Source of the DNA: a virus
Reading direction: 5' to 3' (one strand)
DNA length: 34,742 bases
Virus record (IMG/VR): IMGVR_UViG_3300049893_001465
Span: 1-34,742 of that record
In this document: piece by piece, positions 1 through 34,742 of the stretch
Numbering within the stretch: the stretch's first letter is position 1
Layout: each line of letters starts with the position of its first letter
Translations under genes and position numbers: made by a program
Notes under the pieces: generated by a model
The model's input: only the letters and a program-made list of their open reading frames with translations
Database searches by the model: none
What the model was told of the DNA's origin: nothing

Positions 1-141
1 ATATATAATAATATAATATATAATAATAATATAATATATATAATACTATATATATCAATACACTAGCAAGCATCTGTAATAACTTGAAAACAAACCGATT
101 GCAAAATAATAAACTTATACCAAACTAAAAACCAAAGCGTT
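1..141. repeat. AT-rich simple repeat at left end and gene-free leader
   Basis: Bases 1-58 are almost pure A and T, built from short TAATA/ATATA units. Bases 1-26 are identical to the last 26 bases of the window, so the two ends probably join. Bases 59-141 are a leader before the first gene, and I see no Bacteroidota promoter match in it. Joined to the right end, the block would give a long easily melted stretch beside the iteron cluster at 34400-34700, as expected at a replication origin. That role is an inference. Confidence 0.7.
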
Positions 142-492
142 ATGAACATAGAAATAATTTACATAGTTTCGGAAACACCGAGCAGTTACATATTTGTTGC
201 ACGCCGTTGTATTATGTCCTATCTCGAAAAGCATGATTTAGGAAACCTTCAAAAGGTGCCCGTAAAGCTGTTTAAAAAAGCAAGTGATATTCCAACAGGT
301 GTTGGAGAAAAAAAATCGGCAGCGGTCTTATTTATTAGCGAAAAAGGAAAGCCAAGACCTTTGAAATATGTAAGAATTTTAGAACGGCAAGGAGGTGCAG
401 ATATTCTGCTGGCGAGCTTGTGGGTGCGAGCAACACCGATTGATTATAATATTATAAGCCAATCAATTACATTGAAGACAATGTTTGAATAA
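142..492 (+). CDS. hypothetical protein, first gene after the origin-like region
   Basis: A 116-residue soluble protein that I do not recognise. It starts at an ATG after an A-rich leader, with no strong Shine-Dalgarno sequence, as is usual for Bacteroidota. The middle is basic (KKASD, GEKKSA, SEKGKPRPLKY). There is no signal peptide, membrane segment or cysteine pair. It lies alone between the AT-rich end and a dyad promoter at 524-554, so it may be transcribed from the origin region. I could not find a clear promoter for it. Confidence 0.6.
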   Translation: MNIEIIYIVSETPSSYIFVARRCIMSYLEKHDLGNLQKVPVKLFKKASDIPTGVGEKKSAAVLFISEKGKPRPLKYVRILERQGGADILLASLWVRATPIDYNIISQSITLKTMFE

Positions 493-523
493 CAAAATAA
501 GTGTTAAAAAATATTAATATATT

Positions 524-554
524 ATGATAATATCAAAACTATTTTGTATTTTTG
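524..554 (+). promoter_or_regulatory. dyad promoter 1 (before 582)
   Basis: ATGATAATATCAA at 524-536 is a one-base variant of the dyad TTGATNNNATCAA. It is followed, with the fixed 20-base spacing counted from the G at 526, by TATTTTTG at 547-554, which fits the Bacteroidota -7 box TAnnTTTG. The bases after the -7 box (TTGCATAG) also follow the -7 boxes near 22828 and 32638. The overlap of dyad and -33 element suggests repression by a bound protein. Confidence 0.75.
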
Positions 555-581
555 TTGCATAGAAATTAATAACGAAAAACC

Positions 582-926
582 ATGAAAGATTTAAAATGTC
601 CTTATTGTGGTCATGAATTTGATATTGACCGATGCGACGGTGAAGGCTGTACAGAAGATGTATTAGAACAAAAACAATGTCCTAAGTGTGAGATGTTTTT
701 TGTATTCAATACAACTATAGTATTTATTCATGAAACGCATGAAGCAGCCTGTTTGAACGGCTCTCCACACAACTATGTTATTACAGCAACATACCCTAAA
801 GAATGTTCTAAAATGGTGTGTACAATGTGCGATGATACAAGAGAATTGACCGATGAAGAGCGCAAGGCGCATAATATCGGTAGTATTGAAGCTTATTTTG
901 ATTCACTTAAAACCAAAAAACCATGA
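582..926 (+). CDS. small zinc-ribbon protein
   Basis: A 114-residue protein with three cysteine pairs: CPYC at residues 6-9, CPKC near 33-36 and CTMC near 80-83, plus CDGEGC near 18-23. These are typical zinc-knuckle spacings, so it probably binds one or two zinc ions. The C-terminal part is acidic then lysine-rich. Small zinc-ribbon proteins like this are common in phage early regions and may bind nucleic acid or protein, but no specific role is visible. It is the first gene behind dyad promoter 1, and its stop overlaps the next start by four bases (ATGA), so the two are probably translationally coupled. Confidence 0.7.
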   Translation: MKDLKCPYCGHEFDIDRCDGEGCTEDVLEQKQCPKCEMFFVFNTTIVFIHETHEAACLNGSPHNYVITATYPKECSKMVCTMCDDTRELTDEERKAHNIGSIEAYFDSLKTKKP

Positions 927-1642
927 AAGAAAGAATAGTAAAAATTAAAGATAGTACAACGGGCGAAGTACATGAGTTTACAACTCCATTTTCTATTAAA
1001 GAAGATTTTTTTATTACTGCTTTTTTCAATACGCATTTCGAGACAGTAAGTATTTCGGGCGATGTTTGTCGGTTATTCAACTATAAAGATTTAGATAATA
1101 CTAATTTTCACTGTTTTAAATTTTTTAAAAAATCTACATTACCAGAATTTTACGAACTCAAAAGCAAAGCTTTAGGCTTTGATACTTCGCCCCAAGTTTC
1201 CGAGAGCGAGCCAGCTCAAGAAACTGCAAACAAACCTACTGTAGAAAAGAAAATTACTTTGAAGTTTTCTAATGGACAAACTCAAGAACTAACTACACCA
1301 TGTGCTTTTTATGACAATGAAAACTCAGAGCGTTGGTATTTTAAGTGCCTAGATACTCATTTTGAGCTTATACATCAAAAACATATAACTATAAATAGTT
1401 ATGATACGAATATTTTTCATGCGAGAGGAATAATAGAAGTAAAAGAATTTGAGCTAATAAAGAATAACATTGCAAACAACGCCAAAACAAGCGAGCCAGC
1501 TCAAGAAGTCGAAACAAGTAAAAAAACTGTTGAGGTGATAAAAAGGGTCTACAGTAATTTACATTCAGAGTTAAAGGCATCAGATAATTATGAAATAGGT
1601 GTATTGATGGGCAAGCTAGCAATATTGATTGGTAAGCTTTAA
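923..1642 (+). CDS. hypothetical protein with an internal domain duplication
   Basis: A 239-residue protein of unknown function built from two related segments. Residues about 4-70 and 109-180 align: each has a K-I-rich beta strand, a TTP motif (EFTTPFS, ELTTPCA), an aromatic core and a THFE motif (NTHFETV, DTHFELI). Each is followed by a linker with SEPAQE. The duplication shows in the DNA too: an 18-base identical stretch lies at 1205-1222 and 1490-1507. The repeats look like small beta-rich domains, possibly a ligand-binding fold. It overlaps the upstream zinc-ribbon gene by four bases. Confidence 0.65.
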   Translation: MKERIVKIKDSTTGEVHEFTTPFSIKEDFFITAFFNTHFETVSISGDVCRLFNYKDLDNTNFHCFKFFKKSTLPEFYELKSKALGFDTSPQVSESEPAQETANKPTVEKKITLKFSNGQTQELTTPCAFYDNENSERWYFKCLDTHFELIHQKHITINSYDTNIFHARGIIEVKEFELIKNNIANNAKTSEPAQEVETSKKTVEVIKRVYSNLHSELKASDNYEIGVLMGKLAILIGKL

Positions 1643-1686
1643 TAAGATCAATGCTTATTTAAATAAATAGTCAAAAATTTAAATAA

Positions 1687-1756
1687 CAAAAAAGGGGCTT
1701 AACGCCCCTAATCCAGCAGCCCTACAACCGCCCACCTCCTTAATTCAGGATTGGGA
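1687..1756. other. GC-rich structured element with minus-strand terminator shape
   Basis: AGGGGC (1693-1698) and GCCCCT (1704-1709) form a hairpin. Read on the minus strand it is followed by a T-run, which is the shape of a Rho-independent terminator for leftward transcripts. Read on the plus strand, CCTAATCC (1707-1714) can instead pair with GGATTGGG (1748-1755), an 8-bp stem with one G-U pair. The two stems share three bases, so they exclude each other. The block is much richer in G+C than its surroundings and holds no ORF. It could be a minus-strand small RNA, a switchable leader, or a relic. Confidence 0.5.
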
Positions 1757-1811
1757 CCAAGATAATAAAAAAAAATGGAAACCAAAAATCCTTAAAAAAC
1801 GTTAAAACATT

Positions 1812-1842
1812 GTGATAATATCAAAAATTATTATTACATTTG
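1812..1842 (+). promoter_or_regulatory. dyad promoter 2 (recombination operon)
   Basis: GTGATAATATCAA at 1812-1824 is a dyad with one change in the outer base. TACATTTG at 1835-1842 is a consensus -7 box, 20 bases after the G at 1814. The longer reading of the downstream gene from TTG 1840 would start inside this -7 box, which supports ATG 1867 as the true start. Confidence 0.8.
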
Positions 1843-1866
1843 TGTATTAATTTAAAGCCAAAAATC

Positions 1867-2715
1867 ATGAGTGAAATTAAAATTCAACCAATCGAAACCA
1901 GCGAAGTGCCAGCGTTAAAAATTGGAGGTGAATACGCTGTAATGGTGGCCACCGCAAAGCAATACCCACGCCCGCAAGGTTGGCAGAATCAAATAATTGA
2001 TTATCTTACTTCGAATGAAGATCGTGCTCTTGAGTGCTTATATGCCAAGCCAAAGAGTGACGGCAGTTACACGAGGGAGCAACTCAAACAATTTAGCCAG
2101 CTGTCTAAAACAGAGGTCAAAACAAGAAAGTTAATCGTTGGTGCATCAGCTTTTTTTGCTCGAAATATTGCATCGGTTTGCGATCATCTGTTAGTCGAAA
2201 GCATTATTTTAGAAGAGAATGAAAAAAACGTAAAGGCTCAGGCGAGGGCGTGGGATATGCAAACAAATAAGATTTCCATAAAACAATGGACTGAAAATAT
2301 TTGGGGGCAAGCTGGGCGCTACAGTCAAAGTCAAATCGAGACCATAAAGCAAAGCGCACAAATGAAAGCATACCGCAGCGTAGTGATGGACATTATACCG
2401 CAATACATTTGGGAGCCTGTTTTGGACGCTGTTAAAAAATACCTTGCACCCGCACCAGTTGTAACAAACAACAAAGTAGACTATTCCAAAGATAAGTTCG
2501 TTTCCAATGCAATAAATTTTATCAAAGAAGCTGGAGGCACTGAATTGAATATACTTAATTATCTCGAAATTGATACACTTGAAAGCATGACATCGGAGCA
2601 GGCTCTATCACTTCGCACCATGGCAAGGCAAATTCACAACAAAGAAATCACGGTTGCTCAGGCGTTCGGAACTGAAAAACCAGCGGTTACAATTACACCG
2701 AAAAGAAATAATTAG
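1867..2715 (+). CDS. putative single-strand DNA annealing / recombination protein
   Basis: A 282-residue protein from ATG 1867. Its centre has the pattern K-AQARAWDMQTNK...W...GRYSQSQIETIKQSAQMKAYRSVVMDIIP. This resembles phage recombination proteins that carry a conserved 'ARA.D..T' strand followed by a helix in which many side-chain positions are shared. Such proteins pair with a 5'-3' exonuclease in Red-like systems, and a YqaJ exonuclease indeed lies two genes downstream. The first part is glutamine- and lysine-rich and could contact DNA. The assignment to the annealing class (RecT/Redbeta-like in role) rests on family resemblance and context. I cannot place it in an exact family. Confidence 0.55.
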   Translation: MSEIKIQPIETSEVPALKIGGEYAVMVATAKQYPRPQGWQNQIIDYLTSNEDRALECLYAKPKSDGSYTREQLKQFSQLSKTEVKTRKLIVGASAFFARNIASVCDHLLVESIILEENEKNVKAQARAWDMQTNKISIKQWTENIWGQAGRYSQSQIETIKQSAQMKAYRSVVMDIIPQYIWEPVLDAVKKYLAPAPVVTNNKVDYSKDKFVSNAINFIKEAGGTELNILNYLEIDTLESMTSEQALSLRTMARQIHNKEITVAQAFGTEKPAVTITPKRNN

Positions 2716-2734
2716 TTAAAAAAACTAAAAACAT

Positions 2735-2765
2735 TTGATTATATCAAAACCTTTTTGTAATATTG
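2735..2765 (+). promoter_or_regulatory. dyad promoter 3 (clamp-like/exonuclease operon)
   Basis: TTGATTATATCAA (2735-2747) has perfect TTGAT/ATCAA arms. It is followed 20 bases after its TTG by TAATATTG (2758-2765), a -7 box with one mismatch to TAnnTTTG. An ORF could open at TTG 2735 but would lie within the promoter, so the gene start is placed at ATG 2789. Confidence 0.75.
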
Positions 2766-2788
2766 TACAGATTTTAAAACCAAAGAAT

Positions 2789-3322
2789 ATGAACAAATAC
2801 GATTATTTAATTAAGCATTTTAACAATGCGAAGGCTCCATATGGTGAGCAGTATGTTGCCAGCCCCTTCAAACAAGGGCAATATGTTTATGCTACCGATG
2901 CAAAAATCTTAATTATTATTCCAGTGGGGCTGCTTACCCTTTCTTATCCAGAAAGTAAAGAGGCTGATATTAAGGTGCCTAATTTTGAAAAATTTCATTT
3001 AGAATTTACTCAAAAAATGACATCAATAACTATGCTTGGCCTTGAGACATTGTTTGCGAAATTGCCGAATATGATAGTAGAACACAAGGTCAAGAACAAC
3101 TCAACTTTTTACAAAAAAAAGTTTGAAGGAGAAATTTCTGAAAAAACATCGTACGTAGAATTAAATGGAATGTTTTTTAATCCTTGCTATATCGACCTAG
3201 TTTTGCAAGCCATGTTAATAACTGGGGAGAATGAAATCACAATAAAATCAGGTGGCGAAAGACTCCCCATTATTTTTGTTTTTAATCGTATTGAAATCTC
3301 ATTAATGCCTGTGATGCTATGA
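2789..3322 (+). CDS. small protein with sliding-clamp-like C-terminus
   Basis: A 177-residue protein. Residues about 32-43 read YVYATDAKILII, like the 'ATDGHRL' strand of bacterial beta clamps. The C-terminus reads FFNPCYIDLVL ... PIIFVFNRIEISLMPVML, which parallels the last beta-clamp segment ('F.P.YL..aL' and the terminal 'LIMPVRL'). At about 177 residues it is half the usual clamp length (about 370), so it could be a reduced clamp or a protein that mimics one. It sits between the annealing protein and the exonuclease and overlaps the exonuclease start by four bases (ATGA). The function is inferred from short motif resemblance only. Confidence 0.45.
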   Translation: MNKYDYLIKHFNNAKAPYGEQYVASPFKQGQYVYATDAKILIIIPVGLLTLSYPESKEADIKVPNFEKFHLEFTQKMTSITMLGLETLFAKLPNMIVEHKVKNNSTFYKKKFEGEISEKTSYVELNGMFFNPCYIDLVLQAMLITGENEITIKSGGERLPIIFVFNRIEISLMPVML

Positions 3323-3993
3323 TACCAACCAATCTAATCAGTGGCACTCAAGAATGGCTATTAGCTCGAGCACGTTGCATTACAGCCAGCGAAGACGCTG
3401 CAAAGCTGTGCGCACCCAAAGGAATTGGCAAAGCTGGTCAAGATGTAATAAACTCGGTCGTAGCTCACCACTTTGTTGACCATGTAGAGCCAAGTTATAC
3501 AAGCTTTGCAATGCAAAGGGGTATTGAATTGCAAACCGTTGCAGAGGGCTTCTTAATGCAATCTTTCCCAAATCATGTAAAAAAAAAGCTCGACTTTGCT
3601 TATTTAGATAGTACTAAGTTAGTGGGTTGTTCTTTTGATTTGTTTTTGGATCCAATTGTTTCAACCGAAAAATATATTCATATTGAAATAAAATGCCCCG
3701 AAAGTGTTTTGAATCACTACGAATTTCTTGAAATGAAAAGCGCAGCCGATTTGAAGGAAGTAAATTCAAAGTACTATTGGCAATGCTTACATCAAATTCA
3801 TGTAATTGAAACAGATAATACTGAATTTTACTTTTCAAGTTTCCATCCTAATTTCAAAGAAGGTAATCAATTGACTTTGTTAAAATTAGATTTTTCTGAT
3901 CCTTTTGTCGAATCTGATTTATTAATCCTTTCACAACGATTAAAAATGGCTGGTGATATAATTGCGCAAAAACTTAAAGCACATGAATTATAA
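3319..3993 (+). CDS. YqaJ/lambda-type 5'-3' exonuclease
   Basis: A 224-residue nuclease of the YqaJ viral recombinase family (PD-(D/E)XK fold). The family hallmarks are in order: GTQEWLLARARCITASE at residues 9-25, the RGIELQ helix at 67-72, VGCSFD with catalytic D107, HIEIKCPE with E123 and K125, and KYYWQCLHQIHV with Q155. These enzymes degrade the 5' strand of duplex DNA ends, leaving single strands for an annealing partner, here probably the product of 1867-2715. Its start overlaps the clamp-like gene (ATGA) and its end overlaps the next gene by 11 bases. Complete by motif content and length. Confidence 0.88.
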   Translation: MIPTNLISGTQEWLLARARCITASEDAAKLCAPKGIGKAGQDVINSVVAHHFVDHVEPSYTSFAMQRGIELQTVAEGFLMQSFPNHVKKKLDFAYLDSTKLVGCSFDLFLDPIVSTEKYIHIEIKCPESVLNHYEFLEMKSAADLKEVNSKYYWQCLHQIHVIETDNTEFYFSSFHPNFKEGNQLTLLKLDFSDPFVESDLLILSQRLKMAGDIIAQKLKAHEL

Positions 3994-4273
3994 AATTGGC
4001 GACATAATAGATCTGAGCATTTTTCCAGACTTTTGCTGTGATCAATGCATGGAGATAACATGGAATAGAGCAGACTGCCCTATCTGTGAAAAGCAAGAAG
4101 ACTTAGATCAATCGGTTGATTTGAACGAATTTGAAATAAAAAAAGTTTCTTGTAGGCGCTGCAACTCAGAATTTGAACTTCAAAAAACAGATGACAACGA
4201 AAGTTGGTATGGTTATGAAACGATGGTAAAGATAATAAAAATCGGTAAATCGAATGAAATTGATAACAATTAA
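3983..4273 (+). CDS. small zinc-ribbon protein
   Basis: A 96-residue protein with CDQC (residues 17-20), CPIC (about 30-33) and CRRC (about 54-57) motifs separated by acidic stretches. It probably binds zinc. I placed the start at ATG 3983 rather than the TTG 21 bases upstream, because ATG is far more likely. It overlaps the exonuclease gene end by 11 bases and the next gene by 20, so it belongs to the same operon. Its role is unknown. Confidence 0.65.
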   Translation: MNYKIGDIIDLSIFPDFCCDQCMEITWNRADCPICEKQEDLDQSVDLNEFEIKKVSCRRCNSEFELQKTDDNESWYGYETMVKIIKIGKSNEIDNN

Positions 4274-4445
4274 ATGCAAGTGTGGGAGCTTAATAGATTT
4301 TGCTTCGCTACACATGGCATTAACCTCGACGATTTGGCAGAAAAGAATTTTTCAGGCCATGACAAACGGCCACGATATTAATTTGGTGCCAAATCAAAAA
4401 TTAACAATTGAATTTTGTAAATGTAAAAAAAACCAAAAATTATGA
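4254..4445 (+). CDS. small cysteine-pair protein
   Basis: A 63-residue protein with a CKCG motif near the N-terminus (residues 8-11) and CKCKK near the C-terminus (55-59), which could together hold one zinc ion. It is otherwise unrecognised. It overlaps the preceding gene by 20 bases in another frame and shares ATGA with the following membrane-protein gene. The tight overlaps on both sides support it as a real gene in a coupled operon. Confidence 0.55.
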   Translation: MKLITIKCKCGSLIDFASLHMALTSTIWQKRIFQAMTNGHDINLVPNQKLTIEFCKCKKNQKL

Positions 4446-4582
4446 TTATTGATTTTATAGGTATCGGAATAAGCATTATATGTTTATTTTTCTGGTTTTA
4501 TTTGGGGCGCAGGGCGATTAAAATAGTCAAAGGCGAAATTAAACCAACTCAGGAAACTAAAACAAAAGTAGAAACTAATTAA
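4442..4582 (+). CDS. 46-residue single-span membrane protein
   Basis: A short gene reading MIIDFIGIGISIICLFFWFY, one hydrophobic helix, followed by a basic stretch (LGRRAIKIVK) and a polar tail rich in K, T and E. The basic residues after the helix predict a cytoplasmic C-terminus. It begins inside the stop of the previous gene (ATGA), which supports translation. Possible roles include membrane anchoring or interference with host functions, but nothing specific can be read. Confidence 0.5.
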   Translation: MIIDFIGIGISIICLFFWFYLGRRAIKIVKGEIKPTQETKTKVETN

Positions 4583-4588
4583 AAGAGT

Positions 4589-4619
4589 TTCATAATATCA
4601 AAAAGTTTTCATATATTTG
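4589..4619 (+). promoter_or_regulatory. dyad promoter 4 (terminase operon)
   Basis: TTCATAATATCAA at 4589-4601 has one changed arm base (C for G). The -7 box TATATTTG lies at 4612-4619, keeping the same 20-base spacing. No terminator is visible between the upstream operon and this promoter. The predicted start of transcription is only about 16-18 bases before the TTG start of the terminase small subunit. Confidence 0.75.
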
Positions 4620-4641
4620 TATATTTTGAAAACTTTTTTAT

Positions 4642-5064
4642 TTGGATATTCAGATACATAAGAAAAAAAACAGTCGCAAACGTAGGGTATTTCGTGAAGC
4701 GATTGAAATCGGCAGGCGTGGGGAAGTCGTAAGTGTAAACGACTTAGCCCCTCGCCTTGTCGAGCTTAACACAGTCAAGTCAATAAGTGATTTTTATAAA
4801 TACTTTCCTGTAGGTTCCAAACTATTCGACAAGATTAAAAACGCTGTCGAGGTTGGCAAATCATGTATAAGACTGCAAATAAAGGCGATGATGATGGAGC
4901 GTGGTAGTACCGCTGACCTTCAATTTATTTACAAGATGTACGCTACAGAGCGTGAAGCCCAAGCAATTCAAAGATTCTCAGCATCGGCTGGCGCACGCAA
5001 GGATAAAATTAAGGCTCCAGAAAATCCCCCCATGATAGTGATTAACAATGAGCCAACAAATTAA
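4642..5064 (+). CDS. terS: probable terminase small subunit
   Basis: A 140-residue protein directly before the terminase large subunit and overlapping it by 17 bases, the usual place for terS. The N-terminus is very basic (KKKNSRKRR), as expected for DNA recognition. It is followed by predicted helices, including a segment (residues about 50-100) that could form the helix-turn-helix plus oligomerisation core, and a proline-rich C-terminal tail (APENPPMIV) that may contact TerL. No ATG is available near the 5' end. The best start is TTG 4642, about 22 bases after the -7 box. Function is assigned mainly by position, size and charge. Confidence 0.6.
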   Translation: MDIQIHKKKNSRKRRVFREAIEIGRRGEVVSVNDLAPRLVELNTVKSISDFYKYFPVGSKLFDKIKNAVEVGKSCIRLQIKAMMMERGSTADLQFIYKMYATEREAQAIQRFSASAGARKDKIKAPENPPMIVINNEPTN

Positions 5065-6313
5065 AATACTGCCTAAGTTTCAACCGCTTTTGGATGACTT
5101 GCAAGATGTACGCTTTTATGTCTGCACTTCGGGGAGGCATGGTTTTAAGTCGTTTCATATTTCTTTGATAACATTCTTATTAGTAAATAATCACAAACAT
5201 AGAGTATTTTATACTCGCTACACTTACCAGAGTGCTAAAAATACCATTATATCCGAAGTCCAAGAAAAGATAAATTTATTACAACTATCAGAATATTATC
5301 ATACTACGCAAAATGAAATAAGTGAAGTAGACCAAATTTACAAAAAGCGTAGTCGGAATAATAAGAATGAAAAGCAAAGAAAAATAACTTTTGGGGGCAT
5401 AAAAACAAGTTCGGGAAACCAAACTGCCAAACTAAAAGGCTTAAAAGACTATTCAATTTTTGTGCTCGACGAGGCTCAGGAATGCACGGAGGAATCTGAA
5501 TTTGATAGTTTGCAGCTCTCTATTCGTGCGAACGATGTAAATAATAAAATCATTTTGCTTTTAAATCCAACTGACAAAACGCATTGGATTTATAAAAGAT
5601 TTTTTGAAAATTCTGGAGTGAACGAGGGCTTTAATGGCATTGTAAATAATACTTGCTACATTAATACTTCTTATCTCGATGCGTTGGAGTGGGTCAACCC
5701 TCAAATTCTTTATGAAATAAATCATTTAAAGGAAACCAATCCAGAAAAATATAATCATTTAATCCTTGGCCATTGGCTCGACAAAATAAAAGATAGATGT
5801 ATAGAACGCTGGCGGTACGGCAAATTTGATGAATCCTTGCCGTGGTTTTACGGAATGGATTTCGGTGACTTTCCCGATCCTGATGTTCTTATTAAAGTAG
5901 CTGTAGACAAAGTAAACAAAAAAATCTATTGTCATGAAATGTACGAAATGAACGAGGCCGATCATGATACTTGTATAAATAAAGTACTAAGCTTTACACG
6001 CAGAGCCATTATAGCAGACAAACAGGAACGTAGACTTTTGCGAAGTATGAGATCGGCTGGCCTGAATGTGATTGATTGTATCAAATACCCTAACAGTGTA
6101 GAGGATGGCGTAAAATTGTTAAATGAATATGAACTAATCGTAACATATGAAAGTACAAAGTTAGGCAATGAGTGTAATATGTATCATAGAAAAAACGGCA
6201 TAATAGTAGACAGTTACAATCACAGGATTGATGCAATAAGATACGTAGTACATTATTTACATACTGATAATATTAAACACAAAACGAAAGTAGTAGGTAT
6301 TCGAACTATATGA
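5048..6313 (+). CDS. terL: terminase large subunit (ATPase and nuclease)
   Basis: A 421-residue packaging motor. The ATPase half shows a Walker A-like loop GRHGFKS (residues 29-35), a Walker B strand IFVLDEA with D141 and E142, and the following LLNPTD coupling motif (171-176). The C-terminal half is an RNase H-like nuclease: YGMDFGD with D271, IIADKQ with D324 and HRIDAIRY with D395, as in the Terminase_3 family. It translocates DNA into the prohead and cuts the concatemer. The Walker A loop is unusual (H and F where G and S are common) but keeps G, K and S. It overlaps terS by 17 bases and the next gene by 4. Confidence 0.92.
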   Translation: MSQQIKILPKFQPLLDDLQDVRFYVCTSGRHGFKSFHISLITFLLVNNHKHRVFYTRYTYQSAKNTIISEVQEKINLLQLSEYYHTTQNEISEVDQIYKKRSRNNKNEKQRKITFGGIKTSSGNQTAKLKGLKDYSIFVLDEAQECTEESEFDSLQLSIRANDVNNKIILLLNPTDKTHWIYKRFFENSGVNEGFNGIVNNTCYINTSYLDALEWVNPQILYEINHLKETNPEKYNHLILGHWLDKIKDRCIERWRYGKFDESLPWFYGMDFGDFPDPDVLIKVAVDKVNKKIYCHEMYEMNEADHDTCINKVLSFTRRAIIADKQERRLLRSMRSAGLNVIDCIKYPNSVEDGVKLLNEYELIVTYESTKLGNECNMYHRKNGIIVDSYNHRIDAIRYVVHYLHTDNIKHKTKVVGIRTI

Positions 6314-6873
6314 AACTAAAAGCAATTACATACAAAGAATATAAAGAGCTGCCTGTCGAGTTACAAGGTGCGTATAATTTTGCATTCCATTATTCCCATG
6401 AGTGTGAAGCAAAAGACACAATAAATTTTGGCAAGCTACACAAAAAAACATTTGGCGAAGTAAAAGACATTCAGGAAACAATTAGAAATTCAGATGCTAC
6501 AAAAAATGATTTATTTGAAACAATATATTGTTTCTTTGAAAAATATTTTGTAACTTTGAACGTATTTGATTATTGTGCATTTTTTTATTACATTGTTCAA
6601 GAAGTTGAAAGTATATGCAAGATTGAAAGTGTAGCACTTAATGTAGAACTTGACCAAGTAAGTACAGAAGCAGGTGTCGAAGTATTTGAAAAGTTTGGGG
6701 CGTTACTTCAAATCGACAAACTAGCTGGAGGCGATGTAACAAAGTACGATACAATTAGAAGTATGCCTTACGAATATTGTTTGACAAAACTTGCTCTAAA
6801 TGCTACAGAATACAATTACAATAAAAGACGTAACGAAATAATCGCTGCCAATGCCAAGCTTCGACATAATTAG
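6310..6873 (+). CDS. hypothetical protein after terminase
   Basis: A 187-residue, largely helical and acidic protein that I do not recognise. The middle is rich in aromatic residues (YCFFEKYFVTLNVFDYCAFF). It overlaps terL by four bases (ATGA) and the next gene by 23, so it belongs to the packaging/neck operon. Its position suggests a structural or assembly role in the neck or tail, but no motif proves it. Confidence 0.6.
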   Translation: MKLKAITYKEYKELPVELQGAYNFAFHYSHECEAKDTINFGKLHKKTFGEVKDIQETIRNSDATKNDLFETIYCFFEKYFVTLNVFDYCAFFYYIVQEVESICKIESVALNVELDQVSTEAGVEVFEKFGALLQIDKLAGGDVTKYDTIRSMPYEYCLTKLALNATEYNYNKRRNEIIAANAKLRHN

Positions 6874-7288
6874 CAAACTAAACGCCTACTGCATTGCAAA
6901 CAATATTATGTTTGTTTACGGTGATTATTACTATGCTAGTGCAGAAGTTCGCCACGGTTTGCCCGTGGATAAATTAGTTTTGTTGTGCAATTTAGTTCCA
7001 ACTCCAATTTTCGCAGACCAATCGGCAGCCATGCAAAGTGTTATATATAAGGGTGATTTGCTGCTTGGGCGCAAAGCTGAAAGCATCGGAACAAAGTCGA
7101 CTTTAGATGAAACGATGATGCAAAAATATACAAATAGGTTACTAGATTTGTGGCAGTTGTGGCAGGGTCATATTTCTGGATTCATGTGCGCAAATGGGTA
7201 CATTTGCAAAGGAACCGAAGGAAAAGTTTTAATTAATTTCTTGAGTGAAAATATTGATTATGTAGGTTGTGAGCTAACTATAGAATAA
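6851..7288 (+). CDS. probable tail/neck completion protein
   Basis: A 145-residue protein of mixed alpha/beta character. The segment LLGRKAES..TKSTLDETMMQKYTNRL resembles small proteins found in tail modules of Bacteroidota phages, just before an HK97-gp10-like gene as here. It is immediately followed by the next start (TAA then ATG). A tail terminator or head-tail joining role fits the context. The call is by position and general resemblance only. Confidence 0.45.
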   Translation: MPSFDIISKLNAYCIANNIMFVYGDYYYASAEVRHGLPVDKLVLLCNLVPTPIFADQSAAMQSVIYKGDLLLGRKAESIGTKSTLDETMMQKYTNRLLDLWQLWQGHISGFMCANGYICKGTEGKVLINFLSENIDYVGCELTIE

Positions 7289-7777
7289 ATGCAATTAGAT
7301 TTTGATATAAAAAAAACAGTACTTGCAAGCGTTAATAGTTGGCGTTCCGAAATATTGGATAACTACAATCGCTCTGGAATGCGTGCTAGTGGTAAGTTTG
7401 AAAAAGGATTGATAGTGAAAGATTTAAGCTCGGACTTTACGATTCAAATCCAATTGCATGGCGCACCACATTCGAAGTTTGTCGAGGGTGGCAGAAATCC
7501 AACAAATCCGAACGCTCCCAAAGGCTCACCAACTTTGGCAGAAATTATAAAGCAATGGGCAATTGACAAAGGTATTCAAATCAATCCTTTTGCGGTGGCT
7601 CGAAAAATTCACAAGGAAGGTTGGAAACCTAGGTCATTGCAAACAATAGGAAGGCCAATTATTAGCAGCGTTATTAACAGTCAAGAAGTTAGTAAGCTAA
7701 GTAAGGATATATCTAAAGACATTATAGTTCAATTAAGTAGCATAATAACAAGCCCATGGCTCGCACTCTCGAATTAA
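7289..7777 (+). CDS. HK97 gp10-like tail completion protein
   Basis: A 162-residue protein with features of the HK97 gp10-like neck/tail completion family. It has an N-terminal helix with a polar RSG..ASGKFEKGL turn, then PHSKFVEGGR with a G-R-N-P loop, an IIKQWAIDKGI helix and a C-terminal helix leading to IVQLSSII. In related phages such proteins link head and tail or cap the tail tube. It starts directly after the upstream stop and overlaps the next gene by 22 bases. Confidence 0.5.
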   Translation: MQLDFDIKKTVLASVNSWRSEILDNYNRSGMRASGKFEKGLIVKDLSSDFTIQIQLHGAPHSKFVEGGRNPTNPNAPKGSPTLAEIIKQWAIDKGIQINPFAVARKIHKEGWKPRSLQTIGRPIISSVINSQEVSKLSKDISKDIIVQLSSIITSPWLALSN

Positions 7778-8388
7778 TACAAGATAATAAAATAAATGAT
7801 TTTGAATTACTTACGATTCATAATCCTTTGTTTTTTTTGCTTCAGCTAAATTCGAGCGATGGGGTTTTTCCTGACTTCCTTAATGTTAATGTTCACGATT
7901 TGGACATTTCGGGGACTATGCCAATTTGGACAGGCAGGGCGCAACCTTATAAGGATATATATGGAGTCGCAAGGCAATACATTTTTTCAGCTGACATAAA
8001 TACGTTAAGCATTTTAATGCCTGAAATCGTAGATTTAGCAAATCAACCTATTGACAGCTTGTTTATTGCTGAATATGCAAGTAAAAGGGTACGTTTGTTC
8101 TTTTACGACGATATTACAAACTTCACCAATACATATACTGACTTTGTTGCATTACAGGGAGCTTCACAAATAGGAGAATTAAACGGGGCTTGCAAGCTAG
8201 ACTACAACGAGCCCAAGGTGTACACCTGTGCAGCTGGATCATATGTTTATGTGTATTGTTTTTGCGACAATGATACAAGCATTATAACAGTTGATAATCA
8301 ATTATTAACAGAGGTTAATGCTGTTGACTTTGATGGCTATGATTTTCATGATTACGACGGCGAACCGTTTAAAATATTAGTTCCATAA
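7756..8388 (+). CDS. putative tail/structural protein
   Basis: A 210-residue beta-rich protein with many aromatic residues. It includes a cysteine-containing strand (YTCAAGSYVYVYCFCD) and a DFDGYDFHDYDGEPF acidic turn near the C-terminus. It lies between the gp10-like gene and a fibre-like gene, so a tail or baseplate component is likely. The start overlaps the upstream gene by 22 bases. I do not recognise the family. Confidence 0.55.
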   Translation: MARTLELIQDNKINDFELLTIHNPLFFLLQLNSSDGVFPDFLNVNVHDLDISGTMPIWTGRAQPYKDIYGVARQYIFSADINTLSILMPEIVDLANQPIDSLFIAEYASKRVRLFFYDDITNFTNTYTDFVALQGASQIGELNGACKLDYNEPKVYTCAAGSYVYVYCFCDNDTSIITVDNQLLTEVNAVDFDGYDFHDYDGEPFKILVP

Positions 8389-8401
8389 AAAAATTAAAAA
8401 A

Positions 8402-9028
8402 ATGAGTTTAACTAATCCGTATTTATTCGATCAGTCGGTTGTTTCTTACATATCCGATAATCAAAGAGTAGCAATCGGGAGACCAGGTGAGCAAACCTAT
8501 AATCAGACATTTGCAGCCCACAAAAATCAGCTAAATAATCAGTTAAGCTTCTTGAAGCCTGCGAGCAACTTATCGGAGCTGACAAACAAAGCAGTCGCAC
8601 GAACTAATTTAGATGTATTCAGTAAATCAGAAATTAGTGGTAGTTATGCACTAAAGAGTTATGTAGACAGCCAAGATAATGCGGTGGCAGCTTTTGTTAA
8701 TCAGCAAGTTGGAATATTGGCAGGGCGTTTTTACCGATTTGTAATAAACGTGCCTCAAAGTGACTGGGCGGACATAGGTACGGCGACCACGGCGTTAAAA
8801 ACTTTGAATTTCCCGAGCCCAATACCAACCCCTTACACCGTTTCAATAATGAAAAAATTTGATTCACAAGGTGTTATTCATTGGCACGTTGGCGCAGAAA
8901 CAGTAAATTCAGTTAATATTAGACTACTATACTATGGTGGTGCTCTTCCTGTTACTGATATGTATGGATTTGCCCAGCCAGATAGTTCTATGGATTTTGA
9001 TGTAACAATTATTAGCTTCGGTACATAA
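8402..9028 (+). CDS. fibre-like tail protein
   Basis: A 208-residue protein whose middle shows the phage fibre pattern ASNLSELTNKAVARTNLD followed by SYALKSYVDSQ, short repeats found in the shafts of side-tail fibres. The N-terminus (about 1-50) is probably the attachment region. The C-terminal 100 residues are beta-rich (YRFVINVPQSDWADIG, IRLLYYGG) and could form a trimeric knob. It sits in the tail operon, and its stop shares a base with the next start. A receptor-contacting or baseplate fibre role is likely. Confidence 0.6.
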   Translation: MSLTNPYLFDQSVVSYISDNQRVAIGRPGEQTYNQTFAAHKNQLNNQLSFLKPASNLSELTNKAVARTNLDVFSKSEISGSYALKSYVDSQDNAVAAFVNQQVGILAGRFYRFVINVPQSDWADIGTATTALKTLNFPSPIPTPYTVSIMKKFDSQGVIHWHVGAETVNSVNIRLLYYGGALPVTDMYGFAQPDSSMDFDVTIISFGT

Positions 9029-9534
9029 TGAAAGCTGTTTATTGTTTCAAAAAACAAGTTACAGATATGCAAACAACTGTAACATTTTACAAAGACGGTG
9101 ATCCGCTTGTTACTCATGTGATAAAACCTCGTAGCGTTTGTGGTGACTTTGTGCAAATAAAATGGCTTGATAACAATGGTCAGTACAGGTTTTTCCCCTT
9201 TCTTGAAAACAGAAAAGAAAACATAAACGTAAAAGAACTTGGTGAGCTTAGTGTATTTAATGTATCACTTGTAGGCGCACTAAGTAAGTCAAAGATTGTT
9301 TCTAAAGATGTTACAAAAAATATTACATTGTATCAAATAAATGTTACAAGTGAAGAGCGTAAGATATTAGAAACGTTGTACAGCTCTATAGACATATACA
9401 TGAGTTACGGAGTTTCAAATGTTTGGCAAAGAATAAAACTAAAGGGCGATGCCCCTGTTATTCTTCCAAAGAATGATAAAACAAGTACAATAGAATTAAA
9501 TGTAACACTCGAATTAAATTCAATGTCATTGTAA
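9028..9534 (+). CDS. putative tail protein
   Basis: A 168-residue beta-rich protein with no recognised motif. Internal segments IKWLDNNGQYRFFPFLENR and IELNVTLELNSMSL suggest a beta-sandwich. The start at 9028 overlaps the upstream stop (TAATG). A second ATG at 9067 is possible but would break the coupling. The downstream gene also starts with TAATG coupling. Position between a fibre-like and a hub-like gene suggests a distal tail or baseplate part. Confidence 0.5.
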   Translation: MKAVYCFKKQVTDMQTTVTFYKDGDPLVTHVIKPRSVCGDFVQIKWLDNNGQYRFFPFLENRKENINVKELGELSVFNVSLVGALSKSKIVSKDVTKNITLYQINVTSEERKILETLYSSIDIYMSYGVSNVWQRIKLKGDAPVILPKNDKTSTIELNVTLELNSMSL

Positions 9535-11093
9535 TGCAAGCGCAAAGACTATACATTAATAAAAAAAGTATCGACTTGGATAACAAGACGGCTATAGGTT
9601 TGACTATCCAGACCTTTGACATCCTTGATCCGAGCAAACTAAAATGTATAGTAAGTAACGATATTACATTACCAGCTACAAAAAACAATTTCGTGGTTTT
9701 TGGGTTAAATTCAATAAATTTTTGGTCGGGTAATGAAGTTTATGAAACACAAGAAATTGAGTACTATGTGGGCAATAGCAAGCTATTAACAGGCACTTGT
9801 TACATTAAAGAAGTATCAGATAGAATCAAAATAGTAATGACTGCCAAGCCTACAGTTTGGGAGGTCTTAAAAAAATATACTTGGGCACAGTTTGTCGATG
9901 ATTTTAAGGATTGGATTAACTCTCAATATAGCTTTTCGAATATATCCGAAATATTAAACTACTTGGCATTTGGTGAGTACTTTCGAATGATGTATGTTAA
10001 AGGGCATTTAAACGAAACAAACACATTAACAGTTAATTACAATGAAAACTATACACAACGCTCAGGGGGGTATTTGTTTATAAGATTTCAGTATCTTATT
10101 CAATACCTATCAATAAAAACAGGCGTTCAATTTATTCTTAATGCTTTGCCATATGAAAGTATATTCATACCAGCAAGGACATTAAGCATTAACGCTTTAT
10201 ATAATAATTCAGGGGCTCAGATTGGATTCAATATTGCCAATAGAACGGCACCATTTAGCGAAGTGGGCGAGAATGTTACAGACAAACCGAATATAAATAT
10301 ATACGATATTCTAATATCTTACTGTAAATCATTTAATTACTCAATAAATTTTATAGATTCAAAAGTTTATATTAGGCATTTTAGCGAGCTCAAGAATACC
10401 ACTTCTTACGATTTGACTAAATTCTTAGCAAATAAGCCTACGACATTTACACCGATTTTAAACGGCTATTCTAAAACTAACTATATAAAAAAAGCTGCGT
10501 ACTTCGAGGGTGCAGATGAAAATACACACAGCAAAGTATTGACTTGCCAGAATGATAATATCCCAGAAACCAATGATTTATATACAATAGAAAAAACATA
10601 TTACCCTTATGTATATAATAATGGTAATATAGTTACTACTGATTTAAGCGTTTCGGAGTCGTTCGATGCAATTACATTTGTGCGAGCAAGTGATAACACT
10701 CAAGTATTTACTGTTAATTATTCCGATGGAATAGGCTCAAGTCATTCACAGTTTAAAAGTTTGTCGCAAGCTGATGCCAATATAACTACAGTAAATTTTG
10801 AGCTATTTCAACAAATGATAATTAAGCCCAAACTATACACAGCATACTTTTATTTGGACTTTGATTTTTTTGTAACATTCGATCCCCTAAGACAATTTTA
10901 TGTAAGGCAGTTGTACGGCTCTTTTTTTATAAACAAAATTGAAGGATATAACCCACAATCCAAAGATCCTGTTAAAATGGAGCTGCTTTATTGTAGCGCT
11001 CAATTGCCTCCAGCAGAGGATCAACCAATTTGGGCAGACGGAATAAACAATCCATTTACAGACGGCGGATCAAACCAACCTTTATTTTATTAA
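9534..11093 (+). CDS. putative baseplate/tail hub protein
   Basis: A 519-residue protein with a beta-rich start (LYINKKSIDL), a TAKPTVWEVLKK segment, and a central helix-strand unit (NIYDILISYCKSFNYSINFI followed by DSKVYIRHF). That unit resembles the domain used by phage tail hub proteins of the gpD/late-control type. The C-terminal region is beta-rich (YLDFDFFVTFDP, SFFINKIEGY). It precedes the tape measure gene rather than following it, which is the reverse of the usual order. The stop codon lies two bases before the parS-like palindrome. Confidence 0.5.
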   Translation: MQAQRLYINKKSIDLDNKTAIGLTIQTFDILDPSKLKCIVSNDITLPATKNNFVVFGLNSINFWSGNEVYETQEIEYYVGNSKLLTGTCYIKEVSDRIKIVMTAKPTVWEVLKKYTWAQFVDDFKDWINSQYSFSNISEILNYLAFGEYFRMMYVKGHLNETNTLTVNYNENYTQRSGGYLFIRFQYLIQYLSIKTGVQFILNALPYESIFIPARTLSINALYNNSGAQIGFNIANRTAPFSEVGENVTDKPNINIYDILISYCKSFNYSINFIDSKVYIRHFSELKNTTSYDLTKFLANKPTTFTPILNGYSKTNYIKKAAYFEGADENTHSKVLTCQNDNIPETNDLYTIEKTYYPYVYNNGNIVTTDLSVSESFDAITFVRASDNTQVFTVNYSDGIGSSHSQFKSLSQADANITTVNFELFQQMIIKPKLYTAYFYLDFDFFVTFDPLRQFYVRQLYGSFFINKIEGYNPQSKDPVKMELLYCSAQLPPAEDQPIWADGINNPFTDGGSNQPLFY

Positions 11094-11094
11094 A

Positions 11095-11110
11095 CGTTCC
11101 ACGTGGAACA
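11095..11110. promoter_or_regulatory. parS-like ParB-binding site 1
   Basis: CGTTCCACGTGGAACA contains a perfect 14-bp palindrome (11096-11109). It matches the bacterial parS consensus TGTTCCACGTGGAACA at 15 of 16 bases. It lies in the 31-base gap between the hub-like gene and the tape measure gene. No ParA or ParB gene is visible in the window, so a host ParB is the likely partner. A hairpin terminator is an alternative reading, since ATTTT follows. The second copy at 20181 lacks a good stem and a T-run, which favours a protein site. Confidence 0.7.
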
Positions 11111-11124
11111 TTTTACATTTTATT

Positions 11125-14001
11125 ATGGCTACCGAGAAAAGTGAGATATTAATAGACCTAACAATAAACACCGACAAAGTTTTGCGTGATACTGTGAAGC
11201 TAAAGGGCGAAGTATCTAATTTAGTGGAGCAAGTCGAAGCTGAAAAATTAGCTTTTCAAAAAGTAGAAGCAGCCATAAATGAGAAAGAAGCCAGTTTGAA
11301 AGCGTTGGTAGCTGCCGAGGGCAAGGAAAGCAAAGCAGTACAGGAAGCAACGAATGAATTAAGGCTGCTCTATACCGAGCTGAATAATAATACTTTGGCA
11401 CTCACAAAGAAACAGGCTGAGTTAAAAGGAGCGCAATCGGAGCTAAGAAGTTATGAAAAAGTTTTAACGCAAACAACGGCGAGCGAAAAAGAACAAACTG
11501 AGGCACTAGACGAGCAAATTGTTACACTTGATACATTGACAGCTAGGAATGAACAACTTAGACTGGAAAGAAGGAAAATCAATATCAATACCCAAGAAGG
11601 CACAGAGGCGATCACTGCAATAAATCAAGAAATTGACAAAAACAATGATTTGATTAAACAGCATTCCGACAAGGTAAAACAGGATAAAATTAATGTAGGT
11701 AATTACACCGATTCAATATTAAAAGCGCAGGAGGCCTTTGGTGATTTAAAGGGGTCGATCTCTGGTGGCATTCAAAAGTTAATAGAAATCCAATCACAAG
11801 GGGGAGGATTAAAAGCATTTTGGGGGGCATTTGTTGGTGGGGTTAATAGTGCGAACAAATCACTTTTGAGGTTATTATTAAACCCAGTAGGTTTATTTTT
11901 GGCGGCCATTGTGGTGGCTATACAACAATATAAGGCAATTATCTCGAGTTCTACAGAACTCACCAATATGTTTGCTAAAGGCTGGGAGGTAATTCAGGCG
12001 GTTTTCAGCGTTGTGGTTAGTACCGCTAGGGACTTGTATATGGCTTTATTTAAGTTGTTTACCCTTGATTTTTCTGGAGCTTTGGATACCGCTACAAAAG
12101 CAGTCACAGGATTTGCAGACAGTATGCAAGGGGCTGTTAATGCAGCAATCGACTTGGCTAATATAAACGCACAAAACGAAATTAACGAAAGAAACAGAAT
12201 TATACAATTAGCTAATTTAACCGCCCAGCTCAAGAAATTAGAGCAAGTCGAGAATGATAATACGAAAAGTTTGAAGGAACGCCAAGAAGCAAGTATTTTG
12301 GCAGGTGAAAAACGCTTGGAACTTGCTGAAATAGAGAAACAAGCTGCTGACGATGCATTGAAAGCAGTATCGGCGCAACTTGAAAAGAATAGAGCAGCAC
12401 GAAAAACCAACGCTGAAGATGATAAGGCTTACGTGGAAGCCTTGAGTAAACAAATAGAAGCAACAAGTAATATAGAAGCAAAGCGTTATGAGAACGGTCA
12501 AAAGCTTCGAGAAATAAGCAATGATAATTTGCAGCGTGAACTTGATGCTTTAATTGATGGCTTCGACGTGCGTAAATCTTTGGTAGAGCAAGAGTTATCT
12601 GATACAACAAAAAGTATCGATGTACGAAAAAAAGCTTTTAAAGACTTGCAAAAAGACGCTGTGGATAATTATCAATTAGAAGTTGATGCAATAAATCGTT
12701 TTTTGGTTAATAATGGAAAGTTTACCAAGGCGCAAATAGATTCTACAGAGCTTATAAAAATGAATCAATTAGAACTTTCCAAATTTTTAACTGAAAAAGG
12801 CTTAGCAGCCGATGCCGTTGGTGCTAGGATTTTAGATGTATACAAAGAAAGATTCATGCAACTAAAAGACTTTTCAGCTCAAGAAAAATCCTTTGTACAA
12901 GAGCAAATTCAGAATCAACAAAAAATATTAAATTCTCAGATAAATAACATTCAATTAGATTTACAGATTTTTGTTGAAACACAAAAGAAAAAACGTGCAG
13001 AAAACAAGGCAATTACCGAGCAGGATTTAAAAACGCAAATAGATTCTTTAGAAAATTTGTCAATAGCTCAACGCAATGCTGCCGTTGCAAATTATGAAAA
13101 CAAAAAAGAACTTGCAATAATAGCAAAGGAAGATCTTAAGGCACTTGAAAAACAATTAGATTTGGATTTGTTGAAACTCGAAAGCGAATACAACGCACAA
13201 AGCAAAGCACTTACGGACGCAAAAATAGCGCAAGATGTTGAAGCTGAAATGTTTTTATTTGACCTGAAAAAAGAATTGGCAGGGCAAAATATTGCTTTGC
13301 AAGCTCAATACGCTGCAGAGGAGGTCGATATTGAGGCGAAAAAAAATAAAGAAATAGCACAAAAAACAATAGCAGATCAGACTAAGTTACAAAAAGCTTT
13401 ATTAGATATAGATAAGGTTGCAGCGCAAAAAAAACGTGCGATAAAAATATCAGAACTACAGGATCAGCTGGCTGCCAATAAGGAGTTTTTGAACAACCTC
13501 AAAGGTGCCATGAAAGAGCACACAAAAGCGTATAAGGCTATTGCGATCGCACAAGCTACAATAGATACAATAAGTAGTGCGGTTTCTGCTTACAAATCAA
13601 TGGCAGGACTTGGTCCCGCGGGACCTTATCTTGGAGCCATAGCAGCTGCGGCAGCATTGTTTCAGGGCTACCAAAATATAAGGAAAATAGTCGAAGTCGA
13701 TCCGAACGGTGAAGACGGAGCAAGCGTAGGCTCAGCACCCACTTCGAGCGGTGGCAGCGTTCCAACGACAAACGCCCCAACGGCTGCAACGGTTACAAGT
13801 CAGAGCACTGGCTTGGCAGTTGGTACCGATGTAAATAGTAGTATAATTCAATCACAACAACAAGTAGTAACAAAGAATGATATTAAAGGAGCGTTTAAAG
13901 AAGCGTTACAAGAAACACCAATGCAAACGGCTGTCGTTGTTGATCAAGTTACATACTCGCAAAAAAGTGTAACAACAAATAATAATTTATCTGTACTATA
14001 G
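11125..14001 (+). CDS. tape measure protein
   Basis: A 958-residue protein, the longest in the window. It is mostly coiled coil, rich in K, E, Q and A, with heptad-like runs across residues about 20-200 and 350-800. Hydrophobic segments lie at about 246-268 (LLLNPVGLFLAAIVVAIQQ) and 829-850 (GPAGPYLGAIAAAAALFQGY). These are the marks of a tape measure protein, which sets tail length and helps DNA entry through the cell envelope. The C-terminal 100 residues are S/T/Q-rich and of low complexity. It lies upstream of the head genes, an unusual position. The parS-like palindrome is just before it. Confidence 0.88.
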   Translation: MATEKSEILIDLTINTDKVLRDTVKLKGEVSNLVEQVEAEKLAFQKVEAAINEKEASLKALVAAEGKESKAVQEATNELRLLYTELNNNTLALTKKQAELKGAQSELRSYEKVLTQTTASEKEQTEALDEQIVTLDTLTARNEQLRLERRKININTQEGTEAITAINQEIDKNNDLIKQHSDKVKQDKINVGNYTDSILKAQEAFGDLKGSISGGIQKLIEIQSQGGGLKAFWGAFVGGVNSANKSLLRLLLNPVGLFLAAIVVAIQQYKAIISSSTELTNMFAKGWEVIQAVFSVVVSTARDLYMALFKLFTLDFSGALDTATKAVTGFADSMQGAVNAAIDLANINAQNEINERNRIIQLANLTAQLKKLEQVENDNTKSLKERQEASILAGEKRLELAEIEKQAADDALKAVSAQLEKNRAARKTNAEDDKAYVEALSKQIEATSNIEAKRYENGQKLREISNDNLQRELDALIDGFDVRKSLVEQELSDTTKSIDVRKKAFKDLQKDAVDNYQLEVDAINRFLVNNGKFTKAQIDSTELIKMNQLELSKFLTEKGLAADAVGARILDVYKERFMQLKDFSAQEKSFVQEQIQNQQKILNSQINNIQLDLQIFVETQKKKRAENKAITEQDLKTQIDSLENLSIAQRNAAVANYENKKELAIIAKEDLKALEKQLDLDLLKLESEYNAQSKALTDAKIAQDVEAEMFLFDLKKELAGQNIALQAQYAAEEVDIEAKKNKEIAQKTIADQTKLQKALLDIDKVAAQKKRAIKISELQDQLAANKEFLNNLKGAMKEHTKAYKAIAIAQATIDTISSAVSAYKSMAGLGPAGPYLGAIAAAAALFQGYQNIRKIVEVDPNGEDGASVGSAPTSSGGSVPTTNAPTAATVTSQSTGLAVGTDVNSSIIQSQQQVVTKNDIKGAFKEALQETPMQTAVVVDQVTYSQKSVTTNNNLSVL

Positions 14002-14031
14002 TTGTAATGTTAAAATAAATTTGTATATTTG
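14002..14031 (+). promoter_or_regulatory. head-operon promoter without dyad
   Basis: TTG at 14002-14004, a 19-base spacer and TATATTTG at 14024-14031 match the Bacteroidota promoter form. The dyad found at nine other promoters is absent (TTGTAATGTTAAA instead). The predicted transcript start leaves only about ten bases before ATG 14047, so the leader is very short. The head genes may therefore be controlled differently from the early and replication genes. Confidence 0.7.
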
Positions 14032-14046
14032 TAAAAATTGTATATC

Positions 14047-15081
14047 ATGGTTACATTAAGCGGAGAAGTTGGGGTAGATATTACGTTTCAAAAAGTATCA
14101 GAATATTTGAATAATGGTGAAACAGATTTTTTACTTTATTCTTATGGTGGGAGTTTGACCGAAGGTTTATCTATTAGGGATTTGTTATTAAATTCCAAAA
14201 AAGAAATCACGATTACCCCGATTGGATTTGTTGCAAGTGCAGCTACTCTGATATTGTTAGGTGCAAAAAACAGACCTAGCTCAAATACAGCTAGTTTTTT
14301 AATACACAACCCATATACTTCAACTCAGGGCGATGCTACAAAAATTGAAAAAACCGTAACAGACTTACGTAACTTTGAAAACAAAATAGCAAATATTTAT
14401 TCAGAAGCTGGCAAGGCTACTGTAGAACAATTTTTGAATATAATGGCTCAGGATAAAATTATCACAGCTCAAGAAGCCCTTGACCTTGGCCTTATAACCG
14501 AAATAAAAGATTTAAAGAATGTGTTTAACCTAAATATTGACAATCAAATGGATACAAAAACTTTCGGCAGTTCAATGCTGAATACCTTGAAAAAGTACTT
14601 TGGATTTAAAAATTATGTAGCTCAGGCTGCCGATGGCACTTCGCTCGATTTCGGAGCTGACACCATGGACGAATCACAAATTAAAGTTGGTGGCTATTGT
14701 GGTGCTGCCGATGGGACTTATGTTTTAGCCAGTGGGCTGAGTGTTACCGTCGTAAGTAACGAAATCACAGAGGTCGTTGCCCCTGCTGAGAATGAAAGCG
14801 TAGAAACTACAATCACGAACCAAGAGGCTCAGGTCGTAGAACTTACTAATAAAATTACTTCGCTCGAAAGTGAATTAACAGAGCGTGATCAGAAAATCAA
14901 AGAGATGCAAAACGCTGCTTTATCTTTGAAAAATGATTTTGATTCTTTGGTTAAGACTTTGGAGGCTGAAAAAAAGAAGTTTTCAGACGGCAAAAAGCCT
15001 GACATTGTGAACGATACAAAAGAAGAACAGAATTTTGTATCAAAAAAAAGTAAGTATCTGAATTTGTATCGTAAGAAGTAA
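14047..15081 (+). CDS. ClpP-type prohead protease fused to scaffold-like C-terminus
   Basis: A 344-residue protein. Residues 1-155 form a ClpP/S14-like serine protease: the YGGS oxyanion loop (33-36), catalytic Ser64 in GFVASAA, His87 in FLIHNP and a likely Asp136 in AQDK, followed by the helix AQEALDLGLITEI. Residues about 195-245 form a small module (DGTYVLASGLSVTVV) seen in scaffold-type phage proteins. Residues about 250-310 are coiled coil and the end is basic. This suggests a maturation protease and scaffold made as one chain. ATG 14047 is preferred over TTG 14038 because 14038 would fall at the transcript start. Confidence 0.85.
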   Translation: MVTLSGEVGVDITFQKVSEYLNNGETDFLLYSYGGSLTEGLSIRDLLLNSKKEITITPIGFVASAATLILLGAKNRPSSNTASFLIHNPYTSTQGDATKIEKTVTDLRNFENKIANIYSEAGKATVEQFLNIMAQDKIITAQEALDLGLITEIKDLKNVFNLNIDNQMDTKTFGSSMLNTLKKYFGFKNYVAQAADGTSLDFGADTMDESQIKVGGYCGAADGTYVLASGLSVTVVSNEITEVVAPAENESVETTITNQEAQVVELTNKITSLESELTERDQKIKEMQNAALSLKNDFDSLVKTLEAEKKKFSDGKKPDIVNDTKEEQNFVSKKSKYLNLYRKK

Positions 15082-15111
15082 AATTAAAATTAACCTAAAT
15101 TTCAATTAAAA

Positions 15112-16215
15112 ATGGCCACAAGATTAGATGTATCCGCCTTAACGCTAAATCCTAAGGAGGTACAAAATATAAATGAATATGTTATAAAAAACTTGCTCGA
15201 AAATCCTTTTTACGGATCTATTTTCGGGAAAGTTGAAAAAGTGACAATGCAGCAACGAATAGGATTTTTAACCCCACAAATTATTAGCGGTTTAAAAACA
15301 ACTGATTGCACAGTACCAAGTACAGGCTTGCCTATCGTAACAGCTTCTGAGAAAACTTGGAACCCTGTACGTATAGCAGACAGTTGGACGCATTGTAACG
15401 CAGACCTCAACGCCTTATTTAAACCTTACTTTGACAAAATTGATACTTACCGTGAGATATATGATATTTCAGGAAGTGATATTGAAGTATTGTTTACAGC
15501 TGTTATTTTGAATCGAATTGAAGAGGCGATTTTGCGTATAAGCTTCCTAGCTGATACTACCGTTCTGGCTTCTACAGTATCGAGCCCTGGTATTATAACA
15601 ACCGCTGGAAATGGTGTAACAGTTGCACATTACAATATGTTAAATGGTATTTGGAAACAAGTTTTTGATTATATCGCATTAATTCCAGCGCAAAGAGTTA
15701 CAATTACCGAGAATGCCAATACAACTATAGCAACACAAACTGCCTTAGCTTCTGGCGCAGCCATTGGTTACTTAGATGCTATGTATAACGCTCTACCCAC
15801 TACTTTGATTGGCCAACCAAATCAGATAATTTTAGCTACTGACACCCTCTTTAGAAACTATCAATTTAGTTTACGAAATTTGAACGGCACTGTAATGGGG
15901 GCAAGTGCCTACCAAGATGCTTTGTTTCCAACATTAGCCTACAACGGTGTACCAGTTGTAAATATGCAAACTCCAGTTGGTGCAGCGATTCTACGTGACT
16001 GGCAAAAGCAAACCTCACAAGCTGGAGCAAGGTCGTTTCCTAACCGTTTCCTTTGGACAACAACAGACAACCTAGGGCTAGGAACTTTGAACGAGGCTGA
16101 TTTTGGTAAAGTTGTATTCGACTACAATGCTCGCACTGAGGACGTATTCATAAAATACGGCTTCACTTTAGATGCGAAAATTTTTGATGATTCTAAAATA
16201 ATGGTAGCTTACTAA
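15112..16215 (+). CDS. major capsid protein
   Basis: A 367-residue protein directly after the protease/scaffold gene, the usual capsid position. It has an alpha/beta composition with an N-terminal arm (MATRLDVSALTLNPKEV), a long helix around EVLFTAVILNRIEEAILR and a C-terminal beta strand region (KVVFDYNARTEDVFIKYGF). Size and context fit an HK97-fold capsid protein. I see no long N-terminal scaffold segment, which fits a scaffold supplied by the preceding gene. Confidence 0.75.
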   Translation: MATRLDVSALTLNPKEVQNINEYVIKNLLENPFYGSIFGKVEKVTMQQRIGFLTPQIISGLKTTDCTVPSTGLPIVTASEKTWNPVRIADSWTHCNADLNALFKPYFDKIDTYREIYDISGSDIEVLFTAVILNRIEEAILRISFLADTTVLASTVSSPGIITTAGNGVTVAHYNMLNGIWKQVFDYIALIPAQRVTITENANTTIATQTALASGAAIGYLDAMYNALPTTLIGQPNQIILATDTLFRNYQFSLRNLNGTVMGASAYQDALFPTLAYNGVPVVNMQTPVGAAILRDWQKQTSQAGARSFPNRFLWTTTDNLGLGTLNEADFGKVVFDYNARTEDVFIKYGFTLDAKIFDDSKIMVAY

Positions 16216-16217
16216 TT

Positions 16218-16778
16218 ATGGCAACTTGCATAGAAGGCGTATTCGGGAACATAGCGAACGACTGCGCCTCCCTTCCAATTGAAGGGATCGAGAAAAAAGC
16301 AATAGTATTGAACTTTGATGACATAATTGCGCACTCAAGTGTTAAAAGTAAAGTCACAAGCATAACCATTGCATCGGGTAAACAAGGGTATTCTGTAGAC
16401 ATTGTAAAAAAAGGAGGCAACTCTCAAAGTGCATTGAATACCAGTGATATATTACCAGACAGTTACACCCATACTTTTGATTTTCAAATCTGGGCTGGGT
16501 CATCTGCCAATATTAATGCAATTACTGAATTTAACAGAGTCGTGGTGCTTGTCGAAAACAAAAACAAGGGCGTTGCAGGTGATGGAGCTTTTCATATTTT
16601 AGGACTAGATAATCCATTGTACAAAACTGCTGTAGCTGAAGACAAAAACACTGATAGTGGGGTGTTTAAAATCACGGCTGCCGCTGGTGGCCAAAAGTAC
16701 CCTTATCATGTATTCTTTGATACTGACTATGCTACGACAAAAACTGCTTTTGAAGATCTATTAACCGTAGCACCTTAA
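16218..16778 (+). CDS. structural protein, candidate tail tube or head decoration
   Basis: A 186-residue beta-rich protein beginning MATCIEGVFGNIANDCASLP. It carries alternating strands (VTSITIASGKQGYSVDIV, THTFDFQIWAGS, RVVVLVENKNKG) and a C-terminal YPYHVFFDTDY segment. The size and strand pattern would suit a major tail tube protein, and no other tube candidate is obvious. It lies between capsid and portal, so a head decoration or stabilising protein is equally possible. Confidence 0.5.
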   Translation: MATCIEGVFGNIANDCASLPIEGIEKKAIVLNFDDIIAHSSVKSKVTSITIASGKQGYSVDIVKKGGNSQSALNTSDILPDSYTHTFDFQIWAGSSANINAITEFNRVVVLVENKNKGVAGDGAFHILGLDNPLYKTAVAEDKNTDSGVFKITAAAGGQKYPYHVFFDTDYATTKTAFEDLLTVAP

Positions 16779-16782
16779 TATC

Positions 16783-17226
16783 ATGAATCTAATTGATGCG
16801 CAAAAAGTACTAAGTACTAAAACATATTCAGAGGTCAATAAGGATCCTGACTTAAGTTTGTTGCTTTTGCGTTTTGTGCATCAATTTTATAAAGTCACGC
16901 CTGTACTAGGATGTGATTGTCTGGAAGGATATTTAAATCAAATAAAAAGTTTAACTAAAATACAAATCGATATGGAACTCGAAAAAACAGTAAGACTAAA
17001 ACAAGGTTTTAACATTTATTTTAAAAATTCCCATTTTAGTGCTGCCACGATTACAGAGGTGATTGCCAACGAATATTTGAATGAAACTGGAGACGAATAC
17101 CCATTTGAACGCTTGCCAGATGCGTACGTAAATGCAAAAAAAGCAGCTGAAAAAAAAGCAAACAAGAAAACAGATAAGACTGTTGAAAGTGCTCCAGAGT
17201 CCGAGCCTATCCAAGTAACTGAATAA
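16783..17226 (+). CDS. hypothetical head-operon protein
   Basis: A 147-residue mostly helical protein with a CDCLEGY motif near residue 45. The tail is lysine/alanine-rich then acidic (KKAAEKKANKKTDK, APESEPIQVTE). It lies between the capsid-side gene 16218 and the portal. No family recognised. The charged tail suggests contact with DNA or another head protein. No slippery site was seen, so it is not an obvious frameshifted tail chaperone. Confidence 0.5.
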   Translation: MNLIDAQKVLSTKTYSEVNKDPDLSLLLLRFVHQFYKVTPVLGCDCLEGYLNQIKSLTKIQIDMELEKTVRLKQGFNIYFKNSHFSAATITEVIANEYLNETGDEYPFERLPDAYVNAKKAAEKKANKKTDKTVESAPESEPIQVTE

Positions 17227-17236
17227 TATTGATTTT

Positions 17237-18589
17237 ATGAGAATTGCCTTGTCAGATATTGAAAGTAGGGAGAAATTATTCTCCGACAAACGATCACAAC
17301 TTGTAAAAGATAAGATTGTTTATTTCGGAGAAAACAATGACTACCCTATAATTATGCGTAACTTAGTAGCTAACAGCCCCACAGGCATGATCGTTGCAAA
17401 TGTTTACGCTAAGTATCTGATAGGGCAAGGCTTTGCCAATGGCTTAAACAATTACAAAATTGGTATTGATGCCTTTGGTAACGATGTTACTTTGTTTCAG
17501 TTACTACGTTTATTTTGCTACCAAATAGCAATACACCAAGGGGCTTTTATTCGAATATCAAAAAACAGTTCGAATCAAATAGGCAGTTTGCAAGTTACCG
17601 ATTTTTCAGCGAATAGAGTACGAACTCCAGACGACTCAGGATATTTCAGTCAAATAGTTTATAATAAAAACTTTGGACTTTCTGACTATAAGGAAAAAAA
17701 TTCAAAATCATACTTTGTTTATTCTGATAACATAGATGTATTTAACTCAAGGCTTGCAAAATTTGATAGTATTGAATCGTACTGTGGTGAAGTAGCATAC
17801 TTTGCATTGCCAAGTGTAACAAGTTCTGGGGTTTATCCATTAAGTAAATTTGATAGTGTTTACTTGGATCTTGATACCGAGGCACGTTTTTCGCTCTTCA
17901 AAAACACAAAAACCCGTTTCGGATTTACCGATGTTACAGTTGTTAGTGTGGCAGGTGCAACAACCGAAGAGGCACAAAGTGCCGTTGTTAATGAGTTTAC
18001 GCAAAGCATGGGCGTAGACGGCTCAAATATGATTTTACTTTTTGATGAGGTCGATGCTGAAACAAATAGAGTAACAGAAAAGCACGTTAACACTTCGAGT
18101 ATACCAAGCAATTTAGATGCGAAATTATATGAAATATTAGAAGATCGAATTGCTAACAATATTCGAAAAGCTGGTAATATGCCAGCAGAATTAATTGATT
18201 ATGAAAAAAGTAAGATAGGAACCACTTCGGGCGAAGCCTTAAAACAAGCTCGAAAATCTTACAACGATATTACAGAGGATGATCGGGCAAGTATTTCAGC
18301 GTTTTTTGCAAACTTAATGAAAAGCTTTGTGGATCCAGCCGTTGCAAATGTAACTGATTGGACGATCGAGCCATTAACAACTGCCGAGCCTATCGACATA
18401 GAGCAAAAGAAACAAGAAGGATTTGTTAATTTGCAAACTTCTAAAGATGGAATAGTTTTGATAATTAATTTGGTTGGTAAAGTTCAAACTGGTCAATTAA
18501 ATATAGATAGTGCAAAAAATATTCTAGTCAATTTATTTGGTTTAAGTCTTGAGCAAACGAATAATATATTAAGTAATGGCACTAACTAA
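17237..18589 (+). CDS. portal protein
   Basis: A 450-residue protein of portal size. An N-terminal region holds YFGENNDYPIIMRNLVANSP and a helix IVANVYAKYLIG. The central domain includes GSLQVTDFSANRVR and YFVYSDNIDVFNS. A long C-terminal helical region has KLYEILEDRIANNIRKAGN then KIGTTSGEALKQARKSYN, like the crown and clip helices of phage portals. It is translated 10 bases after the previous stop and overlaps the connector gene by 14. The portal lies downstream of the capsid, the reverse of the common order. Confidence 0.75.
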   Translation: MRIALSDIESREKLFSDKRSQLVKDKIVYFGENNDYPIIMRNLVANSPTGMIVANVYAKYLIGQGFANGLNNYKIGIDAFGNDVTLFQLLRLFCYQIAIHQGAFIRISKNSSNQIGSLQVTDFSANRVRTPDDSGYFSQIVYNKNFGLSDYKEKNSKSYFVYSDNIDVFNSRLAKFDSIESYCGEVAYFALPSVTSSGVYPLSKFDSVYLDLDTEARFSLFKNTKTRFGFTDVTVVSVAGATTEEAQSAVVNEFTQSMGVDGSNMILLFDEVDAETNRVTEKHVNTSSIPSNLDAKLYEILEDRIANNIRKAGNMPAELIDYEKSKIGTTSGEALKQARKSYNDITEDDRASISAFFANLMKSFVDPAVANVTDWTIEPLTTAEPIDIEQKKQEGFVNLQTSKDGIVLIINLVGKVQTGQLNIDSAKNILVNLFGLSLEQTNNILSNGTN

Positions 18590-19088
18590 CTTTTCAATCC
18601 AGCAGACAATTAAACCAATAAGCCCAAACAAAGCAAGTGAATTTGATTTGATTTGTGCGGAGGTTGAAGACGTTTACCTGCCTAAGCTTTTAGGCGTTCG
18701 AATGTATAGTGACTTACAAGCGAACCAAGCAAACTATACTGACTTAATAAACGGCTGCACGTTCGTAGTCGATGGAATACAATATACCCACAAGGGGCTT
18801 AATTTTATCCTGTGTTACTACAACTATGCAAAATATATTAAAAATTCTCATTTAGCTGATACTTTTACAGGCTTAGTTAACCAAAATAGAGAGGAAACGA
18901 CTCAAGTAAGTAGCGCAGAGCGAGAAAGATTGGCAATAGAAAATATTGAAGTTGCTTCAACTAATTGGCTATTGACAAAGTTCTATTTGGATAATAATAC
19001 GATTTTATACCCACTTTGGAACTGTGCGGATACAAAAACAATTCTACCGTTCAAAATGTTTGCAATGCCAAACAATAAAAAAAAGTAG
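18576..19088 (+). CDS. head-tail connector, DUF6712-like
   Basis: A 170-residue mostly helical protein. The N-terminal helix FDLICAEVEDVYLPKLLG, then NYTDLINGCTFVVDG, and a LNFILCYYNYAKYIKNSHL helix resemble gp6-like connector proteins of Bacteroidota phages (DUF6712 type). These form the ring below the portal. It overlaps the portal gene by 14 bases, which fits that role. The C-terminus ends in a basic patch (NNKKK). Confidence 0.6.
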   Translation: MALTNFSIQQTIKPISPNKASEFDLICAEVEDVYLPKLLGVRMYSDLQANQANYTDLINGCTFVVDGIQYTHKGLNFILCYYNYAKYIKNSHLADTFTGLVNQNREETTQVSSAERERLAIENIEVASTNWLLTKFYLDNNTILYPLWNCADTKTILPFKMFAMPNNKKK

Positions 19089-19091
19089 GCC

Positions 19092-20177
19092 ATGACATTT
19101 AAAGAACTATTCAATCAGAATCTAATTACAACGCCAAACGACGATTATCGATTTGCGCTTGGCTTGCCCGGTGTGGAGGGTGCGGTAAATATTCAGTATT
19201 CTGTTTTTGTTGACCTTATTACAACGCTTGCTGGGATTACCGATTGGAGCGCAAAAGTGTACACAAATAGAGCTATAGTATTATATAACAACCAATTATA
19301 TATATTATCTGATAGTGTTTCGTTACCTTATTCAAGTACTAATTTTACAACGGAGTTGGCCGCTGGCGATTGGTTGCAACTAACATTTGAGCTCTCCCAA
19401 AGTTCGGGAAACGGTACTACAATTTTAATGAGTCAAGATGCAATTACTAATTTATTAAATAGCAAAGTCGATATTGTATTAGGCAAAGGTTTGAGTACGA
19501 ATGATTTTACCAATGCTTACAAAACAAAACTAGATTCTTTAAACGAACATTACAAAGGAAAATATGTTAGCTTAGCAGCCTTACAAGCTGCCTATCCAAC
19601 GGCTTCCGACGGTGATTATGCAATAGTAGATAGTGGGGTGGGCGTGGATGCAAAAGAGTATCTTTGGGATCAGGACGATCTTAGCTGGGTACTTGGCGGA
19701 GGCTCGACTATTGTAGTCGATTTGTCAATTGTCGACGGCAGTACGAACGCAGTAAGTGGTAATGCTGTTTACGATGCTTTAGTTTTAAAAGCAAATTTAA
19801 TTTCTCCAAACTTTTCAGGAACACCAACGGCACCAACCGCAACGGCTGGCACTAATACCAGTCAAATCGCAACAACTGAATTTGTTACGACGGCAGTCAA
19901 TAATATTGGCAAAGAATATCAAATTTTATTCTTTGGAGAAACTACAGGATTTTTGAGTTTTGCAAGTACTTTAAGCCTGAATACTTCGAATAATTATGCA
20001 AAGCAAAATATACAATCATTTATTATTACACCTTATCCAAGTGGCTCGACGATCAATATTGTAACTGGTGGCAATTGGAATACACTACCAATTAATATCC
20101 CTTCAGGGGTTTACACTTGGTCAGCGACTTATACACTAGCAACTTCACAAGGTGTTTTGCATTTTAAATTAGTTTAA
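19092..20177 (+). CDS. tail fibre protein
   Basis: A 361-residue fibre protein. The N-terminal ~100 residues likely attach it to the tail. The shaft carries the classic side-fibre repeat ISPNFSGTPTAPTATAG followed by SQIATTEFVTTAVNN (residues about 236-268), known from lambda-type stf proteins. Before it are YVSLAALQAAYPTASDGDYA and YLWDQDDLSWV, another frequent fibre module. The C-terminal part is beta-rich. It ends three bases before the second parS-like site. Confidence 0.8.
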   Translation: MTFKELFNQNLITTPNDDYRFALGLPGVEGAVNIQYSVFVDLITTLAGITDWSAKVYTNRAIVLYNNQLYILSDSVSLPYSSTNFTTELAAGDWLQLTFELSQSSGNGTTILMSQDAITNLLNSKVDIVLGKGLSTNDFTNAYKTKLDSLNEHYKGKYVSLAALQAAYPTASDGDYAIVDSGVGVDAKEYLWDQDDLSWVLGGGSTIVVDLSIVDGSTNAVSGNAVYDALVLKANLISPNFSGTPTAPTATAGTNTSQIATTEFVTTAVNNIGKEYQILFFGETTGFLSFASTLSLNTSNNYAKQNIQSFIITPYPSGSTINIVTGGNWNTLPINIPSGVYTWSATYTLATSQGVLHFKLV

Positions 20178-20180
20178 AAG

Positions 20181-20196
20181 TGGTCCACGTGGAACA
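20181..20196. promoter_or_regulatory. parS-like ParB-binding site 2
   Basis: TGGTCCACGTGGAACA matches the parS consensus TGTTCCACGTGGAACA at 15 of 16 bases, with a mismatch at position 3. It sits in the 32-base gap between two fibre genes, about 9.1 kb from site 1. It keeps the central CACGTG and most of both arms, but as RNA the arms pair poorly and no T-run follows, so it is better explained as a protein-binding site than as a terminator. Confidence 0.65.
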
Positions 20197-20209
20197 AAAA
20201 ATATAATAT

Positions 20210-22063
20210 ATGCCAGTAACATATACAACGCCTTGGGGCAACGATACAAAGAACAGCGGTTTAAATATTTACGAATCCAAAAGGACTTTATTGTCTGGAA
20301 TAACAACGGCTGCGGGTAGTACTGCTTTTGCGACTGGGTACTATAATGAAACATATGGTGCTGGTGGGGCGAAGCCTACAGGTTTTAGGCTTCTTCAAAT
20401 CGACGGCACAAGTCTAGGGACTTCACTAACTTTGTTTCCAAACAACGGCAGGGTATACAATGCAAGTCTTGGCTCTAGCGGTGGAACTGCTGACGGCTTA
20501 AGACTTGTTAACAATCCAACGTCGACAGGGGGGATTTCATTTTCAAGTCTAAAAAATAGTTTAATAGCCAAAACTCCTGCAGCGTTTACAATTACTTCGA
20601 CTGGTCAGAATACTGTAATTGGCACCAAATCAAGTGCGCAGCCCCTTGTTTTAAATCTTGGCGTTAATTCAATAAACGATATTTATTGCGATTTTAATGG
20701 CGGTACAACGTCCGACGGAATAGCAATTACAAACATAACAAGTGCAACTAACACAAAATTCCAATATTATCAAAATTGCCGTTTCCGATTCAACGGCGGT
20801 ACAGGAACGAATGAAACTACATACACTCTACCAACTGGCGCCGATGATGCTGCACGCTTGGCGAACTTAAGAAGTAGATGTGTAGCGGTGTACGGCGGTG
20901 TTGCTTCTGATTATTTTCAGGGGTGTGCGTATTCGAGTGCTACAACTAATACTAATATATTTATAGACCCTGCGAACGAAAATTATTATTTAGTTCCAAA
21001 TTGTACACCTTCAAAAATGGCTTTTAATGGCAAATATGTAGGTTTATTCCCCGAGGCTTTTGTTTCAACGGTCAGCGGTTCGTGGACATTGACCAACGTG
21101 GATACAAGTGGCAATATTTTAGACCAAAGAAAATTAGCTACTTTGGTAAGTCCGATTATAAATTTTGGAGTTATTCGTAAAATTACAAGCTTCGAGGCTA
21201 TTGGCTCGCTGGCCGTGCGAAACGGCAACGAAATAAATCAAGTCTTAACAATATTACCACAGCCTAAAATTTATACTAATACTTTGACTGCTGGCAAAAT
21301 TTACAAAGTGTATAACTCTGCTATAACATCAAATGGTAGTATTACTTCAACCACTCACCCAGTAGGGGCTTGTTTTATTGCCAAAAATGATACTACTCAA
21401 TCCTTGAGTTTTTTTAGTGGTTCCGATACTTACGGCAGTTCTTTAATAGCTGGCACAATTTTGACAGACCTAGGACTTTACGAAGTCGAGGCAGGTAGTA
21501 CGGCAATATATAAGGGCGTTACCTACAATCCTACAGACCGATTTCAAGCCTATGTAGACTTAACAGCCGATCCAACCTCCAACACCTTCAGCGGTGCAGG
21601 TACTGTGAAGCAATTTAATGGAGGATTTGTGCGACAAATTTATGATTATACAGGCGTTTCAGGCATTACCGCTGGTACTGCTTTACGTGATAAAGTTAGT
21701 TACTTGGTAACTGGAGGAACTTCGGTAACTTATCTTAGTTCGGTGTACACACCTGGGCAGGTGCTCACTTGTTTGGCTTCGAGTTCTACAGCATTTACAA
21801 GCGTTGGAGGTGCCACGCTAACAGAGTACTACGTAGGATTCGTTTCCAGTTTGGAGGTGAAGAGCTCGAAAACAGATGCAACCCTTAGCGGTTTATCGTT
21901 CTACAAATATTCCATGTATGATGCGCCACAAGCTAACTACGATGTAAACGGTGCGGTCTCCGCTGGTAATGTAGACTCTGGATTTGTAAGGGCACAAGCT
22001 CAAGACCTTACAGCATTAGCGGTGCAATACAGAATTTTGGTGCAACCTATAAATATAACATAG
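20210..22063 (+). CDS. large tail appendage / receptor-binding protein
   Basis: A 617-residue beta-rich protein with abundant G, S, T and N. Several stretches of short alternating strands (GGISFSSLKNSLIAKTP, IYCDFNGGTTSDGIAITNI) recall beta-helical tail spikes or fibres. Residues about 360-470 contain small beta modules (AGKIYKVYNSAITSNGSI, AGTILTDLGLYEVEAGSTA) that occur repeatedly in phage appendage proteins. It follows the fibre gene, so it likely contacts the host surface. No catalytic motif for a lysin or depolymerase was recognised. Confidence 0.65.
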   Translation: MPVTYTTPWGNDTKNSGLNIYESKRTLLSGITTAAGSTAFATGYYNETYGAGGAKPTGFRLLQIDGTSLGTSLTLFPNNGRVYNASLGSSGGTADGLRLVNNPTSTGGISFSSLKNSLIAKTPAAFTITSTGQNTVIGTKSSAQPLVLNLGVNSINDIYCDFNGGTTSDGIAITNITSATNTKFQYYQNCRFRFNGGTGTNETTYTLPTGADDAARLANLRSRCVAVYGGVASDYFQGCAYSSATTNTNIFIDPANENYYLVPNCTPSKMAFNGKYVGLFPEAFVSTVSGSWTLTNVDTSGNILDQRKLATLVSPIINFGVIRKITSFEAIGSLAVRNGNEINQVLTILPQPKIYTNTLTAGKIYKVYNSAITSNGSITSTTHPVGACFIAKNDTTQSLSFFSGSDTYGSSLIAGTILTDLGLYEVEAGSTAIYKGVTYNPTDRFQAYVDLTADPTSNTFSGAGTVKQFNGGFVRQIYDYTGVSGITAGTALRDKVSYLVTGGTSVTYLSSVYTPGQVLTCLASSSTAFTSVGGATLTEYYVGFVSSLEVKSSKTDATLSGLSFYKYSMYDAPQANYDVNGAVSAGNVDSGFVRAQAQDLTALAVQYRILVQPINIT

Positions 22064-22064
22064 C

Positions 22065-22262
22065 ATGGCAAGTCAAATAGTAAGTATAGATACGGGGCTC
22101 GAAAGCGTGCCTCCTCAGTTTTTTGGTGATGCTTCAAAAATAAATAGCATGATTTTTGGGGTAGAACAGATTACACAGTTTTATCCAGATAGTTCAAAAA
22201 TTTTTTCAATAGTTGCAGCATTCGACGCAGCACCATTACCAACAATCATAATAATAAATTAA
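22065..22262 (+). CDS. short hypothetical structural-operon protein
   Basis: A 65-residue protein that starts two bases after the appendage gene. It has two copies of a short pattern, GDASKINSMIFGVEQI and PDSSKIFSIVAAFDA, which suggests a small internal duplication. Beta-rich with a hydrophobic end. It may be an appendage accessory or chaperone. No known family recognised. Confidence 0.5.
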   Translation: MASQIVSIDTGLESVPPQFFGDASKINSMIFGVEQITQFYPDSSKIFSIVAAFDAAPLPTIIIIN

Positions 22263-22264
22263 TC

Positions 22265-22591
22265 ATGGGAGATTTTGTTCAAAACAACGCAGGGATAATA
22301 GTCACAGTATTAATCAATATTACTGGTATAATTGCGTTTTTCACACAACAAAAAGAAGGGCTGGCGAAATTAAAAATCGACGTGGCAGCAAACACCGCTT
22401 CAATAGAAAATCTTAAAAATAGACAGCACGAAATGGGCAAGGATTTGGGGTTTCTTTTGGCGAGATACGAAAGCATCGACAAACTAAATGATAGTGCTGC
22501 ACTTCAATTCAATTCTTTAAAAGATAAGCTTCAGCTCTTACAAATAGAGATTGAGAAACTAAAAACACAAGTTGAAATAAAATACAAGTAA
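22265..22591 (+). CDS. membrane-anchored coiled-coil protein, holin- or spanin-like
   Basis: A 108-residue protein with one N-terminal membrane helix (residues about 9-27, AGIIVTVLINITGIIAFFT). It is followed by a long coiled coil (ASIENLKNRQHEMGKDL to KLQLLQIEIEKLKTQVEI). This layout occurs in haemolysin-XhlA-like and spanin-like lysis accessories and in some structural proteins. It stands near the end of the late operon, where lysis genes often lie. Lysis is a guess, since no endolysin was found near it. Confidence 0.45.
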   Translation: MGDFVQNNAGIIVTVLINITGIIAFFTQQKEGLAKLKIDVAANTASIENLKNRQHEMGKDLGFLLARYESIDKLNDSAALQFNSLKDKLQLLQIEIEKLKTQVEIKYK

Positions 22592-22592
22592 A

Positions 22593-22754
22593 ATGAGAAA
22601 AATAATTTTTGGAATAAAAGATATATTCAGAATGCTGAATAATGCTTTAACTTTGGATTTTAAGAATAAGTTCTGGGACGCTTTATTTACGGCCTCGACG
22701 GTTGGTTTATTGTTATTCTTTGCGCTTGCATTCTTGTTTGCTAACATTTTTTAA
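22593..22754 (+). CDS. 53-residue membrane protein, possible holin
   Basis: A small gene starting one base after the preceding stop. It encodes a basic amphipathic N-terminus (MRKIIFGIKDIFRMLNNA) and a single C-terminal helix (STVGLLLFFALAFLFANIF). It is the last gene of the late operon, directly before a strong terminator. Position and topology would suit a small holin or antiholin, but many phage membrane peptides look alike. Confidence 0.5.
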   Translation: MRKIIFGIKDIFRMLNNALTLDFKNKFWDALFTASTVGLLLFFALAFLFANIF

Positions 22755-22762
22755 CTAAAATA

Positions 22763-22786
22763 ATAGCCTTCGGGCTATATTTTTTA
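22763..22786 (+). terminator. Rho-independent terminator with UUCG loop
   Basis: ATAGCC (22763-22768) and GGCTAT (22773-22778) form a perfect 6-bp stem closed by the very stable TTCG loop, then a T-run (22780-22785). It ends the late operon, ten bases after the last stop codon and just before dyad promoter 5. Confidence 0.9.
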
Positions 22787-22797
22787 TTAAATAATAT

Positions 22798-22828
22798 TTG
22801 ATATTATCAAAAAGTATTCGTACATTTG
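22798..22828 (+). promoter_or_regulatory. dyad promoter 5 (before 22924)
   Basis: TTGATATTATCAA (22798-22810) has perfect arms. Its TTG is the -33 element, and TACATTTG (22821-22828) follows after 20 bases. TTGCATAG follows the -7 box as in promoters 1 and 9. It starts a new transcription unit after the late terminator. Confidence 0.85.
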
Positions 22829-22923
22829 TTGCATAGTTAATGCAGAATGCTGGCAGCCTTTGAATAAGCATCGGTGTTGGATCGTACCCGACTTTTGCAG
22901 CTGAAATTTAAAACCAAAAAGAT
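22829..22923 (+). other. structured leader with tiny ORF
   Basis: The ~90-base leader before 22924 can form hairpins ATGCT/AGCAT (22847-22851 with 22867-22871) and GTTGG/CCGAC (22876-22880 with 22888-22892, one G-U pair). A seven-codon ORF (MQNAGSL, 22840-22863) overlaps the first. These may be chance, but the leader is longer and richer in G+C than most others here. Confidence 0.3.
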
Positions 22924-23313
22924 ATGAAATATACAATTGATACCAAAGGGCTTAAATCTTATCTTGAAAGCTTAAAAGAAACTGATTTCAGAGACGAGGA
23001 CGGAGGGCGTGGCACGAATCCAAGCGGTATTATAAAAAGGGCGCAAACAAGGGACGATATAGAGTTTTTTAAAATGGACAAATCTAAAATAACACTAGAT
23101 TGTTTTATTGACTATGGAATGCCTTTTTTGTGCGATGTTTTAGGAAATGATTTGTCGATAGTTGAATTATCGAGAAAAAAACATAAAATGCAAAACGGTA
23201 GAGTATTGAGGATGAAGTTTATTGCAACGGTGATAAAAGACTGTAGAAAAACTTATGGCACTTGCTTGAATGGCTATTGGATAATTCCTGACCAATTTTT
23301 AAAAATTAAATAA
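22924..23313 (+). CDS. hypothetical accessory protein
   Basis: A 129-residue protein with a charged start (LESLKETDFRDEDGGRG) and a core with CFIDYGMPFLCD. The C-terminus reads TCLNGYWIIPDQFLKIK. No family recognised. It is the first gene of the operon behind dyad promoter 5 and sits one base before the next start. Confidence 0.6.
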   Translation: MKYTIDTKGLKSYLESLKETDFRDEDGGRGTNPSGIIKRAQTRDDIEFFKMDKSKITLDCFIDYGMPFLCDVLGNDLSIVELSRKKHKMQNGRVLRMKFIATVIKDCRKTYGTCLNGYWIIPDQFLKIK

Positions 23314-23314
23314 A

Positions 23315-23584
23315 ATGTACACTTTAGAAAGATTATTAGAAATAAAAGAAGCTGCCAAAGCTGCTAAGGCTTGCGTTTCTCAATACAAGAAATTTGTTGA
23401 ATTTCTTAAGACCAAGGACATTAAAAACGCTTGGGCAACGGTGATGGGGAGTGCTGATTGGTGTATAGATAATAGAGTTATTACACAAAGTGAGCTAGAT
23501 AATTATTCAGGGGCAGTATTAGCTTTTCACAAAAACGGACAGCCAATGGTAAAAAGTACGTATATAAATGGAGTATATCAATAA
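23315..23584 (+). CDS. hypothetical accessory protein
   Basis: An 89-residue protein. The N-terminal half is a basic, alanine-rich helix (LLEIKEAAKAAKACVSQYKK) and the remainder is mixed (WATVMGSADWCIDNRV). Nothing specific recognised. It is co-transcribed with its neighbours. Confidence 0.55.
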   Translation: MYTLERLLEIKEAAKAAKACVSQYKKFVEFLKTKDIKNAWATVMGSADWCIDNRVITQSELDNYSGAVLAFHKNGQPMVKSTYINGVYQ

Positions 23585-23593
23585 AATTTAATC

Positions 23594-24067
23594 ATGAAAA
23601 AAGAACACAAAAAAATACTACAGGATTTACACTTGCAAAGCAGCAAGGTAAAATATCCTTCAATGCCAGATGAATACAGGCCAAAGAAAAATTACAATGA
23701 CAAAACCGCCAACGGCCTAACGACTTGTATAAAAGATTTTTTGAATTTTTCAGGCTGGCAAGCTGAAAGAATATCGGTAACAGGGCGAAGGATAAATGTA
23801 GGCAAAACAAAGAAAACCAACGCTTTCGGAACGGTCAAGACTGTAGGTAATACAATGTATATACCTAGTACCATGACTAAGGGGAGTTCGGATATTTCTG
23901 CCACAATTAAAGGTAAATCAGTAAAAATTGAAGTAAAAATCGGAGCGGACAAACAAAGTGAAAAGCAAATTGAATACCAAAAGAATATCGAGAAAGCTGG
24001 GGGTGTTTATTTTATTGCTAAGAACTTTGAAGATTTTTATGAGTTTTATTTAGAGATGGTTAAATAA
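23594..24067 (+). CDS. VRR-NUC-like endonuclease / resolvase
   Basis: A 157-residue nuclease of the PD-(D/E)XK class. After a basic N-terminus comes the core: KGSSDISATIKGKSVKIEVK (D of SDI, E and K of EVK), then the QIEYQKNIEKAGGVYFIAKN helix-strand. This order is typical of VRR-NUC and small phage Holliday-junction resolvase-like proteins. It may process replication or recombination intermediates. Length is close to the family's usual 100-150 residues. Confidence 0.75.
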   Translation: MKKEHKKILQDLHLQSSKVKYPSMPDEYRPKKNYNDKTANGLTTCIKDFLNFSGWQAERISVTGRRINVGKTKKTNAFGTVKTVGNTMYIPSTMTKGSSDISATIKGKSVKIEVKIGADKQSEKQIEYQKNIEKAGGVYFIAKNFEDFYEFYLEMVK

Positions 24068-24084
24068 GGTTAAAAACTAAAACA

Positions 24085-24479
24085 ATGGAAAAATACTTAG
24101 TATCATTCAAGCAGAATTTAACGTAGGGGGATTTTACGGTGAATTTGACGGTTTTGAAATAAAGACAGATCAGCAAGTTATTAAGATAGGAATATCAGCA
24201 ACAAGTCGTTGTTGCGAGGAGTTTGGGTGTATAACCACAAACGATGATATAAATGAGTTTATTGGTGCTGATTTGATTGGAATATCAATAACAGATTTAG
24301 TTCTGAATAATAATGAGATCTTCGAATTAGAACACTTGCAATGTGGCGGAGCAATGTTTGTTAATTTAGAAACAAGCGAAGGAATCCTTCAATTTGTTGC
24401 ATATAATTCTCATAATGGTGGATACGGTCACGATGCTGTATTGATTAGCAAACAAAAAGAAATCACAGAAGAACTTTAA
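24085..24479 (+). pseudogene. frameshifted DUF7448-like protein gene
   Basis: ATG 24085 opens only a 13-codon frame (MEKYLVSFKQNLT), but the +1 frame reads on without stops to 24479. It gives ..KILSIIQAEFNVGGFYGEF, then CCEEFGC, NEFIGADLIGI, NLETSEGILQFVAYNSHNGG and HDAVLISKQ, the pattern of a phage family I recall as DUF7448-like. One extra A in the A5 run at 24089-24093 would join the ATG to it, giving 131 residues. So the gene is broken by a one-base loss, a sequencing error, or expressed by slippage. No other ATG or GTG start lies upstream in the long frame. A TTG at 24273 would give only 68 residues and lose the conserved start. Confidence 0.7.
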
Positions 24480-24490
24480 AACTAAAAAAC

Positions 24491-24781
24491 ATGAATGAAT
24501 TTTGGAATAAAACAGAACAATTACTTGAAGAGCTTGAAGGTGTTTTTGTAGTAAAAAAAATCAGAAACCCTGAGCCTGTAATATTGAAGGATAGTACATT
24601 AAGGGCTGCGACCTTTATCTTTCAAAGTATTTTAGAGCAAAAAATGTTTGAGCTAATACAAAATGAAAAAATGAGTATGCAAGATGCAGAAAATATGGCT
24701 ATTGCTTGCGGTAACGACTTGCACAAGCTTTGCAAAACTTACACTGGAATTAAATTAGAAGAAACTTTTGATAAAAAATAA
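24491..24781 (+). CDS. hypothetical helical protein
   Basis: A 96-residue, largely helical protein with acidic and basic patches (EQLLEELEGVF, EKMSMQDAENMAIACG). No motif recognised. It sits in the accessory operon and ends one base before the next ATG (24783). Confidence 0.55.
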   Translation: MNEFWNKTEQLLEELEGVFVVKKIRNPEPVILKDSTLRAATFIFQSILEQKMFELIQNEKMSMQDAENMAIACGNDLHKLCKTYTGIKLEETFDKK

Positions 24782-24782
24782 T

Positions 24783-25046
24783 ATGAAAAACGCAAACGGT
24801 CGACTTGCAAAATTACCTAAGTGGGCACAAGTCGAATTACTAAAAAAAGAAGAGCTGGTAAAAGAATTAGAGTCAAAATTAAAAAAAGCAGAGCTTGCCA
24901 ATGAAATAACTCAAAAAATGGATTGGTTTACACTTGGCTTTCATACAAAGGAATTAACTGGTTTGTTTGTTCTGGACAAAGACTCTATACATAGAGTCGC
25001 TACAATTGGCGAAGGTACTATATTGTTAGTCGGGAGGCCTAGGTAA
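24783..25046 (+). CDS. hypothetical protein
   Basis: An 87-residue protein with a basic coiled-coil-like first half (ELLKKEELVKELESKLKKAE) and a beta-rich second half (FHTKELTGLFVLDKDSIHRV). Start at ATG 24783 is chosen over a TTG 15 bases upstream because it lies directly after the previous stop. Function unknown. Confidence 0.55.
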   Translation: MKNANGRLAKLPKWAQVELLKKEELVKELESKLKKAELANEITQKMDWFTLGFHTKELTGLFVLDKDSIHRVATIGEGTILLVGRPR

Positions 25047-25075
25047 AAAAAAATTACATTATTTGGTATTATTAT

Positions 25076-25106
25076 TTGATAATATCAAAAAGTATTTATA
25101 CATTTG
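25076..25106 (+). promoter_or_regulatory. dyad promoter 6 (replication module)
   Basis: TTGATAATATCAA (25076-25088), a perfect-arm dyad, and TACATTTG (25099-25106) after 20 bases. It drives 25136 and probably the RHH-like and SSB-like genes. A possible TTG start for the next gene coincides with this -33 element and is rejected. Confidence 0.88.
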
Positions 25107-25135
25107 CAGTAATAAAAACAATCAAATCAATCAAA

Positions 25136-25699
25136 ATGGTACTTTTCAATCACTTGGTAAATTTACCAATAAAAAATGAACTTAGAGTTCACAATGCAGC
25201 ACCGAAAGAAGCTTACTTCTATAATTTTCAAAGTTCTGTAGATGCTGTAATTGCTTTGCAAGCATTGACATTTGATCCCTTCGAAGGTTTTCCAGCTAAC
25301 TTGCAAAAAAAACAAGCTGCACTAACATTTTTGCAGGACGGAACGATTCAAGAAATCGAGCTAGCAGAGGGGCAAGTCGATGCAAACGGATTTACTCAGG
25401 CTTTTGTTTCTGCAAATCTTGGTGGCGTTGATCACACTCTTGTAACTGGCTCCAATATTGATGCTTATATCGACGGTTTGCCCGAAAATACGGCTGCTTT
25501 ACAAGAGTTGCAGCATATTAAAAATTACTACGGTGACATAATCAGCGATCGTATTATTATAATCGTTCAAAACAATGGTCCAGAATGTTTAATTAATTTG
25601 GATTCTGCAAATATTGAATTTTACACTCACGACATTAACACAGGGGTATCAACAAAAAAAATCTTTAAACTAGCGGTGAAACTATATGAGCAACAATAA
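25136..25699 (+). CDS. hypothetical protein at head of replication operon
   Basis: A 187-residue, acidic, soluble protein that I do not recognise. It contains LTFLQDGTIQEIELAEGQVD and a central GLPENTAALQELQHIKNYYG, with a beta-rich end (FYTHDINTGVSTKKIFKLAV). It comes first behind a consensus dyad promoter, so it is probably well expressed. The start at ATG 25136 follows an A-rich leader (ATCAAATCAATCAAA). It overlaps the RHH-like gene by 14 bases. Confidence 0.6.
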   Translation: MVLFNHLVNLPIKNELRVHNAAPKEAYFYNFQSSVDAVIALQALTFDPFEGFPANLQKKQAALTFLQDGTIQEIELAEGQVDANGFTQAFVSANLGGVDHTLVTGSNIDAYIDGLPENTAALQELQHIKNYYGDIISDRIIIIVQNNGPECLINLDSANIEFYTHDINTGVSTKKIFKLAVKLYEQQ

Positions 25700-25877
25700 T
25701 ATAACAAGGGGCGGTAAACGCCCCAACTCTGGACGCAAAAAGCTGCCACCAGACCAAAAAAAATACATTGTAAACTTTGGGATATATCTTTCGGGTGCTG
25801 AATTAAATAGGCTCGGAGGTTACGAACGAATTAAACAGGAATTTAGTGACTTTATTTTTAACCGATTAAACAATTAA
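25686..25877 (+). CDS. small basic DNA-binding protein, ribbon-helix-helix-like
   Basis: A 63-residue basic protein. The N-terminus reads RGGKRPNSGRKKLPPDQKK, the G-R-K-rich start common in small phage DNA-binding proteins. It is followed by a short strand (YIVNFGIYLS) and two helices (GAELNRLGG, ERIKQEFSDFIFNRL), a ribbon-helix-helix-like layout. Proteins of this type bind short palindromes as dimers. It is therefore the best candidate in the window to recognise the dyad TTGATNNNATCAA, but that link is an inference. It overlaps the preceding gene by 14 bases. Confidence 0.55.
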   Translation: MSNNNITRGGKRPNSGRKKLPPDQKKYIVNFGIYLSGAELNRLGGYERIKQEFSDFIFNRLNN

Positions 25878-25881
25878 CATT

Positions 25882-26304
25882 ATGGATTTCAAAGGAATTT
25901 TTTATTTGGACAAGGTCGTTGAAGAGGCACCCGTCACATTCAAAGACAAAACTTCGAGAAAATTTAGTGTTTATCTTTCGGAGACCAATGTCATAGGCCA
26001 AAAGGATATTATCAAAGCGGAGGCTTTTGAAAATACTTTAAAATTTGCCAAAGTTTTAGAGGCACCACAAGGCACGGAATTTGTTTGTGAAATTAAAGTA
26101 ACTGGAGGCTATTATACTGCAAAAGACGAAACCGTAAAGCACATGAATAGAGTTAATTTAGTTCGGGTCGGTCTAGTTACTTGGGAGCAAAAGTATAATA
26201 ATACCCAAGCCAATACAACGCCAGCTGCTCCAGTTGCACAAATAAAAGCACAAACTAAAGGAGATGATTTTTTTCCGACTCCAATAGATGATATAGGTTT
26301 TTAA
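25882..26304 (+). CDS. single-stranded DNA-binding protein-like
   Basis: A 140-residue protein with a beta-rich N-terminal domain (residues 1-105; FSVYLSETNVIGQKDIIKAE, FVCEIKVTGGYYTA), consistent with an OB fold. A flexible N/T/P/A-rich linker follows. The acidic end, FFPTPIDDIGF, resembles the DDDIPF tip used by bacterial SSBs to recruit replication partners. It is encoded just before the PrimPol gene. SSB function is inferred from this layout, not from a full domain match. Confidence 0.6.
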   Translation: MDFKGIFYLDKVVEEAPVTFKDKTSRKFSVYLSETNVIGQKDIIKAEAFENTLKFAKVLEAPQGTEFVCEIKVTGGYYTAKDETVKHMNRVNLVRVGLVTWEQKYNNTQANTTPAAPVAQIKAQTKGDDFFPTPIDDIGF

Positions 26305-26383
26305 AAATTAAAAGATGACTTGCCATTTTAAAAATTAAAAGATGACTTGCCATTTTAAAAATTAAAAGATGACTTGACATTTT
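26301..26383. repeat. 27-bp tandem repeat, three copies
   Basis: A 27-base unit containing AAAGATGACTTG and ATTTTAAAAATTA occurs three times. GATGACTTG begins at 26314, 26341 and 26368. Copies 1 and 2 are essentially identical and copy 3 has a change (TTGACAT). The array starts in the stop codon of the SSB-like gene and ends about 50 bases before dyad promoter 7. Such repeats beside replication genes often act as iterons or regulator sites. Confidence 0.85.
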
Positions 26384-26428
26384 TAAACTTAAGGGTATTT
26401 TTTTACGCTTATTTTTCTTTTGTTGGAT

Positions 26429-26457
26429 TTGATATTATCAAAATAAATTGTATCTTG
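26429..26457 (+). promoter_or_regulatory. dyad promoter 7 (primase-helicase)
   Basis: TTGATATTATCAA (26429-26441), a perfect-arm dyad, followed after 19 bases by TATCTTG (26451-26457), which is one T short of the TAnnTTTG box. The promoter may be weaker than others of the set. It lies directly after the 27-bp repeats. Confidence 0.7.
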
Positions 26458-26478
26458 CAAGCAAAATAAAACCAAAGT

Positions 26479-28797
26479 ATGTATTCAATTCAAAAATGCC
26501 TTGCGCTTCTTAATAGTGGCTTTTCGCTTCTTACCGTTGGAGATGGGGACGGTGGGAAACGGCCAAATTTTTCTTGGAAAAAAAATGAAACCGAACCGCT
26601 GCAAACAAATGAATTTATTAAACGCTACAATTATGCTGGCGGTTTGGTCAAAAAAGATGGTAAACCGATACACCCTACAATAAACACAGGTTTAATCACT
26701 GGTTTCGATTTTTTGGAGGTTATAGATGTAGACTTAAAATTTATCAAAGATCCAAAAGAACAAAATTCTATATTTAATTCTTACATTAAATTAGTAAAAA
26801 AATCTTGGCCAGACTTTGAGGATAAGGTAGTTATTGCGATGACTGTCAATAGAGGTTATCATCTTTTGTATAAGGCGAAAAATTGCGCACCGTCTACTCA
26901 TTTGGCAAAAACAATAGATGAGCACCCACTTTTCGAAACAAGGGGGATCGGGGGGTACGTATTCATGTACGAAAACTTTTTGCACAAAAAAAACTACTTG
27001 GACATAGTTTATATTTCGGATACTGAAAGAGATATACTTATAGATTCTGCCAAGACATTTAACCAACTAATTAAACAAAGTCCAGAATTTGAGCAAAAAA
27101 TTGAAGCTGATACTAAGCCTATAAAGCTAACTACCAAAGCGGATTTTAATAATAGGAACTCGGTTTGGTCACTTATCCAAAACGAATTTACTATAGTCGA
27201 TACTCACTCGGATAAGATAGTTATTAAAAGAAATGGAACAGAAAACTCAAGTAGTGGCACAATTTTTAAAACTAGCAATGTATTATACTTATTCACAACT
27301 TCGACAAAGTACCCTAGTAACGAGGGCTTAAGTGCGTTCAAAATTTATGCTATTCAAAAGTATGCTGGCGACGAAAAAGCCGCTTGGAAAGATTTGTATA
27401 ATCAAGGTTACGGAGATAGATATATAAAAATCAATACTTTGCCAGCTATTGCTAAGCCAGCGCCCGAACCTATAGAATTAACATCTGATTATAAAATAAT
27501 AGACTTTCCTATCGAAGTCTACCCTGCAATTTTTCAAACGTATGTTACTGAATTGGCCGAGGTTAGTAGGTTGAATATTGATTACATGGGCTGCGCTTTG
27601 CTTTGGCTTACAAGTATTTGCATTGGTAATTCGTACGAAGTAAAAATTACCAATGTTTGGAAGGAAAAGGCTATTGTATGGATTGCCCTCGGCGGGGTCA
27701 AAGGTGCTGGTAAAAGTCCTGCTTTAGATTCAATTACTTATCCACTATCTGAAATAAATATAACTGAAATAAATCAATTTAAAAGAAACGAAAAGGAATA
27801 CAAAGAATTTTTATCACTTTCGGAGAAAGATAAAAAAAATGTAATTGAAATTCCTGAGCCAGTTTCAAAACAATTTTTTGTAAATAATACAACCGTTGAG
27901 GCTATTTATACACTTCACGAAAAAAATAAATTTGGCGTTGGCGTTTTGGCCGATGAGCTTACAATGTGGATAAATGGAATGAATCAATATAAGTCTGGCG
28001 GGGCAGATTTGGCGTTTTGGTTACAAGTATTCAACGGGCGAAATGCAATCGTAAACCGCAAGGGCAGCGGTGCAAGTGCTATAAAAAATGTATTCACTCC
28101 AGTCATTGGCAACGTGCCTAATACTGTGTTTACTAGGTTAATGGCAGGCGAAAACATGGAAAACGGTTTCTTCGATAGGATTTTATTTTGTTCACCTGAC
28201 AAAAAAATCGAGTATATGCCTGAGTCCGACGTAGATCAAGAATTGAGTTACGCATATAAAGAATTTGTAATTGATTTATATAGAACGTTTAGAAACATAG
28301 CAAACTACGATAGTACGGGCGAAATCATTCCATACACCGCTAATTTCACACCTGAAGCAAAAGCAGTATATCATGAAATACATAATAAGTTTGTTGACCT
28401 CGAAAACTCGGATTCAGAAACCGAACTTGTTAGGGGTGTTTTGCCAAAAATTAAAACCTACCTGCCACGTATAGCACTAATTTTAAACTGTTTAAACAAC
28501 TACCTAACAACAAATAGTATGCTTGAAATTACAGTTGAAAGCGTAGTTAACAGCGAGAAGGTATGCTTATTTTTTCTCGAGAATGTAAGAAAATTTGCAT
28601 CAAAGAAAATTGAGTTTACAGATTTAAAGACAATTTTGGAGGCTAACAAAAACAAGAAACTATCAGATAAAATTAGGATCGTATTGGAAACTTTGCCTTA
28701 TTGTGTAGATTCCGAGCTGGCTGCGCATTTAGGAGTAGCACGACAAACCATTTTTAGGCATCGAAAAAAAATTCAAAATGAAACAAGTGATAAATGA
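26479..28797 (+). CDS. PrimPol/DUF3987 primase-helicase
   Basis: A 772-residue replication protein in three parts. (1) Residues about 1-170: archaeo-eukaryotic primase/PrimPol core with catalytic VIDVD (D83, D85), RGYHLLY (H128) and the ETRGIGGYV strand. (2) Residues about 340-690: a DUF3987 helicase-like ATPase with Walker A GVKGAGKS (406-413) and Walker B VLADE (D492, E493). (3) Residues about 740-772: a helix-turn-helix end (ELAAHLGVARQTIFRHRKK) likely to bind DNA. It probably primes and unwinds DNA at the origin. It overlaps the next gene by 20 bases. Confidence 0.88.
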   Translation: MYSIQKCLALLNSGFSLLTVGDGDGGKRPNFSWKKNETEPLQTNEFIKRYNYAGGLVKKDGKPIHPTINTGLITGFDFLEVIDVDLKFIKDPKEQNSIFNSYIKLVKKSWPDFEDKVVIAMTVNRGYHLLYKAKNCAPSTHLAKTIDEHPLFETRGIGGYVFMYENFLHKKNYLDIVYISDTERDILIDSAKTFNQLIKQSPEFEQKIEADTKPIKLTTKADFNNRNSVWSLIQNEFTIVDTHSDKIVIKRNGTENSSSGTIFKTSNVLYLFTTSTKYPSNEGLSAFKIYAIQKYAGDEKAAWKDLYNQGYGDRYIKINTLPAIAKPAPEPIELTSDYKIIDFPIEVYPAIFQTYVTELAEVSRLNIDYMGCALLWLTSICIGNSYEVKITNVWKEKAIVWIALGGVKGAGKSPALDSITYPLSEINITEINQFKRNEKEYKEFLSLSEKDKKNVIEIPEPVSKQFFVNNTTVEAIYTLHEKNKFGVGVLADELTMWINGMNQYKSGGADLAFWLQVFNGRNAIVNRKGSGASAIKNVFTPVIGNVPNTVFTRLMAGENMENGFFDRILFCSPDKKIEYMPESDVDQELSYAYKEFVIDLYRTFRNIANYDSTGEIIPYTANFTPEAKAVYHEIHNKFVDLENSDSETELVRGVLPKIKTYLPRIALILNCLNNYLTTNSMLEITVESVVNSEKVCLFFLENVRKFASKKIEFTDLKTILEANKNKKLSDKIRIVLETLPYCVDSELAAHLGVARQTIFRHRKKIQNETSDK

Positions 28798-29029
28798 TTT
28801 AATCGAACGCCTTACTTATCTGGAAGGGCTTCGCCAAACTCCTGAAATGATAGGGAGAATAAAAGAATTAAGGCTAACAATTGACCGTTTAAAATCAATA
28901 GAGGAACGCCCGAAAGTGCCAACCAATAAGGCTGTAGGCTTGTGCCGTTCGGTGCTGAAACAAGAAAAGATTACTGCTGAAATGAGAAACAAAGCAGTAT
29001 ATGTATTAACTTACTATCAAAACAAATAA
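28778..29029 (+). CDS. hypothetical helical protein
   Basis: An 83-residue, basic, helical protein (LIERLTYLEGLRQTPEMIGR, IKELRLTIDRLKSIEE). It overlaps the primase-helicase gene by 20 bases, so it is co-expressed and might be a partner of it. No family recognised. Confidence 0.5.
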   Translation: MKQVINDLIERLTYLEGLRQTPEMIGRIKELRLTIDRLKSIEERPKVPTNKAVGLCRSVLKQEKITAEMRNKAVYVLTYYQNK

Positions 29030-29033
29030 TATC

Positions 29034-29321
29034 ATGATAATGTATCGAGCCGAGATTGGCCTAAAATCAGACAAAATTGAAGCTTTCGAAGTTGACCACA
29101 CAACAAAAGAATATGTGTTTTACAAGCTCACCAAAACGAAAAACAGGCAAAGCTATACAGTAACCAAGCGGGAAAAATTAGAAAGAAAAAATATTGCTTG
29201 GTTTGAAAAATTTTTTAATGCTGAGATATTTATTGTAAATACGCACATGGAAAGGGTTTATTTACTGGATAATGAAATGAAAAAATTAAACGAAAGGATT
29301 TCAAAGTTTTGTCCGTTTTAA
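29034..29321 (+). CDS. hypothetical basic protein
   Basis: A 95-residue, lysine-rich protein with a beta-rich first half (AEIGLKSDKIEAFEV) and a helix (KKLNERISK) at the end. ATG 29034 is used. A second ATG two codons later is possible. It closes the replication operon before dyad promoter 8. Confidence 0.5.
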   Translation: MIMYRAEIGLKSDKIEAFEVDHTTKEYVFYKLTKTKNRQSYTVTKREKLERKNIAWFEKFFNAEIFIVNTHMERVYLLDNEMKKLNERISKFCPF

Positions 29322-29353
29322 CAATTATTAACTAAAAATAATGCTACAATGTT

Positions 29354-29384
29354 TTGATAATATCAAAAAGTATTTGTACTTTTG
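29354..29384 (+). promoter_or_regulatory. dyad promoter 8 (accessory genes)
   Basis: TTGATAATATCAA (29354-29366), a perfect-arm dyad, then TACTTTTG (29377-29384) after 20 bases. It opens the right-hand accessory region. Confidence 0.85.
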
Positions 29385-29410
29385 CTACATGAAACTAAAA
29401 CACTAAAGCC

Positions 29411-29594
29411 ATGACAAACCAAGAAAAAAAAAACCGAACTTTGGGAAACGTTGACTACTTTAGAGGAATCAATAAAACTGCTAAGAGATTTAGCTGATTT
29501 ACAAAATGGTGCGCCACTTGAACAGCACAGAAAAGAGTGGGAAGAAACAATGGAGCAGGTTTACGACTTTCTTAACAGGTGGGAAGGTCAATGA
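29411..29594 (+). pseudogene. small gene interrupted in an A10 run
   Basis: ATG 29411 reads MTNQEKK and then meets ten A's (29424-29433). In the given frame it stops after 28 codons. With nine A's it would read on as TELWETLTTLEESIKLLRDL, then ADLQNGAPLEQHRKEWEE and VYDFLNRWEGQ to TGA 29594, a coherent 60-residue helical protein. So the gene has a +1 change in a homopolymer, is a sequencing artefact, or depends on slippage at the A-run. It is first behind dyad promoter 8, so expression is expected. Confidence 0.65.
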
Positions 29595-29609
29595 CCGCTA
29601 ACTTTTTTG

Positions 29610-29646
29610 TTTACGCAATTGTAAAATTTTTAATCAAATCAAAATG
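29610..29646 (+). repeat. repeated leader, copy 1
   Basis: TTTACGCAATTGTAAA (29610-29625) is an imperfect dyad followed by an A/T-rich stretch ending ATCAAATCAAA directly before ATG 29644. A close copy lies before the gene at 29924. Copies before two adjacent genes suggest a duplicated leader or a shared regulatory site. Confidence 0.6.
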
Positions 29647-29883
29647 GAAGCAAGCGAAAAAGCAATAGAATTATTAGCAAAGTTTAAAAAGACAACTACA
29701 TATCAATACCAAGAATATGCAGGTGCGAACTATTCAACTTTTGAACACGATACAGATACAATTAAAGAATGTTGCTTATTGACAGTTGAAGAGGTATTAA
29801 AAGCTATTCCGATGTACACTGGTAACTTAAATCCAACTTGGAAGTTTTGGAGTGATGTTCGGGACTGTTTAAATACCCTATAA
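29644..29883 (+). CDS. hypothetical small protein
   Basis: A 79-residue acidic protein. It begins MEASEKAIELLAKFKKTTTY, then has EYAGANYSTF and CCLLTVEEVLKAIP, and ends WKFWSDVRDCLNTL. No family recognised. Its leader repeat is shared with 29924. Confidence 0.55.
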   Translation: MEASEKAIELLAKFKKTTTYQYQEYAGANYSTFEHDTDTIKECCLLTVEEVLKAIPMYTGNLNPTWKFWSDVRDCLNTL

Positions 29884-29891
29884 CTATCTTA

Positions 29892-29926
29892 TTTACACAA
29901 TTGTAAATTTAAAACAAATCAAAATG
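29892..29926 (+). repeat. repeated leader, copy 2
   Basis: TTTACACAATTGTAAA (29892-29907), then AAACAAATCAAA before ATG 29924. It matches copy 1 closely in sequence and in distance to the start codon. Confidence 0.6.
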
Positions 29927-30106
29927 AAAACACTAAAAAAAATAATCGTAGCTGCCATTTGGGTAGCGTTGGTGTACTTGGGTATAAGCCTCTATCTCAG
30001 CTACAATGAGGTGCAGACGGTAACACTTGGCATTAAGTGGTTCTTGTTTTTATTCATGGCATTTGCAGCTCCTTTGATTACTGAAATAATTTTAAAAGAT
30101 AAATAA
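29924..30106 (+). CDS. small two-helix membrane protein
   Basis: A 60-residue protein with two hydrophobic helices: about 8-27 (IVAAIWVALVYLGISLYLSY) and about 38-56 (KWFLFLFMAFAAPLITEII). Basic residues at the start and end place both termini in the cytoplasm. It is a possible holin or envelope-modifying peptide, but it is far from the late genes. Transcribed with the accessory genes. Confidence 0.55.
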   Translation: MKTLKKIIVAAIWVALVYLGISLYLSYNEVQTVTLGIKWFLFLFMAFAAPLITEIILKDK

Positions 30107-30107
30107 T

Positions 30108-30494
30108 ATGAAAAATTTAGAGTTGTTAACAAAAATGCTTACAACTGATTGTGAATACTGGATAGTTGTGTACGAGGTTGAACATCGTAAATGCGACAAT
30201 ACTACTGAAATTGTTTTGGTTTCAAAACCTTATGATATGGCTGTAAGTAATTATGAAGGTTTATTACTGAAAGATGTTGAAAAGCTATATAACAAGGCGT
30301 GTTTGACTAATATTTTTATAACTAATCGATACGCCCCTTTTCAACCTGGAATTAGATTTTCAGATTTTGCTAGAGGGTATCCAATTACTTGTGATGTAAA
30401 AGTTTTTTTGATTAAGGCTTTTGAATTACAGTCAAAAGATTTATTTGATTACAAAAAAATCATTGACGAATTAAACGAAAACAATAAATGTTAA
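30108..30494 (+). CDS. hypothetical protein
   Basis: A 128-residue protein that starts right after the membrane-protein gene and overlaps the next by seven bases. Mixed helix/strand (YWIVVYEVEHRKCDNTTEI, FSDFARGYPITCDVKVFLI). No family recognised. Confidence 0.55.
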   Translation: MKNLELLTKMLTTDCEYWIVVYEVEHRKCDNTTEIVLVSKPYDMAVSNYEGLLLKDVEKLYNKACLTNIFITNRYAPFQPGIRFSDFARGYPITCDVKVFLIKAFELQSKDLFDYKKIIDELNENNKC

Positions 30495-30673
30495 TCACTT
30501 ACATTCAAGACGGCAAACTGGAGGCATTTTATACGAACTGGTTTGATGCTGAAAATCACTTTAATGCTGAGCTTGGCATGGTAGTATATAATCTAATTAA
30601 GCATATATATACTACAGATGGAATAAACTGGAGCGAAATCAAATTAAAGATGTTCGTCCTAGCTCTGCTTTAA
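30488..30673 (+). CDS. hypothetical small protein
   Basis: A 61-residue protein with an aromatic N-terminus (YIQDGKLEAFYTNWFDAENH) and a helical end (WSEIKLKMFVLALL). It starts within the end of the preceding gene. No family recognised. Confidence 0.45.
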   Translation: MLITYIQDGKLEAFYTNWFDAENHFNAELGMVVYNLIKHIYTTDGINWSEIKLKMFVLALL

Positions 30674-30730
30674 GTCATCATATAGGAATTTGCGAACTAA
30701 AACTAATTGACAAAAAAAACTAAAATTAAT

Positions 30731-30760
30731 TTGATTATTCCAAAATAAACACTATCTTTG
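30731..30760 (+). promoter_or_regulatory. promoter with degenerate dyad (before leader RNA)
   Basis: TTG at 30731, 19 bases, and TATCTTTG (30753-30760), a good Bacteroidota promoter. The dyad arm is degenerate (TTGATTATTCCAA), so any dyad-binding protein would bind weakly. Transcription would begin near 30767 and enter a structured leader. Confidence 0.7.
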
Positions 30761-30765
30761 TGGTG

Positions 30766-30860
30766 TTATTTATTCTTTCCATAGTGTTTAAGGGTGTGGC
30801 ATAGACAGCCACCAATATAACAGGTAGCCCCGTTTCTTTGGTTTTTCGGGGCTTTTTTGG
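30766..30860 (+). ncRNA. putative small RNA or attenuated leader
   Basis: From the promoter at 30731 the transcript first forms GTGGC/GCCAC (stem with seven-base loop, about 30796-30812). It then meets a terminator hairpin (AGCCCCG 30826-30832 with CGGGGCT 30847-30853) followed by six T's. If termination is efficient, the product is a small RNA of about 90 bases. If it can be overridden, the element regulates 30908. It has no ORF. Confidence 0.6.
30826..30858 (+). terminator. Rho-independent terminator in a 5' leader
   Basis: A perfect 7-bp G+C-rich stem, a 14-base pyrimidine-rich loop and a T-run. It stands 50 bases upstream of ATG 30908 and about 60 bases downstream of the predicted transcript start, so it interrupts the leader. 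Confidence 0.8.
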
Positions 30861-30907
30861 AAAGATATTAGGATGATAAAATCAAAAACATTAAACACTA
30901 AAACACT

Positions 30908-31327
30908 ATGCTAACAATACAAGACATTTTAAAAGTTTACACTGAGTGGCTCGACGAGCACCAAGCGTATAAAGTATTAATACACAATGACTGTGATATG
31001 TTTGTTACTTTAAGCGATGGACATGATCAGATAATTGTATCAATCGACAAACCAACCGAGCAAAGACTTTGGTTTACAGATCCCCTTAAGTTTATTGATT
31101 TTATGGACTCCTTAATTGATTGGGAGCAAGTTTACGAACCTGACGAATTTATATCAGCAAGGTTAATGCTTTTCAATATCACAGGATTTGACCAGCATTT
31201 AAATTATACTTGGACGAAAGGTTCTGTAGTCAAAAATATTATTGTCTTTGGATTTACAACACAAACAAACGCTGAAACACTCCAGCACTTTAAAGAAAAC
31301 TACAAAACTTTACCAATTAGATTTTAA
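30908..31327 (+). CDS. hypothetical protein behind attenuator
   Basis: A 139-residue acidic protein (ILKVYTEWLDEHQAYKVL, DCDMFVTLSDGHDQIIVSID). Followed three bases later by dUTPase. No family recognised. The leader terminator suggests controlled expression. Confidence 0.55.
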   Translation: MLTIQDILKVYTEWLDEHQAYKVLIHNDCDMFVTLSDGHDQIIVSIDKPTEQRLWFTDPLKFIDFMDSLIDWEQVYEPDEFISARLMLFNITGFDQHLNYTWTKGSVVKNIIVFGFTTQTNAETLQHFKENYKTLPIRF

Positions 31328-31330
31328 TCT

Positions 31331-31906
31331 ATGAAAACAATTAACGACTTACCGCTGGCACAATTGCCAGTCAAGTACAAAAAACTTTCTCCAGAGGCTC
31401 GATTAATGCCTCCAGCGCAAAAGTACGATGCTGGCCATGATATTGGATTTGTCGAAACTGGACAAAACGGCAAAAAAAGCGGTCACATTGATGAGTTTGG
31501 AAACAAAGTATATTATACTGGAATAGCCCTCGAAATTGGATATATCGACAAACTGGCAGAGCTTGGCCTTGTGCCCCACGCTTTCGCATTCTTAAAAAGT
31601 GGCGTTTATAAGGTTTGCTTGGCACTAACCAATGGGGTGGGCGTGGTAGACTTCGGACATCGGGGCGAAATAGTTTTTAAGTTCAAACCTGCTTTGTTGT
31701 TTTCTAACTTAAAACGTTATGGGATAAATATATTAAGGCCGTGGTTTCCTTCGGAGCAGTTTTTAAATATTAAGGACTGGGTCGGCCAACTTGTTTTTAT
31801 GCCAGCGTTTAATACTGAATTAACTGAAAGTATAGAGCTTACAGAAACAGACAGAGGAAGCAAAGGGTATGGTGATGCGACAAAGGAAAGAGATGGTATG
31901 GTATAA
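31331..31906 (+). CDS. dut: dUTPase
   Basis: A 191-residue dUTP diphosphatase. Motif 1 DAGHD (33-37), motif 2-like FLKSGVYK (87-94), motif 3 GVGVVDFGHRGE with D107 (102-113), motif 4 VGQLVFMP (151-158) and motif 5 RGSKGYGDAT (175-184) are all present. It converts dUTP to dUMP and pyrophosphate, keeping uracil out of phage DNA and feeding dTTP synthesis. Somewhat longer than the 140-150 residues typical of the trimeric type, mainly through insertions between motifs 1 and 3 and between motifs 3 and 4. Confidence 0.88.
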   Translation: MKTINDLPLAQLPVKYKKLSPEARLMPPAQKYDAGHDIGFVETGQNGKKSGHIDEFGNKVYYTGIALEIGYIDKLAELGLVPHAFAFLKSGVYKVCLALTNGVGVVDFGHRGEIVFKFKPALLFSNLKRYGINILRPWFPSEQFLNIKDWVGQLVFMPAFNTELTESIELTETDRGSKGYGDATKERDGMV

Positions 31907-32056
31907 CGAAAAACGGTATGTGCCGTGCCGGATTAAACACGCACAAAGTTAATTAACAGAAAAAAGTAAATAAAAAAGTACACAGTATAACCATAGCACA
32001 AAAGCAACGGCATGGACACTATACCGTATGTTATGTGCTTTTAAATCAATTTAATC
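31907..32056. repeat. long inverted repeat before DUF551 gene (attC-like)
   Basis: ACGGTATGTGCCGTGCCG (31913-31930) pairs imperfectly with 32008-32027 (CGGCATGG...TATACCGT), with single-base bulges, around a 77-base A-rich spacer. It ends in GTTATGTGCT (32030-32039). That 10-mer appears inverted as AGCACATAAC at the end of the gene (32493-32502). Large bulged inverted repeats ending in GTTA-type cores resemble integron attC sites. Confidence 0.55.
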
Positions 32057-32494
32057 ATGGACGAATTATTGAAATTTATTTTGGATATTGATTTTATGAG
32101 TACAAAGGAATTTTGTAATAATTATAATATCCCGACACCACTTAGTAAATCAAAAAGTTCAGAGGAATTGGCTTTTGAATTTATTACGCTTGATGCAATA
32201 AAATATAAAATGCTTGTGGAAAAAGCAAAAGAAGTAAAAAACAAAATTAAAGGTAAATGGATTGACATTGAAAAACAAAAACCTTTGGCATGGGAAAAAG
32301 GCGAATGGGACGGTAATAGAACTGATTTTGTTTTAATTGCTACTGATAAACAAGAAATATTGATAGCCCGCGCTTATGAAAATTTTATCGGTGGAATACA
32401 TACATTAGATTGGTATCAAAAAGACGATTTTGATGTAAAAGGCAATGTAACACACTGGCAAAAATTATCCGAACACCCGATTTTTATTTCATAG
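32057..32494 (+). CDS. DUF551-like protein, possible cassette gene
   Basis: A 145-residue protein. Its C-terminal half fits the DUF551 pattern: KWIDIEKQKPLAWEKGE with W, then FVLIATDKQEILIARAYENF and VTHWQKLSEHP. DUF551 occurs in many phages and its function is unknown. The N-terminal ~65 residues are helical. The gene is tightly flanked by inverted copies of a 10-base sequence (32030-32039 and 32493-32502), and the right copy overlaps its stop codon, suggesting arrival as a mobile cassette. Confidence 0.65.
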   Translation: MDELLKFILDIDFMSTKEFCNNYNIPTPLSKSKSSEELAFEFITLDAIKYKMLVEKAKEVKNKIKGKWIDIEKQKPLAWEKGEWDGNRTDFVLIATDKQEILIARAYENFIGGIHTLDWYQKDDFDVKGNVTHWQKLSEHPIFIS

Positions 32495-32536
32495 CACATA
32501 ACACTAAGGTAAGCGACGTATTTATGTCCGCTTACC
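32493..32536. repeat. right boundary repeat and bulged hairpin
   Basis: AGCACATAAC (32493-32502) is the inverse of the left boundary. It is followed by GGTAAGCG ... CGCTTACC, an 8-bp stem that continues inward after one unpaired C as ACGTA/TATGT. Unpaired bases in the stem are a feature of attC sites. No GTTA core is found on the far side, so if this is an attC-like site it is degenerate. Confidence 0.45.
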
Positions 32537-32567
32537 GACTTTATAAAAAATAATCACCCTGAAAATT

Positions 32568-32597
32568 AATAACTTAGTAAAATAAGTTATTTTTTTT
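32568..32597 (+). terminator. Rho-independent terminator
   Basis: AATAACTTA (32568-32576) and TAAGTTATT (32583-32591) form a 9-bp perfect stem with a six-base loop, followed by a T-run to 32597. It ends the dut/DUF551 transcript 12 bases before dyad promoter 9. Confidence 0.88.
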
Positions 32598-32608
32598 GAT
32601 TAAAAGTT

Positions 32609-32638
32609 TTGATTTTATCAAAAAGATTTGTACTTTTG
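32609..32638 (+). promoter_or_regulatory. dyad promoter 9 (before 32683)
   Basis: TTGATTTTATCAA (32609-32621), a perfect-arm dyad, then TACTTTTG (32631-32638) after 19 bases. TTGCATAG follows the -7 box, as at promoters 1 and 5. Confidence 0.85.
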
Positions 32639-32682
32639 TTGCATAGGAAATGAATGATAAGAACCACTAAAAACTAGAAATC

Positions 32683-32871
32683 ATGAGTACAGATATGAAA
32701 TCAGCATTTGAAACCTACTCCGAACTTGAAATTTCAAAAGAATTGAAATTAAAGATTCGCAATGAAAAAAATAAAACAATTGCAATTAGATACCCAAATG
32801 GTGGTATGACTACCGAAGACCATGAGCAAATATTAATCGAGGCTTGCGCTGTAAATGGTATTATATTATAA
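32683..32871 (+). CDS. hypothetical small protein
   Basis: A 62-residue protein (ISKELKLKIRNEKNKTIAIR, then MTTEDHEQILIEACAV), basic then acidic. First gene behind dyad promoter 9. No family recognised. Confidence 0.55.
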   Translation: MSTDMKSAFETYSELEISKELKLKIRNEKNKTIAIRYPNGGMTTEDHEQILIEACAVNGIIL

Positions 32872-32935
32872 AAAATAAAATCTTAATTGACACTTAGTTA
32901 TATTAGTTGATTAATATTTCACAAAAACAAATAAA

Positions 32936-33700
32936 ATGATTCGAAGACCTGGAAACAAAACAAAACTAACAGCGGACATAGTGCCGCTGTTCGCCCCACA
33001 CACTGCCTACATTGAACTTTTTTGCGGTGCTGGTGGTATGTTCTTAAACAAGCCAAAAGCTCGCTACAATTTTTTAAATGATATTGATAACGACGTTTAC
33101 AACTGCTTCAAAGTTCTACAGGAAAATAAAGAAGCTCTGGAAAACTACATTAGATTCATGCCATGTCATGAAACATATTTCAAAGAATGTATGAAAAAAC
33201 AAACAACCGAACCAATCCAAAGGGCTGCGGAGTTTTTGTTCTTAAGTAATTTTTCGCTTTATGGGATAGGGAATACTTTAAGGTTTGGCCAATACAACAC
33301 TAAAGAATTACTAATCGAAAACATCGAGAAAACATACTTGTTTATAATTGACCGCTGCCAGTTCATGAATTGTGACTTTAGGAATGTGATTAAAAAAATC
33401 AGAATAAGTGACGAAAACAAGGCCTCCACGTTTGTTTATTCCGATCCTCCTTACCTTGGCACTAGTCACAATTATGATTGCCCTGAATGGACTGAAAGTG
33501 ACGTTATAGACTGTTTTGATGTAACTTTTGATTCTGGAATAAACGGAGCCATGAGTGAATTTGCGCACCCTTTTATTATTGATCAAGCGCAAAAGCGCAA
33601 ACTGAATATTGTTAACATCGGTGAGCGCCAATCTATTAAAAACAGAAATACAGAAATTTTGATAACTAATTACAAAAACTATCCTACGTTGTGGGGTTAA
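32936..33700 (+). CDS. DNA N6-adenine methyltransferase, Dam/D12 family
   Basis: A 254-residue methylase of the D12 (Dam-like) class. Residues 29-34 FCGAGG bind S-adenosylmethionine, FLNDID (46-51) follows, and DPPY (170-173) is the catalytic motif. It transfers a methyl group to the N6 of adenine in a target site that is GATC in many relatives but is not proven here. Roles may include protection from host restriction or marking the origin beside which it lies. I see no partner restriction enzyme. Length is typical for the family. Confidence 0.88.
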   Translation: MIRRPGNKTKLTADIVPLFAPHTAYIELFCGAGGMFLNKPKARYNFLNDIDNDVYNCFKVLQENKEALENYIRFMPCHETYFKECMKKQTTEPIQRAAEFLFLSNFSLYGIGNTLRFGQYNTKELLIENIEKTYLFIIDRCQFMNCDFRNVIKKIRISDENKASTFVYSDPPYLGTSHNYDCPEWTESDVIDCFDVTFDSGINGAMSEFAHPFIIDQAQKRKLNIVNIGERQSIKNRNTEILITNYKNYPTLWG

Positions 33701-33711
33701 AACTTTCAATT

Positions 33712-34086
33712 ATGATAACTATCACAGGAAAAGACTTTTATAGGTGCAAACATTGCAGAAAACTTTATCAAATCAAAAGGGCTGCTGAAATGCACGAAAA
33801 GCGATGTAAAAAGAATCCAGACAACTGGAGGGCGTGCAATGGGTGTAAGTTTGCGGTTGAACGATTGGCAAATTTGGAGGGCAAAACAATGAATGGAGAA
33901 AAGTTTACTTACGATAAAAGTTTACTTTACTGTTTAAAAAAAGAGACTTTCATACACCCTCCTATCATTGAACACAAGGGCACGGCTGCCATAATAATTG
34001 GCAATGATAACATTCCAATGCCTCGAACTTGTGCGTTAAGACAAGTCGATGAGCCAATAGAGTTTGAACCAGTAGATTTTGAGTAG
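33712..34086 (+). CDS. zinc-finger-like protein
   Basis: A 124-residue protein with CKHCRKLYQIKRAAEMHEKRC near the start (residues about 12-32), whose CxxC and HxxxxC spacing resembles a classical zinc finger. A second CNGC motif lies near residue 43, and CLKK and TCAL cysteines follow. Probably DNA- or RNA-binding. The start at ATG 33712 is preferred over GTG 33691, which overlaps the end of the methylase. Confidence 0.6.
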   Translation: MITITGKDFYRCKHCRKLYQIKRAAEMHEKRCKKNPDNWRACNGCKFAVERLANLEGKTMNGEKFTYDKSLLYCLKKETFIHPPIIEHKGTAAIIIGNDNIPMPRTCALRQVDEPIEFEPVDFE

Positions 34087-34124
34087 TTAATTTAGTTTTA
34101 ACCTTAAAAATAACCAAAAATACA

Positions 34125-34391
34125 ATGGCATCACATCCAGAAGTTTATACAGTAGAAGGTTATGTTTGTGAATGTTGGCATAATATCACTAAAGAACAAT
34201 ACGATTTTATATGTAAAACATATAATGCAAACGAACAACTAAAAGAGTATATTGAACGAAAGATGGAAGATTTTGAACCAGATGAACAAAGCTGGAGAGA
34301 TTATCGGAATTCTGTAGCAGAATGCGTGGACGCATACTATTCAAATGAACGACTATTGATTAATTATTATTTGAAATACGGAACACTGTAA
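34125..34391 (+). CDS. hypothetical protein, last gene before origin region
   Basis: An 88-residue acidic, helical protein (YVCECWHNITKEQYDFIC, IERKMEDFEPDEQSWRDYRN). The three cysteines and one histidine near the start might bind a metal. No family recognised. Confidence 0.55.
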   Translation: MASHPEVYTVEGYVCECWHNITKEQYDFICKTYNANEQLKEYIERKMEDFEPDEQSWRDYRNSVAECVDAYYSNERLLINYYLKYGTL

Positions 34392-34488
34392 AAAATTCAG
34401 CTGCAACAAAGTTGTGTTGCAAAGTAACAAGCCTGCAACAGTTTTTTAAAGTCGAAACGCCAGTAAAATCAATACTTACAGATAAAAC

Positions 34489-34616
34489 TGCAACGATTGT
34501 AACAATTGCAACACAAGAAATATTTAAATATAGATATTTGATTAATGTTTGATTTTATCATAATATAATTAAAAAAGCTCTATATTGTGTTTGTTGCAAT
34601 CGTTGTAATCGTTGCA
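34489..34616. repeat. 25-bp inverted repeat with 78-base loop
   Basis: The arms at 34489-34513 and 34592-34616 are reverse complements except at about three positions in the middle. The right arm is itself two 9-base direct units (TTGCAATCG, TTGTAATCG) and part of a third. The loop is A/T-rich and contains the dyad TTGATTTTATCAT, without a -7 box at the usual spacing. Confidence 0.85.
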
Positions 34617-34716
34617 AGATGTTCTGTAAGTATAGTAAATACTGGTAGTGTAGTATATAAAATGTGTTACTTAGTTGTTACTGTGTGTTACTATGTAGTG
34701 TTATATATGTAGTATA

Positions 34717-34742
34717 ATATATAATAATATAATATATAATAA
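34717..34742. repeat. terminal direct repeat (copy of 1-26)
   Basis: The last 26 bases are identical to bases 1-26. Although of low complexity, an exact 26-base end overlap is what assemblers leave on a circular or circularly permuted genome, so the unit length is probably about 34,716 bases. Confidence 0.8.

Follow-up and report, generated by a model that had tools for sequence, protein, structure and literature searches.

In iteron plasmids of the RepE/RepA type and in origins of the lambda O type, short repeats adjoin an A/T-rich melting region, and the initiators of both recruit the helicase and the primase of the host. Phage satellites of the PICI/SaPI kind have a Rep-iteron origin in which sets of iterons flank an A/T-rich region, the iterons being recognised by the C-terminal domain of the SaPI Rep (PMC6092414, PMC7581432). 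The PrimQH/all3500 fusions of PrimPol and DUF3987 unite a primase, a putative DUF3987 helicase and a C-terminal winged helix for which a role in origin recognition has been suggested; iterons are not mentioned in that work (PMC5862659).

The window analysed here, which is the whole 34,742-base stretch of virus record IMGVR_UViG_3300049893_001465, encodes a protein with the same domain make-up as those fusions and ends in a repeat array (34392-34742). As in iteron plasmids and lambda, repeated short sites lie beside an A/T-rich region of presumed melting, and, as in PICI/SaPI, whose initiator helicase is encoded nearby and is sometimes fused to a primase, there are two iteron sets around that region. 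By analogy, the array looks as if it worked like a PICI/SaPI origin. It is not classed as one because the genome is that of a full phage, the initiator differs in domain make-up and its gene is not adjacent. The satellite trait of lacking a full structural gene set is not met, since domain matches identify a terminase, a portal and a head protease, accompanied by a tape-measure-sized ORF; the layout thus occurs here in full phages, which have genes for terminase, portal and tail. The initiator here consists of PrimPol, DUF3987 (MCM-like) and a helix-turn-helix (HTH); the array lies 5.5 kb downstream of its gene instead of immediately 3' of it, and in relatives it may be on the 5' or the 3' side. 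The phage arrays also carry an extra conserved motif. In contrast to iteron plasmids and lambda, the phage initiator is predicted to be helicase and primase in one protein, and the iterons form two opposed sets; relative to the described PrimPol-DUF3987 fusions, what is added here, by inference, is a residue-base rule and the sites that are recognised. No earlier report of such origins for this phage group was found in the open-licence literature.

Nearly all genes of the window lie on the + strand, so that its GC skew, which stays positive over nearly the whole length and climbs steadily, is uninformative as a test of the origin. The nearest matches to its terminase are Nonlabens phages, which, together with promoters of the TAnnTTTG type, suggests a host among the Bacteroidota. 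Close relatives of the phage were found neither through terminase or capsid among viral contigs nor through capsid among named phages. From left to right, the array comprises the following elements:

34402..34440, outer-left iterons: TGCAACA at 34402 (+) and 34415 (-), AGTAACA at 34423 (+), TGCAACA at 34434 (+)
34465..34478, - strand, second conserved motif, TAAGTATTGATTTT (family consensus TAAACATTGATAAT)
34489..34513, + strand, inner-left iterons TGCAACG, TGTAACA and TGCAACA at 9-bp spacing
34514..34591, A/T-rich core (A/T content about 85%), putative melting site from its composition and from its occurrence at the same place in the relatives read by eye
34592..34616, - strand, inner-right iterons at 9-bp spacing
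34665..34692, - strand, outer-right iterons, three AGTAACA, 11 and 10 bp apart
34713..34742, pure A/T tract up to the contig end
1..45, further part of the A/T tract should the ends be joined, with the 26-bp A/T-only terminal direct repeat

A sequence-only reading of the window had proposed an origin here from seven TGCAAC/GTTGCA hexamers in 215 bases, a 25-bp inverted repeat around a 78-base loop, three GTTACT repeats at near-helical spacing and an A/T tract across the genome joint. The hexamers are present (34402, 34416, 34434, 34489, 34507, 34593 and 34611), and seven copies were never reached in 1000 dinucleotide shuffles of the array region, in which the commonest 6-mer averaged 3.1. The inverted repeat (34489-34513 / 34592-34616) and its loop exist as described, except that pairing is not perfect (22/25 matched); it extends to 64 nt at 73%. 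The GTTACT repeats, at 34666, 34677 and 34687, also stand, and they prove to be one-mismatch iterons on the minus strand. The A/T tract is likewise real, and only the joint that it was said to cross remains unproven: both genome ends carry the 26-bp direct repeat of A/T letters only, and a true joint between 34742 and 1 is therefore plausible. Two features had gone unmentioned, namely the opposed symmetry of the array, in which six of the seven left-hand iterons point forward and the right-hand ones essentially all point in reverse across the core, and the second motif. The latter, which we take to resemble an architectural-protein site, is identical at 14/14 positions to the copy in relative L132, and motifs like it were scored in 27/38 arrays as against 22% of random regions, a contrast that is optimistic because these same arrays served to train the motif model. 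When the window was searched blind with TGCAACA, the array was unambiguous (9 hits versus 5), whereas with TGTAACA alone a coding region at 13861 scored equally, at 8 hits in either place.

The only candidate for a replication initiator recognised in the window, and the gene that precedes it, are these:

26479..28797, + strand, PrimPol-DUF3987 protein of 772 aa, proposed initiator from its Prim-Pol and DUF3987 domains and fold comparison
28660..28791, + strand, C-terminal three-helix HTH (aa 728-771) of the structure model, with recognition helix ARQTIFRHRK (aa 754-763)
25882..26304, + strand, probable single-stranded DNA-binding protein

Both domains of the initiator score above the gathering threshold. 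Its structure model (mean pLDDT 83) ends in the HTH; the N-terminal part compares with the PrimPols of pRN1 and NrS-1 and other parts with MCM AAA+ helicases. Since the comparison does not specify which stretch was matched, the assignment of the MCM-like fold to the middle of the protein rests on the position of DUF3987. Among 38 family members, Prim-Pol was found in 37 and DUF3987 in 38, and HTH families matched in up to 22; for the window protein no HTH match was listed. That protein forms a long outlier branch, with 34-40% identity to its relatives and none above about 41%. The label for the preceding gene depends entirely on the C-terminal tip DDIGF of its product, for which a domain search gave no confident family hit; a similar tip, DDDLPF, occurs on a protein upstream of PrimPol in L005.

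L005 was the one locus returned by a single-sequence PrimPol search, and it has a similar array, with TGTAACA iterons, in the gap adjoining the PrimPol gene. Alignment searches then returned 18, 455 and 485 relatives, of which at most 80 were kept each time, so that the family spans more than 450 uncultured viral loci; among named phages and plasmids there was no full-length relative at 80% cover. In a subset of 83 relatives, whose members are not mutually independent (clustering them and the window at 80% identity leaves 38 groups), the densest 7-mer cluster was no more than 800 bp from PrimPol in 77. Of the six exceptions, four are on contigs that break off close to the gene, L169 has its second-ranking cluster next to it, and L168, with its array 4.7 kb away, is the only relative in which the distance is similar to the unusual one in the window. 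The densest cluster was likewise within 800 bp of PrimPol in 41 of 43 held-out contigs, no array being found near PrimPol in L246 and L266. A scan of bacterial genomes with two query sequences gave no relatives, and one with a larger alignment gave seven loci; in metagenome-assembled bacterial contigs, mostly Bacteroidota, the top cluster was beside PrimPol in all six checked. About 130 related uncultured phages thus carry such a cluster, usually adjoining their own PrimPol gene. Visual reading of the first 17 relatives showed two opposed iteron sets flanking an A/T-rich core; for later ones the layout was judged from cluster position and iteron consensus, without reading each individually.

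The iterons themselves vary widely among relatives (TGTAACA, TGTAAAG, TGTGAAA, TTTAAACC, TGCGCAA, TGTCACC, TGTCAAA), and this variation follows the recognition helix. In a partial Mantel test on the 38 non-redundant proteins, the iteron tracked the helix given the protein body (r = 0.30, 0/5000 permutations) and did not track the body given the helix (r = 0.02). In the discovery set, C at iteron base 6 accompanied Arg at helix position 7, and A accompanied Asn (TGNNAC / TGNNAA), a rule recorded before the 43 further contigs were fetched. Every Arg or Asn case in the held-out set obeys it, including 10/10 new helices (7 Arg, 3 Asn), and three of the Bacteroidota metagenome contigs add concordant cases while a fourth fits a Leu class. 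When iterons were predicted from the nearest helix for 20 new helices, the mean distance was 1.01 against 2.10 in shuffles, none of 2000 being as good, and on a tree that left out the HTH all eight independent Arg/Asn contrasts on supported branches matched the base (sign test, p = 0.008). The tree was a quick one with the window on a long branch, the residue classes were assigned by eye from consensus tables, and iteron orientation was chosen to fit because some iterons are near-palindromic; the Mantel and nearest-helix tests are independent of that choice. The window helix (Arg 755, Arg 760) predicts TGNNAC, to which its TGCAACA and TGTAACA repeats conform; its mean iteron distance is 1.43 to the Arg class versus 2.8-2.9 to the Asn and Lys classes, and L267, also with Arg at position 7, has both TGCAACA and TGTAACA in one array. 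Two finer rules were dropped: Lys at position 3 calling for TGTNACC held in L244 and failed in the L222 group, and Leu, Ile or Val at position 2 calling for TT met an exception in L184.

Natural swaps point the same way. The PrimPol bodies of L193 and L210 are 98% identical and their last 50 residues 67%, and the iterons are TGTAACA and TTTAAACC, respectively. At the DNA level the two are about 90% identical until shortly before the gene ends and about 87% identical beyond the array, and the differing stretch of ~0.3 kb (L193:5333-5617 versus L210:7787-8108) contains the HTH end and the array, as if the two had been exchanged as one cassette. L221 and L222 repeat the pattern, the bodies of such pairs being 98-99% identical with differing HTH ends and iterons. 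In L265 and L269 the array is upstream of the gene, and although ~2 kb separates it from the HTH codons, its iterons match the HTH, so that linkage of adjacent sequence alone is not a sufficient explanation.

Given the layout observed, the repeated occurrence of arrays next to PrimPol among relatives and the match between iterons and helices, we consider it very likely, in the absence of bench data, that the array is the replication origin of the phage, bound through the HTH of the PrimPol-DUF3987 protein and opened and primed by that same protein. The proposal of an origin, first made from the sequence alone, is thereby strongly supported by comparison. As a mechanism, the C-terminal HTH would bind the TGYAAC iterons, the MCM-like AAA+ domain would assemble on the two oppositely oriented sets and open the A/T-rich core, and the PrimPol domain would prime forks that run bidirectionally. 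That rings load, the core melts, priming occurs and forks run in both directions is inferred without binding or replication data, and iteron binding by the C-terminal domain is deduced from covariation and natural swaps only, with no binding assay. Against the origin reading are the 5.5 kb between array and PrimPol, the outlying PrimPol branch, the tie at 13861 and the uninformative skew.

More tentatively, and with slightly less than even confidence, we propose that a large group of uncultured phages, apparently of Bacteroidota, has PICI-like origins with a one-protein initiator, MCM-like rings placed head to head on opposed iterons, specificity set by a few helix residues and exchange of HTH-plus-origin cassettes. 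With over 120 naturally occurring pairs of initiator and origin, some of them near-identical proteins whose differences fall mainly in the reading helix, and with a residue-base rule that can be read from them, the way in which phage initiators alter their origin specificity can be tested directly, and origins in uncultured phage genomes can be located from protein sequence. A satellite-type layout in full phages also bears on where satellites obtained it.

Could the array instead be an operator, at which PrimPol or a small HTH protein controls transcription while replication starts elsewhere? The sequence-only reading had noted GTTGCA in the transcribed starts of dyad promoters, and this is borne out: TTTGTTGCATAG, which includes the iteron TGTTGCA, occurs exactly three times in the window, each time overlapping a Bacteroidota-type -7 box TAnnTTTG:

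551..562, + strand, TTTGTTGCATAG at a TAnnTTTG promoter
22825..22836, + strand, TTTGTTGCATAG at a TAnnTTTG promoter
32635..32646, + strand, TTTGTTGCATAG at a TAnnTTTG promoter

A small HTH ORF also adjoins the array in some relatives (L129, L130, L131). However, the window array contains no TAnnTTTG promoter, and iterons are not enriched at such boxes across the family (7 versus 4.3 expected, 3 of the 7 from the window), which leaves the suggestion that one factor reads iterons and promoters unsupported as a general link and unresolved for the window phage. An origin accounts better for the symmetry about an A/T core and for the match to a primase-helicase, and we regard an operator as unlikely. 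Rather less likely still is another kind of initiator-binding site, for partition, copy control or packaging, that is not the start site; opposed iteron sets could in general serve to pair origins or to seed packaging, but none of the proteins examined was recognised as the product of a partition gene, the array goes with the primase-helicase, and the relatives that were read also have an A/T-rich core. Repeats arisen by chance, or a hairpin of the terminator type, for which the A/T-rich composition and the position at the contig end might speak, are scarcely credible given the 78-base loop and helix-predicted iterons in comparable arrays, and as a sole explanation are ruled out by the shuffles and by the arrays beside PrimPol (77/83 and 41/43).

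Some minor observations concern the promoters and the relatives. Five promoter-like sites of the window (547, 4612, 22821, 29377 and 32631) have a dyad of the GATAATATCAAAAA type, in some cases imperfect, upstream of the TAnnTTTG box, and three of them run on into exact TTTGTTGCATAG. The small proteins adjoining the array (L131:1347-1937; L129 and L130:9609-9839) have a PrimPol-like HTH at the end or within, e.g., SISRKTVYKYINEI, and judging by this similarity are possible second readers of the same iterons. Finally, L133:15281-15860 holds a second strong repeat cluster, CTGGCAA in 10-11 copies per 260 bp, away from its PrimPol array.
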